From Varibaculum cambriense (GTDB lineage Bacteria > Actinomycetota > Actinomycetes > Actinomycetales > Actinomycetaceae): a stretch of DNA of 64,000 bases. This document shows positions 1 through 64,000 of this stretch, in pieces (positions within the stretch are counted from its first letter, which is position 1; each line of letters begins with the position of its first letter). The position numbers were made by a program, and so were the translations under genes. The stretch is taken from positions 1 to 64,000 of the forward strand of contig NZ_JAKNHJ010000010.1 in assembly GCF_022133705.1 (NCBI RefSeq), given 5' to 3'. The notes beneath the pieces were generated by a model. The model saw nothing but the letters and a program-made list of their open reading frames with translations, had not been told where the DNA came from and searched no databases.

Positions 1-87
1 CCCTCCTTCCAAGCTAGCCCTCAGTGTCCGGCAAATCGGCTCGACCCCGAAACGATCCTTATATGCGTCAATATAGGCGATCATCAT
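1..87 (-). CDS. IS3-family transposase orfB (DDE integrase part), 5' fragment
   Basis: The first 29 codons of orfB are present. They begin MMIAYIDAYKDRFGVEPICR, a typical start for the catalytic subunit of IS3-group transposases; the rest runs off the window, so the DDE residues are not visible. The start overlaps the orfA stop (ATGATGA arrangement at 82-87). A run of six T followed by C in orfA (T TTT TTC on the minus strand) is a plausible -1 slippery site that would join the two frames into an OrfAB fusion, as is usual in this family. The frameshift is inferred, not demonstrated. Confidence 0.75.
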   Translation of the reverse strand, partial: MMIAYIDAYKDRFGVEPICRTLRASLEGG

Positions 88-401
88 CGGGCCGGTCGGT
101 CGAGCTCCGCTGCGAAAAAAGCCGAAGCCGTCTTTAAAATCTCATTCGCCCGCCGCAGCTCAGCAACCTCACGCTTAAGCCGTTTGACCTCCTCGTGTTC
201 TTCACGCGTCATCCCCTGCCGCTCACCCGTGTTCACAAGATGCTGCTCATACCAACGCCGCAAAGACTCATTCGCAACCCCCAGCTTCGGGGCGATCTCA
301 TTAACCGCCCTCCACTGCGAACACGAACCATCAGCAGCCAACCGATCACAAAGCAACCGCACCGCACGATCCTTAAAATCCTGAGAATACCTCTTAGACA
401 T
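84..401 (-). CDS. IS3-family transposase orfA (HTH DNA-binding subunit)
   Basis: A 105-residue protein beginning MSKRYSQDFKDRAVRLL. The N-terminal half is a homeodomain-like helix-turn-helix, with the signature GVANESLRRWYEQ at about residues 45-57. The C-terminal part is a leucine-zipper-like helix (EEVKRLKREVAELRRANEILKTA) ending in the FFAAELDRP stretch typical of IS3-group OrfA. I chose the ATG at 401 rather than an upstream in-frame ATG at 434 because family members start at this motif and a GAGAGGATTAGGG purine-rich site precedes it. OrfA binds the element ends and fuses to OrfB by frameshifting. Confidence 0.85.
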   Translation of the reverse strand: MSKRYSQDFKDRAVRLLCDRLAADGSCSQWRAVNEIAPKLGVANESLRRWYEQHLVNTGERQGMTREEHEEVKRLKREVAELRRANEILKTASAFFAAELDRPAR

Positions 402-510
402 ATCCCTAATCCTCTCAAAAACGAGTAGGAACAAAACCCAGTACGCTTCACACCGGGGAAATCATCGCCGAACACACCATCAACCCCAACAAAACCTACC
501 AACCAAAAAA

Positions 511-620
511 CGGACAAATGTCCTGAAACACCCCAAACCCAAAACGGACAAATGACCCGAAACACCCACCCCAAAAACCCAAAAAATCCCGCGACATATG
601 CGGACACATGTCACGGGACA
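511..620. repeat. Three related 20-bp repeats at the IS end
   Basis: Copies lie at 511-530 (CGGACAAATGTCCTGAAACA), 545-564 (CGGACAAATGACCCGAAACA) and 601-620 (CGGACACATGTCACGGGACA). Spacing is uneven (34 and 56 bp). They lie in the non-coding end upstream of orfA, so transposase-binding sites or nested copies of the IS terminal repeat are the simplest reading. Confidence 0.6.
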
Positions 621-628
621 TCACATTG

Positions 629-713
629 CGGTAGCGGTGGGATTTGAACCCACGGTGGGTTGCCCCACACAGCATTTCGAGTGCTGCACCTTCGGCCGCT
701 CGGACACGCTACC
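629..713 (-). tRNA. tRNA-Ser, anticodon CGA
   Basis: The reverse strand folds as a class II tRNA of about 85 nt. The acceptor stem is GGTAGCG paired with CGCTACC, followed by discriminator G. The anticodon loop CTCGAAA gives anticodon CGA, reading UCG serine codons. A long variable arm (TGGGGCAACCCA region) and a TpsiC arm with GGTTCAAATCC are present. No CCA is encoded; the next bases are CAA. The extended variable arm and the anticodon together identify serine. The gene is flanked by the IS3-type end, a common insertion neighbourhood. Confidence 0.93.
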
Positions 714-1059
714 AGGTACTGTATTCAGTTGTTGGTGCGGTTACTCGCGGCCGAAGGCACCGAAGGTACCTGAGGCGAAAAGCGAGAAAACGCCACCTAT
801 TCATTGGTTGCGGAATCTCGCGAAGCGCGAGGAACCGCTACCAGCATCTGAGTTAACAGACCTTCAAAAGTTTAGCGGATTTGTCCGCCAGAACTAAACT
901 TTGGGCGCGAAATGTGATCACTCCCGCGGCTAGACGCTTCGCGTTGCCGCCGCGACAAAACAATCACCGCCGCGTAACCTCGCCAAGCCTCGCCAAGCCT
1001 CGCTACACAGCGTCACCAGCACGCTGCCACGCAACCGCGCTCGACGACCATACGCGCTA
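714..1059. other. Intergenic stretch, no gene recognised
   Basis: No convincing coding region is seen. The only notable structure is a short tandem repeat of CCTCGCCAAG, two exact copies plus a degenerate third, at 978-1007. The tRNA-Ser promoter should lie just beyond 713 on the minus strand, but I cannot name boxes with confidence. Confidence 0.5.
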
Positions 1060-1701
1060 CTACTGATCTACGATCCCGTATAAACGATCGCCAGCATCGC
1101 CCAGACCCGGGCGAATATAAGCCTGCGGGGTAAGCCCTTCATCCAGAGCCGCCACTACCACGGTAACGTCCGCTCGCTGGCCGATATGCTCTTCTACGTG
1201 CTTAACCCCTTCTGGCGCCGCCACCAAGCAGATGCAGGTAACATCCCGCGCGCCTCGCTCCAGAGCGTAATCTATGGCCGCTACCAAGGTGCCGCCGGTA
1301 GCCAGCATGGGATCAACCAGGAACACTTGCCGATCAGTTAAATCCTGGGGCAGACGATTCGCATAGGTTTCGATCGCCAAAGTTTCTTCGTCCCGCTTCA
1401 TCCCCAGGAAACCGACCTCTGCCGTGGGTAGCAAGGCAGTCATGCCAGAGAGCATCCCCAGTCCGGCTCGTAGAATCGGAATCACGATTGGACGGGGAGT
1501 CGAGATTACCTCGCCTTCCATGGGTTGAATCGGAGTTTCGATCTGCTTGGGAGTTACCCGCACATGCCGAGTTGCCTCATAGGCAAGCAGGGTAACTAGT
1601 TCATCAACCAGTTGCCGAAACACCGAAGAGGGGGTGTCTTTATCTCGCAGAATGGTCAGTTTATGTTTCACCAGCGGATGGTCAATGACTTTAAATTCCA
1701 T
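1060..1701 (-). CDS. upp: Uracil phosphoribosyltransferase
   Basis: Converts uracil plus PRPP to UMP in pyrimidine salvage; cytosolic and usually GTP-activated. The 213-residue length is standard for bacterial Upp. The PRPP-binding loop is [10 protein letters not shown] at about residues 129-138, and the C-terminal uracil-binding segment [15 protein letters not shown] lies at about 195-209. The gene is monocistronic here, divergent from ppk2 with about 136 bp between starts. No frameshift or missing motif is seen. Confidence 0.97.
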
Positions 1702-1837
1702 ACTTTAAAACTAGCTTGTTTTCACTTCGCCTGCCTACTCTTTACCACTCCTGCCCTAAAAATATTCTTCCCGTTTTACCTCCACACAGCGCTCCCCTGC
1801 TCTACGCTAAGAATTACCGCCAAGCCAGGAGATATCG

Positions 1838-2749
1838 ATGAATCAAAGCGAACATGGGATTAGTGAAGCTGACGAAATCAAGGTACAGAAAATCCCTAAT
1901 AAAGTTTATGAGGCCGAGCTCTACCGTTTACAGGGAGAACTCGGAAAGCTACAAACGTGGGTGAAAGCTACCGGCGCCCGGATCGTAGTTATTTTTGAAG
2001 GACGCGATGCGGCCGGTAAAGGCGGCACTATTAAACGGATGACCGAATATCTCTCCCCGCGGGTGGCTCGGATCGTGGCGCTACCTAAACCGACGGAGCG
2101 GCAAGAAACCCAATGGTATTTCCAGCGTTATATCGAGCATCTGCCCGCAGCCGGCGAAATCGTCCTCTTCGATCGTTCTTGGTATAACCGGGCGGGGGTG
2201 GAAAAAGTGATGGGATTTGCCCGCCCTGACCAGGTGCAACTGTTCATGCGCCAATGCCCCATCTTCGAACAAATGCTAGTCGAAGACGGGATCTACCTGC
2301 GTAAATATTGGTTCAGCGTGTCAGATAAAGTACAGTACAAGCGTTTCAAATCTCGACTCGGTGATCCTTTACGCCAGTGGAAACTCTCCCCCATGGATTT
2401 AGAATCCATCACTCGCTGGGAAGACTACTCGCGTGCTAAAGACGACATGATGGTACATACAGATACTTCGGTGGCTCCCTGGCATCACGTGCTTTCTGAT
2501 TCCAAAAAGCAGGCGCGACTAAATATGATCCACCATTTCCTAGAATCTATCCCCTATACGGAGATTCAAAGCGATGCGGAGCCGATCAAGCTACCTCCGC
2601 GCCCTAACTCCAGTGGATACGTGCGCCCCTCGGTGGCGGTTTCGAAGTATGTTCCAGATTTTGCGGGCGAAGTTGCCAAACAACACAAGAAAAAGAAGCT
2701 TGAGGGAACTGAGGAAGATTTAAAGCAGTACCGCGATAACGAGAATTGA
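1838..2749 (+). CDS. ppk2: Polyphosphate kinase 2 family protein
   Basis: A cytosolic P-loop kinase that transfers phosphate between polyphosphate and nucleotides. The 303-residue single-domain protein has Walker A GRDAAGKGG at about residues 55-63, Walker B-like DRSWYNRAG at 112-120, and a following lid region, all typical of PPK2. The start has a good Shine-Dalgarno AGGAGA at 1827-1832. Which PPK2 class it belongs to (NDP or NMP phosphorylation) cannot be decided by eye. It is followed immediately by a dehydrogenase remnant. Confidence 0.93.
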   Translation: MNQSEHGISEADEIKVQKIPNKVYEAELYRLQGELGKLQTWVKATGARIVVIFEGRDAAGKGGTIKRMTEYLSPRVARIVALPKPTERQETQWYFQRYIEHLPAAGEIVLFDRSWYNRAGVEKVMGFARPDQVQLFMRQCPIFEQMLVEDGIYLRKYWFSVSDKVQYKRFKSRLGDPLRQWKLSPMDLESITRWEDYSRAKDDMMVHTDTSVAPWHHVLSDSKKQARLNMIHHFLESIPYTEIQSDAEPIKLPPRPNSSGYVRPSVAVSKYVPDFAGEVAKQHKKKKLEGTEEDLKQYRDNEN

Positions 2750-2765
2750 TTTCCAACCACTGGGC

Positions 2766-2966
2766 GTTTGGGTCACCTCTATCCACCCCGGGCGAGTCGA
2801 TACCGATATGCAACACGTTTTGCAAGAGGACGCTGGCTACTATGATCCCGCCGATCATATGACGGTGGAATCTATCGCCAGAGCGGTTCGTTTCGCTATT
2901 GATTCTCCCGAAAATGCGATGGTGGAAATGGTATCGATTCGCCCGGTGCGGCAGGTGCGGCGCTAG
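2766..2966 (+). pseudogene. Short-chain dehydrogenase remnant (C-terminal third only)
   Basis: One open frame encodes VWVTSIHPGRVDTDMQ, then an AGYYDPADHM segment, TVESIARAVRFAID and VEMVSIRPVRQVRR before TAG. This is the pattern of the C-terminal third of actinobacterial SDR oxidoreductases: the VxxIHPGRVxTDMQ loop, YDP-x4-ESVA helix and xIRP end. The Rossmann nucleotide-binding part and the YxxxK catalytic motif are absent; the preceding bases are the ppk2 3' end. It has no start codon or ribosome site of its own and is interpreted as a deletion scar. Confidence 0.7.
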
Positions 2967-3010
2967 GCCGCTGCCACCCCAGACGGACGCGGCACTAGAC
3001 CGGTTTCTTC

Positions 3011-4008
3011 CTAGGCGCTCTGCGCGGCGATCAGGTTTTCTGCCCCGAGGCGGATGCCTTCTAACTGATCGTAGGCGGCATCCTCGTGCTCGATGTTGAT
3101 GTTCATTTCCGGATCGATCTTGGCGATCGCCGCTAGGAACTCACTCCACCAGGGCACGTCGTGACCTTCACCGATGGCAACGAAGCGCCAGGCGGGATCA
3201 GAGGGCCAGGAGGAGCAGTAGTGATCCATCCCTACGGGGGTGCGCGCGGATTCGTCCTCGGGAACCGGCTCGAAGGAAGGATCTAGTACCCCGCGAGTGG
3301 CTACCCCGGGCTCGATCTTGGTGTCTTTGGCGTGCACGTGCACGATCTTGTCACCGAGCAGTTAAATCGACTTCATAATGTCCATCCCCTGCCACATCAG
3401 GTGGGAGGGATCCATATTTACCCCAATGTTCTTGAAGCCTCCGACCCGTTCGTCGAACTCTAGGAACTGGGTGGGGGTGAACACGGTGTTGGTGGGATGC
3501 AGTTCCCAAGCCAGTTTCACGCCTGCATCTTGGGCGCGCTGGTCCATTTCTTTCCAGAATTTTTCTAGCACCGAGTACTGGTATTCCAGGACTTCTAGCT
3601 GTTCACCGTTCCAAGGGTTAACTACCCATGCCGGATATTTGGCGTCCGGGTCGGTGCCGGGCAGCCCGGACATACATACGATTTCCCCGACCCGAGTTTT
3701 CCGGCCAGTTCGATGGCGCGTTTGAGGTCATAGGTGTGGCGCGGCCCCACATCGGGCAGCGGGTCCAGTACGTTACCGGAGGTGTTCAGGCCGGCGAGCC
3801 GCATTCCTTTTTCTTCGAAAATCCCCAGGTAATCTTCGCGGGCGGTTTTTGAACCGATCAGCAAATCAACCGGGCAGTGCGGGGAGGGAATGAAGCCCCC
3901 CACATTTACTTCCGCGCCGGTCAGCCCGAAGGATTTCAAATGATCGAGCGCCTCAGGCAGAGTGAAGTTGTGTAGACAAGCGGTGTAAGCACCTAGATTC
4001 ATAGCCAT
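3011..4008 (-). pseudogene. Sugar phosphate isomerase/epimerase (AP-endonuclease-like TIM barrel), broken
   Basis: Three adjacent minus-strand pieces join into one xylose-isomerase-like TIM-barrel protein of about 330 residues. It starts MAMNLGAYTACLHNF at 4008 after an AGGAG site. Near 3675-3680 the frame shifts: the text expected after LGSG is EIVCMSGLPG, and one G is missing from a G run (four, five needed). At 3362-3364 an in-frame TAA interrupts MDIMKSI / LLGDKIVHVHAKDT. The end is normal at 3011. Metal-ligand-type segments survive (NMDPSHL, HVHAKDT, NIEHEDA). It lies 26 bp downstream of the Gfo/Idh gene in an apparent operon. Two independent lesions make a sequencing error alone unlikely. 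Confidence 0.85.
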
Positions 4009-4034
4009 GGTTTTTCTCCTTTTCGTTATTTTGG

Positions 4035-5219
4035 TTATTTGATTTCCATTTCGGCGCCACCGTTGGCTGCGCATTTAGCAATAGTGTCGAGGATTCGCAT
4101 GGAGCGGTATCCGTAGGCAAAGTCCGGGGTGGGAGGCAATCCGTCTTTAACCCCGGCTACCTGCTCTAAGAAAGCATGTGCCTGGTAAACGAACTGCTGG
4201 ATTTGCGTAACACTCACTCCCCCGAAGTCCATAGAAGATCCGCCCTTGAAGTAAGGGAAGTCAGGGTTGACGAGGACGCGGCGCGGCCCGCCCAATCCGG
4301 CAGGAGCGGTTTGGTCATCAACCATGATTTCGCCGGCGCGCGCCATATCGAAGGACACCATTCCTTTGGTGCCATTAACGGTGATTTGCATGGAGTTCGG
4401 AGATCCGAACGCTACCCGGGAAACCGAGAAAGTCCCAATAATGCCATTTTCAAATTTTAGGGTACAGGTGGCAACGTCATCGTTTTCTACGATTTCGGTC
4501 GCTTCTGCCTGCGAGGAGGCTCCGCGTCCTCCTGCAACTCCTTCTAGAGCCGGGGGACGCTTCTTAATCACGGTAGAAAGCTGGGCACCAGCGACCGCCT
4601 TCAGAGGGCCACAAATAAATTCGGAGGTATCAACTAGAAGGCTGCCCACATCTCCGAGAGCGCCCGAGCCCATCGGCCCCTTATAGCGCCATGCGATCGG
4701 AGTGTTCGGGTCACAGCCATAGTCACACCAGTAACGCGCGTCAAAATGGGTAATTTCCCCCAGCTGGCCGCTTTGCACCATTTCTGCGATTTTTGCCAGA
4801 CCGGGATTGCGGCGATAGCAGTAGCCCAGACCGGTTACTACTTTGTCGGTTGCCCCAAACTCTGCCATCGCCTTGGCGTCCTCTAGGTTATCGGTCAAAG
4901 GCTTTTCGCACAGGACATGTTTGCCGGCTTTCACCAGCGCCTCGGCCATTTCGCGGTGCAACTTGTTGCCCACCACAATGGAAACGATGTCGATATCGGG
5001 GTCATCTACAATGTCTTTCCAGTTATCAGTAGCTTTTTCATACCCGTAGTCACGGGCGGCAGCCTCCGCGAAAGGAAGATAGGCGTCCGCGATAGTAGCT
5101 AGACGCAGCCGAGGTAGCTCTGACGCGAATACGGTATTGGCTCGCCGCCAACCATCTGCGTGGGTCCGCCCGGCCATACCCGCACCGATCACCGCCACCG
5201 ATAGAGTTTCTTTAGTCAT
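4035..5219 (-). CDS. Gfo/Idh/MocA-family oxidoreductase, unusual active site
   Basis: An NAD(P)-dependent sugar or polyol dehydrogenase-like protein of 394 residues. The N-terminal Rossmann fold has VIGAGMAG at about 10-17 and CEKPLT at 104-109 with the usual Lys; the C-terminal beta-sheet domain resembles the approximately 390-residue sugar 3-dehydrogenase group (levoglucosan dehydrogenase type). Oddity: the catalytic D-x-x-x-H motif reads GDVGSLLVD, so Leu occupies about position 194 where His is expected. The start at 5219 follows an AGGAG site; an in-frame ATG at 5291 is upstream of the proposed promoter. It is first gene of an operon with the broken isomerase, divergent from and probably repressed by the LacI regulator. 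Substrate unknown. Confidence 0.85.
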   Translation of the reverse strand: MTKETLSVAVIGAGMAGRTHADGWRRANTVFASELPRLRLATIADAYLPFAEAAARDYGYEKATDNWKDIVDDPDIDIVSIVVGNKLHREMAEALVKAGKHVLCEKPLTDNLEDAKAMAEFGATDKVVTGLGYCYRRNPGLAKIAEMVQSGQLGEITHFDARYWCDYGCDPNTPIAWRYKGPMGSGALGDVGSLLVDTSEFICGPLKAVAGAQLSTVIKKRPPALEGVAGGRGASSQAEATEIVENDDVATCTLKFENGIIGTFSVSRVAFGSPNSMQITVNGTKGMVSFDMARAGEIMVDDQTAPAGLGGPRRVLVNPDFPYFKGGSSMDFGGVSVTQIQQFVYQAHAFLEQVAGVKDGLPPTPDFAYGYRSMRILDTIAKCAANGGAEMEIK

Positions 5220-5284
5220 TTTTTCTCCTCTTTGAGTTCCGTTAGTACCGAGAACGCTTGGACAGCCGCCCCAACGAACCGGCA

Positions 5285-5298
5285 TTAACACGTGTTAA
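5285..5298. promoter_or_regulatory. LacI-type operator, perfect 14-bp palindrome
   Basis: TTAACACGTGTTAA is a perfect palindrome with the central CG typical of LacI-family operators. On the minus strand it falls just downstream of the proposed -10 box (5308-5313), where bound repressor would block the oxidoreductase promoter. An 11/14 match lies in front of the lacI-type gene. Confidence 0.7.
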
Positions 5299-5307
5299 CT
5301 GCTGTCC

Positions 5308-5336
5308 ATAGTAAAGGACTTTTTTCTACAAATCAA
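5308..5336 (-). promoter_or_regulatory. Promoter of the Gfo/Idh-isomerase operon
   Basis: On the minus strand, TTGATT (5336-5331), a 17-bp spacer and TACTAT (5313-5308) form a reasonable housekeeping promoter. Transcription would start near 5301, overlapping the palindromic operator. Confidence 0.55.
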
Positions 5337-5434
5337 GAGCTATTTTCCAATATTTTCTAAAATCTTTTTTAATCCCGCTCCCGTTGATTCTGAGAGGAAT
5401 GATTCCTAACTATGTCCCCAAGTCAACCGAATTT

Positions 5435-5457
5435 TTCACACGCGTTACTTATATACT
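5435..5457 (+). promoter_or_regulatory. Second operator copy and -10 box before the LacI gene
   Basis: TTCACACGCGTTAC at 5435-5448 matches the upstream palindrome at 11 of 14 positions, suggesting autoregulation. A -10-like TATACT at 5452-5457 would place the transcription start at or next to the A of the ATG at 5464, i.e. a leaderless mRNA. This fits the absence of a well-spaced Shine-Dalgarno sequence. Confidence 0.5.
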
Positions 5458-5463
5458 TAAGGC

Positions 5464-6474
5464 ATGAGTTTTCGCCCCACGCAAGCAGATGTAGCCCGCA
5501 AGGCGGGAGTGTCACGCGGGTTAGTTTCCCTGGCGTTATCTGATTCCCCGCGGGTTAATGCGGAAACTAAAGCCAACATTCTGCGCGTTGCCTCTGATAT
5601 GGGATACGTGCGCAATCAAAATGCCGCGTTTTTATCGACCTCCGGAACCGATCTCCTCGGGGTAATCCTGCCCGACCTGCAAAACCCTTTTTTCGAAGAG
5701 GTCGAGGACGCGCTGCGGCTTTCAGCAGAAGAAAACAAACTTTTGTCTTTGGTTTCTACTGCGCGCCAGGATCCGGAAAAAGAATGGAACCTGATAAACC
5801 GCTACCAGGAAATGCAGACTATCGGGGTCATCCTCATCTCCCCGGCCTCCTCCCAAGAGCGCCTGGCGCACCTATCGGAAACCTTCCCCCTGGCGGTGCT
5901 GGGGTTAAAGTACGTGGCAGGAAAAATAGACTCTATCCATATGGACGAGGAAGCAGCAGCCAGGCTAGCGATCGCTCATCTAGCCGAGTGCGGATACGAC
6001 CGTATCTTTTCCCTATCCAGTCCGGAAAGCGTTGATCAAGCAGTAGCTACCCGCCGCAAAGTGCAGCGAGCTGCTTTTGAATCTTTACGAAAAAAGCACA
6101 AAAGTTTCCCGGGTTTTCAAGCTCTGGTACCAGATCTGGAACCGGGGGAACAGATTCGCCAATGCCTAGAAGGATCGGTGGCCAAGCGGCCAGCGTTTAT
6201 TGCGCACAACAATCTGATCGCGATTGAAGCTTGTACCGCGCTGCGCGCCCTCGGAATGGAACCAGGTAAAGACTGTGGGTTAATTACCTATGACGACACC
6301 TATTTGGGACAGTTAGAAGAGTTTTCGATTACTTCGATCGACCAACATGCGGATCAGTTGGGTGAACAGGCCGTTACCGCCTTGGCTAAGCGCTACGCCG
6401 CCTCGGGGGGGCCCGGACAAGAAATCGCGATTCGTCCCTCGCTGCTGCAGCGCGCCACCACCTGCAAAAAGTAG
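5464..6474 (+). CDS. LacI-family transcriptional regulator
   Basis: A 336-residue repressor. The N-terminal lambda-repressor-like HTH reads TQADVARKAGVSRGLVSLAL at about 6-25, followed by the hinge region. The periplasmic-binding-protein-like ligand domain starts LLGVILPDLQNPFF at about 64-77 and ends SITSIDQHADQLGEQA. The start is fixed by the HTH. No good Shine-Dalgarno precedes it (AAGG two bases before ATG), so leaderless translation is likely. It is divergent from the Gfo/Idh operon and probably controls both that operon and itself through the two palindromes between them. The inducer is unknown; a sugar or cyclitol is the obvious guess. Confidence 0.92.
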   Translation: MSFRPTQADVARKAGVSRGLVSLALSDSPRVNAETKANILRVASDMGYVRNQNAAFLSTSGTDLLGVILPDLQNPFFEEVEDALRLSAEENKLLSLVSTARQDPEKEWNLINRYQEMQTIGVILISPASSQERLAHLSETFPLAVLGLKYVAGKIDSIHMDEEAAARLAIAHLAECGYDRIFSLSSPESVDQAVATRRKVQRAAFESLRKKHKSFPGFQALVPDLEPGEQIRQCLEGSVAKRPAFIAHNNLIAIEACTALRALGMEPGKDCGLITYDDTYLGQLEEFSITSIDQHADQLGEQAVTALAKRYAASGGPGQEIAIRPSLLQRATTCKK

Positions 6475-6572
6475 CGCTAAAAGACCGCGAAAGGCAGCGG
6501 ACACAAAGCCCCGAGCTCCCCCTCTCTCAGGATGAAATATTAGATCCTAAGTCTTAGTTTTATCTACCGTGG

Positions 6573-6833
6573 CTACAAAGCATCAATAAGGTCGCGTACC
6601 AGATGGCTGGGGGTAGTCCCGAGTTCCTTGGCTATAGTAGTAATCTTGGTTCGACGTGCTTCGTCTAGGCGGATCGTAAAAGGTTGAGCATTTTTCCCGA
6701 CGCTAACCGGCCGACCAGGCATCGCGGGGGTAAGGTGTTTGCCGCTGTATTCGGCTTCACTTTCCTGCGCCTTAGCCCACTGCTCGACTTGTTCGTCACT
6801 GTAGCTTGTTCCGTTTGCGGCCGTCCATTTCAT
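6573..6833 (-). CDS. Ribbon-helix-helix-like antitoxin candidate
   Basis: An 86-residue protein whose C-terminal half, FTIRLDEARRTKITTIAKELGTTPSHLVRDLIDAL (residues 52-86), is a typical MetJ/Arc (CopG-type) ribbon-helix-helix: one beta strand then two helices with a GTTPS turn. The N-terminal part is basic and polar and could be the toxin-binding arm. Its ATG overlaps the upstream gene stop by 4 bp (ATGA at 6830-6833), implying translational coupling. Expected role: DNA-binding antitoxin that neutralises the upstream protein and autoregulates the pair. The order is toxin first, antitoxin second. Function is inferred from architecture. Confidence 0.65.
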   Translation of the reverse strand: MKWTAANGTSYSDEQVEQWAKAQESEAEYSGKHLTPAMPGRPVSVGKNAQPFTIRLDEARRTKITTIAKELGTTPSHLVRDLIDAL

Positions 6834-7096
6834 CGCTCTAGCCCTACCTCTCTTAACGTCTTTTTACTCGCTTTCATGGCATGGAAAATATGCCAGGTTT
6901 CATCGTTATTTTCGATGGCAATATATTCGATTAGCTTCCCGTCCGCGATGCCAACCCCTACCCATTGGACGGGATCAGTATCACGGGGAATGCATCTTAG
7001 GGTGGTATTCCACGCTTCCCTCACCATTGCCGGGCTCATATCTGGGTGGCGTGCTTGGATTCTAGGATTTACATATATTTCCACTTCAATTCCCAC
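6830..7096 (-). CDS. Small toxin-like protein, partner of the RHH gene
   Basis: An 88-residue alpha/beta protein: RHPDMSPAMVREAWNT (short helix), two strands around VQWVGVGIADGKLIEYIAI, then WHIFHAMKASKKTLREVGL. The HG/HP-x-V-x3-A...LLEV...IFHAM-x-A pattern resembles small RelE/BrnT-like actinobacterial toxins found next to RHH antitoxins, but I do not recognise a named family. The upstream AT-rich stretch at 7105-7140 contains TATAAT-like sequence on the minus strand and could hold the promoter. No strong catalytic signature can be claimed. Confidence 0.55.
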   Translation of the reverse strand: MGIEVEIYVNPRIQARHPDMSPAMVREAWNTTLRCIPRDTDPVQWVGVGIADGKLIEYIAIENNDETWHIFHAMKASKKTLREVGLER

Positions 7097-7268
7097 TCGG
7101 GTTTATTTTTAGATAATAATTATATATTTGTAGTACATAATTACACAAGGGTTCGAGCTAATCCCTTACCCGGATTATAGAGAAAGCGCCCCAGCTGAGC
7201 GCATCGAACCTGCCCCCCTCCGAGAAACTCGCGTGCGCCCTCGTAAATTTGGAAATAAAGCCAGATAA

Positions 7269-7321
7269 TAAAAACCCTGGCCTGCCAGCGAACTAACGAA
7301 TAGTTTGCTGACAGGCCAGGG
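7269..7321 (-). terminator. Rho-independent terminator after the inositol transporter
   Basis: The inverted repeat CCCTGGCCTG (7275-7284) / CAGGCCAGGG (7312-7321) forms a stem with an AT-rich loop, followed on the minus strand by TTTTTATTAT. It lies 21 bp downstream of the transporter stop. Confidence 0.85.
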
Positions 7322-7342
7322 CGATAGCTGGGTATATAGCTA

Positions 7343-9004
7343 TTACTTGGAGTACTTAGCCTCCAGGTTCTGTTCCACCTCTTCCAAGGTGTAGATCTTG
7401 GTTTCCGGAACGAACTTAATGTAGAAGCACAACGCAATCACGTTGATGATTCCGAAGACCAGGTAGGTGCCAGAGCCACCCAGGTTCTCGATCATCCAGG
7501 GGAAAGTTCCCGCAACAATCGCGTTGAAAATCCAGAGGGCGCAAACCGAGATTCCCTGCGAGACCCCGCGGATCTTCGCCGGGAAGATTTCAGACAGCAG
7601 CACCCAGTGAATAGTTCCCGACTGTTTGATGAACAGGAATACCGACACCAAAATCAGCACCAACCACGGCAAGAAGTTGGGAATATCGCTGGCCACGTTG
7701 CCGTGGGCATCCATATGGGGCTCAATACCCCAGTAGAACACTCCGGCCAGTACCAAGAGGGAAATCGCGACCCCGGTTTCCTGGTAGATACCTACCGTAC
7801 GGCGGTAGAGTTTTGCAATCAGCAAGAAGCCAACTGCGGACCCAACTGCAGAGAAAGTACCGGTGACCACGTTGAGCATAATGCCCTGGCCAGTATCAAA
7901 ACCGGCGGCCGTTAGAATCTTGGGCATGTACCACATAGCGGTGTTAATCCCGGTGGTCTGATCGAAGATTCCCAGGAATACCCCGATGATTAGCACTTTA
8001 CGGGTCCAGGGGGTACTCCAAATCCGGGAGAAGTTCCACTGTTCTTCTTCCTCTTCTTTACGGTGCAGTTCGATCATTTCGTTGGTTTCGAACTCTACTT
8101 CTTCATCGGTGTCACGCACGCGTTTCAAAGCACCAATGGCTTCATAGTAACGCTGGTTAGCGGCATACCAACGCGGAGATTCCGGCATGACCCGCATACC
8201 TACCCAGAGGCACACGGCGGGAATAGTAGCGATTACCAGCATCCAACGCCAGGCGTTACCGTTACCGCCAGAGAGCACCATCGTCTCGCGTACGGTATCC
8301 GAAAGGCCAGACAGACAGTCCCAAGTGTAAGTGCCACCGGCCTGCACGGCCTTACCGGCATCCGGGGCACCTTTAGGACAAACAGCGCCTGCGCTAATAG
8401 CTTTCACGGTTGCTTCAGGTGCGTTATGCGCCTGCGAGAGGGCGGCGTTACAAATATAGGCAACTAGCTGCCCAAACACGATCATGAACTGGTCTACTGC
8501 TACCAGCGGACCGCGGATTCGTTTCGGAGCAGTTTCCGCCAGATAGAGCGGAACCGAGGAGGACGCGCCGCCTACTGCCCAACCGAGAATGAAGCGGAAG
8601 GGGTAAATCACCCACACGTTGGGGCTGAAGGTACAACCCAGGGTGCCAACCAGGAAGATGACCGCCAAAATCATGATGTTGGTACGTCGTCCTAGCCGGT
8701 CGGTGAGCCAGCCGCCAATCAAGGCGCCGAAGGCTGCCCCGATGGCGAGCATGGCGTTGACCCAACCCTCGTGCAGGGCATCTAGCCCCAGGCCTCCGGC
8801 AACATTGTCCATATACATATAGGGCAAAGCGCCGGCGATTACTCCGGTGTCATACCCAAATAGCAGCGACCCGAAAGTGGCGGTAGCAGCCAAAATTACG
8901 GTGCCGCGATGTGGCCCGGACATGGGGGTATTGGCCACCATCTCTTTAACTTTTTCGGGAGAGGGCGGGGTTGCCAGCTTCTCCTTATAAGCATCATTGC
9001 TCAT
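7343..9004 (-). CDS. iolT: Sugar-porter-family MFS transporter, probable myo-inositol permease
   Basis: A 553-residue, 12-helix MFS protein of the sugar porter family. Signatures: FGYDTGVIAGALPY in helix 1, GGWLTDRLGRR between helices 2 and 3, PESPRWYAANQR before the cytoplasmic loop, and PETKIYTLEEVE at the C-terminal end. It imports a polyol or sugar, likely by proton symport. An acidic cytoplasmic loop (HRKEEEEEQW, about residue 320) follows helix 6, and an insertion with paired Cys (CPKG... WDCLSG) sits in a periplasmic loop. It is the third gene after iolE and iolG, 31 bp downstream of iolG, and a terminator follows. Myo-inositol specificity is inferred from context. Confidence 0.88.
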   Translation of the reverse strand: MSNDAYKEKLATPPSPEKVKEMVANTPMSGPHRGTVILAATATFGSLLFGYDTGVIAGALPYMYMDNVAGGLGLDALHEGWVNAMLAIGAAFGALIGGWLTDRLGRRTNIMILAVIFLVGTLGCTFSPNVWVIYPFRFILGWAVGGASSSVPLYLAETAPKRIRGPLVAVDQFMIVFGQLVAYICNAALSQAHNAPEATVKAISAGAVCPKGAPDAGKAVQAGGTYTWDCLSGLSDTVRETMVLSGGNGNAWRWMLVIATIPAVCLWVGMRVMPESPRWYAANQRYYEAIGALKRVRDTDEEVEFETNEMIELHRKEEEEEQWNFSRIWSTPWTRKVLIIGVFLGIFDQTTGINTAMWYMPKILTAAGFDTGQGIMLNVVTGTFSAVGSAVGFLLIAKLYRRTVGIYQETGVAISLLVLAGVFYWGIEPHMDAHGNVASDIPNFLPWLVLILVSVFLFIKQSGTIHWVLLSEIFPAKIRGVSQGISVCALWIFNAIVAGTFPWMIENLGGSGTYLVFGIINVIALCFYIKFVPETKIYTLEEVEQNLEAKYSK

Positions 9005-9035
9005 ATTATTTTTTCTCCTTTAAGAGCGATCCAGG

Positions 9036-10046
9036 TTATTTGTAGAACTCGGGCTGTTCAATTAATTCCACGGAGACCAGTTTGGACTCACGTGATTCTA
9101 AGGATTCCAGGGCGGCATCCACCACGCAGGTGGCCGCGTATCCGTCCCAAGAGCTGGAGCCGGTGTGGCGATCCTCGCTGGCGGCGTTAATCCACTGCTG
9201 CACCTCGCGGTTGAAGGCATCGTGGAAACGGTCGATATGGGACTGGCAGATGGCGTTGGCGCGTTCCTGGCTAGAGCGCACATACACTTTTTCTTGATCC
9301 CCCAGGTAAGCGGTGCCCTGTTCCATTACCGCTTCGCACTGAATGTCGTAGCCGTAGCCAATGTTGACATTTACTTCGTCATCGATGCGGATCCCGGATT
9401 CGGTGTACATGACCACTACGATCGGGTCGGTCAGCTGCTCAAACTTGTAGCTGGTGGAGCGGGGAATATCTACCCGCACGTTCACGATTTCTTCACCGGT
9501 TAGCCAGCGGCAAGTATCGATTTCGTGAATGGCGGTGTCATCAATCGCCATGGAAGACAGGTAGTTTTCCGGAACAGTGGGGTTACGGTGACGGCAGTGC
9601 ACCATGGTGGTTTCACCCAGCTCTTTGGAGTCCATCTTGGCTTTCAAAATGCCATAAGACTGGTCAAAGCGACGCATAAACCCAACGGTTACCAGTTTCT
9701 TCCCGGCTTTTTGTTCGGCCTCCATAATTTCGCGACAGTCTTCTGCCGTGGTTGCCAGCGGCTTTTCGCAAAGCACGTATTTTCCAGCCTCAATCGCCCG
9801 GATTACATCGGGCTTGTGTACCCGACCGAAGGTGGCGATCAAGACGGCATCTACGTTCGGATCCGCGATTAGTTCTTCGCCGGAGCCGTAGGCTTTGCCG
9901 CCAACTTTGTCCGCTACTTCTTTCGCGGCATCTAGGTTTAGATCGGCGACCGCTACAATTTTGCCGCCGGTCAGTTCGTTTTCGATCCGTTCCACGTGAG
10001 CACGTCCCATGCCCCCCGCACCGATCAAGCCAATATTTAATGTCAT
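9036..10046 (-). CDS. iolG: Inositol 2-dehydrogenase
   Basis: Oxidises myo-inositol to scyllo-inosose with NAD+, the first catabolic step. The 336-residue Gfo/Idh protein has GLIGAGGMG at 6-14, CEKPLA at 93-98 (Lys95 matches the catalytic Lys) and IDDTAIHEID at about 168-177, which keeps the Asp and His of the catalytic triad. This contrasts with the divergent Gfo/Idh protein at 4035-5219. A GGGGAG site precedes the ATG. It is co-transcribed with iolE upstream and the permease downstream. A related inositol or scyllo-inositol dehydrogenase cannot be excluded. Confidence 0.9.
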   Translation of the reverse strand: MTLNIGLIGAGGMGRAHVERIENELTGGKIVAVADLNLDAAKEVADKVGGKAYGSGEELIADPNVDAVLIATFGRVHKPDVIRAIEAGKYVLCEKPLATTAEDCREIMEAEQKAGKKLVTVGFMRRFDQSYGILKAKMDSKELGETTMVHCRHRNPTVPENYLSSMAIDDTAIHEIDTCRWLTGEEIVNVRVDIPRSTSYKFEQLTDPIVVVMYTESGIRIDDEVNVNIGYGYDIQCEAVMEQGTAYLGDQEKVYVRSSQERANAICQSHIDRFHDAFNREVQQWINAASEDRHTGSSSWDGYAATCVVDAALESLESRESKLVSVELIEQPEFYK

Positions 10047-10125
10047 TTTTCTCCCCTATGAGTGATTTGCCTGGTGGCCTCAGTGCGACCAGGCGCGACT
10101 TCACAGCCGCTGAATGGAGACGCCG

Positions 10126-10155
10126 GCGGGAGCGGAATAATCACTCCGCTCCCGC
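10126..10155. other. Intercistronic hairpin between iolE and iolG
   Basis: GCGGGAGCGGA (10126-10136) and TCCGCTCCCGC (10145-10155) form a perfect 11-bp stem with an 8-nt loop in the 132-bp gap between iolE and iolG. No T tract follows on the minus strand, so it looks like an mRNA-stability or processing element rather than a full terminator. Confidence 0.55.
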
Positions 10156-10178
10156 GGCATCAGGTAAGTGGTGGATAG

Positions 10179-11114
10179 TTACTTCAGACCCAGTCCGCAG
10201 CTGGCCAGGTATTCCCGCATGTTGATAGCGTTCTGCTTCGGGAATGAGGGCTCGCACGGGTAGCAGTCCTGCTCGCAAATACAGTAGATTTCGCGATCTA
10301 GTTCCGCGAGTGCGTCCACGAACTCATGCATTTCCGGCAGTCCCTTTGGAGGACATACCGATGCTCCCTTAGCCACGGCCTCGCCGAAGGGCCAGTCCTT
10401 TTCGTGTGCCTCTTTGGTGATGGCTTCATCGAAAGCCTTGATGTGTACGTAGGTGATCCGCTCCGGGTATTTCTTGATCAGTTCTACCGGGTCGCCGCCG
10501 CCGTAAACTACGTGACCGGAATCCAGGCAGAGGTTTACGTACCTGGGGTCGGTGGCGTCAAAAATACGCGCGATTTCCTCTGGAGTTTCGATATGGGAAT
10601 CTCCGTGGGGGTGCAGTACCATCTTCAAGCCGTATTCATCCAGCAGCATTTGCCCGAGGGCGTTGGCGTGCTCCACATAGAGCTTCCAGGCATCATCGGA
10701 CAGGACGCGATCATCTGTCCATTCCCAAGTCTTGTCATCACGGTAGAGCGGAGGAAGATGCACGATGTATTCGGCGCCGACTGCCGCATGAGTCTCGGCG
10801 ATGGCGCGGAAGGTCTTCAAAGTTTCCGGCCAGGCTTCGGCCTTGTGGAGAATCCCCCAGCCAGTACCGGCGACTACCTTCATCCCGAATTCATCGCACC
10901 ATTTTTGTAGTTCTTTAGGATCGGTGGGGAAATAGCCGAACGGCCCGGTTTCGATAATTTCGAAGCCGGCTTCTGCCATTTCTTCCCAAGCTTGCCGGGG
11001 ATCCATTTGCTTTTCGTCCTCGGGGAACCATACGCCCCACTGGTCGGGGCAAACCCCGATGGACAATTTGGAATATTTGGGATCGTTGGTATTTATTGCT
11101 TTACTCTGCGCCAT
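10179..11114 (-). CDS. iolE: Inosose dehydratase-like sugar isomerase/epimerase family protein
   Basis: A 311-residue xylose-isomerase-like TIM-barrel protein. Features: GVCPDQWGVWFPED near the N-terminus, HLPPLYRD, LHPHGDSHIETPEEIARI (metal and substrate region), NLCLDSGHVVYGGGDP and YVHIKAFDE. This set is characteristic of the IolE/IolH group, which dehydrates scyllo-inosose to a trihydroxycyclohexanedione. It is first gene of the iolE-iolG-transporter operon, with a good promoter and operator at 11222-11273. IolH-like isomerase function is the main alternative; the absence of another IolE candidate here favours IolE. Confidence 0.82.
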   Translation of the reverse strand: MAQSKAINTNDPKYSKLSIGVCPDQWGVWFPEDEKQMDPRQAWEEMAEAGFEIIETGPFGYFPTDPKELQKWCDEFGMKVVAGTGWGILHKAEAWPETLKTFRAIAETHAAVGAEYIVHLPPLYRDDKTWEWTDDRVLSDDAWKLYVEHANALGQMLLDEYGLKMVLHPHGDSHIETPEEIARIFDATDPRYVNLCLDSGHVVYGGGDPVELIKKYPERITYVHIKAFDEAITKEAHEKDWPFGEAVAKGASVCPPKGLPEMHEFVDALAELDREIYCICEQDCYPCEPSFPKQNAINMREYLASCGLGLK

Positions 11115-11221
11115 CGCAGTGTCCTTTCCTCCGCCTTACCAGCTGCTCCGCCGGCGTATTGGCTGCAGGATCGCCGATAGTGCTACCGGTTTCCCGCTAT
11201 CTACTCATTTACCGAAAACCT

Positions 11222-11273
11222 TACCGAATCGGTTCGGTATTGCCACGATAGCCGACATGATCGTTTCGGTCAA
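11222..11273 (-). promoter_or_regulatory. iolE promoter with overlapping inverted-repeat operator
   Basis: On the minus strand, TTGACC (11273-11268), a 17-bp spacer and TATCGT (11250-11245) form a promoter. The predicted start falls in the inverted repeat TACCGAA-TCGG-TTCGGTA at 11222-11239, the likely operator. A further half site (TTTCGGT, 11264-11270) overlaps the -35 box and another (TACCGAA, about 11210) lies downstream. A repressor bound here would block initiation. Confidence 0.65.
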
Positions 11274-11510
11274 GAGGTTTCGGAAAATTGTTACAACAAT
11301 TATTTAAGCAGGTGAACTGACATTAGGGCGCCTTTGTAAGCTTGCGTAGGTTGCGAGGGGTGGATTGGGGCCGTTGGTGGCTCGCCGGTTTAGGGGTGGG
11401 AAATGGGGGCGGGAGGGGTTAAATAGAAGCGGGCGGACGGAATCAATATTTTTGTGGATCCCTACCGGAGCGGTAGACCAGATTTACCCATTTAGCTTTG
11501 TTCATTGGCG
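11274..11510. other. Non-coding stretch between iolE promoter and the glycan island
   Basis: No gene is seen. There is an A/T-rich inverted repeat around TTGTTACAACAA (11288-11299) and a G-rich tract at about 11330-11440. This is the left edge of the region separating iolE from its usual neighbour iolD. Confidence 0.4.
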
Positions 11511-11945
11511 TTAGCTGTGTTCGCTTGGCTGCTGAGGTGCGCCATCACCGCTGACGTTGGAAATGGATTCAGTGGGATTACCACTTACAGCGGAGGGAAC
11601 TCGTTTCTCGTCCTCCCCGAGGACAGTATGGGTGATTGCTACTTCCCGGGCGAGTTTTGTAAGGCGCCGCTCCGCGGCATTACGCTGCTTGGCCTGCATC
11701 AACATATTGTAAAGAACCACTATTACCAGTCCATACAAGAGGAGGTCGGCGCCGCGTCCAACCCCTACAAAACGTGCGACCGTGGTGGTAATCCCGGGAA
11801 AAATCACCACTACTACTGCGGCAACCGCAAAAGCTAATATCCCCAGGCGCCGCCAGGCGGTCTGTTTTGCTCCCAAGTTGGCCTTAAACATATAGAGGGA
11901 AAGAAGCAACACCAAAACAATCAGCAGGATTTTTATTAGCATCAT
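11511..11945 (-). CDS. DUF2304-type small membrane protein
   Basis: A 144-residue protein with three predicted membrane helices (about 3-20, 32-52 and 64-84), then a charged helix (QAKQRNAAERRLTKLAREVAI) and a disordered tail. The layout matches DUF2304 proteins, which sit next to dolichyl-phosphate-mannose-synthase-like glycosyltransferases. It begins 6 bp after the stop of such a gene, with the AGGGGTGA ribosome site overlapping the junction, so the two are translationally linked. Likely role: membrane partner of that transferase. Confidence 0.75.
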   Translation of the reverse strand: MMLIKILLIVLVLLLSLYMFKANLGAKQTAWRRLGILAFAVAAVVVVIFPGITTTVARFVGVGRGADLLLYGLVIVVLYNMLMQAKQRNAAERRLTKLAREVAITHTVLGEDEKRVPSAVSGNPTESISNVSGDGAPQQPSEHS

Positions 11946-11951
11946 TCACCC

Positions 11952-12626
11952 CTATTTGATCAGCAATTCGGTGAGGATATTTATGGAGTTAAGCAGAGAT
12001 TGTCCCTTGGCTTTGGAGTAATCGGTATAACGGATAAACACACTATGCTCTGTCCAGGGCAGTCCCGTCCGCGCCAGTTGCGCCACTATCTCCGAGGCGT
12101 GCGCCATCCGATTTTGCAGCAGGTTTACTTGCTCGAAGGCATCCCGGCGGAGTACCCGCAACCCGTTATGAGCATCGGTGAGTTGCAATCCGGTGCGGCG
12201 GGCAGTCACCCGCGCCGCAGTTTTTAGCACCAAACGTTTCGACCAACCCACCTGGGTTTGGGAAGATAAAAATCGCGACCCGAAAACTATCGCCAAGTTT
12301 TCTTTTTCGGCTTGCTCCACCATCGCCAGGCCGTCCTCTACCCGGTGTTGCCCGTCGGCGTCGAAAGTCAGCAGGTATTTCGCCCGGGTGAATCCCCGCA
12401 CGTATTCGATCCCAGTTTGCAGCCCTGCGCCTTGCCCCAGATTCACGGGGTGGCGGATAACGGTAGCACCGGCAGCCGCCGCGACCGCAGCTGATTTATC
12501 CCGGGAACCATCATCTATGCAGACCACATGGGGAAAGGTGGGGAGCAGATCTTTAACTACTTGCCCGATCACCTGGTCTTCGTTATATACGGGAATGATG
12601 ACCCAGGTGTCATCTCTAGCTGCCAT
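11952..12626 (-). CDS. Family 2 glycosyltransferase, polyprenyl-phosphate sugar synthase-like
   Basis: A 224-residue GT-A enzyme without C-terminal membrane helices. Signatures: VIIPVYNE at 9-16, CIDDGSRDKS at 36-45, NLGQGAGLQTGIEY and TFDADGQH at 87-94, the DxD metal site. The sequence is of DPM1/DolP-mannose synthase type, predicted to transfer a hexose from a nucleotide sugar to a polyprenyl phosphate at the inner membrane face. The adjoining DUF2304 membrane protein supports this. The pair lies at the left boundary of the glycan island, divergent from wbpE. Donor sugar unknown. Confidence 0.85.
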   Translation of the reverse strand: MAARDDTWVIIPVYNEDQVIGQVVKDLLPTFPHVVCIDDGSRDKSAAVAAAAGATVIRHPVNLGQGAGLQTGIEYVRGFTRAKYLLTFDADGQHRVEDGLAMVEQAEKENLAIVFGSRFLSSQTQVGWSKRLVLKTAARVTARRTGLQLTDAHNGLRVLRRDAFEQVNLLQNRMAHASEIVAQLARTGLPWTEHSVFIRYTDYSKAKGQSLLNSINILTELLIK

Positions 12627-12807
12627 AGTCTGCTATTACCTTTTCCGTGCCAATTGCTTTCTTTTCCTAGAATAACAAGCAATCAGCACTTTTCTTATAG
12701 GCGCCGGGTACTCTCGCACTTATAATGGTGATGAAACAGGGAAGCTGACTGAAGATCATCAGACTTGAAGGGCTATCCCGCACCAGACCCAGGAGGTTAC
12801 TTAACTA

Positions 12808-13914
12808 ATGACTGCAGAGTTTATTCCCGCCGCAAAACCCATTATTGGCGATAAAGAACGCACCGCGGTAGATGCGGTTCTAAAATCCGGCATGGTGGCA
12901 CAAGGCCCGCGGGTTGCAGAATTCGAAGAAAAGTTCACTGCTCAGATGGCTAGCGGCGATGGTCAGCAGTCAGTAATGGTTAACTCGGGTACTTCCGCTT
13001 TGCATGTGGGGCAGCTGGCTGCCGGGATTAAACCTGGTGACGAAGTAATCGTTCCCTCCTTTACTTTTGCGGCCACCGGAAACTCGGTAGCGATTATCGG
13101 CGCTACCCCGGTTTTTGCCGATATCGAGGACGACTACTTCTGTCTGGATCCCGAATCGATTGAAGCCTCCATTACCCCGAAAACCCGCGCTATCTTGCCG
13201 GTTCACCTTTACGGACACCCGGCGAATATGACCGCTATTATGGATATTGCTAAGCGTCACAACCTCCTAGTTTTCGAGGATGCCTGCCAGGCACATGGCG
13301 CTACCTGGAACGGACAGCAGGTTGGCACCTTCGGGGCTTTCGGGGCTTTCAGCTTCTACCCCACCAAGAATATGACCGCCGGAGAGGGCGGGGCGATCAC
13401 CACCGGGGACGAGGAACTCGCACGTGAAGCCCGGATGATTCGTAACCAGGGTATGGAAAAGCGCTACGCTAACGAACTAGTGGGTCTGAACAACCGGATG
13501 ACCGATATCAATGCCGCCATTGGCCTGGCGCAGCTGTCTCAGGTTTCCGATTGGATGGAAAAGCGCCGCGCCAACGCGAAGTTCCTAAACGAAAATCTGC
13601 AGGGAGTTAAGGTTCCGCCGGTGGCTCCAGAGGCTGAGCACGTTTACCACCAGTACACTATCCGGGTTAGCGAAGACCGTGATGGTTTTGCCGCTGCTCT
13701 GAAAGATGAGTACCAGGTTGGTTCCGGCGTGTACTACCCGATTCCTAACCACCGCCTACCCTCCCTCGCCCCCTACGCCAAAGGTCTGGAACTGCCCCAC
13801 ACCGAAAAGGCCGCAAAAGAATGCCTATCCCTACCGGTGCACCCCTCCCTCTCGCAAGGCGATTTGGAGCGGATCGTGGAAGCAGTCAACAAACTAGCCA
13901 AGGCGGGTGCATAA
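12808..13914 (+). CDS. wbpE: DegT/DnrJ/EryC1-family aminotransferase, WbpE type
   Basis: A PLP-dependent sugar aminotransferase of 368 residues. PLP contacts: NSGTSALH at 59-66, FEDACQAHGA (Asp158) and SFYPTKNMTAGEGG with Schiff-base Lys187. Together with the adjoining WbpB-type dehydrogenase it should install the 3-amino group on UDP-GlcNAcA (3-keto acid to UDP-GlcNAc3NA, glutamate donor). It overlaps functionally with, and is 3 bp from, the wbpB start. An AGGAGG site precedes the ATG, and a -10-like TATAAT lies at 12721-12726. The exact substrate is inferred from the full set of pathway enzymes in this island. Confidence 0.87.
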   Translation: MTAEFIPAAKPIIGDKERTAVDAVLKSGMVAQGPRVAEFEEKFTAQMASGDGQQSVMVNSGTSALHVGQLAAGIKPGDEVIVPSFTFAATGNSVAIIGATPVFADIEDDYFCLDPESIEASITPKTRAILPVHLYGHPANMTAIMDIAKRHNLLVFEDACQAHGATWNGQQVGTFGAFGAFSFYPTKNMTAGEGGAITTGDEELAREARMIRNQGMEKRYANELVGLNNRMTDINAAIGLAQLSQVSDWMEKRRANAKFLNENLQGVKVPPVAPEAEHVYHQYTIRVSEDRDGFAAALKDEYQVGSGVYYPIPNHRLPSLAPYAKGLELPHTEKAAKECLSLPVHPSLSQGDLERIVEAVNKLAKAGA

Positions 13915-13917
13915 AAC

Positions 13918-14883
13918 ATGGCGAACCTGCGTTACGGAATTATCGGTATCGGCTCGATGGGCCGGCACCACGTACGTAATATCCGCGAACTGCCCGGAGT
14001 TGACCTGGTAGCGATGGCTGACCCGGCTGGCGATAAGTTTGGGGTTTCCAAGGGGATGGAAGTCCTCCCCGATATAGACGCCCTGATTGCGCAAGGGCTG
14101 GACGCTTGCGTAGTAGCAGTCCCGACCGTTTTCCACGAGGAAACCGCGTTGAAACTGGCCGAAGCCGGGGTACATACCCTGGTAGAAAAGCCGCTGTCTA
14201 CCGATGCGGAATCCGGAGAACGGATTGTGAAAGCGTTCACAGAGGCCTCTTTAGTCGGAGCCGTCGGGTACGTGGAACGCTGCAACCCCGCCCTCCTGGA
14301 AATGAAGAAACGGATCTCTGCGGGACAATTGGGTGAGGTTTACCAGATTTCTACCCGCCGCCAGTCTCCGTTCCCGGCTCGGATTTCGGACGTGGGGGTA
14401 GTCAAAGACTTAGCTACCCACGATGTTGATTTAACTGCTTGGGTAGCCGGATCAAACTATGCGTCAGTTTCGGCGGTAACCGCTTACCGATCAGGCCGCG
14501 AAAATGAGGACATGGTCAATGTGGTCGGCAAACTGGAAAACGGAGTGCTGGTAAACAACCTGGTGAACTGGCTGTGCCCCTTCAAAGATCGCAAGACCAT
14601 TGTGATTGGAGAAAAGGGTGCCCTGGTGGCCGATACTATGATGGGTGACCTCACCTTCTATCGGAACGGATCAATTCCGGTGGAGTGGACCCAGGTCGCT
14701 AACTTCCGAGGAGTTTCCGAGGGCGAAGTGACCCGCTACGAGATCCCCAAGCGCGAACCACTGCGAGTAGAGCACGAACACTTCCGGGACGCGATTTTAG
14801 GCAAAGGCAGTGAGCATGTCTCTATGTCCGAGGCGCTGCAAGCCCTGAAGGTAGTGGAAGAAATTCTGGAGTCGGCAAAATAG
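13918..14883 (+). CDS. wbpB: UDP-GlcNAcA 3-dehydrogenase, WbpB/WlbA type (Gfo/Idh)
   Basis: A 321-residue Gfo/Idh oxidoreductase with GIIGIGSMGRHHVRN at 7-21, LVEKPLS at 88-94 and VKDLATHDVD at 162-171, so the catalytic Lys, Asp and His are all present. Proteins of this type oxidise C3 of UDP-N-acetylglucosaminuronate to provide the keto substrate for WbpE. The tight coupling to wbpE (start 3 bp after its stop) supports the assignment; the two reactions are usually coupled through cofactor recycling. The gene has no downstream partner on this strand. Confidence 0.85.
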   Translation: MANLRYGIIGIGSMGRHHVRNIRELPGVDLVAMADPAGDKFGVSKGMEVLPDIDALIAQGLDACVVAVPTVFHEETALKLAEAGVHTLVEKPLSTDAESGERIVKAFTEASLVGAVGYVERCNPALLEMKKRISAGQLGEVYQISTRRQSPFPARISDVGVVKDLATHDVDLTAWVAGSNYASVSAVTAYRSGRENEDMVNVVGKLENGVLVNNLVNWLCPFKDRKTIVIGEKGALVADTMMGDLTFYRNGSIPVEWTQVANFRGVSEGEVTRYEIPKREPLRVEHEHFRDAILGKGSEHVSMSEALQALKVVEEILESAK

Positions 14884-14967
14884 CACCGGCTCTTCCACCT
14901 GGCAGCTCCAATCCCCATGAGCTAAGGCGGTTCCAGTGACTAGGGTCGACACCTGATTACAAATTCC

Positions 14968-16071
14968 TTAGCTCATTCTAGGAGGGAATTTTTTATCGCC
15001 CCATCTGCGCATTCTTTTCTCTATAGGTTTTTCGATTGCAAGGTGCAGTAATCCTGCAGCCAGTAGAGAAAGAAGAAATACCCCAATCCAAAGTGGAATA
15101 GTGTACACACCCCAGGGCACCACCCCGGTGAGGCTGCGCACTCCGTAAAGAACTGTAGCGTGTACCAGGTAGAAAGCATAAGACCACTCACCTCCAGTAA
15201 CCAATAGGCACCTTCGAAATGGTGAGCGTTTTTTATCCAAGTCAGCGGTTGCGCAAATCCCAATTGCTAAGGTGTACAAACTGGCTAGAATCACCGGGGT
15301 AAAAATGCGTAGGCTGGTGAAAAGGATTCCGGTGGCTTGCCCAAAATGCGAGTTAAGAATCCAATAGTAGGCAACTACGAATCCTAGTAACCCGTAGACT
15401 GTCCAGGCAGGAAATCGTATTCGGGTACCTTTTCGCATAAGATGCGCCAAAGCCATCCCAAGGAAAAACTCCCAGAGCCTTTCAAGGGGTGGCGGCAGGA
15501 TTACTCCTTTGCAACGAAGTAGACAAAATGTTATTCCTACCAACAGTGCTACTCCCAGCATTAAAACAGAGTGCTTCTTATGCATACCCGCGCGAGGACT
15601 GACTAGCGGATGTAAAAAATAGAAAAACATTTCACAGGACAGTGTCCAAGCAGCTGGGTTTCCGGAAAATAGAATCACCGGGTTGGTGAAGAAACCCTGG
15701 AGAAGAACCACGGATAGCAAAAGAATCGGAACTGAAAATTCTTTTACCCAGGGACTATTGGGATCGGGGTGAAAGGAATAAAAGATGACGACGCATGGCA
15801 ATAAAGCACAGATGTGAGCCGGCCATATCCGGGCAAAGCGACGCCACCAGAACTGTCTCACACCAGTGGCGGGTGTTTGTGACCAAGTTAAAACGAATCC
15901 TGAGAGCACAAAGAAAAATGAAACTCCTGTGTATCCAACGTTAAAAAAATTTTGATGTCGAAGCGGGGCTAGATTCGCCATATGATAGGCAAATACCCCG
16001 AAAGCAGCCCACCAGCGCAAACCCGTTAATGAGTCCAGGCGAGGACGTTTTTTCACCGCCGAAGATACCAT
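14968..16071 (-). CDS. Acyltransferase 3 family membrane protein
   Basis: A 367-residue polytopic protein with about ten membrane segments, starting RLDSLTGLRWWAAFGVFAYHM at about 9-29 with the catalytic-type His near residue 28. GVSFFFVLSGFVLTWS follows, then RRFARIWPAH, the conserved Arg-rich loop. This is the OafA/NodX-type O-acyltransferase fold, which moves an acyl group (often acetyl) onto exported sugars. Unlike the protein at 39351-41378 it has no SGNH domain. It is convergent with wbpB and probably decorates the island glycan. Confidence 0.88.
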   Translation of the reverse strand: MVSSAVKKRPRLDSLTGLRWWAAFGVFAYHMANLAPLRHQNFFNVGYTGVSFFFVLSGFVLTWSQTPATGVRQFWWRRFARIWPAHICALLPCVVIFYSFHPDPNSPWVKEFSVPILLLSVVLLQGFFTNPVILFSGNPAAWTLSCEMFFYFLHPLVSPRAGMHKKHSVLMLGVALLVGITFCLLRCKGVILPPPLERLWEFFLGMALAHLMRKGTRIRFPAWTVYGLLGFVVAYYWILNSHFGQATGILFTSLRIFTPVILASLYTLAIGICATADLDKKRSPFRRCLLVTGGEWSYAFYLVHATVLYGVRSLTGVVPWGVYTIPLWIGVFLLSLLAAGLLHLAIEKPIEKRMRRWGDKKFPPRMS

Positions 16072-16265
16072 TGCTTTTCCTTTCGGAATCCGTGAGATTT
16101 GCGAGCCTGCTTGTTTTGATCTCTCCCGTTATATCAAAAACGAGAACGGAGGCTCAGCACCCGCGGCTCTATTCATCAAAAAATGCGAGAAGAACATAGT
16201 TTTCTAATAACTCATTTTCCTAGAAATATCCGCAAGCAATAGGAAGGGAATTCCAGATTTTGATT

Positions 16266-16324
16266 GATGGTCGTCTAAATTTGAGGTGTACACCAGGTAT
16301 GAAACAACGTAGGAGGATTAGTTG
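16266..16324 (+). repeat. Leader repeat, copy A (before an orphan start)
   Basis: About 59 bp beginning GATGGTCGTCTAAATTTGAG and ending in GTAGGAGGATTAGTTG closely matches 18183-18242 in front of the flippase gene. Shared blocks: CGTCTA-R-ATTTG-R-GGT-R-TAC and the GGAGGAWTAGTTGCG start site. It is a duplicated upstream region plus start codon. Confidence 0.7.
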
Positions 16325-16435
16325 CGCAGATTTTGGGGTCTTAACCCAAAAACGCTGATGAGGAAAGTAGGTTTGTCTGTCGAATCCCTGCTTTGTATTG
16401 CGATTACACCCTTAATCTCGCATCCGGGAAAATAA
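16322..16435 (+). pseudogene. Orphan 5' gene start (37 codons), TTG initiation
   Basis: After the duplicated leader, a TTG start with a strong AGGAGG site opens a short frame beginning MRRFWGLNPKTLMRKVGLS and ending at TAA 16433-16435. The beginning resembles the flippase start (MRRLLEAILGPLRRNK) and then diverges. It overlaps the 3' end of the minus-strand membrane pseudogene. I read it as the amputated beginning of a second polysaccharide gene, probably a flippase-like paralogue; a functional small peptide is a less likely alternative. Confidence 0.5.
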
Positions 16436-17812
16436 CGTATTTACATTTGAAAGATTCCCGATATTCTCCCCCGCCCTGGAGCGTTTGGAAATAAACTGTA
16501 CCGCTATTACTAAGACCGCAAATAACGACACCCCCAGATCGCGGTACACAAAAAATGAATGAATGGCAGAGTGGTTGAGTACCAGGAGATACCAGATGAA
16601 GGGATACATCGCAATTATAGCTATACACAGATTGTACCCACTGGCGAAAGCTGTTGAACGATCGAACTGTATTACTCTTAGAATGATCAATAATAACAAC
16701 AGTAAAAGAACAATCAGGGCTACTAAAATTATGGGTGAGCTTTAAGTAACTTCATTTACGTTATTCTTAACACCGTCTAAACGGTTGAAGGCGTACCGAT
16801 TAGCAAGATCTTCTCCCCGTCCCGAACTATCCAATCTGAACAGTATATATTCCTTAACGCTACTAAGCGGTTTACCAGCAAAAATTGCACCTAGAATCCA
16901 CTTGAGGGACCAAAATCCGATATAGCCAGCAGCCCAAGAACAAGAAAGTCCGATGATTTTAAGAATACCGGCTTCTTGGCGAACTATTACATACATAACG
17001 AGAGGGATACCTAACGCTAAGACCGGATAGGTTAAAAAATCTAAAAATGAAACCGCCATTCCTAGAATCATGAAAAAGTCCGGCCAAAGTTTATGTTTTT
17101 GAAAATAATTGTGACCTACCAAAACCGCCAACGTTCCCAAGGTCGTGCAATAAAAACACTGTTATATTGAAAACTTAATGGTGTCGCTATTGGATTCAAA
17201 AGTACATAAGGACTTAGAAAGGCCAATGCCATTTTGGGCTTATTTTTTTTAGCTATAAGAGCGCAGTTCATCCCAACCAGGACTAGTTGAAACACGAGAT
17301 TAAGAAATCTAATCTCTGCTGTATTTAATATTAAAAGTAGAGACTTTAATGGCACCAAATAACCATGCCAATATCTGGAGTAGGTGTCTGCCTTGGCAAC
17401 ATACTTAGGATCGTCTAAAATTAGATAACGCATATTTAAGACTTACTACTCGAGCCGTGTCTACTGACGAGGCGGGGTCTCCTGCAAGTAGATGACTAGA
17501 TAGTGCATTCTGGAAAGGGCTATTGGAACTGGGATATATAGCCATATTTAACATAATTGCTTCAGTAAAGTTATCGCGCACGCGTCCTGGCGATCCTGGT
17601 ACTTCGCTCGGATAATCCCCTTCATGAATATACATAGGAATGGACTCGGTAACGTGTGCAGCCATTCTGCCGGTAGGCAACGAGTTAGCCATGATTAGAA
17701 GCAGTACGGCCATCACAGCAGCGATGACGCCAATCCCCGTGTTTTTAGTGCAATTAATAAAAAAGCCTGCAACGCTTACCTGTACCCATATTCTTACTAT
17801 AATCGTTGACAT
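16412..17812 (-). pseudogene. Polytopic GT-C-like membrane protein, three lesions
   Basis: Four minus-strand pieces join into one hydrophobic protein of about 465 residues. Lesion 1, near 17425-17435: an extra A in CTTAAATATG breaks SLN/MRYLILDDPKYV. Lesion 2, near 17150: one T too few in GTTTTTATTG breaks NSVF/YCTTLGTLAVL. Lesion 3: an in-frame TAA at 16742-16744 between NNVNEVT and SSPIILVALIV. Helices and the HSFFVYRDL motif near the C-terminus resemble membrane glycosyltransferase- or polymerase-like proteins of surface-polysaccharide loci. Length and position suggest a former Wzy or GT-C enzyme. No clear ribosome site precedes the first ATG, so the 5' limit is uncertain. Confidence 0.75.
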
Positions 17813-18182
17813 TCACATTTAAATATTTACATGAATTATCTGTCGTTCAACTTTTTGACCGAAGGTTCTCCTGCCTAGCAAAAAGAATTGCCGCGCAGTA
17901 TCTATCTAATAGTTAGGCGCAAACACCCCCTCAAGAAAGTTTTTGCAGCAAATCTATTACCACAGAAAATCACAACGCCTGGAAACTATGTCGTATACAG
18001 CCTTCTCCCATGTGCTTAGCAGCAAGCTACAAAGTTTTTCTCGAAACCAGGTAGCAAACTGACAGAGAGTTACATAACATTCCAAAAGCTTGAGGCTGCA
18101 TTGATAATAATGAACACAAAGATACGGCGGGGTATTTAGCATGAAGTTTTGTACTTAGCGCCAAAAATTCCCGGTTTTAAGA
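17813..18182. other. AT-rich intergenic stretch, no gene recognised
   Basis: No coding region with family resemblance is visible. A 61-codon minus-strand frame at 17957-18142 has no recognisable motif and is left out. The segment separates the dead membrane gene from the flippase leader and probably contains the flippase promoter. Confidence 0.4.
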
Positions 18183-18242
18183 GATGCTCGTCTAGATTTG
18201 GGGTATACCTCAGAATTACAGAATCGAAAGGAGGAATAGTTG
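18183..18242 (+). repeat. Leader repeat, copy B (before the flippase gene)
   Basis: GATGCTCGTCTAGATTTGGG through AAAGGAGGAATAGTTG, matching copy A at 16266-16324 over the whole length including the TTG start. Confidence 0.7.
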
Positions 18243-19535
18243 CGAAGGTTACTTGAAGCAATCCTTGGTCCCCTGCGGCGAAACAAGTTTATTAGTCAGG
18301 TACTAACTCTGGTCACTGGAACCGCTGTAGCCCAAGTAATAGGAATTGCATTATCTATCCCTTTAGCCCGCCTGTATACCCCTAACGATTTCGGACATTT
18401 TGCAATATTTTGTTCAATAACCGCATTGGCCGCGACAATAGCCTCGTTACGTTATGACCTAGCAATAGTTCTTCCAAAATCGGATACAGTAGCTAAGCAA
18501 ATCCAACGTTTAGCACGTAGATGCATTGTTTTTATCTCAATAATAACTTCTCTGTTATGTATCGCGAGCGCGGGATGGATAGGGAAAACCTACCACTCCC
18601 AGCCTCTAACTATTTGTCTCTTTTTTTCTGGTATTTCCGTCTACGAGATAGCAGAACTAGCGAATCTGCAGTATTGGCTCACCCGAAAAACCAATTACCA
18701 GCTAATCGCAATAAATAGAGTTATCCAAACCACTGGGGTTGCGATGCTACAGCTGGGATTCTTTTTTATTTTTCCTTCCGTGGTGGGGTTGTTCTTAGGA
18801 ACAATCACCGGTCAAGCTTTCGCTTTATTCATCTTGCTGTGGAAATCTCGCGAAGAACTACGTTTTAATCCATCAGAAGAAGTTCCTCCTATGCGTACCC
18901 TTGCCATTCGCTACCGAAAGATGCCGCTACTAAACGGCCCTAACGCACTCGTGGAAGGTGTCCGCAACAATGGAATGAGTCTTATAGTTGGCCTAGCAGG
19001 TGCTGGGATTTTGGGGCAATTCACCAAAGCACAGGGAATCCTGCAAGTCCCAATGGGGTTTATAACCGCTTCAATAACTCAGGTGTTTTACCAACGTTTA
19101 TCTACTGCCAAGCCTGGAGAAATGACACCTCTGGTAAGGACAGTCAGTAAAAAACTAATACTTTTTGCTATTCCGATTTTTGCCCTCGTTTTTCTACTGG
19201 CACCGTGGCTATTCGTGTTTCTCTTCGGTCCGCAATGGGATCAAGCCGGATACTATGCACGTGCCCTTACCCCTTGGATCTTGGTAACAGTAGTTACTTC
19301 TCCTGTCTCTAATATCTATTTGGCAACAGAAACTCAGGGACGAATGTTAGTTTTCTCCATAGTTTATTGCACTATTCCCTTATTAATTTTAGCTTTCTCT
19401 CCTCTCCCCATGCTGCAAACCGTAACCATCATGAGCTTAACTATGGCCGCGATGTTGCTCTTCATGCTGGGAATGGCGTTTGATGTTGCTAAGAAGTTTG
19501 ATCGCGGCATGTTGAAAACTAAACCCGCCACCTAA
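18240..19535 (+). CDS. wzx: Oligosaccharide flippase, Wzx/MOP family
   Basis: A 431-residue membrane protein with about 12 helices. It starts at TTG (18240) after a strong AAGGAGG site, and the region FISQVLTLVTGTAVAQVIGIALSIPLARLYTP is the N-terminal signature of Wzx/RfbX polysaccharide translocases. It flips undecaprenyl-diphosphate-linked repeat units across the membrane. Its presence implies Wzx/Wzy-type assembly, although the only polymerase-like protein nearby may be the broken gene at 16412-17812 or the large membrane protein at 33543. It is followed 41 bp later by wbpI. Confidence 0.9.
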   Translation: MRRLLEAILGPLRRNKFISQVLTLVTGTAVAQVIGIALSIPLARLYTPNDFGHFAIFCSITALAATIASLRYDLAIVLPKSDTVAKQIQRLARRCIVFISIITSLLCIASAGWIGKTYHSQPLTICLFFSGISVYEIAELANLQYWLTRKTNYQLIAINRVIQTTGVAMLQLGFFFIFPSVVGLFLGTITGQAFALFILLWKSREELRFNPSEEVPPMRTLAIRYRKMPLLNGPNALVEGVRNNGMSLIVGLAGAGILGQFTKAQGILQVPMGFITASITQVFYQRLSTAKPGEMTPLVRTVSKKLILFAIPIFALVFLLAPWLFVFLFGPQWDQAGYYARALTPWILVTVVTSPVSNIYLATETQGRMLVFSIVYCTIPLLILAFSPLPMLQTVTIMSLTMAAMLLFMLGMAFDVAKKFDRGMLKTKPAT

Positions 19536-19576
19536 GCTAGATTCTTTCCTGTGGCAGTTAAACATAGAATGACCCT

Positions 19577-20647
19577 ATGAAGGTTTTATCTGTAGTTGGT
19601 GCGCGCCCCCAGTTCGTTAAACTTGCCCCGATCGCGAAGGCGATGCAAAAACAGGGGGTGGAACACATCATTGTCCACACCGGGCAGCATTATGACCCGA
19701 TGCTATCGGACGTGTTCTTCCGTGACCTGGGTATCCCCTCCCCAGATGAGCATTTGGGGATAGGCAGCGGAAGCCATGGAGAACAAACCGGAAAAATGTT
19801 GATCGCAATCGAACCGGTCTTGCAGAAATATCAACCGGATTGGATTTTAGTCTATGGGGACACGAACTCTACCCTGGCCGCCGCAGTGGCAGCTGTGAAA
19901 CTGCATCTACCGTTAGCCCATTTAGAGGCTGGGCTGCGCTCGTTTAATCGGCGAATGCCCGAAGAACACAACCGGGTATTAACCGATCACGCCGCTGACC
20001 TGTTACTGGCTCCCACTGCGGTTGCCGCCGAACATTTACGTCACGAAGGCCTAGCGGAGCGCACCGTAGTCGTCGGAGACGTGATGACCGATGTGGTCTT
20101 ACAGGTTAAGGAACAGGTTAAGGATAAGCCCTCCCCGATCATGGAAGAGTTTGGTTTTTCTGAGGGCGCATATCGGCTGGCCACCATTCACCGCCCTGAT
20201 AACACCGACGATAAAGCCCGCCTTGAACAGATCCTCAATTCCTTAGCTGACCTAGATTTACCGACAGTTATATTGGCGCACCCACGGCTGGTGGCAAAGT
20301 GTAAAGAACACGGTATTGAACTGGGACGCAGGAACCTACTTGCACATCGCCCTCTCGCCTATCCGGAACTGGTAGCCTCCGCCCTACACTCAGCAGGAGT
20401 AGTAACAGATTCGGGGGGGCTACAAAAGGAAGCGTTCTTACTGGGAACCATGTGTACCACGGTGCGTCCGGAGACCGAGTGGGTTGAAACCGTAGAACTG
20501 GGCTGGAACCAGCTAGTTGAGCCCGGTGCTCCCCTGATAAAGGCCGCACAGCGGCCTCAAGCTGAAACTACAAGCGCAACGCCCTACGGGGATGGCAAAG
20601 CCGCTGAGAAAGTTGTGGACATGCTGTTTAGTAGTTATTCTGCATGA
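19577..20647 (+). CDS. wbpI: UDP-GlcNAc 2-epimerase family, WbpI type
   Basis: A 356-residue GT-B-fold epimerase: VVGARPQFVKLAP at 6-18, HTGQHYD 34-40, GDTNST 94-99, HLEAGLRS 115-122, HRPDNTDD 205-212, TDSGGLQKEA 277-286. The segment VRPETEWVET at 296-305 is typical of the WbpI/WlbD group acting on UDP-GlcNAc3NAcA rather than of WecB. Predicted reaction: UDP-GlcNAc3NAcA to UDP-ManNAc3NAcA. It completes the pathway with wbpA, B, D and E in this island. A WecB role cannot be excluded without phylogeny. Confidence 0.82.
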   Translation: MKVLSVVGARPQFVKLAPIAKAMQKQGVEHIIVHTGQHYDPMLSDVFFRDLGIPSPDEHLGIGSGSHGEQTGKMLIAIEPVLQKYQPDWILVYGDTNSTLAAAVAAVKLHLPLAHLEAGLRSFNRRMPEEHNRVLTDHAADLLLAPTAVAAEHLRHEGLAERTVVVGDVMTDVVLQVKEQVKDKPSPIMEEFGFSEGAYRLATIHRPDNTDDKARLEQILNSLADLDLPTVILAHPRLVAKCKEHGIELGRRNLLAHRPLAYPELVASALHSAGVVTDSGGLQKEAFLLGTMCTTVRPETEWVETVELGWNQLVEPGAPLIKAAQRPQAETTSATPYGDGKAAEKVVDMLFSSYSA

Positions 20648-20882
20648 GAAGCCCCCCATCGCGAGGAACCTGTCCTTAGCTAAAATTTAGGCGTAGGAAT
20701 GTGCTCCTTATTATTTTTAAGAGATAGCTTTGTTATGGAATTGTAGAACGGGGAAATCCCCTACTGCGGAGAAGCTGGAAAGAGCGTGATTATCCGCCAA
20801 CCAATAAGTTCTAGCCTGCATCTTATAGGGTAGGCAATAAAGGAATTCCTAAGTGCAACACGCGATCTGACTGGAAGAAAAA

Positions 20883-22475
20883 GTGCGAAACACCGAGCTC
20901 ATATTAAAATCTCCACATTGGCACACTACAAACGCTGGCAAACGACATGTTTGGTCGATGATTGCTCCTACCCAGGAGCAAGTTGCAGCGCTCCCCGCGA
21001 AACTCACAGAAGATTCATTAATTGGTTTACCGGGGCATTGGACGATAGTTGAAGAGCTCGATGAAAAAGTATCAATAGCAACCGACCGCACCCGCTCCCA
21101 CCCTCTATGTTTCACCTACCAAGATGGGCGTTGGCTGATTACCGACGACATAGAAACTTTTCGTTACCAAATTCCCTGGGAAAGCGACCGTGAGCAAAAT
21201 ACTGTCTTTGAGTGCGCCGGTTTCACTCTAGGATCGTCAACTCTTGTGGCTAATGTTTCAGCTACCCAGGCAGCCGAATGTTTATCTCTCACCCCAGATG
21301 GGCAGGTAAAGCGCAGGCCTTTATTTTCTTATCATTACTCAGAAAATCCGACATCCACTCCGGCAGAGTTGGAGAAGACATTTTCCGATTCTCTGGATAC
21401 AGTTTTAACTCGGTTACTTGAAAATTCTAAAGGACGCCAACTGGTTATTCCCCTATCTGGTGGACTTGACTCGAGACTATTAGCAGCATGGCTGAAAAAG
21501 TTAAAAGCCCCAAACATAAAAACCTTTACCTATGGCAAGCCTGACTCCCCCGAAACCTCTATTTCTGAGCAGGTAGCAAGTGCTCTAGGAATTGAATGGT
21601 TCAACGTGGTACTGAATCCACAGAAAGTTCGCCAGGCTTGGCGCAGCCACTCAGCTGATTTCTTACGTGCCACCTGGAAGGGCACTTCACTCCCCCACAT
21701 TCAGGACTGGTACGCCCTATCGGTTATGCGTAAACAAGGACTAGTCGATCAGGACGCAATCTTCCTACCTGGACATACTATCGTAGGAAACACTCATGAC
21801 GAGGAATTGATTACCACTCACGCTGACTTTACCCAAATCCAGCAGGCATTGCTTGCTCATCACACCTTTCTTCAAGGACGCAGCTCTAAGGTAGGCAAGA
21901 CTAGCGCTTGGAGAGATGCCTTACAGGAAGCAATTGAGTATGTAAATTACCCAAAGGACGCACGCAGCATTCAGGAACTCATTGAGTGGTTCAACCTTAA
22001 AGAACGGCAAGCCAAATATATAAACAATTCAATGTGCAGCTATGAGTATTTCAATTATTCCTGGGCTCTACCCATGCTAGAACCCGAAGTATGGAATGCG
22101 CTGTTACAGGGAAGTGAAACTCTAACCATTGACCGCAAATGGTATGCCGACTTCACCAATAGGATTTATGCTGAGCAATCAGGTAAGGAAGTGAACTACT
22201 TTCACGCTCCTGCAACCCAGATGAATGCCCATTTCAAAGATGTTCTTTTGAAAATTATGCGCTACATCCGCGCAGATAAAGTTCTTAACCGATACCGCTC
22301 TATTCAGGTAATGCTTGATCACCCAATGGCTTTTGAAGCCCTCACTCCCTCTCGAAAAACCGGGCAGCTATGCAAGATGCTAAGTGGCGCTTCCACCTTA
22401 GGCCTGTGGACAAAAGCGTTTACTAGCGGAAACTGGGGGGAAGACACCCTCATCCCGCCAAGATGTATTGGGTAA
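20883..22475 (+). CDS. Asparagine-synthetase-like PP-loop protein (no glutaminase Cys)
   Basis: A 530-residue protein starting at GTG with a weak GGAAG site. The N-terminal approximately 155 residues look like a worn-down class II glutaminase domain (IVEELDEKVSIATDRTRSHPLCF, WLITDD) but lack the N-terminal catalytic Cys. The synthetase half has the ATP-pyrophosphatase loop LSGGLDSR at 191-198. Such proteins in glycan clusters can amidate uronic acids or make acetamidino groups; here ManNAc3NAcA is a candidate acceptor. Substrate and ammonia source are unknown. It follows wbpI after 235 bp with no recognised gene. Confidence 0.75.
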   Translation: MRNTELILKSPHWHTTNAGKRHVWSMIAPTQEQVAALPAKLTEDSLIGLPGHWTIVEELDEKVSIATDRTRSHPLCFTYQDGRWLITDDIETFRYQIPWESDREQNTVFECAGFTLGSSTLVANVSATQAAECLSLTPDGQVKRRPLFSYHYSENPTSTPAELEKTFSDSLDTVLTRLLENSKGRQLVIPLSGGLDSRLLAAWLKKLKAPNIKTFTYGKPDSPETSISEQVASALGIEWFNVVLNPQKVRQAWRSHSADFLRATWKGTSLPHIQDWYALSVMRKQGLVDQDAIFLPGHTIVGNTHDEELITTHADFTQIQQALLAHHTFLQGRSSKVGKTSAWRDALQEAIEYVNYPKDARSIQELIEWFNLKERQAKYINNSMCSYEYFNYSWALPMLEPEVWNALLQGSETLTIDRKWYADFTNRIYAEQSGKEVNYFHAPATQMNAHFKDVLLKIMRYIRADKVLNRYRSIQVMLDHPMAFEALTPSRKTGQLCKMLSGASTLGLWTKAFTSGNWGEDTLIPPRCIG

Positions 22476-22577
22476 TTCATTATTAACTGTTTCTTCCAAC
22501 AGCAAATGTAGCGGCAGGATTGCTGTTAACAGCTATCTAATACCTAACAAGCATATTGGTTCGATATATTTGAGGGT

Positions 22578-23717
22578 ATGAGCGAAAAACAAATACTGGT
22601 GATTTCCTTTTCGAATATTGCCAAGGATGCTCGGGTACTAAGGGAACTAAGTGCAATCAGTCCTTTCGGTCACGTGACCTCTATCGGTTATGGATCGAAA
22701 CCAGCCTTTGTAGATGAGCATTTACAGATAGCTGACCGTTATCCCTCGCTGCCGCAAACGCCGCTAGGCGTCTTAAAATTAGCCTTACATATGCATAAAG
22801 CGGCCGAATTAGCGGCTCCCGGCAATAAAGAAGCAATCCGTCTTTTAGGGGATCGCACGTTCGATGCTGTAGTCGCCAATGACGCTCGCGCGCTACCTTT
22901 AGCCTTTCACGTGGCTCGGGGAAAGCCTATTTGGGCGGATATGCATGAGTGGGCGCCCGCAGAACGCACGCACGTTACCTCTTGGCGGTTGTTAGTTGCT
23001 CCCTTAATGACTCATATTTGTAAGACTTATCTTCCCAGGTGCCAGGCAGTAAGCACTGTTGGCAAGGAGATCGTTAAGTTATACGACAAGAATTTCGGAG
23101 TACGACCGACCTTAATTCGAAACGCGGCACCTTTTGCAGACTTAACTCCCTCACAAAACCCGAACGATGGTCCGATCCGGCTGGTTCACTCAGGAGGTGC
23201 GGTTGCCGGACGAAACATCGAAAATATGATTGCTGCAGTCAAGGCTGCGGGGGAACGTTTTACCCTAGACCTCTATCTAGTACCTGGCAACGATAGAGGA
23301 AAGTATCTTTCGCAGCTAAAGGAACAAGCGAAAGATTGCCCACGGATAAAATTCAATTCCCCAGTAAAACCGGCTGCGCTTCCCACAGCACTAAATCAAT
23401 ACGATGTGGGGATCTATTGGATTCCCCCCTATTCCATCAACGCCGAACTGGCATTGCCAAATAAGATTTTTGACTTCATCCAGGCACGCCTGGCTATTGC
23501 AGTTGGTCCGACAAAGGAAATGGCAAACATCGTAGAGGAATTCCAGGTAGGGGTAGTATCTTCCGGGTTCTCCAACGAAAATATTGTTGAGACACTCCGT
23601 TCGCTGGATAGAGATCAAATTATTGGGTTTAAACAAAATACAAATAGTGCCGCCCAGAAACTTTGCTTCGAAAATGAGGCGAAAAACATTGAACAGATTA
23701 TGAAATCGCTCATCTAG
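22578..23717 (+). CDS. Glycosyltransferase, GT4-like
   Basis: A 379-residue GT-B protein. The N-terminal domain begins ILVISFSNIAKDARVLRELSAI (an S/D-x-RVxxE-type loop common in GT4 relatives) and contains WADMHEWAP. The donor-binding C-terminal domain begins IRLVHSGGAVAGRNIENMI at about 204, with ALPNKIFDFIQARLAIAVGP at about 295 carrying the usual E/D-F-region. It should transfer a sugar to the lipid-linked repeat unit on the cytoplasmic side. Specificity unknown. It lies between the two asparagine-synthetase-like genes, 22 bp before the second. Confidence 0.8.
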   Translation: MSEKQILVISFSNIAKDARVLRELSAISPFGHVTSIGYGSKPAFVDEHLQIADRYPSLPQTPLGVLKLALHMHKAAELAAPGNKEAIRLLGDRTFDAVVANDARALPLAFHVARGKPIWADMHEWAPAERTHVTSWRLLVAPLMTHICKTYLPRCQAVSTVGKEIVKLYDKNFGVRPTLIRNAAPFADLTPSQNPNDGPIRLVHSGGAVAGRNIENMIAAVKAAGERFTLDLYLVPGNDRGKYLSQLKEQAKDCPRIKFNSPVKPAALPTALNQYDVGIYWIPPYSINAELALPNKIFDFIQARLAIAVGPTKEMANIVEEFQVGVVSSGFSNENIVETLRSLDRDQIIGFKQNTNSAAQKLCFENEAKNIEQIMKSLI

Positions 23718-23739
23718 GCATATCTAAGGATATTTATAT

Positions 23740-25224
23740 ATGACTTTGCAAACCGTAACTCAAAAAGATTTACTCACGACGGCGGTTTTCACCTATTCAC
23801 TAACTTCTAATCCCGACTCAGAGTTTTCATGTCACCAAACAATATCCAATAAAGCAGTCCTAAATTACACGTCGAATACTTCGGTATTGAAAGGTGCGGA
23901 TGAAAAAAACGGAATACAGGTTTTCATCGTCGGGTTATGTATTGATTCACGTGCGCAGCTTTCGCGTGAAGAAATTCCTGGCTACCTTGCGAAAATTTCT
24001 TCCGAAAAATCAGTAGCGAAAATATATGCTGCTGCGGGTCGCTTCGCCGGTAAATACATTGTTATCGTAAAAATTAACGACAGGCTGTGGCTGTGGGGAG
24101 ATGCCTCCTGTACGCTGGCTACCTACTATTCCACTGATCCCAAGTTTTTATCTATTGCAGTTACTAAACCATTAGTGGAGCGACAAGTGGTGGCATTAAC
24201 TGATGAAAGATGGAATAAACTTTCCGCTGGTGTTCCATCGGGTCAGCCCTATCCTGCGGATTCCACCGCTGCGAAGAATATCAGGGTGCTGTTGCCAAAC
24301 CACCTACTAGATTTACAAACTATGCAGGCACGGCGTCAACCCTGGCCGCATAGGCCACACCAGAATAACGCGGAAGAAATAATTGAAGACACCTTTATAA
24401 CTGCACAGAATATTTTCAAGGAATATTCTCATTACTACGACCTGGTATGTCCTTTGACTGCTGGCTACGATAGTCGACTAAATATGGCGATAGGGAAAAC
24501 GGTAAATCCAGAGCTTCCATGTTTTACTTTCCGCCATGATGGATTCAGTGCAGAAACCCCAGATCTGTTTAGGTCACAACAGTTATGTGCCACTTACGAC
24601 TTATCGCACACGGTTCTGCACGATGAAGATATGCCGGTTGAACAACGTGACACTATAAGTAGCCTTATAGGATCTGATGCCAACGACTATGTCCTTTCTT
24701 TGGCTCACACCTATAGGAAGCACTTTGGTTCCAGAGCCCTAATAAACGGCAATATCATTGATCAAGTTGGTAAAAGCGTAACCGGTAACGCCATTCCTAC
24801 CCGTTTAGCAGGACCTTGTTTTATTCGCGCTCGTATTTACAATTCGAGCAAAATTAGTCTACAAATTCTTAAAAACTACCTAGACGGTATTCCGCAGTCG
24901 ATGCGAAAATACACTTTCGATTTAGTAGCTCTGGAGAATGATTGCTGCCGCTGGGGAGTGCAAAGCGATATTGCCTACGGACTCGCCGGAGTCAATATGC
25001 TAAATATCTTTAACTGCCGTGATCTAATCGCATCATGGTCGGGTATTCCCCGGAAAATGCGGATAACTAAATTGATACACACCGGAGTATTAGCTCGAAT
25101 AGATAAACAACTGCTGACTATTCCGTTCACTCCCGAAACCACTGCAAAACGTCTAGTAAGGACACATTGGCCGCTGTTTTATGTGGCTTCCTTCGCATAT
25201 GCCCTTTATACGCGACATAGATAG
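23740..25224 (+). CDS. Second asparagine-synthetase-like PP-loop protein
   Basis: A 494-residue protein. The N-terminal approximately 150 residues have the beta-rich glutaminase-like pattern (GRFAGKYIVIVKINDRLWLWGDASCTLATYY, residues 100-130) without a catalytic Cys2. The synthetase-like half has CPLTAGYDSRLN at 237-248, a PP-loop variant (TAGYDSR in place of SGGLDSR), and INGNIIDQVGKS near 345. It is only distantly similar to the protein at 20883-22475, so tandem duplication is not recent. Possible role: ATP-dependent amide or amidine formation on the glycan. It ends in a basic, Arg-rich tail. Confidence 0.7.
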   Translation: MTLQTVTQKDLLTTAVFTYSLTSNPDSEFSCHQTISNKAVLNYTSNTSVLKGADEKNGIQVFIVGLCIDSRAQLSREEIPGYLAKISSEKSVAKIYAAAGRFAGKYIVIVKINDRLWLWGDASCTLATYYSTDPKFLSIAVTKPLVERQVVALTDERWNKLSAGVPSGQPYPADSTAAKNIRVLLPNHLLDLQTMQARRQPWPHRPHQNNAEEIIEDTFITAQNIFKEYSHYYDLVCPLTAGYDSRLNMAIGKTVNPELPCFTFRHDGFSAETPDLFRSQQLCATYDLSHTVLHDEDMPVEQRDTISSLIGSDANDYVLSLAHTYRKHFGSRALINGNIIDQVGKSVTGNAIPTRLAGPCFIRARIYNSSKISLQILKNYLDGIPQSMRKYTFDLVALENDCCRWGVQSDIAYGLAGVNMLNIFNCRDLIASWSGIPRKMRITKLIHTGVLARIDKQLLTIPFTPETTAKRLVRTHWPLFYVASFAYALYTRHR

Positions 25225-25274
25225 ATATTTAAACTGCCTAAGAGGGAAATTAAACTAGAGAAAGGGCCTAGCTA

Positions 25275-26405
25275 ATGTCGAAAGTTATGATTTTTCACGC
25301 TCCCTATCCCATGGAAACGAACCCGACTTCGGCCTCACGTCTGCGTCCTTTGCGGATGAGAGAAGCATTTAAGACCCTCGGCTACGATGTCATCGACGTT
25401 TCTGGAACTACTCCGCAAAGGAGACAGGCCTTAAAGTCCTTACGAAAAACTCTCAAGTCAGGATTGCGCCCAGATTTTTTTTATTCTGAGAACTCCACCC
25501 AACCAAACCTCTTTGCTACCAGTATTAAAGATGGCTTTGCACCAACGCTGGATTATCGAATAATGCGTCAGGCTCACCAGCACAACATCCCTATCGGGGT
25601 CTTTTATAGAGATATTTATTGGCGTTTCCCCCAGTTCGCGGCAAAAGATCTAATCGGTCGAATTTCGCCGCTATTACACCGCCTAGATATGTGCGGATAT
25701 CAACGAAATAACGCTCACTTATTCTTGCCGTCTCTAAAAATGGCGGAGGTAATGGGGCTGGATGCGGCCCAATCATTCAGTGCTCTACCCCCGGCCGGAG
25801 ACGATGACAGCGTCCTCCCCCTTCCCGAGCAACTTCACCCATTGCGTTTGTTTTATGTCGGAGGCATAGGAGGTCACTACCGCCTAGATAAACTGATAAA
25901 AGCTGTCGCGGGTAACCCCAACATAAACTTAGAGCTGGTTACCAGAAAACCACAATGGAAGACAGCTATCCAGACTGATTCGAACCTGAAATCAAAAAAT
26001 ATCCATCCACATCATTTGGATTCTTGGCAACTGGCACCTCTGTACGCACAATCTCAGATTGCGGTGTTATTGGTTGAGCCTACCCCCTATCGTGACTTTG
26101 CAGCCCCAGTAAAGTTATTCGAATATATTTCCCGAGGGCGACCTATTCTGGTCAGCGCCGGAACCGAAGCGGCTCGGATAGTCAGTAAATACGATGCCGG
26201 CTGGGTAGTTGACTATGAGGACGAAGCTATCGCCAACATTTTGAGGCATTTGCAAGAACATCCAGAAGAAATAGCAGAAAAAGCAGCTAAAGCAGCTGCT
26301 GCAGCCATGGAAAATACTTGGACAACCCGTGCTCGCCAGGTTGCACAAACCTTATGTCCTCCTGGAGCTGCTGAATATGTAGGCGCGAAAACAGGAATCG
26401 ACTGA
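25275..26405 (+). CDS. Glycosyltransferase, GT4-like
   Basis: A 376-residue GT-B protein starting KVMIFHAPYPMETNPTSASRLRPLRMREAF, the usual acceptor-domain opening. The donor domain begins LFYVGGIGGHYRLDKLI at about 193, followed by PHHLDSW and YRDFAAPVKLFEYISRGRPILVS at about 275, which carries the conserved E-x7-E-like region (Phe-Glu-Tyr). Cytosolic or membrane-peripheral. Its stop overlaps the next start (TGATG at 26403-26407), so the two transferases are translationally coupled. Confidence 0.83.
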   Translation: MSKVMIFHAPYPMETNPTSASRLRPLRMREAFKTLGYDVIDVSGTTPQRRQALKSLRKTLKSGLRPDFFYSENSTQPNLFATSIKDGFAPTLDYRIMRQAHQHNIPIGVFYRDIYWRFPQFAAKDLIGRISPLLHRLDMCGYQRNNAHLFLPSLKMAEVMGLDAAQSFSALPPAGDDDSVLPLPEQLHPLRLFYVGGIGGHYRLDKLIKAVAGNPNINLELVTRKPQWKTAIQTDSNLKSKNIHPHHLDSWQLAPLYAQSQIAVLLVEPTPYRDFAAPVKLFEYISRGRPILVSAGTEAARIVSKYDAGWVVDYEDEAIANILRHLQEHPEEIAEKAAKAAAAAMENTWTTRARQVAQTLCPPGAAEYVGAKTGID

Positions 26406-27622
26406 TGGCTATCAATATCACCAGAATTAGGGAAAAACTTATCTCAAAACTTCCGGCTTCATTTATATTTGAGGTTGTTAAGACCGCTGGCCCCGGCTCC
26501 TACTTATTCCCGCTGGCTACAAGGTTGCGTGGTTATCGCGCTGAACAGAACCCAAAAACTGTTACTGTTCCTAAAGCTCCAACCCGTGTCCTTATTGCCC
26601 CTTTTAATCTTGCTGGGCAAGGATGGGAGCTGGCTCGAGCGTTAGAAGACAACCTTAGTGATGTGGCAGCTCATGCGATGACCGTTGATTTTGGGGGAGT
26701 CTTGAGTTTCAATGCAGATAGCAAGGTAACTTATGGAACCTACGCGCTATCTAAAGAATGGGCCAAGAAACAGTTTGAGCAAGTATGCGGGTTTACTCAT
26801 GTATTGATAGAGGCAGAAAATTCGCTATTTGGTCGGCTTTTCAATTTCAACGTATACCGCGAAGTCCGTGCGTTGCAGGAAAGAGGTATAGCGGTTGCCT
26901 TTCTATCTCACGGATCTGACACTCGCAACCCGAGTGGTCACGCCAAACGCCATGAGTGGTCGCCTTTCGCAAATACAAATCAACAAACCGTTTTGCTGCA
27001 ACGCAAAGCAGACGCCAATCGCGAATTAATCGAGTCCCTAGGGATACCGATTTTTGTGACTACTCCCGATTTGTTGGACGATCTCCCAAATGCCCACTGG
27101 TGTCCCTTGGTAGTAAAACCAGAACAATGGATATCTAAGCAACCTGTTCCCAAAGTGCACCCAACCCTCAGAGTTGGGCACATCCCCAGCAGACGATGGT
27201 TAAAGGGTACCGAGTATATTCATCCTATTTTTGATGAATTTTCAGGTTCTGGGTTAATCGAGCCAAAGCTACTTGAGGGAATTCCACGAGCAGCTATGCC
27301 CAAGATTCTCTCAGGTTTAGATGTCTTAGTTGAGCAATTAACTTTAGGCTCCTATGGGGTAACCGCACTGGAAGCTATATGTTCAGGGTGCCTAGCAGTT
27401 GCAAATGTTAGTCCGCATGTGCGAGAAGTTATTAAGCAACAAACTGGCATTGAATCACCTATCGTCCAAGCAGATCCAGACACTCTTGTCGAAGTATTAA
27501 AGTCACTCGCGGATGATTCCATGCGAGAAAACTTGCTGAAAGCCCAGAAAGAATACGTTTCCAAGATTCATACTGGGGCTATGAGTGCTAAAGTATTGGA
27601 AACTGAGTGGCTGAAGCGCTGA
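26405..27622 (+). CDS. Glycosyltransferase-like protein, GT-B fold
   Basis: A 405-residue protein whose ATG shares bases with the upstream stop. After a membrane-association-like N-terminus (ASFIFEVVKTAGPGSYLFPLA) there is a GT-B pattern: VLIAPFNLAGQGWELARALE at about 61, VAFLSHGSDTRNPSGHAKRHEW at about 162, LRVGHIPSRRWLKGTEYIHPIF at about 257 and EQLTLGSYGVTALEAICSGCLAVA at about 311, the conserved donor-binding E-x-C-SG region. It lacks a close named family. It ends the plus-strand glycan operon, convergent with the gene at 27639. Confidence 0.75.
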   Translation: MAINITRIREKLISKLPASFIFEVVKTAGPGSYLFPLATRLRGYRAEQNPKTVTVPKAPTRVLIAPFNLAGQGWELARALEDNLSDVAAHAMTVDFGGVLSFNADSKVTYGTYALSKEWAKKQFEQVCGFTHVLIEAENSLFGRLFNFNVYREVRALQERGIAVAFLSHGSDTRNPSGHAKRHEWSPFANTNQQTVLLQRKADANRELIESLGIPIFVTTPDLLDDLPNAHWCPLVVKPEQWISKQPVPKVHPTLRVGHIPSRRWLKGTEYIHPIFDEFSGSGLIEPKLLEGIPRAAMPKILSGLDVLVEQLTLGSYGVTALEAICSGCLAVANVSPHVREVIKQQTGIESPIVQADPDTLVEVLKSLADDSMRENLLKAQKEYVSKIHTGAMSAKVLETEWLKR

Positions 27623-27638
27623 TAGGTTTTAACTAAAA

Positions 27639-28817
27639 TTACTTGCCAGAGTTATTTTTTAAAACTTGAGCAACTTTCTGGCTGCTCTTAGCTAAAGATT
27701 TATTTTCTAGCACCCATTGTCGCAGTTCTGCGAAACTTACGACATTAGACCGTAAATTAATGATTTCCTGAAAGACCTTTGCCACGCTGATAGCAGAGTA
27801 ATCTACGCAAATCCCGAGGCAATGAGCTCCAATATCTTCACGTGCCGGTCCGGGCCCCGCATAAATCACCGGAGTTCCACACGCTAAGGTAGAGAGCACT
27901 TTCGTAGGGTAGGCATGGTCGTATCCAACTCCGGCTTTTATAGATACAAGCCCAGCATCCGCACCCGCTATCCAGCGGGCAGTTTCACCTGGAGGAAGTG
28001 TTTCCAGGACGTGCACCCGCCCTTTTAGTTCCGGTTTTGCTGCCTGTTCTTTAAGTAAATCCCAGTCACTGCCTTTACCGAGGAACACTAGATGGTGAGG
28101 AATTTTGTCTATAACCTGAGCCAGAGCAGAGATAAAGATGCTGGCACCTTGCCATTCGGATGCGGTACCGGTGTAAATAAAATAGGGCGCGTCCCCTAAA
28201 CAAATATTTTCTCTCTCAACGCGAGATATCGGTTCAACTTCATCGGTAAAGGTATCAGTATCTATTCCATTAGGAATCAGATGCACCGATTTTGCACCCA
28301 TTGCTCGCGCAGTCTCAGCAATCTCTTCATTAACTGCGATGACAGCCGCTGCTCCCCTAACCGCAAATGCCTCTAAAGCTTTTACCACTTTAACCACTAT
28401 TTTTGGGGCGAAAGACGCACTGGCTGCCCCCCACAGATCTGGCAGGTAATACACATAGGGAACACCCAGGAGTTTACTGACAATCCGCATGAAAAATCCG
28501 GTGGTAGGGGGAGGCTCAACCAAAGTCACGGTAGCGCGAGGCGAAAATAAAACTCGAAAAAATGCGGTAATATCAAAACTGAGATACTGCAGGTACCCGC
28601 GTACATATCCTTCTTTATCGCGCAGTACCGGGAAACGCCGTACCCGATCTTGATCGGCAACTTGCAGACCCGATGGCGCTGTAGTGGTCACTACCTCAAC
28701 TTCTATGCCCTTTTCCCGTAGAGCCTTGGCTACCCCCGCCAAGCGAAAAGAGGCAGCAGCAGCCTCAGGCAAATAGATCCGAGAAACTATCCTAACGAAA
28801 CCGCGACGCATGCCCAC
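27639..28817 (-). CDS. Glycosyltransferase, GT4 (WbuB/WcaI-like)
   Basis: A 392-residue GT-B enzyme. The acceptor domain starts VRIVSRIYLPEAAAASFRLAGVAKALREKG. The donor domain has YFIYTGTASEWQGASIFI at about 211, LVFLGKGSDWDLL and AGVGYDHAYPTKVLSTLACGTPVIYAGPGP near 310-340. This arrangement matches transferases that add an aminosugar or its uronate. It begins 14 bp after the WbpD-type acetyltransferase stop, suggesting one operon and use of UDP-ManNAc3NAcA or a related donor. I chose GTG at 28817 because GAGGT lies seven bases upstream; ATG at 28811 is the alternative. Confidence 0.82.
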   Translation of the reverse strand: MGMRRGFVRIVSRIYLPEAAAASFRLAGVAKALREKGIEVEVVTTTAPSGLQVADQDRVRRFPVLRDKEGYVRGYLQYLSFDITAFFRVLFSPRATVTLVEPPPTTGFFMRIVSKLLGVPYVYYLPDLWGAASASFAPKIVVKVVKALEAFAVRGAAAVIAVNEEIAETARAMGAKSVHLIPNGIDTDTFTDEVEPISRVERENICLGDAPYFIYTGTASEWQGASIFISALAQVIDKIPHHLVFLGKGSDWDLLKEQAAKPELKGRVHVLETLPPGETARWIAGADAGLVSIKAGVGYDHAYPTKVLSTLACGTPVIYAGPGPAREDIGAHCLGICVDYSAISVAKVFQEIINLRSNVVSFAELRQWVLENKSLAKSSQKVAQVLKNNSGK

Positions 28818-28831
28818 CGCAAATACCTCGT

Positions 28832-29428
28832 CTAGATTTCCTCTAACTTGTTTTCAGATACTTGGCGGAAACGTTTGCCAGACTGGGGACACTCATACAC
28901 GCCCTCCTCGCCCGGAACTGACTTTAGTTTTACTCCGGCTGGCCCTACCCAGCCAATGCGGCGGGCTGGAACCCCGGCTACTAGGGCATATTCGGGAACA
29001 TCTTTGGTGACTACTGAGCCGGCCGCCACCAGTGCCCAGGCGCCGACGGTTACTGGAGCTACGCACACTGAACGCGCACCGATTGCCGCACCTTGCTTAA
29101 TAGTGACCCCCACCTGTTCCCAATCGGAAGCAGACTTAATCGAACCGTCCTCGTTAATCGCCCGGGGGTAATGATCATTGGTCAGCACCACTGCCGGCCC
29201 GATAAACACTCCGTCCTCTATGGATGCCGGCTCATAAACCAGGGCGTAGTTTTGCACTTTGCAGTTATCGCCCATATGTACGCCTTCGCCGATATAGGCT
29301 CCGCGCCCTATGATGCAGTTTTTCCCCAGCTTGGCATTCTCACGCACCTGCGCCAAATGCCAAACGCTGGATCCCTCCCCAATCTGAGCTTCGGGGGAAA
29401 CATCTGCGCTGTCAACTATACGGGTCAT
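28832..29428 (-). CDS. wbpD: UDP-GlcNAc3NA 3-N-acetyltransferase, WbpD/WlbB type
   Basis: A left-handed beta-helix acetyltransferase of 198 residues with hexapeptide repeats from IGEGSSVWHLAQV (16-28) through NCIIGRGAYIGEG and MGDNCKVQN, the loop VVLTNDHYPRA at 80-90, and AALVAAGSVVTKDVPEYALVAGVPAR. This is the WbpD/WlbB signature: acetyl-CoA-dependent acetylation of the 3-amino group of UDP-GlcNAc3NA. I chose ATG at 29428 (MTRIV) because GAAAGG lies seven bases upstream; further ATGs at 29434 and 29452 are less well spaced. It is upstream of a GT4 gene. Confidence 0.87.
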   Translation of the reverse strand: MTRIVDSADVSPEAQIGEGSSVWHLAQVRENAKLGKNCIIGRGAYIGEGVHMGDNCKVQNYALVYEPASIEDGVFIGPAVVLTNDHYPRAINEDGSIKSASDWEQVGVTIKQGAAIGARSVCVAPVTVGAWALVAAGSVVTKDVPEYALVAGVPARRIGWVGPAGVKLKSVPGEEGVYECPQSGKRFRQVSENKLEEI

Positions 29429-29495
29429 AACCATACCTTTCACCAGTTTCAATAAAACTCAGTTTATTGGCGAACATTAGCGAAAACACAATTGG

Positions 29496-30122
29496 CTATC
29501 CAAAAAGAACTGGCCACGTGGGCATACACCAGCTAACCTGATCTAGCAGTTTATCTAGTTGTTCTGACTTCTTAACATATTCTGGGTTCTGTTCGGGAGT
29601 TTTACCCTCTTCAAGCTGGCGTTGCGCCGCCGGCCCGTCGGTATATTCGGGAATCTTTCCCGTAATTAGTTGCGGTTCCAGGTTGACAATCTCGCGCATA
29701 TTTCTTAATGCCTTGTTAGCAGCGTCATCTTTACCTGCAGCAGTTTCAAACTCTGAGTAGTGCTCCGGAAGAATCTGGAGAAATTTCGCCCACTCAGGTG
29801 CTGCATTTTCAGTTCCAGAGTCAGGATCCTTTTGCTGAGACTGTACCTGGGCAACGCGCCCTGTGAACGCTTTCCCCTGTGGGGTTTGCTGCAACAGATC
29901 ACTCAAAACCTTATCCAGGGCAGCGCACCCCTGCGAGCCGGCTCGTATCTCCGGCAATTTGGCGTTCGGACCAACAGATACCTTAATCTGCGGGCCGGTT
30001 GGCTGCGGAAGAGATTCCCGGTCTGATTGATACCAAAAATACCAAGCCGCTAGGAGCGCCACCACCGTCAGGATGGCAACTGCTGCCAGGGCAAACCGTT
30101 TTTTACCTTGCATTGCTAGCAA
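29496..30122 (-). CDS. Membrane-anchored hypothetical protein
   Basis: A 208-residue protein with a single N-terminal membrane helix (KRFALAAVAILTVVALLAAWYFWYQ, about residues 8-32) after positive charges, so it is probably anchored with the bulk outside. The ectodomain is acidic and Gln/Glu-rich, with two Cys (CAALDKVLSDLL and SWCMPTWPVLFG at the C-terminus) that could form a disulfide. No family is recognised. It lies between wbpD and the NlpC/P60 gene on the same strand, 39 bp after the latter. A role in glycan attachment or cell-wall assembly is a guess from location. Confidence 0.6.
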   Translation of the reverse strand: MLAMQGKKRFALAAVAILTVVALLAAWYFWYQSDRESLPQPTGPQIKVSVGPNAKLPEIRAGSQGCAALDKVLSDLLQQTPQGKAFTGRVAQVQSQQKDPDSGTENAAPEWAKFLQILPEHYSEFETAAGKDDAANKALRNMREIVNLEPQLITGKIPEYTDGPAAQRQLEEGKTPEQNPEYVKKSEQLDKLLDQVSWCMPTWPVLFG

Positions 30123-30161
30123 TAACAGCCTCCAAAAACTAACTAGGGTTGGGAAATATAC

Positions 30162-32006
30162 TTAGCTCGCCAAGGGACGGACAACATAGGGAGCTATACT
30201 ACCCCAGTTATAGAGACCTCGTTGCCGGGCATGACCATAGTTAGACTCTATAATCTGGTTCGATCCCACATAAATTGCGACATGGTAGATGCCACCTCGT
30301 CCTTGCCAAAACACCAAGTCGCCTGGCTGTCGGGAACCAAACCCAACTTTTTGCAGGCGAGGATGCGCGTAGAGTTCTTTCGACGTGCGGTATGTTGGCG
30401 CCGCATGGGAAATAACATTTATAGGTTGCGGATCGATACCCGCCCTGTATAGAGCCTGTAACGCAAAACCGGAGCAATCATAGCCATCGCCATAGCCTCC
30501 GGCACCGCCCCAAGTGTACGGGCTTCCAGTTTGTCCTCTCGCGAATGAAATCATCGCATTCACGCGTTGGCTACGATTGGCTCTCAGAGGAACCGGATTC
30601 AATTGGAAATTATCCATAGTCCAAGAGCGAGAAGTCATACTTACCCATGTCCGATGATCGACAACTCCGTTGGCGCTTACCCCAATTTTTCGTTGAAAAC
30701 GTTTGACCGCATTTTCGGTACGTTGATCAAAAGTCATTCCCGCATTCAGTGGTACCCCCACACCCATACGAGCCCGCACTTCCCGCACCTTCGTGCCATT
30801 CCAGCCGCGGCGCGGAACCACCGTTGTTCCCGGAGCGCGAATTGCGCTAACGGGCTGCAAATAACGAGCCGGGGGACGCCAGCCAGCGGCAGATGAAGAA
30901 CCTATCAGGGGGTACCGATGCAAAAGTCCCTTATGGTCAATCGCCATTATTCCACCGCCTAGTGAAATATCAATTGGCATAATTTGGGACATAACATTCC
31001 AACCGTTCCCCACCAACCCTGAGGAAAATGCAGTACCACCGCCACTAGCCCTGTATAAGTACAAATAGCCTGAAGAATCAGTTGCTAAGAAATCTGATTT
31101 TCCATTTTGATCGACATCACCGGTGCTCATAACTCTTGTTATGTTGTTCCACCCAAATCCAAGCCTTACCGGCGCGTCAAATCTACCTCGCCCATCTAGG
31201 AAAGGATAGATATGCATCTGTCCCGCACGATCTACCGCTAAGATTCCTGTCTTGTTGCCCACGGTTCGCGACATAAAGGTAAGAAAACGCATACTAGACC
31301 AGCCGTTGCCAATTTTCACGCCGGAATTAAAGCAGTAAGAACTTCTGCAAGCCAGATATAAATAGAGGTCACCATTATTTTTTCTAGCGATTAGATCAGT
31401 CTTACCATCGTGATTAACGTCTCCTGATGTTATCGAATCGAAGGCTCCCCAGCCTTGTCCAATATCCCCTATCGTTCTGAGACCTCCGCCCGATGTACCT
31501 TCATAAAGGCGAAAAATAACATTGTTTTCTTTCTCGAGAAAATAAAATAAATCGGCCCGGCGATTACCTGTGTAATCATTCATGGCCAGAACCCCGTCTT
31601 TCCCCCAACCATTTCCAATTTGCCGGGGCTGCCCGAAACGCATTCCTGTGTACCACCGGCTAGTCAACGGCCGGTTATTACTTGAAGCCAACGAACCCGG
31701 CGCTACTGTAGACCCTGTGTAGGGGATTTGAATGGAATTCTCCGCCGCTTGGGGGGTAGAGGTTTCTGAGCCGGAATCTTGGATTTCCAAACCATCGTTA
31801 CCAGTGTTATCGGCGACATCGTTAGCATCTTGGGCTGGATTCGGAGTATCTAAACCGTCCGTACTAACACTTTCTGTAGATGTAGGAGACTGCGGAGATG
31901 CAGGAGTCGTAACTTCCTCAGCATAGGCAGGCACCGTTGCCAAAACTAAACTGGCGGCTGCCGTGAAACACGTCAGCCCTCTAATCATTCTGCTTTTACC
32001 AGTCAT
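30162..32006 (-). CDS. Secreted FG-GAP-like repeat, PG-binding and NlpC/P60 hydrolase
   Basis: A 614-residue exported protein. Order: signal peptide (MIRGLTCFTAAASLVLATVPAYA, cut near residue 29); a Thr/Ser/Asp-rich linker to about 105; five or so FG-GAP/VCBS-like beta-propeller units to about 380, with Asp-rich metal loops such as DVNHDGKTDL and DVDQNGKSDF alternating with GNGWGK/IGNGW repeats; a peptidoglycan-binding type 1 domain at about 397-455; NlpC/P60 at about 485-610 with catalytic Cys511 (YDCSG) and His575 (YHVAIYV). It probably cleaves peptide bonds in peptidoglycan. Start at 32006 (MTGKSRM) with GAGGT eight bases upstream. Location suggests it opens the wall for glycan display. 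Confidence 0.87.
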   Translation of the reverse strand: MTGKSRMIRGLTCFTAAASLVLATVPAYAEEVTTPASPQSPTSTESVSTDGLDTPNPAQDANDVADNTGNDGLEIQDSGSETSTPQAAENSIQIPYTGSTVAPGSLASSNNRPLTSRWYTGMRFGQPRQIGNGWGKDGVLAMNDYTGNRRADLFYFLEKENNVIFRLYEGTSGGGLRTIGDIGQGWGAFDSITSGDVNHDGKTDLIARKNNGDLYLYLACRSSYCFNSGVKIGNGWSSMRFLTFMSRTVGNKTGILAVDRAGQMHIYPFLDGRGRFDAPVRLGFGWNNITRVMSTGDVDQNGKSDFLATDSSGYLYLYRASGGGTAFSSGLVGNGWNVMSQIMPIDISLGGGIMAIDHKGLLHRYPLIGSSSAAGWRPPARYLQPVSAIRAPGTTVVPRRGWNGTKVREVRARMGVGVPLNAGMTFDQRTENAVKRFQRKIGVSANGVVDHRTWVSMTSRSWTMDNFQLNPVPLRANRSQRVNAMISFARGQTGSPYTWGGAGGYGDGYDCSGFALQALYRAGIDPQPINVISHAAPTYRTSKELYAHPRLQKVGFGSRQPGDLVFWQGRGGIYHVAIYVGSNQIIESNYGHARQRGLYNWGSIAPYVVRPLAS

Positions 32007-32222
32007 AACTGAGACCTCACTCCACGATCTGTATGGGGACAATTGCAGTATATAAGGATTAGATTAATATTTTTACATCATTAAAAGAAACAGGGACTAC
32101 GTGAGCAGCGAAAACCTGGATAAGTTATTTTCTCTCAGCAGGGAATGTGAACTGTTTGCCCATTCCCGCGTAAAATAGACTCACAGTTTGTTGAGTTGTT
32201 GAAGACCTCAAAGGAGTTTTTC

Positions 32223-33524
32223 ATGCGCGTAGCAGTTGTGGCAATGGGAAAGATCGGCTTGCCCCTGGCAGTACAGTTTGCCTCCAGCGGACAGGAAGTG
32301 ATTGGGGTTGACGTTAACGAAAAAACTGTTGACCTAATTAACCAGGCTAAAGAGCCTTTTCCTGGGGAAGCTCACCTGCAAGACAAACTCTCTGAGCTGG
32401 TGCCTGCGGGAAAGCTGCGCGCCACCATCGACTACGCAGACGCTATCCCAGATGCAGATGCCATCGTTTTGGTGGTTCCGCTCTTTGTTAATGACGAAAC
32501 CTGGCAGCCAGATTTCGGGTGGATGGATCAAGCTACTCGTTCCCTCGCCGAACACCTAACCCCCGGAACCTTGATCTCCTATGAAACCACTTTGCCAGTA
32601 GGCACTACCCGAGGCCGCTGGAAGCCGCTGATTGAAGAGATTTCTGGTTTGAAAGAGGGCGAAGACTTCCACCTGGTGTTCTCTCCTGAACGGGTACTAA
32701 CCGGGCGGGTATTCCAGGATTTGCGTCGCTATCCCAAGCTGGTCGGCGGGCTAACTGAGACGGGTACCCAGGCAGCAATCAAGTTCTATGAAAGCGTGCT
32801 GCAATTTGATGAGCGCCCCGACCTGCCGCGTGAAAACGGAGTTTGGGACATGGGCAATGCCGAGGCCGCTGAGATGGCGAAACTGGCAGAAACTACCTAC
32901 CGGGACGTTAATATCGGGCTGGCGAACCAGTTTGCCGTCTACGCGGACAAAGTCGGTATTGACGTGCAAAAAGTCATCGATGCCTGCAACTCGCAACCAT
33001 ATTCTCACATTCACCGCCCTGGGATTGCGGTTGGCGGACACTGCATTCCGGTTTACCCGCGCCTGTACCTTTCTACCGATCCCGATGCCTCCGTAGTTCG
33101 TACCGCGCGTACATATAACGCTGGGATGCCCGAATACGTAGTTTCCCGCGTAGAGGAAGTGCTAGGGAATCTCGAGGGTGTCAAAGTGGTTGTACTGGGA
33201 GCTTCCTACCGGGGGGCAGTTAAAGAAACCGCGTTCTCGGGAGTGTTCACTACCGTTGACTCCTTGCGCAAGCGGGGAGCGAAGGTGCTGGTTCACGACC
33301 CCATGTTTAGCGATGAGGAACTAGCGGGCTTCGGTTGGGATGCCTACCACCTAGGCGAGGAAGTTACCGCCGCGATCGTGCAGGCTGACCACGCCGAATA
33401 TAAAACCATCAGCGCGAAGGATCTGCCCGGTATCAAGCTGTTATTTGATGGTCGCCGGGTCACCGATCCGCATCTGTGGAAAGGTACCCCGCGCATGGTT
33501 ATTGGGGATCAGGCTTCCCACTAA
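32223..33524 (+). CDS. wbpA: UDP-N-acetylglucosamine 6-dehydrogenase, WbpA type
   Basis: A 433-residue UDP-sugar dehydrogenase of the WecC/WbpA group: nucleotide site VAMGKIGLPLA at 6-16, VPLFV 85-89, TTLPVGTTR 122-130, FSPERVLTGR 153-162, and AVGGHCIPVYP at 269-279 with catalytic Cys274. It oxidises C6 twice with NAD+, giving UDP-GlcNAcA, the first pathway step for UDP-ManNAc3NAcA. The first Gly of the usual GxGxxG is Ala. The ATG at 32223 has AAAGGAG 9 bases upstream, so the in-frame codons before it are not used. UDP-ManNAc 6-dehydrogenase (WecC) is the alternative. The large membrane protein follows after 18 bp. Confidence 0.85.
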   Translation: MRVAVVAMGKIGLPLAVQFASSGQEVIGVDVNEKTVDLINQAKEPFPGEAHLQDKLSELVPAGKLRATIDYADAIPDADAIVLVVPLFVNDETWQPDFGWMDQATRSLAEHLTPGTLISYETTLPVGTTRGRWKPLIEEISGLKEGEDFHLVFSPERVLTGRVFQDLRRYPKLVGGLTETGTQAAIKFYESVLQFDERPDLPRENGVWDMGNAEAAEMAKLAETTYRDVNIGLANQFAVYADKVGIDVQKVIDACNSQPYSHIHRPGIAVGGHCIPVYPRLYLSTDPDASVVRTARTYNAGMPEYVVSRVEEVLGNLEGVKVVVLGASYRGAVKETAFSGVFTTVDSLRKRGAKVLVHDPMFSDEELAGFGWDAYHLGEEVTAAIVQADHAEYKTISAKDLPGIKLLFDGRRVTDPHLWKGTPRMVIGDQASH

Positions 33525-33542
33525 AACTTCGCCCCGAGCTCC

Positions 33543-35624
33543 ATGGATATTTTTAGCCCGGCTACTCCGGAACAATTCTTTTATAACTGGTGGCTATTTC
33601 CACTCCCATTATTGGTTGCCTTAGCGACAGTATTCGTTCCTGGGCTAGCTGTTGGTCGTCTTGTAGGCCTGCGGAATAAATGGCTTTGGGCTTGGGCACC
33701 CGCGGCTTCTGTCGGGATCGCGTCTGTGACTGCGATCGCTGCAGGAAAAATTGGTGTCACCTGGGGATTTTTACCACTGCTAGCGGCTACCCTATTGCTC
33801 CTATTGGTCTGCTGGATGGGAAAGTCGGTACATAACAAACTTCGTGCTGCTCCGGGTGATTATCAAATAGATGTTTCCGCGCAGGCGGTAACTAGCTCAA
33901 AGAACAAGTGGCAGATTCCTGCCGCTGTAGTAACGGTTTTTATTCTTGCCACTATCTGGTTCGCTACCGTCATTAAACTACCGGGAGCATTTGCTCAGAG
34001 CTGGGATAATGCATTTCATCTGAATCTGGCGATGATGTTCACCCAAAACGGCAACGCTTCTACCCTAGCTACGAACCTTGTCGGAACTGACCCCAGTGGT
34101 TATTATCCCGCTGCTTGGCATGGCCTTGTGTCCTTGATAGCTAGTGCCTGCAGTAGATCCGTGGTTGTGGCTACCAACGCATTAACGGTTGTAATTGCTT
34201 TCTTGGTTTGGCCACTTAGCATTTACACTTTTACTTCGGAGGTCACCCGAAATAAGGTTGCAGCTACATTATCGATTCCTCTATCACTGGCTTTCCCCCA
34301 ATTTCCCATGGGATTCATTGGATATGGGACTTTGTACCCGAATCTTTTGGGCTATGCTTTTATCCCTCTTTGTGCCGCACTATTAATTAACTGTTTACGA
34401 AAATGGCCTAGCCAGATTACCTATAAGTTATTTTTAGCGGTAATAGCCATAACCGCAGCATCTGTCAGCCATCCCAATTCTATTTTCGTAATCGCAATAT
34501 TCTTCGTGGTTATTACCTGGTGGTTTACGCTTCGCGCAATATTGAAAAGATTAGCTAGCGCGGAAAAAAATAGAGTAATACAAGCTCTATTCGTATTGGG
34601 CTGGTCCCTGCTTTGGTTTGGAATATACGTTTCCTGGGATAGATTCTGTTACCATATAGGTTTCATTCACGCTATGCGAGGTCCGGAGGCACATAACTTC
34701 AACCCGGTATCTGGAACCTATAGACAAGGTGTACGAGATCTGCTCTTATTAACCGGCGGCACCGGTTTCAACAACTCTTTCCAGTACACATTACTGCTCT
34801 TAGCGCCTTTAACTATTTTAGTTTGGATGGGATTCTTTAAAATTTCTCGTTTTCCGAGGCAGTGGCTACTGTGTTTTACTTGGGTACCTCTAGCGTTCTA
34901 CTACCTAGTAGTCACCGGTATGCAAAATATCAGTTTGCGACGCTACTTCGTCGGGGTCTGGTACAACGATGCTCCGCGAGTATTTGCGCCTCTCGTATTT
35001 GTCGCGGTTCCTCTCGCCGCAATCGGAGCCGCCTGGATTTGGAGTTTAATCCTCAAGTTTGTTCCTAAAATCCGTTCCGTTAAGACGAGGGTAATGGCAT
35101 TTCCTCTTTACATGGCATGCCTATCTCTTTTTGTCATTTGGGGACCACCCTCTCTTAAATCTACAGGACCGTGGATATTCTCGGCTTTTGAGATTCCGAA
35201 ACCTAGTACTAATGGATATCAACTAATCGACACCGACGAGCTAGAACTGCTTTTTTCTCTACCAAAGTACATCCCAGATGATGATGCCGTGCTGGCAAAT
35301 CCCTGGGAGGGCGGTACTTTCACTTGGGCAATCGGAGAGCGCAGAGCGGTGTTTCCAAAGATATCTGCGAATGTTTACCCAGAAAACCGAGAGATATTGG
35401 CGAAGATTCTAGATCCCCAGGAAAACCCTCAGGTATGCATAAATGTCAAAGCCACACACGCAGGCTATCTACTGGATCTTAAAAACCAGTACCTGTGGAG
35501 AGGAAGCGGCTGGGGAATCGAACACCAGTATCCAGCTCTCGATGTTAACCACTTGTCCTATTTCAAAGTTGTCAAACAAATTGGCGATGCTAGATTGCTA
35601 CGCTATGACGGATGTGAGCGTTAA
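33543..35624 (+). CDS. Large polytopic membrane protein, DUF6541-like
   Basis: A 693-residue protein with about 11-13 membrane helices and a soluble C-terminal domain (about residues 560-693). The pattern FVPGLAVGRLVGLR near the N-terminus, SWDNAFHLNLAMMFTQNGNAS after helix 4, and LANPWEGGTFTWAIGERRAVFPK near 585 resembles actinobacterial DUF6541 proteins, thought to be GT-C-type transferases or polymerases using lipid-linked sugars. Function here is not established. It follows wbpA by 18 bp, converges with the GT2 gene at 35636 (11-bp gap), and is the best intact candidate for the repeat-unit polymerase. Confidence 0.75.
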   Translation: MDIFSPATPEQFFYNWWLFPLPLLVALATVFVPGLAVGRLVGLRNKWLWAWAPAASVGIASVTAIAAGKIGVTWGFLPLLAATLLLLLVCWMGKSVHNKLRAAPGDYQIDVSAQAVTSSKNKWQIPAAVVTVFILATIWFATVIKLPGAFAQSWDNAFHLNLAMMFTQNGNASTLATNLVGTDPSGYYPAAWHGLVSLIASACSRSVVVATNALTVVIAFLVWPLSIYTFTSEVTRNKVAATLSIPLSLAFPQFPMGFIGYGTLYPNLLGYAFIPLCAALLINCLRKWPSQITYKLFLAVIAITAASVSHPNSIFVIAIFFVVITWWFTLRAILKRLASAEKNRVIQALFVLGWSLLWFGIYVSWDRFCYHIGFIHAMRGPEAHNFNPVSGTYRQGVRDLLLLTGGTGFNNSFQYTLLLLAPLTILVWMGFFKISRFPRQWLLCFTWVPLAFYYLVVTGMQNISLRRYFVGVWYNDAPRVFAPLVFVAVPLAAIGAAWIWSLILKFVPKIRSVKTRVMAFPLYMACLSLFVIWGPPSLKSTGPWIFSAFEIPKPSTNGYQLIDTDELELLFSLPKYIPDDDAVLANPWEGGTFTWAIGERRAVFPKISANVYPENREILAKILDPQENPQVCINVKATHAGYLLDLKNQYLWRGSGWGIEHQYPALDVNHLSYFKVVKQIGDARLLRYDGCER

Positions 35625-35635
35625 GCCCGTTCTGA

Positions 35636-36874
35636 TCAAGAACAATCGTATTCTTCCTTTGGAGGCGTTAACCCCCGACTTTTCGTTAACGATGACTCGT
35701 TTATTAACCGAATATAGGCTTGCGCATCCTCGATAGCATTGTAAGTCGTATCGTGTGCTCCTATGATTCTCCAGTATTGAGTTAGACTGCTTGCAGGGAT
35801 AATACGTTTCGCGATTGCGCGCAGCAAGTGAATAGGGGCTAGCTTCCCGAACTTATCAACAGCCAGCAAGGTGTTGGTGGCCGGATTTTCTTTGATCCTG
35901 GCCGCCAATACAGCCAGATTCCTCAGATACCTTAAGGGATCTTTTGGATCTCGCAAGTTACGCAGAGCCATTCTAGAGGGCATATCCAGAGAGAGCTTAG
36001 TGGGATTTCCAAAGTTTTTGTATACCATCTCCCTTAGCTTCTGGAGCGCCTCAACAGAATTTTTTGCGTGGAACGCATCATAGGACACGAACCCCAGGAA
36101 CCATCCCAATAATTCAGCTTTATATTGAGAGAATAGCCCCATCTGGTTCCAATGTTGAAATACCTTTTTAGCTAGCAGAAGATGCTTCTCAAACATCTCA
36201 GAAGCATCTTGTATCTGCCAAAACATGGCAGATCCGGTTCTTTCAGCTCTATAGGTATAGAGCGTTTTTTCGATAGTAACCGTCAACTCTGCTCTAGCGT
36301 ATGCGTCTAAATAGAATAACTGATCTTCCCCAATCGCCAACTCCTCGTCAAAGCGTAAAGAATGCTTGTCGATGAATGAACGGGAAAAAGCTGATAGCCA
36401 AATATAGGGTCTTTCTCTAGCCTTTTTAAACAAGTTTTTATCAAACCCGTGCGCCACTGACTGCTTGGGGGAAAGAGCGTTCCTTAACCAGGGCGAAGGT
36501 TGCCCAAAGGTAATCCCGCTGGCGCCGAAGGTTAAAATATCTGGTTTATTATTGGCAAAGGCTTGTGCCACCACTTTGCAGGCACCGGGTACCAGAAAGT
36601 CATCAGCATCCACAAACATGATGATCTCACCAGTTGCAGTGTCCAACCCCCGGTTACGAGCAGCAGATACACCACTATTCGGCTGGTTAATAACCGTAAT
36701 CCTTGGATCTAGCTGCGCTGATATCTCTAACAGAGACGATGATGCGTCTGAAGAACCATCGTTAATACAGATAATCTCTAAATCAGAAAAATCTTGTTTC
36801 CGGATAGATTCTAGGCATCGGGGTAGATATTTCTCAACGTTATAAACGGGTACGATTACAGATATCCTTGGCAC
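35636..36874 (-). CDS. Family 2 glycosyltransferase
   Basis: A 412-residue GT-A enzyme: ISVIVPVYNVEKYLPRCLESI at 4-24, CINDGSSDAS at about 35-44, NSGVSAARNRGL at 65-76 and FVDADDFL at 86-93 (DxD metal site). The C-terminal approximately 200 residues are helical, with no membrane segment. It overlaps the upstream gene (36840-37955) by 35 bp, so the two GT2 enzymes are co-expressed. It resembles capsule-type transferases in the same cluster class; donor and acceptor unknown. Confidence 0.88.
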   Translation of the reverse strand: MPRISVIVPVYNVEKYLPRCLESIRKQDFSDLEIICINDGSSDASSSLLEISAQLDPRITVINQPNSGVSAARNRGLDTATGEIIMFVDADDFLVPGACKVVAQAFANNKPDILTFGASGITFGQPSPWLRNALSPKQSVAHGFDKNLFKKARERPYIWLSAFSRSFIDKHSLRFDEELAIGEDQLFYLDAYARAELTVTIEKTLYTYRAERTGSAMFWQIQDASEMFEKHLLLAKKVFQHWNQMGLFSQYKAELLGWFLGFVSYDAFHAKNSVEALQKLREMVYKNFGNPTKLSLDMPSRMALRNLRDPKDPLRYLRNLAVLAARIKENPATNTLLAVDKFGKLAPIHLLRAIAKRIIPASSLTQYWRIIGAHDTTYNAIEDAQAYIRLINESSLTKSRGLTPPKEEYDCS

Positions 36875-37955
36875 GATTTAAAAGTCCCTTCCCTTTATTG
36901 AATACTTTTACCCCACCGGCATAGGCAAAGCCTACAAAGCCGCGATCTTGAATTACTCTACCAACTCGATGGCTTAAGGCTTCCCCCCGATTCCTATCAT
37001 GGTGGTATTTTTCCGGAAGAATCATAATTTTTTGCATATCCAGCAACTTCCAGGGCTCGAACAACCGAATGTCCACGTTTCCCTGCGTAAAATCGTCCAG
37101 GAACATTGCACGTCCTTTACGCAACACCTCCACCTTGTGCTCCGCGGCGACTCTTTCATAGTTCCAGATCAACGCATCGTAAAGCATCTTGACTTTTACG
37201 GGTGAAAACGTCTTCTGCTTTTCAGGATCGGTTTCCAGCCAACGGCTAATCTCCCGATATTCATTAAACAGAGCGTCCACTTTACCAGGAGAGTTTACTG
37301 AAGAGTTTTCGTTATCTTGCCGGTAATGCACAAATGCATCATGCAAATAGTAGACCTTGTGGGTGGAAGCCCAAACTTTAAAAGTAAAGCTGGTGTCTTG
37401 GAAAGAAGCACCGGGGGTTTCTAAAAACGAGATTTTTTCTGTATCCAGGAAAGACTTACGATAAATCGCAGACCAAATCGAAGGCTTAGTATAAAAAATA
37501 AATGGATCGCTGGCGGGATCAGCTATTTTCTCGCTCTTCCTTCCCGGTATCGCCTCAAAAAACTCGTTACGCTTTATGGGAATAGACCAGTACATCCAGA
37601 AGTTAGCTTTAACCACATCTGCTCCGGTGCTACTAATAGCCTGGTGTAGTTTGCTAAGCGCATCCTCTTCCATGAAATCATCCGATTCCAAAATCGCTAC
37701 ATAATCGCCCTGCGCTGCTTCCAGCCCGCGGTTCATGGACGCGCCGTATCCAGAGTTTTCCTTGTCAATGACTTTAAAACGGGAATCCTTATTCAGGAAA
37801 TGCTCGATGATGTCACGTGAGCCATCTGTTGATCCATCATTAATACAGATAAACTCAGCTTGTTTGAAGTCCTGTGCAGCCAAACTTCCCAAACATTCCG
37901 ACAAGTACTTCTCTACGTTATATATAGGAACCAATACTGATACCAATGGTTTCAT
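36840..37955 (-). CDS. Family 2 glycosyltransferase
   Basis: A 371-residue GT-A enzyme: VSVLVPIYNVEKYLSECLGSL at 5-25, CINDGSTDGS at about 36-45, NSGYGASMNRGL at 66-77 and ILESDDFMEEDAL at 88-100, where the metal site is ESDD rather than DxDD. The remaining part is helical and ends in a basic, amphipathic tail. It overlaps the downstream GT2 gene by 35 bp. The two proteins share their first approximately 110 residues closely enough to suggest a duplication followed by divergence of the C-terminal halves. Confidence 0.87.
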   Translation of the reverse strand: MKPLVSVLVPIYNVEKYLSECLGSLAAQDFKQAEFICINDGSTDGSRDIIEHFLNKDSRFKVIDKENSGYGASMNRGLEAAQGDYVAILESDDFMEEDALSKLHQAISSTGADVVKANFWMYWSIPIKRNEFFEAIPGRKSEKIADPASDPFIFYTKPSIWSAIYRKSFLDTEKISFLETPGASFQDTSFTFKVWASTHKVYYLHDAFVHYRQDNENSSVNSPGKVDALFNEYREISRWLETDPEKQKTFSPVKVKMLYDALIWNYERVAAEHKVEVLRKGRAMFLDDFTQGNVDIRLFEPWKLLDMQKIMILPEKYHHDRNRGEALSHRVGRVIQDRGFVGFAYAGGVKVFNKGKGLLNRAKDICNRTRL

Positions 37956-38228
37956 CGATATTCCCCTCTAAGCTTCTCGTCTAACTTCCAGGCAAATGAC
38001 CGTCATTATCAACAGTTATTCCAGCATTCAACCCCGATGTATTCGAATTAAGTTACCGTCACTGCGACAACTGTCTGTTTTACTATTAACAGACTATCCA
38101 GTTTCGAGTACTTTTGGAGTCAGACTAGCCTGAAACGTGAATTTCTTAGACAGCTTTCAAAGGCATCAGCGGTAGCTAAGAAGTTGCATATCTCTTCCTC
38201 CGCCCTCATCTTTGCGAAACTAGTATCA

Positions 38229-38240
38229 TGTCAATTGACA
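38229..38240. promoter_or_regulatory. Perfect 12-bp palindrome before the aldo/keto reductase
   Basis: TGTCAATTGACA is an exact inverted repeat 24 bp upstream of the start codon, in the region expected for the promoter or transcription start. It is a candidate operator; the regulator is unknown. Confidence 0.5.
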
Positions 38241-38264
38241 GTACAATTACTTTTGGAGGAGATA

Positions 38265-39206
38265 ATGTACCAGGTTAAGGGCACGGAACTTTCAGTTTTT
38301 GAACTGGCTTTAGGGGCTAACACTTTTGGTTGGACTAGCGATAAGGATGATTCCTTTGCGGTAATAGATGCGTACCGGGAAGCAGGCGGGAACTTCATTG
38401 ATACTGCCGATGTTTATTCTGCCTGGGGCGAAGGGCTAAAAGGCGGAGAATCCGAGACCGTAATTGGCGAATGGCTGCGCGAGCGCAAAGCACGTGACCA
38501 GGTTGTTATCGCTACTAAGGTTAGCCAACACCCCGATTTTCCCGGTCTGTCCCCCGAAAATATTCAGGCTGCCTGTGAGGCTTCCCTCAAACGGCTACAG
38601 ACCGACTACATCGACCTGTATTACGCGCATTTCGATGACAATAAGACCCCTATCGCCGAGATGGCGAGGGCGTTCGATGCGCTAGTAAAAGCGGGCAAGA
38701 TCCGTTACGTGGCCATGTCAAACTTTTCCCCTGCCCGGATGCGCGAATGGTTCCAGGTTGCTAAAGAGGAGAACCTGTCAGCACCAGTCGCGATCCAAAA
38801 TCAATACAACCTAGTCTACCGTAAAGAGTTTGAAGAAAACTACCAGCCTATTTGCAGCGAGTTCGGGGTTGCCGAGTTCACTTACTTCTCGCTGGCTTCC
38901 GGCTTCCTCACTGGAAAATACCGTAAAGCAGAAGACCTGGCCGGCAAAGACCGCAGCGATTTCCTATCGGAATACAATCGCCCTGAATCTTTTGCACTGG
39001 TAGATACCCTGGTGAAGGTGGCTGAGGAACTCGGTTCTACCCCCACTGCAGTCTCGCTCGCCTGGCTGCGCGCCAAGGGCGTGGCTGCCCCGATTGCGTC
39101 CGCACGTAATCCGGAGCAGCTAAAGGATCTGGTGGCTTCCGTCAGCCTGAACCTACCAGCAACAGCGATTGCGACCCTAGACGAAAAATCACGACCTTTC
39201 GCCTAA
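38265..39206 (+). CDS. Aldo/keto reductase
   Basis: A 313-residue NADPH-dependent TIM-barrel oxidoreductase. Features: NFIDTADVYSAWG at about 44-56 with catalytic Asp and Tyr, VIATKVSQH with the Lys, DYIDLYYAHFDD with the His, and the cofactor-binding end PIASARNPEQLKDLV. It resembles the general stress or YghZ-like group. The start at 38265 has a very strong GGAGGAG site; the in-frame codons from 38184 belong to the untranslated region. It is probably not part of the glycan pathway. A palindrome just upstream may be its operator, and a strong terminator follows. Confidence 0.9.
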   Translation: MYQVKGTELSVFELALGANTFGWTSDKDDSFAVIDAYREAGGNFIDTADVYSAWGEGLKGGESETVIGEWLRERKARDQVVIATKVSQHPDFPGLSPENIQAACEASLKRLQTDYIDLYYAHFDDNKTPIAEMARAFDALVKAGKIRYVAMSNFSPARMREWFQVAKEENLSAPVAIQNQYNLVYRKEFEENYQPICSEFGVAEFTYFSLASGFLTGKYRKAEDLAGKDRSDFLSEYNRPESFALVDTLVKVAEELGSTPTAVSLAWLRAKGVAAPIASARNPEQLKDLVASVSLNLPATAIATLDEKSRPFA

Positions 39207-39232
39207 ATACATAGAAAGTAAAAAATTAAACT

Positions 39233-39274
39233 ACCGGCTTGGGTGAGGATGCACCTCACCCAAGCCGGTTTTTA
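39233..39274 (+). terminator. Rho-independent terminator after the aldo/keto reductase
   Basis: ACCGGCTTGGGTGAGG (39233-39248) pairs perfectly with CCTCACCCAAGCCGGT (39254-39269), followed by TTTTTAT. It can also act on the opposite strand, since an A run precedes it. Confidence 0.92.
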
Positions 39275-39350
39275 TATGACAGTAGATTGCATATATTTAT
39301 CGTGCTGCAATAGCATCCTTAGCAGGTTCACCTAGCGAAAGATCACCGAT

Positions 39351-41378
39351 ATGAGTTCTCCTGCCAATGCTGTAAATGACAAGACCCGGCGCTTCCGCCC
39401 CGAAATTCAAGGATTGCGCGCCCTCTGCGCCTTGCAAATCATAGTGTTCCACGCCTGGCAGGTAGGCTCCCCCATCGGGGTGGATGTATTCATCATGGTC
39501 TCTGCTTTCCTTTTAGCAGATTCCTTTATCCGCGGATCCGATGCTGGTAAGAGTTATTCCGTATGCAAACGCTGGATTCAAACATTCCGCCGCCTGCTTC
39601 CTCCCTTGGTGGTCACCATCCTCTTAGCGATCGCGTTAACCATCAAGTATCTACCGAAGACCAGGTGGATGGAGATCATCAACCAGTCCTGGCCATCCTT
39701 GTTTTACTACCAAAACTGGTATTTGCAGTCAGAGTTAGTCGACTATTTTGCTGCTGACCATTCCCTGTCCTCTCCGCTAATGCATATGTGGTGCATCGCA
39801 GTCCAAGGACAAATTTTCTTAATCTTCCCGGTAGTCTTCGCGGTAACCGCCCTGCTCTGCCGCAAATTAAAAATCTCCGTCCGCAAAGGGATTTTCACTG
39901 TTTTTTCTCTCTTAGCCCTGACTTCATTTGCCTGGTTACTAGTAAAGTTTTTCGACGGTACCGCTTCACAATACTATTTCGACACTCGCATTCGATTTTG
40001 GGAGTTCGCGATCGGAGTTTTAGCGGCTCTTGCTATGAACAGGGTTAAGGCCGGATCCAAATGGCATGACGCCCTGGGGTGGTTTTCCATCGCAATCATC
40101 GTGGTTTTCGGTCTGCTCTCCGTGGGCACCTACCCCGGTCCCATCTGCATCCTGCCCATAGTCGCAGCATGCCTAGTAATGCTATTTGTTCGCAGTGATT
40201 CGAACTCCAGCTCGGCACGGCTGTTGTCTTGCCGTCCTCTGGTATATATCGGGGACAATTCCTACGCCCTTTACCTGGTACACTGGCCAATCTTCGCGGT
40301 TTATATGGGTGCGCGTCAGCAGGCTAACCTTTCTCTTTTCGAGGGCGGATTCTTATTCCTAGTTTCCTTAGGGCTAGCAGTCCTTCTAACCGAGCTGGTT
40401 GATAACCCGGTACGTTCCCTGAAACTATTCAATAAGACCTGGCTGCATAAAGTCAGCGTTATTGTCTTGGCTTTGGCGGTTGGTGCCGGTGGCATTGCTA
40501 CCGCCTCTTGGCAGATAAACAAGCGAATCTCTCCCGCCAAGCACGTCACAGTTTCTAGTCACCCCGGCGCGCGAATCCTCCTACAGAAAAATCCGTCCAG
40601 CAGTTTTAAAGAAGATCCCTTGCCCGCTCCTGGAGAGCTAGGTAAACAGTGGGCAAGCCTGCCGTACCAATGTGACAGCGCATTTGCTGGGGCACCAGAT
40701 TTTGGAGAAGCCGCCGGTCATAACAATTCTTGTCGTCAGCTTCACCAGGAAGGTACTGATGGTGCTAATGTCCTGGTATTTGGTGATTCCCATGCCGAGC
40801 AGTATCTGCCCGCTATCCAAAAAACGGCAGAGAAACGCAACTGGAATTTAGCCGCGCTGCTAATGGGAGGCTGCAAGATCTCCCGTGACTTTGACGGCCA
40901 TGACGATACCTGCAAAAAATGGGTACAAGCCGGATTGGATTGGGCGTTAAATAAGGCAAAACCCGATGCGGTGATTATGGTTTCCACGCTTACGCAACCT
41001 GGTAGCCCTGATCAAGTATTACCTGGTCACCCCGATGTCGTGTCCGAGTTCCTGACAAAGGGGATAAAGGTAATAGGGATGCGCGACACCCCTAATTATT
41101 CTCAAAATATCTATGAGTGCGCTGTGTCAGTCCCTAATCCCCAGTCCTGTGGCGTCCCCTATGGACAGGTGTATTCGAAGACTCTTAACGGTCTGCCTGT
41201 AGAAAACCCTGGTTTCCATTTCGTGGATTTATCGCCGCAGATATGTCCCAACGATGCGTGCAGTCCCTTGGTCGGTAATCTTTACGTTTATATGGATCAT
41301 GACCACCTAACTAAGTATTATTCCCAGTCCTTAGAAGATTTCTTCACTCAGCAAACCAAGGGGATCCTGGAACCCTAG
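39351..41378 (+). CDS. Acyltransferase 3 with C-terminal SGNH domain (OatA/OafA-like)
   Basis: A 675-residue two-domain protein. The N-terminal acyltransferase 3 domain (about 12-365) has about 11 helices and starts RFRPEIQGLRALCALQIIVFHAW with its His, followed by GVDVFIMVSAFLLADSF. The extracellular SGNH hydrolase-like domain (about 430-670) has VLVFGDSHAEQYLP with the catalytic Ser and MDHDHLTKYYSQ, the Asp-x-x-His block. It should transfer O-acetyl groups onto extracytoplasmic sugars, either peptidoglycan or the island glycan. It is monocistronic between two terminators at the right edge of the glycan island. Confidence 0.92.
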   Translation: MSSPANAVNDKTRRFRPEIQGLRALCALQIIVFHAWQVGSPIGVDVFIMVSAFLLADSFIRGSDAGKSYSVCKRWIQTFRRLLPPLVVTILLAIALTIKYLPKTRWMEIINQSWPSLFYYQNWYLQSELVDYFAADHSLSSPLMHMWCIAVQGQIFLIFPVVFAVTALLCRKLKISVRKGIFTVFSLLALTSFAWLLVKFFDGTASQYYFDTRIRFWEFAIGVLAALAMNRVKAGSKWHDALGWFSIAIIVVFGLLSVGTYPGPICILPIVAACLVMLFVRSDSNSSSARLLSCRPLVYIGDNSYALYLVHWPIFAVYMGARQQANLSLFEGGFLFLVSLGLAVLLTELVDNPVRSLKLFNKTWLHKVSVIVLALAVGAGGIATASWQINKRISPAKHVTVSSHPGARILLQKNPSSSFKEDPLPAPGELGKQWASLPYQCDSAFAGAPDFGEAAGHNNSCRQLHQEGTDGANVLVFGDSHAEQYLPAIQKTAEKRNWNLAALLMGGCKISRDFDGHDDTCKKWVQAGLDWALNKAKPDAVIMVSTLTQPGSPDQVLPGHPDVVSEFLTKGIKVIGMRDTPNYSQNIYECAVSVPNPQSCGVPYGQVYSKTLNGLPVENPGFHFVDLSPQICPNDACSPLVGNLYVYMDHDHLTKYYSQSLEDFFTQQTKGILEP

Positions 41379-41449
41379 CGCTGCGAAAACCGCATCTTTA
41401 AGCCAGACTGAACTCGATAATCCCCGATAGGGGCTAATACACCCACCCA

Positions 41450-41510
41450 TAAAAATACTCCCGGGGCGGAGAGCTTTTGGGGGGTTATCCCAAAAGGCTC
41501 TCTGCCCCGG
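41450..41510 (-). terminator. Terminator between iolD and the glycan island
   Basis: CCGGGGCGGAGAGC-TTTTGGG pairs with CCCAAAAGGCTCTCTGCCCCGG (41461-41510) with one wobble and one bulge. On the minus strand it is followed by GAGTATTTTTATG, so it ends the iolC-J-B-D transcript 56 bp after the iolD stop. It may also stop the acyltransferase transcript. Confidence 0.8.
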
Positions 41511-41565
41511 AACTTTCGGGCGTTAGCCCGACTCATTCACTATTAGATTTGCCAGAGACTATTGG

Positions 41566-43467
41566 CTACTGCTTCCAGTAGTGACGCTGATCCACCAGCG
41601 CTTCCTCGTATTCTTTCCGAGCCTGCTGGGTGGATTCAATGCGCGAAACTTCCGGCACCGCCACGTCCCAGTACGAACAGTTCGGCGGGTTCGGACCAAA
41701 CAGGTTGGTCTCGATATGAATCATCACTGCCCGCTCAGATTTCTCCGCCTGGCGATAGGCATCCCGGAACTCTTCGATAGTGTGCACTTTCAGCACTTTA
41801 ATTCCCCAAGATTCCGCGTTCTTGGCGATATCTACCGGCAGTAGCTCCCCGTCCTCGTTATGGGGATTGCCATCACCCATCCGGTAGCGAGTTCCGAAAC
41901 GCTGAGAGCCGTGAGACTCCGAAAGCGAACCAATCGACGAGAACCCGTAGTTTTGCAACAAAACATAGATAACCTTGATGTTTTCCTGCACCACCGTCGC
42001 CAGTTCCATCGGTAGCATCTGGTAGGTTCCGTCCCCAACGATTGCCACCACTTCCGAATCCGGCAACGCCATCTTGACCCCCATAGCCGCGGGAATCTCG
42101 TATCCCATGCAGCTAAAGGCATACTCTACGTGGTATTGCACCGGAGTCTTCGCTTGCCACAGGCACTGCAAATCGCCTGGCATCGACCCGGCGGCGTTAA
42201 TCACCACATCGTTGTCGCCCATCATGTCGTTAAGAGCCCCGAACACCTCGGTTTGCGCCGGCAGCTCTTGGTCGTGCGCCCCGTAGCATTCGGCGGTCTT
42301 TTCGAACCAGTCTTCGCGCTCGCTGGCGATCTCGCGGCTGTAATCTTCGGATACCCGGTAATCCCCGAGTGCCTCTTTCAAAGCAGCCAGCGCCAACTTG
42401 GCGTCAGCCACCACCATTTCACCCGCGTGTTTAGCCGCATCGAAGGCTTTCACGTTGATGTTTACAAAGCGCACATCCGGGTTCTTGAACTGGGTGTGGG
42501 AAGCGGTAGTGAAGTCCGAGTAGCGAGTACCCACCCCGATCACCACATCTGCTTTATCCGCCAAATGATTTGCGCTATTGGCACCGGTAGAGCCGACGCC
42601 CCCTACGGCGCATTCATGGTCATAGTTGATGGCGCCTTTACCGGCCTGGGTATCGGATACCGGAATCCCGGTAGCGCTCGCCAAATCGCGTAGCTCCTGG
42701 GAGGCTTCCGCGTAGATCGTGCCCCCACCGGAAACAATCAGAGGACGCTTCGCCGACTTAATAATCGCTGCCGCCCGCGCCATCTCGGTCTCAGATACTG
42801 CCGGGCGGCGTACATGCCAAACCCGCTTTTCGAACATTTCTACCGGCCAATCGAAGGCTTCGGCCTGTACGTCTTGCGGCATTGCCAGCACTACTGCTCC
42901 GGTTTCGGCCGGGTCAGTCAGTACCCGCATGGCGTTCATCAAGGACGGCATTAGCTGTTCGGGCCGGTTGATCCGGTCGAAGAAACGTGAGACACAGCGG
43001 AACGCATCATTAACGGTTACGTCCAAAGAACGCGGATCCTCCAACTGCTGGAGCACCGGATCCGGGTAGCGGGTAGCGAACTGGTCAGAAGGCAGCAGCA
43101 ATACCGGCACCCGGTTAGTGGTGGCCAGCGCCGCGCCAGTCACCATATTCAAGGCGCCCGGACCAATCGAAGTGGTAACTGCCAGCGTCTGCAGCCGGTT
43201 CTTGGCTTTAGCGAAAGCCGCGGCCGCATGGACTGCGCCCTGCTCGTTACGCGGCATGTAGTATTCCATTACACCCCCATCAGGGGTGGAATCTAGTTCG
43301 TTTTGCAGCAGTGCCTGACCGATGCCACACACGTTGCCGTGTCCGAAAATCCCGAACGTACCCGGGATCAGGCGGTATTCTTTGCCGTCACGCTCGGAAT
43401 ACTGGTTGATTAAGAAGCGGATTGTCGCCTGCGCGGTGGTTAGGCGAACGGTCTCAAATTTTGCCAT
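41566..43467 (-). CDS. iolD: 3D-(3,5/4)-trihydroxycyclohexane-1,2-dione hydrolase
   Basis: A 633-residue ThDP-dependent enzyme that opens the ring of the diketo intermediate to 5-deoxy-glucuronate. Features: GTFGIFGHGNVCGIGQAL at 36-53, MPRNEQGAVHAA at 71-82 with the ThDP-activating Glu75, and VGDGTYQMLPMELATV at about 477-492 followed by N in VLLQNYGFSSIGSL, the GDG...N Mg-ThDP site. The start at 43467 has AAGGAGGAC upstream and lies 2 bp after the iolB stop; the longer in-frame reading from 43533 lies inside iolB. It is last gene of the iolC-J-B-D operon and is normally followed by iolE. Confidence 0.96.
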   Translation of the reverse strand: MAKFETVRLTTAQATIRFLINQYSERDGKEYRLIPGTFGIFGHGNVCGIGQALLQNELDSTPDGGVMEYYMPRNEQGAVHAAAAFAKAKNRLQTLAVTTSIGPGALNMVTGAALATTNRVPVLLLPSDQFATRYPDPVLQQLEDPRSLDVTVNDAFRCVSRFFDRINRPEQLMPSLMNAMRVLTDPAETGAVVLAMPQDVQAEAFDWPVEMFEKRVWHVRRPAVSETEMARAAAIIKSAKRPLIVSGGGTIYAEASQELRDLASATGIPVSDTQAGKGAINYDHECAVGGVGSTGANSANHLADKADVVIGVGTRYSDFTTASHTQFKNPDVRFVNINVKAFDAAKHAGEMVVADAKLALAALKEALGDYRVSEDYSREIASEREDWFEKTAECYGAHDQELPAQTEVFGALNDMMGDNDVVINAAGSMPGDLQCLWQAKTPVQYHVEYAFSCMGYEIPAAMGVKMALPDSEVVAIVGDGTYQMLPMELATVVQENIKVIYVLLQNYGFSSIGSLSESHGSQRFGTRYRMGDGNPHNEDGELLPVDIAKNAESWGIKVLKVHTIEEFRDAYRQAEKSERAVMIHIETNLFGPNPPNCSYWDVAVPEVSRIESTQQARKEYEEALVDQRHYWKQ

Positions 43468-43469
43468 CC

Positions 43470-44360
43470 TTAGTCCTCCTTGATGGTGGCGTTGGTCATG
43501 GGCAGACGGGGGTCGACTTCGCCGCCACCCCAATCTTCGGTGAGCCAGACATAGTCGGGATCAATAGTTACCAGCCAGGTGGCGTCCTCAGCAGGGCCGG
43601 CCATTACGTTCAAATAATACAGGTGGTATCCGGGCGCGGCTACGGACGGACCGTGCCAACCGTGCGGCATTACTACTACATCTCCGCTGTGTACCTCGGC
43701 GCACACATCAATAGTGTGTCCTTTAGAGGGGTAGATGCGTTGCAGTGCCATTCCGGTAGTGCCATTGGCAGCCGGCTTTACCTGGTAGTAATAGATTTCT
43801 TCCAAAATCCGTTCAGTTTCGGAATGCTCATCATGTTTGTGAGGAGGATACGAAGACCAGTTACCACCGGGAGTAATCACTTCGGTGACCAGCACGTGGT
43901 CAACCTCTACCGGATTGCCCATCGTGTAGTTGTGGACTTCCCGGGTGCAGTCGCCCTTACCGCGAATCATGGAGATGACTTCATCCTGGGGGCAGTAGCG
44001 CAGCGGTTTTTCGTTATTGGCCTTCGAGCTGGGCAGCGCGAACCGCCCGCCCTTTTCGCTGCTCACCGTAAAGGTGGTGTTAATCGGTACGTACAGGTAA
44101 TCGGTGATTTCACTCCAGATATCCTTACGTCCCTTGATTTCGAAAGTTTCACCGCCAACCTTAACCGTGCAGCCGCCCTCGAGAGGTAAAACCAGCAGTT
44201 CCGAATTACCGGAGGTGACCTCTTGGCTGGCTCCCGCCGGCAGATTCAAGACTTTCAGTCCCGAGAACTCCCAACCGGCTTTTTCCGGGGTTAAATCCAA
44301 TTCGTACTGGCCATTTTTTAGCTGACCGTCGCGGAATAAATAATTTTCGTTATTACTCAT
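43470..44360 (-). CDS. iolB: 5-deoxy-glucuronate isomerase
   Basis: A 296-residue bicupin that isomerises 5-deoxy-D-glucuronate to 2-deoxy-5-keto-D-gluconate. Diagnostic segments: YPPHKHDEHSETERILEEIYYYQ at about 174-196 with metal-binding His/Glu, VVVMPHGWHGPSVAAPGYHLYYLNVMAGP at about 238-266 with the second His set. Its ATG overlaps the stop of the upstream aldolase gene by 4 bp, so the two are translationally coupled. Length and motifs are standard. Confidence 0.96.
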   Translation of the reverse strand: MSNNENYLFRDGQLKNGQYELDLTPEKAGWEFSGLKVLNLPAGASQEVTSGNSELLVLPLEGGCTVKVGGETFEIKGRKDIWSEITDYLYVPINTTFTVSSEKGGRFALPSSKANNEKPLRYCPQDEVISMIRGKGDCTREVHNYTMGNPVEVDHVLVTEVITPGGNWSSYPPHKHDEHSETERILEEIYYYQVKPAANGTTGMALQRIYPSKGHTIDVCAEVHSGDVVVMPHGWHGPSVAAPGYHLYYLNVMAGPAEDATWLVTIDPDYVWLTEDWGGGEVDPRLPMTNATIKED

Positions 44361-45247
44361 AGCAAACCTACCGTCTCGTCTACGGCCTGCGCCACATCGC
44401 CGCTGGCCGGGAATAATAGTGAACGACCGATGACCAACCCTAAGACATTGGGCAGCCGCAAAGCTTTACCCCATGACTGCATGGCGGCATCGGGATCCTT
44501 AGATACTTCTCCCCCTAGGATCAAAGAGGGAAGTGTAGTAGCTTCCATGACGCGTTCCATCTCGGCAACGCAAGGAAGTTTCAACCAGGTATAGGCACTG
44601 GTACGCCCCAGCCCAGCCGCTATCGCCATCGACTTGATAACAGCTTCCGGGGTGAGGACGTTGCTAACTTTTTCAGCGGGGCCTTCCGAAATAAACGGCT
44701 CGACCATCGCCATCAGTTTTCGCTCTGCCAGTTCATCGATGGCGCGGGCAGTCGCCTGCAAAGTGGAGACGGTGCCTGCATCTGCATAGTTGACCCGGGT
44801 TAGCATTTTTCCCCCGGCCAAACCGGCATCTTCCACGCCTTGAGCGTCGTAGCAGTTGAAGCGGTCATCCATCCCGAAACTAGCTCCCGCTAGTCCGGCG
44901 CGGTTCATGGATCCGAAAACCACTTTATTATCGAGGGCGCCCAGCAGTGCCAAGTCCTCGATCATATCGGCGGTCCCTAAGAAACCGTTTACTCCCGGTC
45001 GCGAGAGCGCTTCCACGCAGCGCGCCAGCAATTCTTCCCGATCGGCCATGGCGGAGGGATCGTCTCCTGCTGCCAGCGCCCCGCGCGCCGGGTGGTCGCA
45101 AGCAATGACCATCAGTTTTTCCGGTTTACCGTCTTTTCCTTGTAGCGCTTCTTTCAGGCTGGGACGAGGACGGTTTTGCAGAGTTTTCGCTATCCGTTCC
45201 GGTTCAAAGGTACGGATTTCTGCCAGTTTTGAGATTAGCTGTCCCAT
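44357..45247 (-). CDS. iolJ: Aldolase of the Cgl0158/DeoC-LacD type, likely DKGP aldolase
   Basis: A 296-residue TIM-barrel protein: MVIACDHPARGALAAGDDP at about 46-64, GVNGFLGTADMIEDLALLGAL, SMNRAGLAGASFGMDDRFNCYDA, TAYTWLKLPCVAEMERVMEATTLPSLILGGEVS and LVIGRSLLFP. It matches the aldolase-like protein encoded between iolC and iolA in Corynebacterium inositol clusters. By position it would split 2-deoxy-5-keto-gluconate 6-phosphate into DHAP and malonate semialdehyde, the job of IolJ in Bacillus, although the two are not close relatives. The catalytic Lys is probably in YTWLKLP. The symbol iolJ marks function by context only. Confidence 0.75.
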   Translation of the reverse strand: MGQLISKLAEIRTFEPERIAKTLQNRPRPSLKEALQGKDGKPEKLMVIACDHPARGALAAGDDPSAMADREELLARCVEALSRPGVNGFLGTADMIEDLALLGALDNKVVFGSMNRAGLAGASFGMDDRFNCYDAQGVEDAGLAGGKMLTRVNYADAGTVSTLQATARAIDELAERKLMAMVEPFISEGPAEKVSNVLTPEAVIKSMAIAAGLGRTSAYTWLKLPCVAEMERVMEATTLPSLILGGEVSKDPDAAMQSWGKALRLPNVLGLVIGRSLLFPASGDVAQAVDETVGLL

Positions 45248-45251
45248 CGTC

Positions 45252-46247
45252 TTACCTCTTAGTAATAATCGGAGCGGACTGCGGGTTCTTGGAAATCATG
45301 TCTAAGATTTCCGGTTCAGAAGGCATCGCCGTGGAGCATTCCAAACGGGAGCTTACAATCGCCCCGGCGGTGGAGGCCGCCGAAATAATCTGCGGTAGTT
45401 CCCAGCCCGAGAGTAATCCGTGACAAAGCGATCCTCCAAATGAATCGCCCGCACCCAGTCCATTGGTGACTTTCACCGGAGTTACGGGGACTTCAATCCG
45501 CTCTTCCCGGGTCTTGCACAAAGTTCCCAGGGGCCCCTGCTTAACTACCGCGATTTCTACTCCCCGCTCCAGGAGGGCGTCGGCGGCGCGATCCGGCTCG
45601 GTTTCTCCCACCGCGATGCGGCATTCTTCTTTATTGCCCACTGCGACTGAAACTTTCTCTAGCATTCGCTCCACTTCGCGGTGAGCGGTTTCTTCATCGC
45701 TCCAGAAAGTAGAGCGGTAATCTAAGTCGGCAATCGTCCATTTATCTTTGTCTCCTAAATCCCGCAGGTCTAGGGCGTGGTGGTGGGCACTGCGCGAGGG
45801 TTCTTCCGAGAGGCCGGTAACGGAAATCCAGAAAATCCGGGCGTCTTTCACGGCGTCCTCGGGAATATCTGCTTCCGTTAACTCCAGGTCAGGGGTAGAA
45901 GGCTCCCGGTAGAAGTAGAGGGGGAAATCGTCGGGCGGGAAAATCTCGCAAAACGTTACCGGGGTGGCAAAGTTGGGATTATCCACCACATAGGTGTCAT
46001 ACACCCCCAAAGAGCGCATCTCGGAACGCACGAACTTACCGAAAGGATCTTTGCCCACTCCGGTGATAATCGCGGACGAGTGGCGCAGCTTCGCGGCTGC
46101 TACCGCTACGTTCATGGGACTGCCACCCAAGAATTTTCCGAACTGTTCCACCTTTTCGAGCCCTACTCCGGTCTGCAGCGGATAAATGTCTATCCCAGAG
46201 CGCCCAATAGTAAGCACGTCTACGGCCGGCATCTTAAAACTGTTCAT
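45252..46247 (-). CDS. iolC: 5-dehydro-2-deoxygluconokinase (PfkB family)
   Basis: A 331-residue ribokinase-like kinase: DVLTIGRSGIDIYPLQTGVGLE at about 10-31, FLGGSPMNVAVAAAKL at 38-53 (PfkB signature 1), FAGRDPFGKFV-type segment TGVGKDPFGKF, and NGLGAGDSFGGSLCHGLL at about 260-277 with catalytic Asp in GAGDSF. It phosphorylates 2-deoxy-5-keto-D-gluconate with ATP. First gene of the operon, 4 bp before the aldolase, divergent from the GntR regulator as in Corynebacterium. An extended -10 promoter is proposed at 46337-46342. Confidence 0.93.
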   Translation of the reverse strand: MNSFKMPAVDVLTIGRSGIDIYPLQTGVGLEKVEQFGKFLGGSPMNVAVAAAKLRHSSAIITGVGKDPFGKFVRSEMRSLGVYDTYVVDNPNFATPVTFCEIFPPDDFPLYFYREPSTPDLELTEADIPEDAVKDARIFWISVTGLSEEPSRSAHHHALDLRDLGDKDKWTIADLDYRSTFWSDEETAHREVERMLEKVSVAVGNKEECRIAVGETEPDRAADALLERGVEIAVVKQGPLGTLCKTREERIEVPVTPVKVTNGLGAGDSFGGSLCHGLLSGWELPQIISAASTAGAIVSSRLECSTAMPSEPEILDMISKNPQSAPIITKR

Positions 46248-46336
46248 ACCAGCGATCCCCTTTTTGCATCGTTGTTGACTACCTTGTCAGCGCCACGCGC
46301 GATGGTTGCCACAAAGCTGCGACGCTTTGTAATGAC

Positions 46337-46395
46337 ATTCTAGCAAAGTTCTATAGCGAGGGGAAGCCTGAAATTCAAATTTCGAGTTCTAGAAC
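46337..46395 (-). promoter_or_regulatory. iolC promoter region with palindromic sites
   Basis: On the minus strand, TTTGCTAGAAT (TAGAAT at 46342-46337, preceded by TG) is an extended -10 box without a convincing -35. Just upstream lie an inverted repeat GAAATT-CA-AATTTC (46370-46383) and the perfect palindrome GTTCTAGAAC (46386-46395), both candidate regulator sites. An ACCGAA half site resembling the iolE operator lies at 46397-46402. Confidence 0.45.
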
Positions 46396-46469
46396 CACCG
46401 AACGGGTGACAAAAATCAATTACGCACCCTTAACCAAAGATGCCTTCAACTTTAATTTTAGGTGTATTC

Positions 46470-46481
46470 TACATTAATGTA
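46470..46481. promoter_or_regulatory. Palindrome before the GntR regulator gene
   Basis: TACATTAATGTA is a perfect 12-bp palindrome 58 bp before the start codon, in an AT-rich segment that likely holds the promoter. It is a candidate autoregulatory site. Confidence 0.4.
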
Positions 46482-46539
46482 ATAGCTATATAACAATGAG
46501 CGCTATTGTAGCCTGAAAGCGCCCTAGGAAGGAGTCCCC

Positions 46540-47280
46540 ATGGCAACGCTCAAAACCTATGTAACCGATATTGAGCTCGACCATTCCTCTCCCATTCCCC
46601 TGTACCACCAGATTTCTGAACCCATTAAGGAGTTAATCCTAGACGGCACTATCCCGCCGGGAGCAAAACTTGAAGATGAGTTATCGATGGCCTCCCGCCT
46701 GGGAGTATCGCGCCCCACTGCCCGGCGCGCCCTGCAATCGCTAGTTGATTTACGTTTGGTGGTACGCAAACGCGCGGTAGGCACTATTGTTGCCCCTAAA
46801 GAAATACACCGTCAGGTTAAACTGTCTTCCCTCTATGACGACTTAAAAGACTCCGGACAAAAGCCCACCACCAAGGTTATTTCCTATGAAGAGGTCGAGG
46901 CCAGCCAAGAGATTGCAGAGGATCTACGCCTTGAAGAAGGACAAACAGTTATCAAAGTTGTGCGCTTGCGCCTTGCCAATGGCGAGCCACTAGCGATTAT
47001 GACCAACTACCTTCCCTCGGAAGTTGCCCCCACCGAAAAGGAGCTACGTTCGGGAGGACTTTATGACGCTATGCGCAGCCACGGGCACGAAGTGGTCAGT
47101 GCTTCGCAAACCATTTCCGCCCGTAAAGCCAGCAGCGAGGAAGCAGAAATCCTACAAGAATCACGGGGAGCTGCAATTTTGAGTATGCGACGCATTGCTT
47201 ACAACCAATCCGGGGTTCCCATTGAAATCGGGGATCACGTTTATCGCGCCTCTAGATATCGCTTCACCGTCAGCCTTTAG
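46540..47280 (+). CDS. iolR: GntR-family regulator (HutC/UTRA type), probable inositol repressor
   Basis: A 246-residue protein. The winged HTH spans about 18-85 (PLYHQISEPIKELILDGTIPPGAKLEDELSMASRLGVSRPTARRALQSL, the GntR signature) and the UTRA ligand domain about 105-245 (GQKPTTKVISYEEVEA through YNQSGVPIEIGDHVYRASRYRF). It is divergent from iolC, the same arrangement as the GntR-type IolR in Corynebacterium, so repression of the iol genes is the likely role. It starts after GGAAGGAG. The ligand is probably inositol or a pathway intermediate. Its own promoter lies in the shared 292-bp gap. Confidence 0.85.
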   Translation: MATLKTYVTDIELDHSSPIPLYHQISEPIKELILDGTIPPGAKLEDELSMASRLGVSRPTARRALQSLVDLRLVVRKRAVGTIVAPKEIHRQVKLSSLYDDLKDSGQKPTTKVISYEEVEASQEIAEDLRLEEGQTVIKVVRLRLANGEPLAIMTNYLPSEVAPTEKELRSGGLYDAMRSHGHEVVSASQTISARKASSEEAEILQESRGAAILSMRRIAYNQSGVPIEIGDHVYRASRYRFTVSL

Positions 47281-47324
47281 TGACGAAGCTCACTCCCTCT
47301 TTGCTCTATTGTCCTGTCAAAGTC

Positions 47325-47379
47325 TTGACGCTATAGTTTTTTCCCCTTAACCTGGAAGGGAACCGGCACCGAAGGCGGT
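47325..47379 (+). promoter_or_regulatory. Promoter of the transaldolase gene, with operator-like half sites
   Basis: TTGACG (47325-47330), a 17-bp spacer and TAACCT (47348-47353) form a promoter with a start near 47360. ACCGAAGGCGGT at 47368-47379, just downstream, resembles the iolE operator halves (ACCGAA ... CGGT) and could place the gene under the same regulator. Confidence 0.5.
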
Positions 47380-47405
47380 GTCCGTTAAAGAACGAAGGAG
47401 ACTCA

Positions 47406-48494
47406 ATGACCGAGATTAAGATGACCCCCGGTCCCCTGCTAGATGCAGCCAAGAATTCAAAGACCGCGCTGTGGAACGATTCTTCCGATTTGGAAGAACT
47501 ACGTCAGTCGATCTCTTGGGGCGGAGTAGGTGCGACCTGTAACCCAACCATTGCTTACACTACTATTTCCAAGCACCTAGACATCTGGGCTCCTCGCATC
47601 AAAAAGATTGCCGAGAGCATGCCCACCGCCACCGAATCCGAAATCGGTTGGCAGGCTGTTAAAGATATGTCCATTGAGGCCGCTAAGCTGCTAGAACCAG
47701 CCTTCGAAGCCTCCAATGGACGTAATGGTCGCCTCTCGGTGCAGACCGATCCGGCGAACTACCGCAACGCCAAGGCACTAGCCGACCAGGCAGTAGAGTT
47801 CTCCGAAATGGCTCCCAACATTGTGGTAAAAGTACCTGCCACCAAGACTGGGATTGAAGCTATCGAGGACGCCACCTACCGGGGCGTATCCATGAACGTA
47901 ACCGTGTCCTTCTCCGTTCCCCAGGCAGTTGCCTCCGGTGAAGCCATTGAGCGCGGTCTGAAACGGCGCGAAGCTGAAGGCAAAGACATTTCCACTATGG
48001 GTCCGGTCGTAACCTTGATGGTTGGCCGTCTCGATGACTGGCTGAAGATCTGCGCAAACCGCGACAAACTGGTTCTAAACCCCGGACACCTGGAATGGGG
48101 CGGAATCGCTGCAGTCAAGAAGGCTGCTGCCGAGTTCGAAAAACGGGGCTTGCGTTCCCGCATGCTAGTTGCGGCCTTCCGTAACACCATGCAGTACACC
48201 GAGCTAGTTGGTGGCGACATCGTTATTTCTCCGCCTTTTGCTTGGTCCAAGCGGATCCAAGAGTCCGATTACCAGTACGAGCCGCGCTTCGAAGAGCCAG
48301 TAGCGGACGAAATCATGGAAACTTTGATGAAGGTGGAAGATTTCCGCCGCGCCTACGAGGTAGATGGCATGAGCGTCGAAGAGTTCGACACCTTCGGCCC
48401 CACGGTGCGTACCCTCCGCGGATTCCTCAAGTCCAACACCGACCTGCAGGAACTAGTCCGCGACGTGATTTTGCCGGCGCCGAAAGAAAAGTAG
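47406..48494 (+). CDS. Transaldolase-family protein
   Basis: A 362-residue class I aldolase-fold protein: WGGVGATCNPTIAY at 38-51 (transaldolase signature region), VVKVPATKTGIEAIE at 140-154 with Schiff-base Lys142, and SMNVTVSFSVPQAV at 162-175. It is longer than TalB-type subunits (about 315) and is not the usual pentose-phosphate Tal by length or neighbours; family members of this size appear in sugar-catabolic clusters. It follows iolR on the same strand with its own promoter and a strong terminator. A role in disposing of inositol-derived C3 units is speculation. The ATG follows GAAGGAG. Confidence 0.85.
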   Translation: MTEIKMTPGPLLDAAKNSKTALWNDSSDLEELRQSISWGGVGATCNPTIAYTTISKHLDIWAPRIKKIAESMPTATESEIGWQAVKDMSIEAAKLLEPAFEASNGRNGRLSVQTDPANYRNAKALADQAVEFSEMAPNIVVKVPATKTGIEAIEDATYRGVSMNVTVSFSVPQAVASGEAIERGLKRREAEGKDISTMGPVVTLMVGRLDDWLKICANRDKLVLNPGHLEWGGIAAVKKAAAEFEKRGLRSRMLVAAFRNTMQYTELVGGDIVISPPFAWSKRIQESDYQYEPRFEEPVADEIMETLMKVEDFRRAYEVDGMSVEEFDTFGPTVRTLRGFLKSNTDLQELVRDVILPAPKEK

Positions 48495-48527
48495 TTCCGC
48501 GTGGCGAAATAACAACTAAATAGCTTT

Positions 48528-48566
48528 AAAGTCGGGGGCGAGATTTTCTCTCCCCCGACTTTTTTC
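48528..48566 (+). terminator. Rho-independent terminator after the transaldolase gene
   Basis: GTCGGGGG (48531-48538) pairs with CCCCCGAC (48552-48559), extended by GAGA/TCTC in the loop side, followed by TTTTTT. Confidence 0.93.
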
Positions 48567-48601
48567 ATCACTGCAACGCTTGCTCCCGCAGCGGCAAGAG
48601 C

Positions 48602-48637
48602 AGACAAAAGGCGGGGTCGGATTTCTCCGACCCCGCC
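48602..48637 (-). terminator. Rho-independent terminator after groES
   Basis: GGCGGGGTCGGA (48610-48621) pairs perfectly with TCCGACCCCGCC (48626-48637) around a 4-nt loop; on the minus strand TTTTGTCT follows. It ends groES 50 bp after its stop, with no groEL between. Confidence 0.88.
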
Positions 48638-48686
48638 GATTGCTTTATGGCTTAATGGCGCGAAAACCGCGCGGCCACGTTAATGC

Positions 48687-48983
48687 TTAGCGCTCAACCT
48701 TTGCCAAAATGTCACGCGCGGAAAGAATCAAGTATTCTTCCCCGCCGTACTTGACCTCGGTACCGCCATACTTGGAGTAAATCACGCTGTCGCCCTCGGC
48801 AACATCCATCGGAACCCGGTTACCCTGGTCATCAACGCGACCCGGTCCCACCGCGATTACTTTACCTTCCTGCGGCTTTTCTTTAGCAGCGTCGGGGATA
48901 ACCAGACCCGAAGCGGTCTTTTGTTCCGCTTCTGCCTGCTGAATCACGACGCGATCTTCTAACGGCTTAATGGAGACTGACAC
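48687..48983 (-). CDS. groES: Co-chaperonin GroES
   Basis: A 98-residue heptameric lid for GroEL. Sequence [30 protein letters not shown] with the mobile loop at about 16-32, [48 protein letters not shown]. The start is GTG at 48983: GGGAGG lies six bases upstream and family members begin here; upstream in-frame codons to 49130 lie in the CIRCE and leader region. It is controlled by a CIRCE element. Monocistronic: a terminator follows and no groEL is adjacent. Confidence 0.96.
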
Positions 48984-49101
48984 TGCAGACCTCCCTTTCT
49001 TTTTCCAAAAACTTTTCGGTTTTAGTACCGGAACTTTGACGTCGCGGGTTGCCAGATTTCCGGTGCCAGTCTGGAGTCTTACAACTCCAAATGCACTATT
49101 T

Positions 49102-49142
49102 AGCTTAAGTGTATTCTGGCACTCAATCAAGCTGAGTGCCAG
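49102..49142 (-). promoter_or_regulatory. CIRCE element and groES promoter
   Basis: CTGGCACTC-N9-GAGTGCCAG (49116-49142) is a perfect 9-bp inverted repeat, one base per arm away from the usual TTAGCACTC core. The minus-strand loop contains TTGATT (49130-49125), which with a 17-bp spacer and TAAGCT (49107-49102) gives a promoter with its -35 inside CIRCE. HrcA repression of groES is the expected regulation; hrcA is not in this window. Confidence 0.9.
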
Positions 49143-49247
49143 GTTTAGCTTACGCCCTCGGCGAATCCAGATATTTCCCGCTTCAACATTGCGAAACGAC
49201 CAGGAGGCCAGCTCGGTTAAACTAAAAGTGTTAGAGGGGAGAAAACT

Positions 49248-50594
49248 ATGGTTACTGCCAAGCCGCTACTTAGTTACCCGCAGCTGCGGCAGCTAATCGC
49301 GCATTTTCCACCAGTAGAGGATCCGATGGTAGCGGCGCTTACCACCCAATCCGGCTGGCAGCTTTTACAAGAAAACCCTGCCCCAGACCCCTCCGAAACA
49401 GCAGCTATCGCTAAGCACCTGCGCCAGCACTACCCGGCAAATCTGGTTGCGTCTTTACAGACCCAATGGAAACTGCGGGAGAAAGCCCAGGAAAAAATGG
49501 GGAGCTCGCAGGCCAGGAACTGTTTGTTTACCCGCGACGGGCTGGAACAGGCGACCCGGAGAATTGTGGCCAGGCAGCGAGCTAAACGTTTTGCAGCCGC
49601 CGGCGTTACCAGCCTGATAGATCTCGGGTGCGGGATTGGCGCCGACTCTTTGGAACTGGCACGCATCTGCCCAGATTTTCGCGCAGTCGATCAGAGCCCG
49701 GCGGCCGCCACCTGTGCGGCGATTAACCTTGCTGACCAGCCAGGTGCCCAAGTTCTATGCACAAGTGCCGAGCACCTTGTCGCCCAGAAAACTCTGCCCG
49801 CCCTGTTTGTGGATCCGGCACGCCGCGCCGCTACCGGACGTGTCCTCTCCCCTGCCGCCTGGTCCCCGCCCTTCGGGACAGTATTGGAATGGGGAAAGCG
49901 CGCACCCTATCTGGCAGTAAAAATAGCGCCCGGCATTGATCTCGCTAACCTGCCAGCTGGCTACCACGCCCAATGGGTGAGCGTAGCGGGCGACCTGGTA
50001 GAGTGCGCCCTCTATTCCCCCGGACTTGCCCCCGAAGGCCCCGGACGTTCGGCGCTAATCATCGAGGGCGGCGGGGTAACCCAATTCCGCTGCGCTAGTG
50101 CCCGCAATCCGGGAGACAGCCACGTGCAGGTTCCGCAGGCAGCTAGCTTGGGGCACTATCTTTTCGATCCCGATCCTGCGATTATTCGCGCCGGAATCTT
50201 ACCTGACATTTGCGACCGTTTAGAGGCCGCGCCAGTATCTAGCGCAATCGCTTATCTGACTGGAAACACTCTTCCCACCGGCGACGACGCCCCGGCACTG
50301 CACTGCTACCAGATAGTGGAAAACCTACCTTTGAAAACCAAGGTGATTAGCTCTTACTTGCGCTCCCGCCAGGCTACTCGCTTGGATGTCCTAAAGCGGG
50401 GAGTCGCCCTCGACATTGCTGCCTGGCGCAAAAGAGTAATGCCCAAAAAGCAGCGGGACTGGACTCCCCGCACCGTAACCGTAGCGCTAACCCGGGTAAG
50501 TGGAGCGCACCGGTGCCTCGTGCTAGAGGGCGCGGCGAAACCTCAGGACGATAGCCCGGCGCTTCTTGCCGACTGCCCGTTCAGACCCCGATAG
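49248..50594 (+). CDS. SAM-dependent methyltransferase with THUMP-like domain
   Basis: A 448-residue class I methyltransferase common in actinobacteria. The helical N-terminal part (1-90) precedes the Rossmann domain: [16 protein letters not shown] at 123-138 (SAM motif I), RAVDQSPAA (motif II), [14 protein letters not shown] at about 184-197 (DPAR in place of DPPY/NPPY). The C-terminal region with [21 protein letters not shown] and [13 protein letters not shown] is the THUMP-like part. Probably an RNA methyltransferase; substrate unknown. It is convergent with tsaD, with 2 bp between the stops. Confidence 0.82.
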
Positions 50595-50596
50595 AG

Positions 50597-52102
50597 TTAT
50601 CGGCGGGGCTCCACATCATCGGGCGGCTCGACCGTCACGGACGGTTCATCCGGATCTGACTTTTTCGCCTGCGAACGCTCGTGTAGGCGCTGCTGTGCTT
50701 GCTTGGCGTATTCGCGCCCCTTTTCCGCCGCCTGTTCCATGTAGGGGCGTGCCTTCTCCATGGTTTCTTCCGCATATTCACGGCTTTTCTCTGCCGCCTG
50801 CTCCACGTAGGGGCGAGACTTTTCTACCGCCTGCTCTACGTAGGGGCGTGCCTTCTCCACGGTTTCTTCCGCATATTCACGTCCCTGCTCTACCAGTGGT
50901 TTAATCCGGTCGGCAGCCTTTTCCAACCCGGGACGCATTTGGTCAAATGACTTCGCCATGTTTTCTTTCACCTTTCGATAGATACTCTCCGCATCTACCT
51001 GCTTTTCTTGGGGACTGTTGGTCTTAGTCGCTGGTTTTTCCGTATCCTCAGGGCTCGGAGCCATGTAAATCTGGGTGAGCGCCATCTGAGAGTCAGGGCC
51101 GAAATCTATTGGCAAGGGCGGCATTCCCGCTTTCACTAGCGCCTCGCCTAGGGCAGCGATTTGAGCACCATTGTCGGTACAGAAACGAATCGGAGGAATC
51201 CGCACGGTAATCTCCGCAGATTCGGCGCGTTGCGCAAGCAGCTCACGCAGGCGCGAATTCGCGGAAAAACCGCCACCTACCACGATTTCGCGGCAATCAA
51301 AATCTTGAGCTGCCTGTACCGCTTTCTTGGTCAGGGAATCATTTACCGCCTCGGAGAATCCGGCGCAAATGTTTTCGCGGTTAATAGTTTCCCCGGTAGC
51401 CTCTAGCCCCTCAATATAGCGGGCAACCGCAGTTTTTAGACCGGAGAACGAAAAGTCATAGCGGTGACGTTCTTTGTCTTTTCCGGCCGCGAGTCCCCGC
51501 GGGAAACGGATAGCTTTCTTGTCCCCCGCCTGCGCCAAGCGGTCTACGTGCGGACCTCCCGGATAAGGGGTACCCAGCAGGCGCCCTACTTTATCGAAAG
51601 CTTCCCCGGCGGCATCATCAAGTGTGCCCCCCAGTTCCGTAATATCGGTGGCGAGGTCGCGCACCAGTACTAGGTTCGAGTGTCCCCCCGAGCAGATCAG
51701 CCCGATAAAGGGTGGGTGAAAGTCCCCCTCTACCAGGGCATCTACCGCCAGGTGTCCGATTACATGGTTTACGCCGTACAGCGGTTTATCTAGCGAAAGC
51801 GCCAGGGCTTTAGCCGCCGAAATACCCACGGTTAGCGACCCCACAAGTCCGGGACCTGCCGCACAGGCAATCGCGTCTACCTCGCTTAACGCTACCCCGG
51901 CCTCTTCACAGGCAGCCTGCAAAGTGGGCAGGAAAGATTCCAGGTGCGCCCGGGACGCAATTTCGGGAATGATTCCCCCGTAACGAGCATGCTCGTCCAT
52001 CGAGGTAGCAGTGCGATCTGCCAGTAGTTTTCCCCCGCGCACCAGCGCCACGCCGGTTTCGTCGCAGGTAGACTCGATTCCCAGGATCAGCGGTTCACTC
52101 AT
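50597..52102 (-). CDS. tsaD: tRNA threonylcarbamoyladenosine transferase TsaD with a repeat-rich C-terminal tail
   Basis: TsaD moves the threonylcarbamoyl group to A37 of ANN-reading tRNAs with TsaB and TsaE, both encoded about 5 kb upstream on the same strand. The core is residues 1-347: GIESTCDETGVAL at 8-20, HVIGH at 113-117 (metal-binding His), SGGHSNLVLV, DFSFSGLKTAV, GGGFSANSRLRELL and FCTDNGAQIA at about 310. Family members end near here. Residues 348-501 are extra: a charged linker, a helical segment MAKSFDQMRPGLEKAADR, six 11-residue repeats (410-475) and an acidic Pro-rich end. Start at 52102 (MSEPL); in-frame codons to 52189 are upstream. The tail could be translated alone from ATG 50959. 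Confidence 0.95.
   Translation of the reverse strand: MSEPLILGIESTCDETGVALVRGGKLLADRTATSMDEHARYGGIIPEIASRAHLESFLPTLQAACEEAGVALSEVDAIACAAGPGLVGSLTVGISAAKALALSLDKPLYGVNHVIGHLAVDALVEGDFHPPFIGLICSGGHSNLVLVRDLATDITELGGTLDDAAGEAFDKVGRLLGTPYPGGPHVDRLAQAGDKKAIRFPRGLAAGKDKERHRYDFSFSGLKTAVARYIEGLEATGETINRENICAGFSEAVNDSLTKKAVQAAQDFDCREIVVGGGFSANSRLRELLAQRAESAEITVRIPPIRFCTDNGAQIAALGEALVKAGMPPLPIDFGPDSQMALTQIYMAPSPEDTEKPATKTNSPQEKQVDAESIYRKVKENMAKSFDQMRPGLEKAADRIKPLVEQGREYAEETVEKARPYVEQAVEKSRPYVEQAAEKSREYAEETMEKARPYMEQAAEKGREYAKQAQQRLHERSQAKKSDPDEPSVTVEPPDDVEPRR
50678..50875 (-). repeat. Six 11-codon amphipathic repeats in the TsaD tail
   Basis: Residues 410-475 are six uninterrupted 11-mers: YAEETVEKARP, YVEQAVEKSRP, YVEQAAEKSRE, YAEETMEKARP, YMEQAAEKGRE, YAKQAQQRLHE. 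At DNA level a 99-bp (three-unit) period is visible: about 41 bp at 50741 and 50840 are nearly identical. The pattern Tyr-aliphatic-Glu-x2-x-Glu-Lys-x-Arg gives an amphipathic 11/3 helix, known from LEA proteins, apolipoproteins and synuclein. Confidence 0.92.
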
Positions 52103-52189
52103 AGTCCCCATTTTACCCATACCCCAGATTCTCGGCCTAACGATATCGCCTCTAGCTGTAGTAACTCTCTTCGAACAGCATCCGGACAT

Positions 52190-52519
52190 GGCTTCTTCAA
52201 GGCATGGGGCTTCACCAAAAAACAGGACATTGAGGTCAAAAATCAGGACATTAGATTAAAAAATCAGGACATTGCCTGGAAGGGGCTCAGTCCAGTCTCG
52301 GCTCGGCACGCCCAAAAACTCTACGATTTCTTCGGGAACGAGGACGTTTTCTCGCGTTCTCAGGTAACGGAGATATTGGGGATAACCCCCTCCCCGGCCT
52401 CTGAACTTTTGCGAAAACTCCTGGGTGCGTCCCTAATCACCAAAGTGAAAGGCAAAGGAAAAGGTAAGTACCGCTTCAGCTGCAATATAGGAGGACGGTC
52501 AGCTAAGTCAGGTAGCTAA
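52190..52519 (+). pseudogene. Remnant C-terminal winged-helix domain, Fic-protein-like
   Basis: One open frame without a usable start reads GHGFFKAWGFTKK, then three KNQDI repeats, then WKGLSPVSARHAQKLYDFFG, DVFSRSQVTEILGITPSPAS, ELLRKLLGASLITKVKGKGK, GKYRF and ends TAA at 52517-52519. The second part is a winged-helix domain (VFSRSQVTEILGITPSPASELLRKLLGASLI with a basic wing) of the kind found at the C-terminus of Fic-family and related regulator-fused proteins. The catalytic Fic motif is missing. I infer a truncated gene; a start lost in the tsaD 5' region is possible. Fic assignment is moderate. Confidence 0.5.
52217..52279 (+). repeat. Three 21-bp tandem repeats within the remnant gene
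   Basis: Units are built on AAAAATCAGGACATT with variable last six bases, giving in-frame KKQDIEV, KNQDIRL, KNQDIAW. The period is 21 bp, so the repeat keeps the reading frame. Confidence 0.75.
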
Positions 52520-52587
52520 TAGTATACGGGGCTAAAAGATGCAGCGATTTTACTGCTAGCTACAGGGGCAGATCCTCAAATATATGG

Positions 52588-52622
52588 AAGGCGGGCTCGG
52601 AGAAAATCTCCGAGCCCGCCTT
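52588..52622 (-). terminator. Hairpin after sdhB, probable terminator
   Basis: AAGGCGGGCTCGGAGA (52588-52603) pairs perfectly with TCTCCGAGCCCGCCTT (52607-52622). The stem is very strong, but only short T-rich sequence (CCATATATTTG) follows on the minus strand, so termination may be imperfect. It lies 41 bp after the sdhB stop. Confidence 0.75.
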
Positions 52623-52663
52623 GGCCATGCAAAAGAACGGCTATTTAACTGTTAACTGCAGAT

Positions 52664-53425
52664 TTAAACTCCAGATAGAACAGCTTTGCCGAGCTGCCGG
52701 TTTAGCACCGCGATAAAGTCCAGCGGAACCTGCTTGGGGCATACCGCCGAGCATTCACCAAAGTTGGTGCATCCACCGAATCCTTCAGCACCCATCCGGT
52801 TAAGCATCTGGGTAACCCGCCGGAGATTCTCCGGTTTACCTTGCGGCAAAAGACCCAGGTGAGTCACTTTCGCAGCGGTAAATAGCATCGCCGAACCGTT
52901 CGGGCAGGCAGCCACGCACGCTCCACAACCGATACAGGCCGCGGCCTCGAAAGCCCGATCCGCATCCTTCTTGGGAACCGGGGTGGCATGTGCATCCGGA
53001 GCGGCGCCGGTATTAACCGAAATGTATCCGCCCGCCTGAATAATACGATCCAAAGCGTTGCGGTTAACCACCAGATCCTTAATGATCGGGAATGCCTTAG
53101 AGCGCCAAGGCTCAATGGTAATAGTGTCCCCATCCTTGAAGGAACGCATATGCAGCTGGCAGGTGGTGGCGTTATCCTTCGGATCCGGGGAATGGTTTCC
53201 ATGCGGAACCCCGTTAATCACCAGGCCACACATACCGCAAATTCCCTCGCGGCAGTCCGAGTCAAAGGCGACCGGCTCTTCCCCGCGGGCAAATAGATCC
53301 TCGTTGAGGATGTCCAGCATTTCCAGGAAAGAGGAATCCTCGCTAACTCCGTGGAGCTGATATTCGTGGATAGCTCCCTCGGCGTCTGGGCCAGCCTGAC
53401 GCCAGATTCGCAAAGTGATGTTCAC
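52664..53425 (-). CDS. sdhB: Succinate dehydrogenase/fumarate reductase iron-sulfur subunit
   Basis: A 253-residue subunit carrying electrons between the flavoprotein and the membrane haem protein. [2Fe-2S] ligands: Cys58, Cys63, Cys66 and Cys89 ([10 protein letters not shown]). Ferredoxin-type cluster ligands: Cys164, 167, 170, 174 ([12 protein letters not shown]) and Cys219, 225, 229 ([12 protein letters not shown]). It overlaps sdhA by 4 bp (ATGA). The order sdhC-A-B with a single large cytochrome subunit is the B-type enzyme, working as succinate dehydrogenase or menaquinol-fumarate reductase; in a fermentative actinobacterium the latter is plausible. Membrane, cytoplasmic face. Confidence 0.95.
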
Positions 53426-55407
53426 TTGTAGCTCCTTGTCTTGACCTCGATATTGTTGTAAATCAGATCCTCCTTGTGCAGGACAGGGGGCTGATTCTCA
53501 CCTTTCCATTCCCAAGCGGCTACATACATGAAGTTTTCATCGTCACGCATAGCCTCTCCTTCCGGAGTTTGGTGTTCTTCCCGGAAGTGGCCGCCACAGG
53601 ATTCTTCACGATGCAGCGCATCGATACACATCAGCTCGCCTAGCTCTAGGAAGTCAGCCAAGCGACCGGCGCGTTCTAGCGACTGGTTCATCTCGCCGCT
53701 CTTCTTGCCCGGGATCCGTACATTGGTCCAGAACTCGTTACGCAGGTTCCGAATCAAGCCGATAGCTTTCTGCAGCCCCTCACGGGTACGGGACATCCCG
53801 CAGTACTCCCACATAATGTGGCCAAGTTCCTTGTGGATAGAGTCCACCGAACGGGTACCCTCAATCGCCATCAAGCGGTCAATACGCTCTTGCGCCTGGG
53901 CTTTGGCAGCTACCACATCAGGATGGTCTTGCGGCAAATCCTGCCAATCCAAGGTATGAGCCAGGTAGTCATTTACCGTATTCGGCAACACGAAATAACC
54001 ATCAGATAGACCCTGCATCAAAGCAGAGGCACCCAGACGGTTAGCACCGTGATCAGAGAAGTTAGCTTCCCCGCCCACATACAGCCCCGGGATAGTGGTC
54101 TCTAGGTCATAGTCAACCCAAACCCCACCCATGGTGTAGTGCACCGCCGGGTAAATCCGCATCGGAACCTCATAAGGATCGTCATCGGTAATCCGCTTAT
54201 ACATATCGAACAGGTTGCCGTACTTGGCAGAAACAGCTTCCTTACCCATACGCTCAATCGCATCCGCGAAATCCAAGTAAACACCGCGAGCAACGCCGTC
54301 AATCTCCGGACCTACCCCGCGACCCTCATCGCACATATTCTTGGCTTGCCTCGACGCAATATCGCGAGGAACCAAGTTACCGAAAGAGGGATAGATACGC
54401 TCTAGGTAGTAGTCACGATCTTCTTCCGGGATTTCCCGCGGGTCTTTCTTGCAATCCTCTTTCTTCTTGGGAACCCAAATACGTCCATCGTTACGCAAGG
54501 ATTCACTCATCAAAGTGAGTTTAGATTGCTGATCACCATGCTGCGGAATACAGGTCGGGTGGATCTGGGTATAGCAAGGGTTAGCAAAATAGGCACCCTT
54601 ACGGTGAGCCCGCCAAGCAGCAGTACCGTTACACCCCATAGCGTTGGTGGACAAGAAGAAAACATTCCCATAACCACCGGTCGCCAAAATAACAATCGAG
54701 GCAGTGAAAGTTTCCAGTTCACCAGTTTCCATATCGCGAGCCACAATCCCGCGCGCCCGACCGTCCGAAACGATAAGTTCTACCATTTCGTGACGGGAGT
54801 GAGATACCACGGTGCCCGCGTTGACCTGACGCTGCAGCGCCTGATAGGCGCCGATCAGCAGCTGCTGACCCGTCTGACCCCGCGCATAGAAAGTACGGGA
54901 TACCTGCACCCCACCGAAAGAGCGGTTATCTAGCAGGCCGCCGTATTCGCGGGCAAAAGGTACTCCCTGCGCTACACACTGGTCAATAATATTGGCAGAT
55001 ACTTCCGCCAGCCGGTAAACGTTAGTTTCCCGAGCGCGGTAGTCTCCGCCCTTAACCGTGTCATAGAACAGGCGATAGTCAGAGTCGTTGTCGTTGCGAT
55101 AATTCTTCGCCGCGTTAATCCCGCCCTGAGCCGCAATCGAGTGCGCCCGACGAGCAGAATCCTGGTAGAAGAAAGCATCGACGTGGTAGCCCATTTCGCC
55201 TAGCGAAGCAGCAGCGGCGCCCCCTGCCAGGCCGGTGCCTACCACGATCACTTTGATTTTACGACGGTTAGCCGGGTTAACCAGCGCCGCATTGAACTGG
55301 CGCTGCTTCCAGCATTTTTCAATCGGCACCTCGAGCGGTGCCTTCTGGTCAGCAATCGGTTCGCCAACGGTGTACAGACCGTCGACTAGGTTTTGTTGTT
55401 CAGTCAT
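53422..55407 (-). CDS. sdhA: Succinate dehydrogenase/fumarate reductase flavoprotein subunit
   Basis: A flavoprotein of about 661 residues: FAD site [36 protein letters not shown] (FAD-linking His in AHSIAAQGG), [29 protein letters not shown], active-site HPTCIPQHG and [10 protein letters not shown], and [42 protein letters not shown]. It oxidises succinate or reduces fumarate. I prefer ATG at 55407 (MTEQQN) because GGGAAGG is well spaced there; ATG at 55416 is nine bases earlier. Central gene of sdhC-A-B. Confidence 0.96.
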
Positions 55408-55426
55408 CTTACGCATCCTTCCCTAA

Positions 55427-56185
55427 CTAACACGCCACCGGAGCGGGGTTGGTGATTACCAGATACAGCGGTGGGATGGCGAACATGGCGAACAGCAATA
55501 GCCCCACGATCCCGGAAATATAAACGGTCGCTTTATGCGTGTTTTCCCGGATCCAACCCATAGTTTGCAGGGCGGACCAAACGCCGTGCCCCACGTGCAG
55601 CGCCACAATCGCTACCGCACCCAGGTAAATGATCAGCGTCCACCAGTTAGCTGGCGAGAACGTGGTTACCATCATGTTCCACGGTGCTACCGGAATCATT
55701 ACCCCGTCTACCTTGCAGGTGGCAGAGCTGTATGCATCAGCTGCGCCAATCTGCACCCACTTCGTGGTGAAATGGAAGATATGGAAGAAGATAAACAGCA
55801 CTAACAATACGGATCCGACACGTACGGTTCGGGTCGCGTAGTTGTTAACCACATTCTGTTTGACTACGTACTTCTGAGAGCCTCGTCCCTTGCTGGCGCG
55901 ATGCCAGAGGTAGAAGGCACAGATCATATGGATAACAACGCAAGCAAGTAGCAGTACGCGCAGAATCCAAAGCAGACCTTCATAAGGCAGGATAGGGGCA
56001 CCGAAGACCCGTAGATGGTGGGCATAGCCGTTGTAGGCATCAGGCCCCGCCAGGATCTTCAGGTTGCCGTAGGAATGCATTAACACAAACAGTACAAAAA
56101 ATATGCCGGTAACAGCCATGCACTGCTTCGCGAAGACCAGGGTGTTCCAGCTTCGCCTCTTCTGAATTTCTTTTGTATTGGCCAC
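55427..56185 (-). CDS. sdhC: Succinate dehydrogenase/fumarate reductase cytochrome b subunit
   Basis: A 252-residue membrane subunit with about five helices, of the b558 or B-type family with two haems and a single anchor polypeptide. Conserved-type His residues lie in helices: VLMHSYGNLKI at about 38, VVIHMICAFYLWH at about 87-99, FFHIFHFTTKW and ALHVGHGVWSALQTMGW at about 205. It exchanges electrons with menaquinone. First gene of the operon, 19 bp before the sdhA start I prefer (10 bp before the alternative). The upstream 244 bp to rimI hold no gene; a promoter there is likely but I cannot name boxes with confidence. Confidence 0.93.
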   Translation of the reverse strand: MANTKEIQKRRSWNTLVFAKQCMAVTGIFFVLFVLMHSYGNLKILAGPDAYNGYAHHLRVFGAPILPYEGLLWILRVLLLACVVIHMICAFYLWHRASKGRGSQKYVVKQNVVNNYATRTVRVGSVLLVLFIFFHIFHFTTKWVQIGAADAYSSATCKVDGVMIPVAPWNMMVTTFSPANWWTLIIYLGAVAIVALHVGHGVWSALQTMGWIRENTHKATVYISGIVGLLLFAMFAIPPLYLVITNPAPVAC

Positions 56186-56429
56186 GATTCACAGGCTAAC
56201 CCACCGGTTTTCTAAGACTTAGGAATTTGGGGCTAGATAGAGAAAAAGCCGCGAAAAAACCAAATAAGAACTAGCACCCTATTCCGGGTTTACCTGCAAA
56301 GATCGGGGAATAATCGACGGGGTGAGGAAGGAAAAACCAGGTGGGGATTTCCAGCAAGAAAATAATAGAAGCAGGGATTTTTTAAACAATTGAGAAAGCT
56401 TGAAGTTGTTAAATACATTTCCCTGGTGC

Positions 56430-56915
56430 TTAAGGGGAGGTTATTTCTACGCCGATCGGCCCGGGAGACGGGCTCGCTAAGCGCTTACGCATTACCAACG
56501 CATCCTCGCGGGGATGGGAATAATATCCGCGGCGCACACTCAAGGCCGCAAAACCGGCGCGTTCATAAAGTGCGATCGCAGCCTGGTTAGAGCGACGCAC
56601 TTCCAAAAACATTTCAGTTGCTCCCCGTTTGCGGGCAGCGCTGAGAGCAGATTTTAAGAGGGCGGCTCCCAGTCCGCGGCGACGCTTTCCGGGCAACACT
56701 GCCAGGGAATGTAACTCAGATTCGGGAACTAACACTTCCAGGAGAGCTGCCCCCACCAACAGAGAATCCTCCCAAATTCCCATGGCTAGCCCGTAACGGG
56801 CCGATAACAATTGCCGCAGTTGCGTGTCAGTAAAAGCCTCTCCCCCAAAACAGGCTTTCTCCAGGGCGAGCAGCGCGGGCACGTCCTCGAGACTTAAAGA
56901 AACGCAGCTACTCAC
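56430..56915 (-). CDS. rimI: Ribosomal protein alanine N-acetyltransferase (GNAT)
   Basis: A 161-residue GNAT protein: LSLEDVPALLALEKACFGGEAFTDTQL at the N-terminus, LHSLAVLPGKRRRGLGAALLKSALSAARKRGATEMFLEVRRSNQAAIALYERAGF with the acetyl-CoA loop RRRGLGAAL. This is the RimI signature. I chose GTG at 56915 (VSSCVSLSL) because AGGGG lies five bases upstream and it sits just after the tsaB stop at 56923; the longer in-frame reading from 56996 would overlap tsaB by more than 70 bp. Position after tsaB is the usual actinobacterial order. Confidence 0.9.
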   Translation of the reverse strand: MSSCVSLSLEDVPALLALEKACFGGEAFTDTQLRQLLSARYGLAMGIWEDSLLVGAALLEVLVPESELHSLAVLPGKRRRGLGAALLKSALSAARKRGATEMFLEVRRSNQAAIALYERAGFAALSVRRGYYSHPREDALVMRKRLASPSPGPIGVEITSP

Positions 56916-56922
56916 AAAACCC

Positions 56923-57618
56923 CTATTTTCCCTTATTTGGAGGCTGCACGTCCGGGCGGCGCAAATACAGGGGAGATACCGTATCGAGTAACTCATCAGC
57001 TGACTTCCCAGCCAAGCGTACCTGCGCGATCCGGCCGAGGACTGCCGCCTCTACCTCGGTAGGGAGCCCGGGATTTAACGCCAAGTCTTGGGGATAAAGC
57101 CTCGCGCCTGCTCCTGCCACAATCAGCTCGGGAGTCGCCGCTCGGTTAGCGAAAGTAGCGGGTCTGCCCACTTCCGGTCCCCACAGGCAGCAAACATCAT
57201 CGGGGCCGTCCGCGCGATACTGGGCGCAATAAACCTCTTTACGGCGCGCATCGGTAGCCACAAAGACTTCTTGCGTGGGCGGAACCAGATCTAATACTGC
57301 GCGTGCCAGGGCATCTAGGGAACTAATCCCAATCACCGGAACTCCCAGCGCATAACCAATCGTGCGGGCAGTAACCAACCCGGAACGCAATCCGGTAAAA
57401 GGAGCCGGGCCGCGTCCTACTGCCACCGCCTCAATACCGGCTTTCGCGAGGGCGCACCCGCAAGCTTCTTGCACTACCTCACTTACCAGTTCGGAAAGAT
57501 GCTCAGCATGAGACCGGGAATCTTGGCTAGACCGGCTAGCTAACACCGGGGTCTTGGCTTCACTATCCCACAGGGCAACCGAAGCACCCAGCGAAGTATC
57601 AATACATAAAATCCGCAT
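56923..57618 (-). CDS. tsaB: tRNA threonylcarbamoyladenosine biosynthesis protein TsaB
   Basis: A 231-residue paralogue of TsaD that scaffolds the complex. Features: ILCIDTSLGASVALWD at 3-18, DSRSHAEHLSELV, AVAVGRGPAPFTGLRSGLVTARTIGYALGVPVIGISSLDALA at about 65-107, VFVATDARRKEVYCAQY. Together with TsaD and TsaE it makes t6A37. It is 8 bp downstream of tsaE in the alr-tsaE-tsaB-rimI run, while tsaD is displaced behind sdhCAB. Confidence 0.94.
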   Translation of the reverse strand: MRILCIDTSLGASVALWDSEAKTPVLASRSSQDSRSHAEHLSELVSEVVQEACGCALAKAGIEAVAVGRGPAPFTGLRSGLVTARTIGYALGVPVIGISSLDALARAVLDLVPPTQEVFVATDARRKEVYCAQYRADGPDDVCCLWGPEVGRPATFANRAATPELIVAGAGARLYPQDLALNPGLPTEVEAAVLGRIAQVRLAGKSADELLDTVSPLYLRRPDVQPPNKGK

Positions 57619-57626
57619 ACTATTAC

Positions 57627-58169
57627 CTACTTTTCTTGTCCGTCCTCAAACGCGGAAAAAATCTGTTCCCAGTCCGTTCCTTCCCAGCGCTTCCCCAGCG
57701 GGCGGATAGTGATTGTCCGTTTCCCATCATCCATTTCCGCCAGATCTACTACCCCATCACTGCTGGTAGCGATCCCTCCTTGTTCCCGATGAATCTCGAT
57801 CTCCAGGCGATCAGCCGACAGCTGTTCGGTTTTGCCTTCTCCCCATTCGATGACGGTAATCGCCTGATCCAAAGTGGAGTCCAAATCGAGGGTTTCTAGA
57901 TCGGTTAAATCTTTGATCCGATAGGCATCGGCATGAATCAGATCCGGTCCTCCCGTCAGGGACGGGTGTACCCGGGCAACGATAAAAGTGGGGGAAGAAA
58001 CCCGCCCTTTAACCTGCAGTCCAGATCCTATTCCCTGAGTAAAAGTAGTTTTACCAGCTCCTAGCCCTCCGGAGAGCATCACTAAATCACCACGCCGGAG
58101 GTTTTTGGCTAAGAGCTCTCCCGCGGCGCGCGTCTGCTCGGAAGAATTAACGGTGATAGTAAAGGACAT
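57627..58169 (-). CDS. tsaE: tRNA threonylcarbamoyladenosine biosynthesis ATPase TsaE
   Basis: A 180-residue P-loop ATPase that resets the TsaB-TsaD complex. Walker A LSGGLGAGKTTFTQGIG at about 32-48; RVSSPTFIVARVHP (switch-like), LIHADAYRI with the DxYR motif, and VIEWGEGK, the E-W-x-E/D end. Length is slightly above the family norm (about 150) because of the C-terminal extension to residue 180. It is 8 bp after alr and 8 bp before tsaB. Confidence 0.95.
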   Translation of the reverse strand: MSFTITVNSSEQTRAAGELLAKNLRRGDLVMLSGGLGAGKTTFTQGIGSGLQVKGRVSSPTFIVARVHPSLTGGPDLIHADAYRIKDLTDLETLDLDSTLDQAITVIEWGEGKTEQLSADRLEIEIHREQGGIATSSDGVVDLAEMDDGKRTITIRPLGKRWEGTDWEQIFSAFEDGQEK

Positions 58170-58177
58170 GTTTCCTC

Positions 58178-59341
58178 CTAGATATAGACTCGCGGCACCC
58201 GAGGATTAAGGCCAGTAACAATCGTATAGTTTATGGTTTCGGCGGCCTTCGCCCAATCGTCGGCGGTGGGTTCCCCTTGGGAGCCATCTCCCCACACCCG
58301 CACCGTCGCGCCGGCTGCCAGCGGCGGTTTGTCCTCCTCGCCGCTACCTAAATCCACCATGAATTGATCCATACAAATCCGGCCTACCTGTGGGTATTTC
58401 TGTCCGTTGGCGGCGACCCAGATTTTTCCCGAGGCATGGCGGTCAATTCCATCCGCATATCCCAACGGCACAATCCCGATATAGGTATCCTGGGGCGCCA
58501 CCCAAGTTCCCCCATAGGAAACCGGATGCCCGGCAGGCAGTTTCTTGACGCTGATCAAATCGGCCTCTAAACGCATAATCGGGGTGAGCTGCAAGCTGGC
58601 AGTAGTGGCACGTTCCGGATTCGGGGTGAGGCCGTACATGGCGATCCCATAGCGCGCCAGGTCAAAATGTGCCTGCGGATGCCACAGCAGTCCCGAAGAA
58701 GCCGAGAGGTGATGAACTAGCTGCGTAAAACCGCGTTGGAAAGCAAGTTCGCACGCCTGCTGGAAGGTAGCCAGCTGGCGCGCAGTTGCTTCTTCTCCCG
58801 CTCCGGCTTCGTCTCCGCGCGCTAAATGCGACCAGATCCCGCTAACTGCTACGGTGCCTTCTTCACTGGCGAGCGCTGCCGCCGAAAGTAATGGAGCGAG
58901 CTTTTCAGGCAGTGCCCCCTCGCGTCCCATCCCGGTATCCACCGCCAGGTGAATGCGGGCTTTCTTACCCGCAGCCCGGGCGGCACTGGCAACGCGCAGT
59001 AGGGTTTCAGGGTTAGAAACCGCAATATCCAGCTCCGCTTTAATCGCGGCTTCCAAATCCGCATCGGGACTAAAAATCCAAGTAAAAATGCGGGTTTGCG
59101 GAAAATCTTTCAGTGCCTTGCGCAATTGCATTGCTTCCGCGAGCTGCGCCACCCCAAACCATTTGATCCCGAACTTAAGGGCGGCAAGCGCAATCTGCGC
59201 GCCTCCATGCCCGTAAGCATTGGCCTTTACAATCGCCATTGCCTGCACATTCGGGTCACATTTGCCCAGCTGTTGCAGATTTTTTTCCAGTGCCGACAGG
59301 TCAATAATCGCGCGCGCCGGAAAATCAGTATCCATGACCAT
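58178..59341 (-). CDS. alr: Alanine racemase
   Basis: A 387-residue PLP enzyme making D-alanine for peptidoglycan. N-terminal barrel AIVKANAYGHGG with PLP-binding Lys39, HLAVDTGMGREGALP, SGIWSHLARGDEA; C-terminal beta domain with VSYGGTWVAPQDTYIGIVPLGYADGIDRH (catalytic Tyr) and VGRICMDQFMVDLG. Two ATGs six bases apart (59341 and 59335) are both usable. Downstream tsaE starts 8 bp after its stop. It belongs to the actinobacterial glmS-nnrDE-alr-tsaE order. Confidence 0.95.
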   Translation of the reverse strand: MVMDTDFPARAIIDLSALEKNLQQLGKCDPNVQAMAIVKANAYGHGGAQIALAALKFGIKWFGVAQLAEAMQLRKALKDFPQTRIFTWIFSPDADLEAAIKAELDIAVSNPETLLRVASAARAAGKKARIHLAVDTGMGREGALPEKLAPLLSAAALASEEGTVAVSGIWSHLARGDEAGAGEEATARQLATFQQACELAFQRGFTQLVHHLSASSGLLWHPQAHFDLARYGIAMYGLTPNPERATTASLQLTPIMRLEADLISVKKLPAGHPVSYGGTWVAPQDTYIGIVPLGYADGIDRHASGKIWVAANGQKYPQVGRICMDQFMVDLGSGEEDKPPLAAGATVRVWGDGSQGEPTADDWAKAAETINYTIVTGLNPRVPRVYI

Positions 59342-59353
59342 GACTATACCGCT

Positions 59354-60976
59354 CTAGGCTTGGCTCAAAGCATAGGCGATAGCCCGGGGAACCTGGCGGG
59401 CAATATCGGTAGCCACTATCGGTGCTCCCAAAGACGCCCCGCCGGACAGATCGTCACCGGTAAACGGAAGTCCCGCCGCTTTGCGGGCTGCCATGGCATG
59501 TACCCAGGCAGCCGAGGCAACCGCGGCTGACATTTGGGAAGGAGTCAGGCGGCGCCCCGATTGCTCTGCGCGGGCTTGGTGTTGGGCTAATACTGCCGCG
59601 GTGATGCCCGCAAGTACATCACCTGAACCGGCAGTGCCCGTCCAAAAAGGCGCCCCGGCCTGGCTAAACATAGTTTCTTCGGGACTGGCAATCACAGTTA
59701 CTGCCCCTTTAAGCAATACTGTTGCCCTGGTTTTATCCGCTAAGAACTGCGCCCAGGCAGCCGGAGAGGCCTCCACCTCGGCGCGAGTAACCCCGCCACG
59801 TCCTCCTCCGGCTCCTAGGGTAGAAAGTAGACGCGCCGCCTCCCCCGCGTGCGGGGTAAGCACCGCACGGTGACTAAGCTGCCCCCCGGGAACTTGCGCC
59901 ACAATTTGGGGATAAAAATCAATAGCGCCCGCGTCCAGCACCAGGGGAATTCCGCTGGTAGCAGCCTGTACCGCTTGGTTAATCGCTTCGCGTACCCGGG
60001 CAGAATCTTTAGGGTCAATACCTGGCCCTGCCAGCAGGCATTGATGCTTGCCGGCACCGGAAACTGCCTGCGGGAAACGAGACAATATTGCGAAGGCCGC
60101 ATCCTCGGGCCCCACATAGCGCACCATCCCGGCACCGGCTCTGCCCGCGCCCTCAACACACATCACCCCGGTTAGGGGGAAGGCGGAAGAACCGGCAACT
60201 ACCTGTACTACCCCGCGAGTATATTTATGGTCTTCGGCGCCAGGAACCGGCCACAAAGCCCCCACGTCACTTGCCTCCAGGCGGGCTAGCCGCGCCTCTT
60301 TCATTGGCAAACCCAGATCTACCAGCCGGACTTGCCCGAATTGATAGGCGGCCGGAGGAAGCAGGCAGGAGGATTTGCGTCCTCCCATAGTTACGGTCAC
60401 GTCAGCTGCCAGGAAAGGACCGGGCAGGCGCCCGTCATCGGTGAAAATCCCGGAGGGAATATCGATCGCCACCCGCAGCACTTTTAAACGCCGAGTTTCA
60501 TATAAGCGATTCAATTCCTGCGCTACCTGCGCTAAGGGTTCGCGTAATTTACCGTTTACCCCGGTTCCTACCAGGCCATCAATCCATACCTGGGCGGCGC
60601 GGGCGCGGCGGGAAGTAAGGCGCGCAATCTGGCGGCTACTGCCCGCTAAATCCACCCGCTCGATAGTTACTTCCGCTTTTTCTGCCGCTGCCAGCGCTTT
60701 TTCATGCGGCTTGTCTGTCAGCAGTAACGCGAGGCAGGGATACCCCAGTTTCGCCAGATAGGACAGAGCATAGAGACAATCGCCCCCGTTATCGCCGCCG
60801 CCGACTAAACCCAGAATCCGGGTCTCCTCAACTTTGGCACCGCGGGCAAGTAGAAATTCGACAGTAGTATCACTGACTTCGCCAGCCGCCTTTTTCATCA
60901 GTGATCCTTGTGGATGCTCGGCTACTACTTTGGCTTCAGCTTCCCTTACTGTCTGTTTCTCGAATGCCTCAATCAT
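59354..60976 (-). CDS. nnr: Bifunctional NAD(P)HX epimerase/dehydratase
   Basis: A 540-residue fusion of YjeF_N epimerase (about 1-215: LGLVGGGDNGGDCLYALSYLAKLG, WIDGLVGTGVNGKL, IDIPSGIFTDDG) and ribokinase-like CARKD dehydratase (about 225-540: VAGSSAFPLTGVMCVEGAGRAGAGMVRYVG, LVLDAGAIDFY, AVLTPHAGEAARLL, FWTGTAGSGDVLAGI). It repairs hydrated NADH and NADPH, the epimerase acting on either epimer and the dehydratase using ADP. It lies 12 bp upstream of alr and downstream of glmS on the same strand. Confidence 0.93.
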   Translation of the reverse strand: MIEAFEKQTVREAEAKVVAEHPQGSLMKKAAGEVSDTTVEFLLARGAKVEETRILGLVGGGDNGGDCLYALSYLAKLGYPCLALLLTDKPHEKALAAAEKAEVTIERVDLAGSSRQIARLTSRRARAAQVWIDGLVGTGVNGKLREPLAQVAQELNRLYETRRLKVLRVAIDIPSGIFTDDGRLPGPFLAADVTVTMGGRKSSCLLPPAAYQFGQVRLVDLGLPMKEARLARLEASDVGALWPVPGAEDHKYTRGVVQVVAGSSAFPLTGVMCVEGAGRAGAGMVRYVGPEDAAFAILSRFPQAVSGAGKHQCLLAGPGIDPKDSARVREAINQAVQAATSGIPLVLDAGAIDFYPQIVAQVPGGQLSHRAVLTPHAGEAARLLSTLGAGGGRGGVTRAEVEASPAAWAQFLADKTRATVLLKGAVTVIASPEETMFSQAGAPFWTGTAGSGDVLAGITAAVLAQHQARAEQSGRRLTPSQMSAAVASAAWVHAMAARKAAGLPFTGDDLSGGASLGAPIVATDIARQVPRAIAYALSQA

Positions 60977-61000
60977 GCCGCCAGATTTCCTTCCTGCTGA

Positions 61001-62965
61001 CTATTCCACGGTCACCGATTTGGCTAGGTTGCGCGGTTGATCTACGTCGTAGCCCTTGCTCTTGGCTACTTCACAGGCAAATACTTGCAGCGGAATCACC
61101 GTTAGCAAAGGCAGATAGAGGGTGGGGGTGCTGGGAACCCGGAAAATATGGTCAGCGTATTTGTCGACTTTATCGTCGCCCTCTTCCGCTACTACCAAGG
61201 TTATCGCGCCGCGAGCGCGTACTTCCTGCAGATTCGAAAGCACTTTTTGGTGCAGCTCGGGACGGCGCGGGGTAGGCACTACCACAAACACGAACTGTCC
61301 CGGCTCGATTAGGGCGATGGGGCCGTGTTTGAGCTCTCCGGCGGCGAAGCCTTCCGCATGTACATAAGCGATTTCTTTTAGTTTTAGCGCTCCCTCCATG
61401 GCTACCGGATAGCCCACATGCCGCCCTAAGAAAATCGTGGATTTAAGTTCGCTGCCATAGCGTTTAGCGACCTCTACTACCGGTTCTATTTGATTGAGCA
61501 GGGTTTGCATCTTGTGGGGCACTGCCGCCAGTTTTTCCAGGTAATCCGCGATTTCATCAATATATTTATTGCCACGTACCTGCGCCAAATACAGCCCCAG
61601 CAGGTAGCAGGCAGTGATTTGAGCAGTGAATGCTTTCGTGGAAGCTACCGCAATTTCTGGGCCGGCATGGGTTAGCAGCACCGCATCGGATTCGCGAGGA
61701 ATCGTAGAACCGGGGGTGTTCACGATCGCCAGCACTTTCGCGCCCTGTTCGCGCGCGTGCCGCACCGCCATAATGGTGTCCATGGTTTCCCCGGACTGGC
61801 TGATCGCCACCACTAAGGTGCGCTGGTCAACAACCGGGTCACGGTAACGGAACTCGCTGGCCAGCTCGACCTCTACCGGAATCCGGCACCAATGCTCAAT
61901 CGCATAGCGGGCAACCTGTCCAGCATAGGCGGAAGTGCCGCAAGCAATAATCACCATTTTGTTTACTTGCCGCAACACGTCTTGACTGATACGCAGCTCA
62001 TCTAGCGTCAGGTAGCCTTGCGCATCGGTTCGATCCTGCAAAGTGGCAGTAACTGCCTGAGGTTGTTCATGGATTTCTTTTTCCATGAAAGTACCCCACC
62101 CGCCCTTAGAAGTGCGGTCTACTGAAAAATCCACGGTGAATTGCTTGGGAGTAACCTCTTTGCCGGCACTGTCGGCTACCCGCACCTGTTGGGCGGTCAC
62201 CATCACCAGTTCGTCTTGCCCAATTTCTAGGCAGTCTTTGGTGTGATCGGCGAAAGCTAAAACGTCCGAACCGAGGTAGTTGCAGTCTTCGCCTACCCCG
62301 ATAACCAGTGGCGAGGAGCGCCGTGCGGCAACCACCATGCCGGGGGCATCCCGGTGAATCGCCAAAATCGTAAAAGTCCCTTTCAGCTGCGCCATAGTCT
62401 TTAGTAGCGCCCTTGATAGCCGCGCCGCCGCCAAGTGCGCCCCGCCAGCGACCTCCGCGGAAACTTGGGCTTTATCTAGCACCGGAGCAGGTACCTCAGC
62501 TGCGCCCTCCCCGAGAGACGTACCCGCGCCCTCGTCAGCTAAATAGGATGCTGCCAGCAGATTCGCGATTACTTCCGTATCGGTTTCAGAAACGAAACTG
62601 AAACCCTGATTTTCGAGGACGCGACGCAAGTTATCGGCGTTTTCGATAATGCCGTTATGTACTACCGCGAGTTGCCCGTCGGAAGAAGCATGGGGATGGG
62701 CATTAATATCTGTCGGTCCGCCGTGAGTAGCCCAGCGAGTGTGCCCAATCCCCGCGAAAGCCTCCGGCAGGGGATTTTCCTGCAAATCTGCCCGCAAATT
62801 CGCGAGCTTTCCGCTCTTTTTACGAATCTCGATACCACCGGGGGTAGCTAGTCCAATCCCCGCGGAGTCATATCCGCGATACTCCAGGCGGGACAGACCC
62901 CCCATAATCACTTCTTCTGCATCTTTAGTGGGCTCTCGCCCTACCATTCCTAAGATTCCACACAT
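61001..62965 (-). CDS. glmS: Glutamine-fructose-6-phosphate aminotransferase (isomerising)
   Basis: A 654-residue enzyme making glucosamine-6-phosphate, the first step to UDP-GlcNAc, which feeds both peptidoglycan and the WbpA-I pathway of this island. N-terminal Ntn glutaminase with Cys2 (MCGILGM), HTRWATHGGPT, HNGIIENA; a Gly/Ala-rich insertion near residue 155-180 (GAGTSLGEGAAEVP) is longer than in most homologues. Two SIS domains follow: IIACGTSAYAGQVAR, VVAISQSGETMDT, FLGRHVGYPVAMEGALKLKEIAY and the C-terminal DQPRNLAKSVTVE. No clear Shine-Dalgarno precedes ATG 62965. It is divergent from glmM. Confidence 0.96.
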   Translation of the reverse strand: MCGILGMVGREPTKDAEEVIMGGLSRLEYRGYDSAGIGLATPGGIEIRKKSGKLANLRADLQENPLPEAFAGIGHTRWATHGGPTDINAHPHASSDGQLAVVHNGIIENADNLRRVLENQGFSFVSETDTEVIANLLAASYLADEGAGTSLGEGAAEVPAPVLDKAQVSAEVAGGAHLAAARLSRALLKTMAQLKGTFTILAIHRDAPGMVVAARRSSPLVIGVGEDCNYLGSDVLAFADHTKDCLEIGQDELVMVTAQQVRVADSAGKEVTPKQFTVDFSVDRTSKGGWGTFMEKEIHEQPQAVTATLQDRTDAQGYLTLDELRISQDVLRQVNKMVIIACGTSAYAGQVARYAIEHWCRIPVEVELASEFRYRDPVVDQRTLVVAISQSGETMDTIMAVRHAREQGAKVLAIVNTPGSTIPRESDAVLLTHAGPEIAVASTKAFTAQITACYLLGLYLAQVRGNKYIDEIADYLEKLAAVPHKMQTLLNQIEPVVEVAKRYGSELKSTIFLGRHVGYPVAMEGALKLKEIAYVHAEGFAAGELKHGPIALIEPGQFVFVVVPTPRRPELHQKVLSNLQEVRARGAITLVVAEEGDDKVDKYADHIFRVPSTPTLYLPLLTVIPLQVFACEVAKSKGYDVDQPRNLAKSVTVE

Positions 62966-63123
62966 GAGATAGATTTTTTCACGAGTTGTTCCTCATTGCT
63001 ATCTCGCGCGCCTAAGCAGTGTAAATACGAATTATCGCCGACAGTTGGTTGCTTGACAAAACCATCCCGGCTTGGTGGGGTAGGCTGAGAAAGTCAGATT
63101 CTGCTAGTTGAAAGACAGGTAAA

Positions 63124-64000
63124 ATGGGCAGACTTTTTGGGACCGACGGAGTGCGCGGCCTAGCAAATAGAGATTTAACCCCAGAATTGGCTTTGGAACT
63201 GGGACGAGCCGCTGCAAAACAGGTACGCAAAGATGCGCCGAAGGGCAAAAAATTGCGGGCAATCGTTGCCCGGGACACTCGCATGTCCGGCGATTTTCTG
63301 GACCACGCGATCTCGGCGGGTCTAGCTTCCGAGGGCGTGGACGTTAACCGCATCGGAGTCGTAACCACTCCTTGCGTCGCCTACCTGACCGCGAAAGCTG
63401 ACGTCGACTTGGGAGTCATGATTTCTGCCTCTCACAACCCGATGCCAGATAACGGGATTAAATTTTTTGCCCGGGGCGGCTATAAACTCCCTGACGCAAT
63501 CGAGGATCAGATCGAACAGCTGCTGGGTGAGGATACTGACCGCCCCACCGGCGATAAGGTCGGAGAGATTGAAGAAGAGCGGGAAAGCGCCGAAAAGCTT
63601 TATATTAAACACTTGGTGCGGGCAGTGGGGGATCTTTCTGGCCTGCGTGTAGCCGTGGATTGCGCCAATGGTGCGGCTTCCCATCTAGGTCCCGAGGCAC
63701 TACAAGAGGCAGGAATCGACACCGTAGTAATCAACGCCTCCCCTGATGGACGCAATATTAACGACAATTGCGGTTCTACCCACCCCGAACAGTTACAGAG
63801 CCAAGTGGTAGCTGCCGGATGTGACTTCGGGGTGGCTTTCGATGGTGACGCCGACCGCTGCCTGGCAGTTGACTCCCAAGGAAACCTGGTCGATGGCGAC
63901 AAAATCATGGGAATGTTAGCCGCCTACTTCAAGGAAAAAGGCGAGCTAACCGGAAACACCCTAGTGATCACGATTATGTCGAATCTGGGGCTGATTTTGG
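63124..64000 (+). CDS. glmM: Phosphoglucosamine mutase, N-terminal part
   Basis: Converts glucosamine-6-phosphate to glucosamine-1-phosphate. The 292 codons present cover domains 1, 2 and part of 3: RLFGTDGVRGLAN at 3-15, VARDTRMSG, MISASHNPMPDNGIKFF with the phospho-Ser of SASHNP at about 99-104, VDCANGAAS, and VAFDGDADRCL with the metal-binding DGDADR at about 240. The gene runs off the window at 64000. ATG 63124 has a modest ACAGG site upstream. Divergent pairing with glmS gives a compact UDP-GlcNAc supply locus. Confidence 0.96.
   Translation, partial: MGRLFGTDGVRGLANRDLTPELALELGRAAAKQVRKDAPKGKKLRAIVARDTRMSGDFLDHAISAGLASEGVDVNRIGVVTTPCVAYLTAKADVDLGVMISASHNPMPDNGIKFFARGGYKLPDAIEDQIEQLLGEDTDRPTGDKVGEIEEERESAEKLYIKHLVRAVGDLSGLRVAVDCANGAASHLGPEALQEAGIDTVVINASPDGRNINDNCGSTHPEQLQSQVVAAGCDFGVAFDGDADRCLAVDSQGNLVDGDKIMGMLAAYFKEKGELTGNTLVITIMSNLGLIL

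Follow-up and report, generated by a model that had tools for sequence, protein, structure and literature searches.

The window, that is, the whole stretch of 64,000 nucleotides from Varibaculum cambriense that was analysed, encodes on its minus strand a TsaD of 501 amino acids, in a frame (52102-50597) that begins with an ATG at 52102, ends with a stop codon at 50597-50599 and is open throughout. The TIGR03723 model places the protein among bacterial TsaD enzymes with 392 bits (cut-off 296.1), over residues 6-322 and model positions 1-312 of 314, while PF00814 matches residues 26-316 and residues 6-337 can be aligned with the best solved structures of TsaD. The motifs NHVxGH, SGGHS, DDAAGEAFDK and CTDNGA, which we take to be the metal-site and catalytic motifs, are all kept in an alignment of 14 sequences, and the genome has one tsaD match. 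Compared with bacterial TsaD (TIGR03723; YgjD/Gcp), the Varibaculum enzyme has in common the complete core, the single copy and a TsaB encoded nearby, and differs by 154 extra residues, being an intact TsaD with an in-frame extra C-terminal tail. The locus comprises the following features:

51062..52102, minus strand: catalytic core of TsaD, residues 1-347, from TIGR03723 and the solved TsaD structures
50597-51061, minus strand: TsaD tail, residues 348-501 (154 residues), beyond the conserved core
50987..51061, minus strand: variable linker, residues 348-372, equal in length in alignments of the six Varibaculum species
50876..50986, minus strand: predicted basic amphipathic helix without repeats, residues 373-409 (SIYRKVKENMAKSFDQMRPGLEKAADRIKPLVEQGRE), near-invariant in the genus
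50678..50875, minus strand: array of six degenerate 11-mers, residues 410-475, with a unit number that varies by species
50597..50677, minus strand: C-terminal stretch, residues 476-501 and stop codon, ending in the conserved acidic peptide EPSVTVEPPDDVEP
56959..57612, minus strand: TsaB, the TsaD partner, about 5 kb from tsaD (TIGR03725, 154.2 bits, over the cut-off, model positions 1-212 of 212)
49248..50594, plus strand: convergent methyltransferase-like gene, named from a motif by eye, with a stop codon 2 bases away from that of TsaD

The convergent gene is also found 3' of tsaD in four other loci (L004-L007), as well as in two loci where TsaD is tail-less (L011 and L016), which argues that the tail was added to tsaD at its 3' end. 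Upstream of tsaD, an open stretch on the plus strand (52181-52510) reads ...KNQDIRLKNQDIAWKGLSPVSARHAQKLYDFFGNEDVFSRSQVTEILGITPSPASELLRKLLGASLITKVKGKGKGKYRFS and, judged by eye, resembles the final part of a winged-helix protein, the rest of whose gene is missing; its NQDI units are encoded by a 21-bp tandem repeat at 52216-52274.

The extents given for the tail and its array by the first-pass annotation agree with the coordinates listed above. Its description of six exact repeats has to be corrected, as the units (YAEETVEKARP, YVEQAVEKSRP, YVEQAAEKSRE, YAEETMEKARP, YMEQAAEKGRE and YAKQAQQRLHE) are degenerate, with pairwise identities of 18-91% at the protein level and 39-97% at the DNA level, and the array was not among the reports of Tandem Repeats Finder at score 40. 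A single base of 33 separates unit 1 from unit 4 (97% DNA identity), so the array has in part a 33-residue period. The helix before the array carries a four-residue insertion in one Varibaculum species, and the C-terminal peptide EPSVTVEPPDDVEP is unchanged in all six; with a 22-residue query for this C-terminal stretch, one place per genome was found in the six Varibaculum genomes, in each case on TsaD. Regarding a paralogue of the tail in the own genome, the sole other match (E 3.22) lies on a protein of coiled-coil appearance, encoded in the vicinity of a gene resembling that of RNase III, both named by eye.

Distribution of the tail and selection acting on it

The tail is present in frame in all six Varibaculum genomes (G000-G005), with TsaD lengths of 501, 512, 523, 523, 534 and 534 residues, the total changing by 11-residue steps. 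In a search of 213 family genomes with a profile of the tail, only these six had it fused to TsaD, the matches outside Varibaculum being judged through 24 fetched loci or their coordinates and the weak ones partly checked. TsaD of other genera in the family has 346-351 residues by script count in 23 of the 24 loci fetched for this purpose (L009-L032), a count that omits L020, which the motif used had missed. Moreover, in a TsaD tree of 29 sequences, the cores from Varibaculum fall into one group, supported at 100/100. At the level of the order (396 genomes, including no other Varibaculum, and a search that detects only tails resembling that of Varibaculum), no stop-free match among those listed, except the window's own, passes query position 57 (residue 357). 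A candidate from a near genus (L009, genome G014), with a match extending to residue 402, was rejected because it reads through two stops into the adjacent gene. The tailed relatives found in a scan of named genomes are Varibaculum cambriense DSM 15806, V. vaginae and a record named 'Tissierella sp. Marseille-P2918'; the last (L051) bears a Varibaculum-type tailed TsaD, and its title looks wrong.

Judged by these genomes, the tailed TsaD is a genus-specific variant of Varibaculum. A description of a TsaD with such a C-terminal tail was not found in the searchable literature (titles and abstract beginnings), as the first-pass annotation had supposed, nor was Varibaculum TsaD in the literature searched.

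The reading of core and tail as one uninterrupted frame, also proposed beforehand, holds in 6/6 Varibaculum genomes, where non-synonymous change is suppressed; a frameshift or misassembly is thus ruled out by the shared frame and by purifying selection on the tail. Comparing the tsaD of the window with those of G001-G004, the dN/dS was 0.02-0.05 in the core, 0-0.02 in residues 376-413, 0.01-0.02 in the repeats (residues 414-476; these four of five comparisons), 0.04-0.10 in residues 477-501 and 0.09-0.26 in the linker (residues 348-375), all being rough ratios since dS exceeds 1 in many comparisons. Against G005, the values were 0.04 for the core, 0.04 for residues 376-413 and 0.28 for residues 348-375, and the repeats and C-terminal end are given without a ratio, because dS is saturated and the repeats, where pN is 0.21, align poorly. 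The repeats are as strongly constrained as the core, which shows the tail to be real protein, and the linker is also constrained, less than the rest, which speaks for one chain. The fusion of TsaD and tail is almost certainly translated. Since TsaD is, to our knowledge, nearly universal and its length is near-constant in related genera, a genus-wide and strongly selected extra domain is unusual. Between G000 and G005 (L008 and L003), identity is 94% near tsaD codons 301-333 and 76% near codons 367-400, and the core and tail may differ in their recombination history.

Likeness to a single-TM protein encoded beside a PPIase gene

The genomes of Actinomycetaceae encode, adjacent to a PPIase gene, a protein that carries proline-punctuated helical units (RPYVEEA type) in its N-terminal part and has one TM helix and a DPWAEAYW motif. 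It is present in 209 of the 213 family genomes and in 36/36 genera; at the 24 fetched loci outside Varibaculum, the PPIase gene lies within 1.5 kb in all cases, a rhomboid motif was found at 20 and the DPW motif appears in the correct frame at 22 (L063 is incomplete, and the wrong frame was picked in L079). The TsaD tail shares with this protein the proline-punctuated helical units and the segment preceding the repeats, and lacks both the TM helix and the DPWAEAYW motif. This likeness to a PPIase-linked membrane protein is new here and had not been foreseen by the first-pass annotation.

Such a likeness can be read as homology to the N-terminal part of the PPIase-linked protein or as convergence, where the tail would be a local tandem duplication of an 11-mer and the resemblance would be explained by helices rich in Ala, Glu, Lys and Arg with RPY turns. 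Convergence is countered by the observation that, at E<=1e-5, the tail matches outside Varibaculum fall on this one protein in 33/33 genomes (213 searched). When the limit was set at E<=0.01, the best tail match in 59 non-Varibaculum genomes was on the PPIase-linked protein in 48, elsewhere in six (G164, G023, G012, G199, G131 and G161, all with E of at least 2e-4) while for five (G143, G144, G146, G025 and G159) the position falls beyond the listed matches to that protein, the coordinates having been compared by hand throughout. As seen by hhalign, the tail aligns with the N-half of the PPIase-linked protein at 98.5% (score 95.0), 100 column shuffles reaching at most 18.0; however, the reversed N-half still gives 92.0% and a score of 45.5, indicating that the similarity is partly due to helix periodicity and composition, as convergence would have it.

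The part of the tail without repeats also aligns with the PPIase-linked protein, which again goes against convergence: Smith-Waterman z values against the N-halves were 4.8-9.6 in 12 of the 13 rows and 2.4 in the other, and because G030 was entered twice, the 12 rows stand for 11 of 12 genomes. In addition, helix 373-409 and the N-terminal module of the PPIase-linked protein are alike. In hhalign, this part gave only 35.7% (score 25.4) when taken alone, compared to 5.8% (19.4) for the reversed sequence and at most 13.1 in 60 shuffles. Convergence is favoured, in turn, by the search of the 213 genomes with the non-repeat segment as query, where 15 non-Varibaculum genomes matched at E<=0.1, five of them on the PPIase-linked protein, the two best not being among these, and three of the 15 being SecF-like by eye. 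The hydrophobic moment of the N-halves exceeded all 25 shuffles in 4/13 only.

The orthologue of the PPIase-linked protein in Varibaculum itself has 168-177 residues and is without the N-terminal module, which speaks against convergence. Among 39 distinct orthologues outside Varibaculum, taken from fetched loci, a WAxP-type motif precedes the TM helix in 31, an RPY-type motif in 32 and either of them in 37, compared to 0/6 in Varibaculum, the motifs having been picked after inspection. Late-starting matches to the PPIase-linked protein occur in other genomes too, some of them from a split match, and reduced versions are also found in genera near Varibaculum. Of the seven near genera on the TsaD tree whose protein was read (G008, G034, G023, G014, G027, G031 and G019), five have WAxP, the RPY unit occurs in G027 only (EEAADRVRPYLDDA, close to EKAADRIKPLVEQ of the tail), and G031 and G019 have neither motif. 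The strong tail matches that can be placed on this tree, from which G030 and its genus are omitted, lie on the far side from Varibaculum (G028, G036 and G006). Because of these near-genus counts, homology was weighed lower and convergence higher, the scarcity of RPY units being joined on that side by a repeat number that still varies between species and by the 97% DNA identity of units 1 and 4. Taken together, the tail is likely to be homologous to the N-terminal part of the PPIase-linked TM protein, and TsaD would have acquired a copy of its N-terminal module, convergence being a doubtful alternative of appreciable weight.

Regarding more distant relatives, the PPIase-linked protein of Actinomycetaceae aligns at 95.5% in hhalign with ten DUF5324 proteins, which we take to be Streptomyces-type, and the TsaD tail at 39.5% only. 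The DUF5324 model (PF17258) gives 14.3 bits for the tail and at most 19.2 bits for seven PPIase-linked Actinomycetaceae proteins, all below the gathering cut-off of 27. This family was matched in 23 of 148 genomes of the class, with a PPIase motif beside it at 10 of the 12 loci fetched, and 'DUF5324' did not appear in the papers searchable. CwsA (PF10814) exceeds the Pfam cut-off in 11 of 197 class genomes, nine matches being full-length and two partial; a PPIase gene is adjacent and a TM helix lies near the C-terminus in 9/9 full-length loci, and the two partial ones are without these features. CwsA occupies the same genomic place beside a PPIase gene as the Actinomycetaceae protein (24/24 loci). 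Their homology in sequence was not shown, as hhalign gave 15.3%, and PF10814 was absent from the Pfam matches at E<=1 of the seven PPIase-linked proteins; for the TsaD tail against CwsA, hhalign gave 0.8%. CwsA is reported as a small TM protein located at the poles and septum, with CrgA and, in two-hybrid assays, Wag31 as its interaction partners (PMC3989709).

A PPIase gene stands beside the Actinomycetaceae TM protein (L058-L081), DUF5324 (L142-L153) and CwsA (L162-L170), and the three are possibly one very diverged family of envelope proteins. The tail end PSVTVEPPDDVEP (50600-50641) is faintly like the C-termini of CwsA (PSVEVxPxP) and a DUF5324 stretch (WLVEPPAATEVPE); given the hhalign value, the likeness to CwsA is probably due to chance.

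Helix geometry and possible roles of the tail

For the 66-residue array, the hydrophobic moment is highest at 98.0 degrees, close to the 98.18 of an 11/3 helix; its value there, 0.310, lies above all of 2000 shuffles (mean 0.122, maximum 0.246, best of four angles each), and at the heptad angle of 102.86 degrees it is 0.043. Tyrosine takes position 1 in 6/6 units, Lys or Arg (once His) border the apolar face and Glu is found on the polar face in most units, the net charge of the tail being -5. As predicted from its sequence, the array is an 11/3 amphipathic helix, so this part of the first-pass annotation stands. Its further suggestion, that the 11-mers bind membranes, fares less well: on the hydrophobicity scale and lipid-binding index that we assumed, together with their usual interpretation, the index is low in most 18-residue windows within the 11-mers. 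The top window is SIYRKVKENMAKSFDQMR (residues 373-390, index 1.48), located in the invariant basic helix before the array, with other high windows at the array end. Similarly, among 55-residue windows the strongest moment begins near residue 373, above all 40 shuffles in 6/6 Varibaculum species, and the non-repeat helix 373-409 is the best candidate for lipid binding. No hydrophobic stretch that could form a TM helix, as in DUF5324, was seen in the tail from its sequence and window hydrophobicity means.

The 11-mers, several of which end in proline and which have Glu on a polar face flanked by Lys/Arg, presumably resemble the units of apolipoproteins A1/A4/E. This earlier comparison is upheld as a weak likeness, since PF01442 scores 24.5 bits, below the gathering cut-off of 90, and the Varibaculum sequence differs from the apolipoprotein helices in being the tail of a bacterial enzyme with a weaker apolar face.

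Considering all of the above, a tentative explanation, a little short of an even chance as a whole, is a genus-specific TsaD with an acquired helical module serving as tether or stalk. On the Varibaculum branch, tsaD would have gained an amphipathic helical module in the space separating its former stop codon from the convergent downstream gene, derived from the N-terminal part of the single-TM protein that is PPIase-linked, DUF5324-related and in the genomic position of CwsA. The basic helix 373-409 would rest on either the inner membrane or a partner located there, for which the shortened membrane protein itself is a possible candidate; the 11-mers would make up a straight helical stalk whose length can be adjusted, and docking would be the task of the conserved peptide at the C-terminus. 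Thus, TsaD would be held near the membrane with its chemistry unchanged. The likeness to a PPIase-linked membrane protein renders a link to membrane or envelope somewhat more plausible, and a tether-like function of the tail is evenly balanced in our estimate. A bolder version, quite unlikely, is that an envelope protein in the place of CwsA and DUF5324 was broken in Varibaculum, its N-half moving to TsaD and its membrane half staying, and that the halves still meet, bringing t6A synthesis to the envelope. If true, this would be a physical counterpart to the effects of TsaD depletion on size, division and cell wall, as reported in PMC3115834 and PMC12472773 for E. coli and S. aureus.

Another role, without any membrane, would be oligomerisation or regulation in the t6A complex, through a coiled coil between TsaD copies or a fold-back on TsaB or tRNA. 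Long helical repeats commonly self-associate, and TsaB is encoded at full model length. In addition, residues close to the C-terminal end of Gcp in S. aureus are reported to be important for the binding of YeaZ/TsaB (PMC3098269). However, the periodicity is 11/3 and not heptad, and the variability of the linker points to a tail that hangs free, rendering this role unlikely.

A free tail protein could also be made from an internal ATG at residue 382 (50957-50959, minus strand), acting alone wholly or partly. The Shine-Dalgarno-like AAGGTGA 8 bases before this ATG, the ATG itself and several codons near Met382 are unchanged in all six species; nevertheless, a synonymous-conservation scan, with the expectation set by amino acid and species pair, gave observed/expected of 1.2 (z 1.5), outside the top 15 windows, and the linker upstream of Met382 is also kept open and constrained, so this start is very unlikely. 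LEA proteins contain 11-residue repeats, and a protectant of the desiccation or stress type had been proposed in the first-pass annotation. Such a LEA-like role, in which the enzyme or what surrounds it would stay in solution during drying or stress, is most improbable, given that the weak match to LEA_4 (PF02987) reaches 16.8 bits over 29 residues only, far under the gathering cut-off of 51.1, and that it would explain neither the conserved helix without repeats nor the peptide at the C-terminus.

Fusions of a Kae1-like domain to another part are known from Kae1-Bud32 MJ1130, TobZ and HypF, whose partners are catalytic or kinase domains (PMC9654439), in contrast to the helical repeat tail of Varibaculum TsaD. 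If the homology of this tail is real, a domain would have passed naturally between an enzyme of tRNA modification and a protein of the envelope, and the tail would offer a handle on the role of DUF5324-like proteins. Upon TsaD depletion, cells of E. coli shrink and division ends (PMC3115834), and cell size and wall thickness are altered in S. aureus (PMC12472773). These effects may be indirect, through translation; the tail of Varibaculum would offer a handle on whether this link between TsaD and growth or division has a spatial basis.
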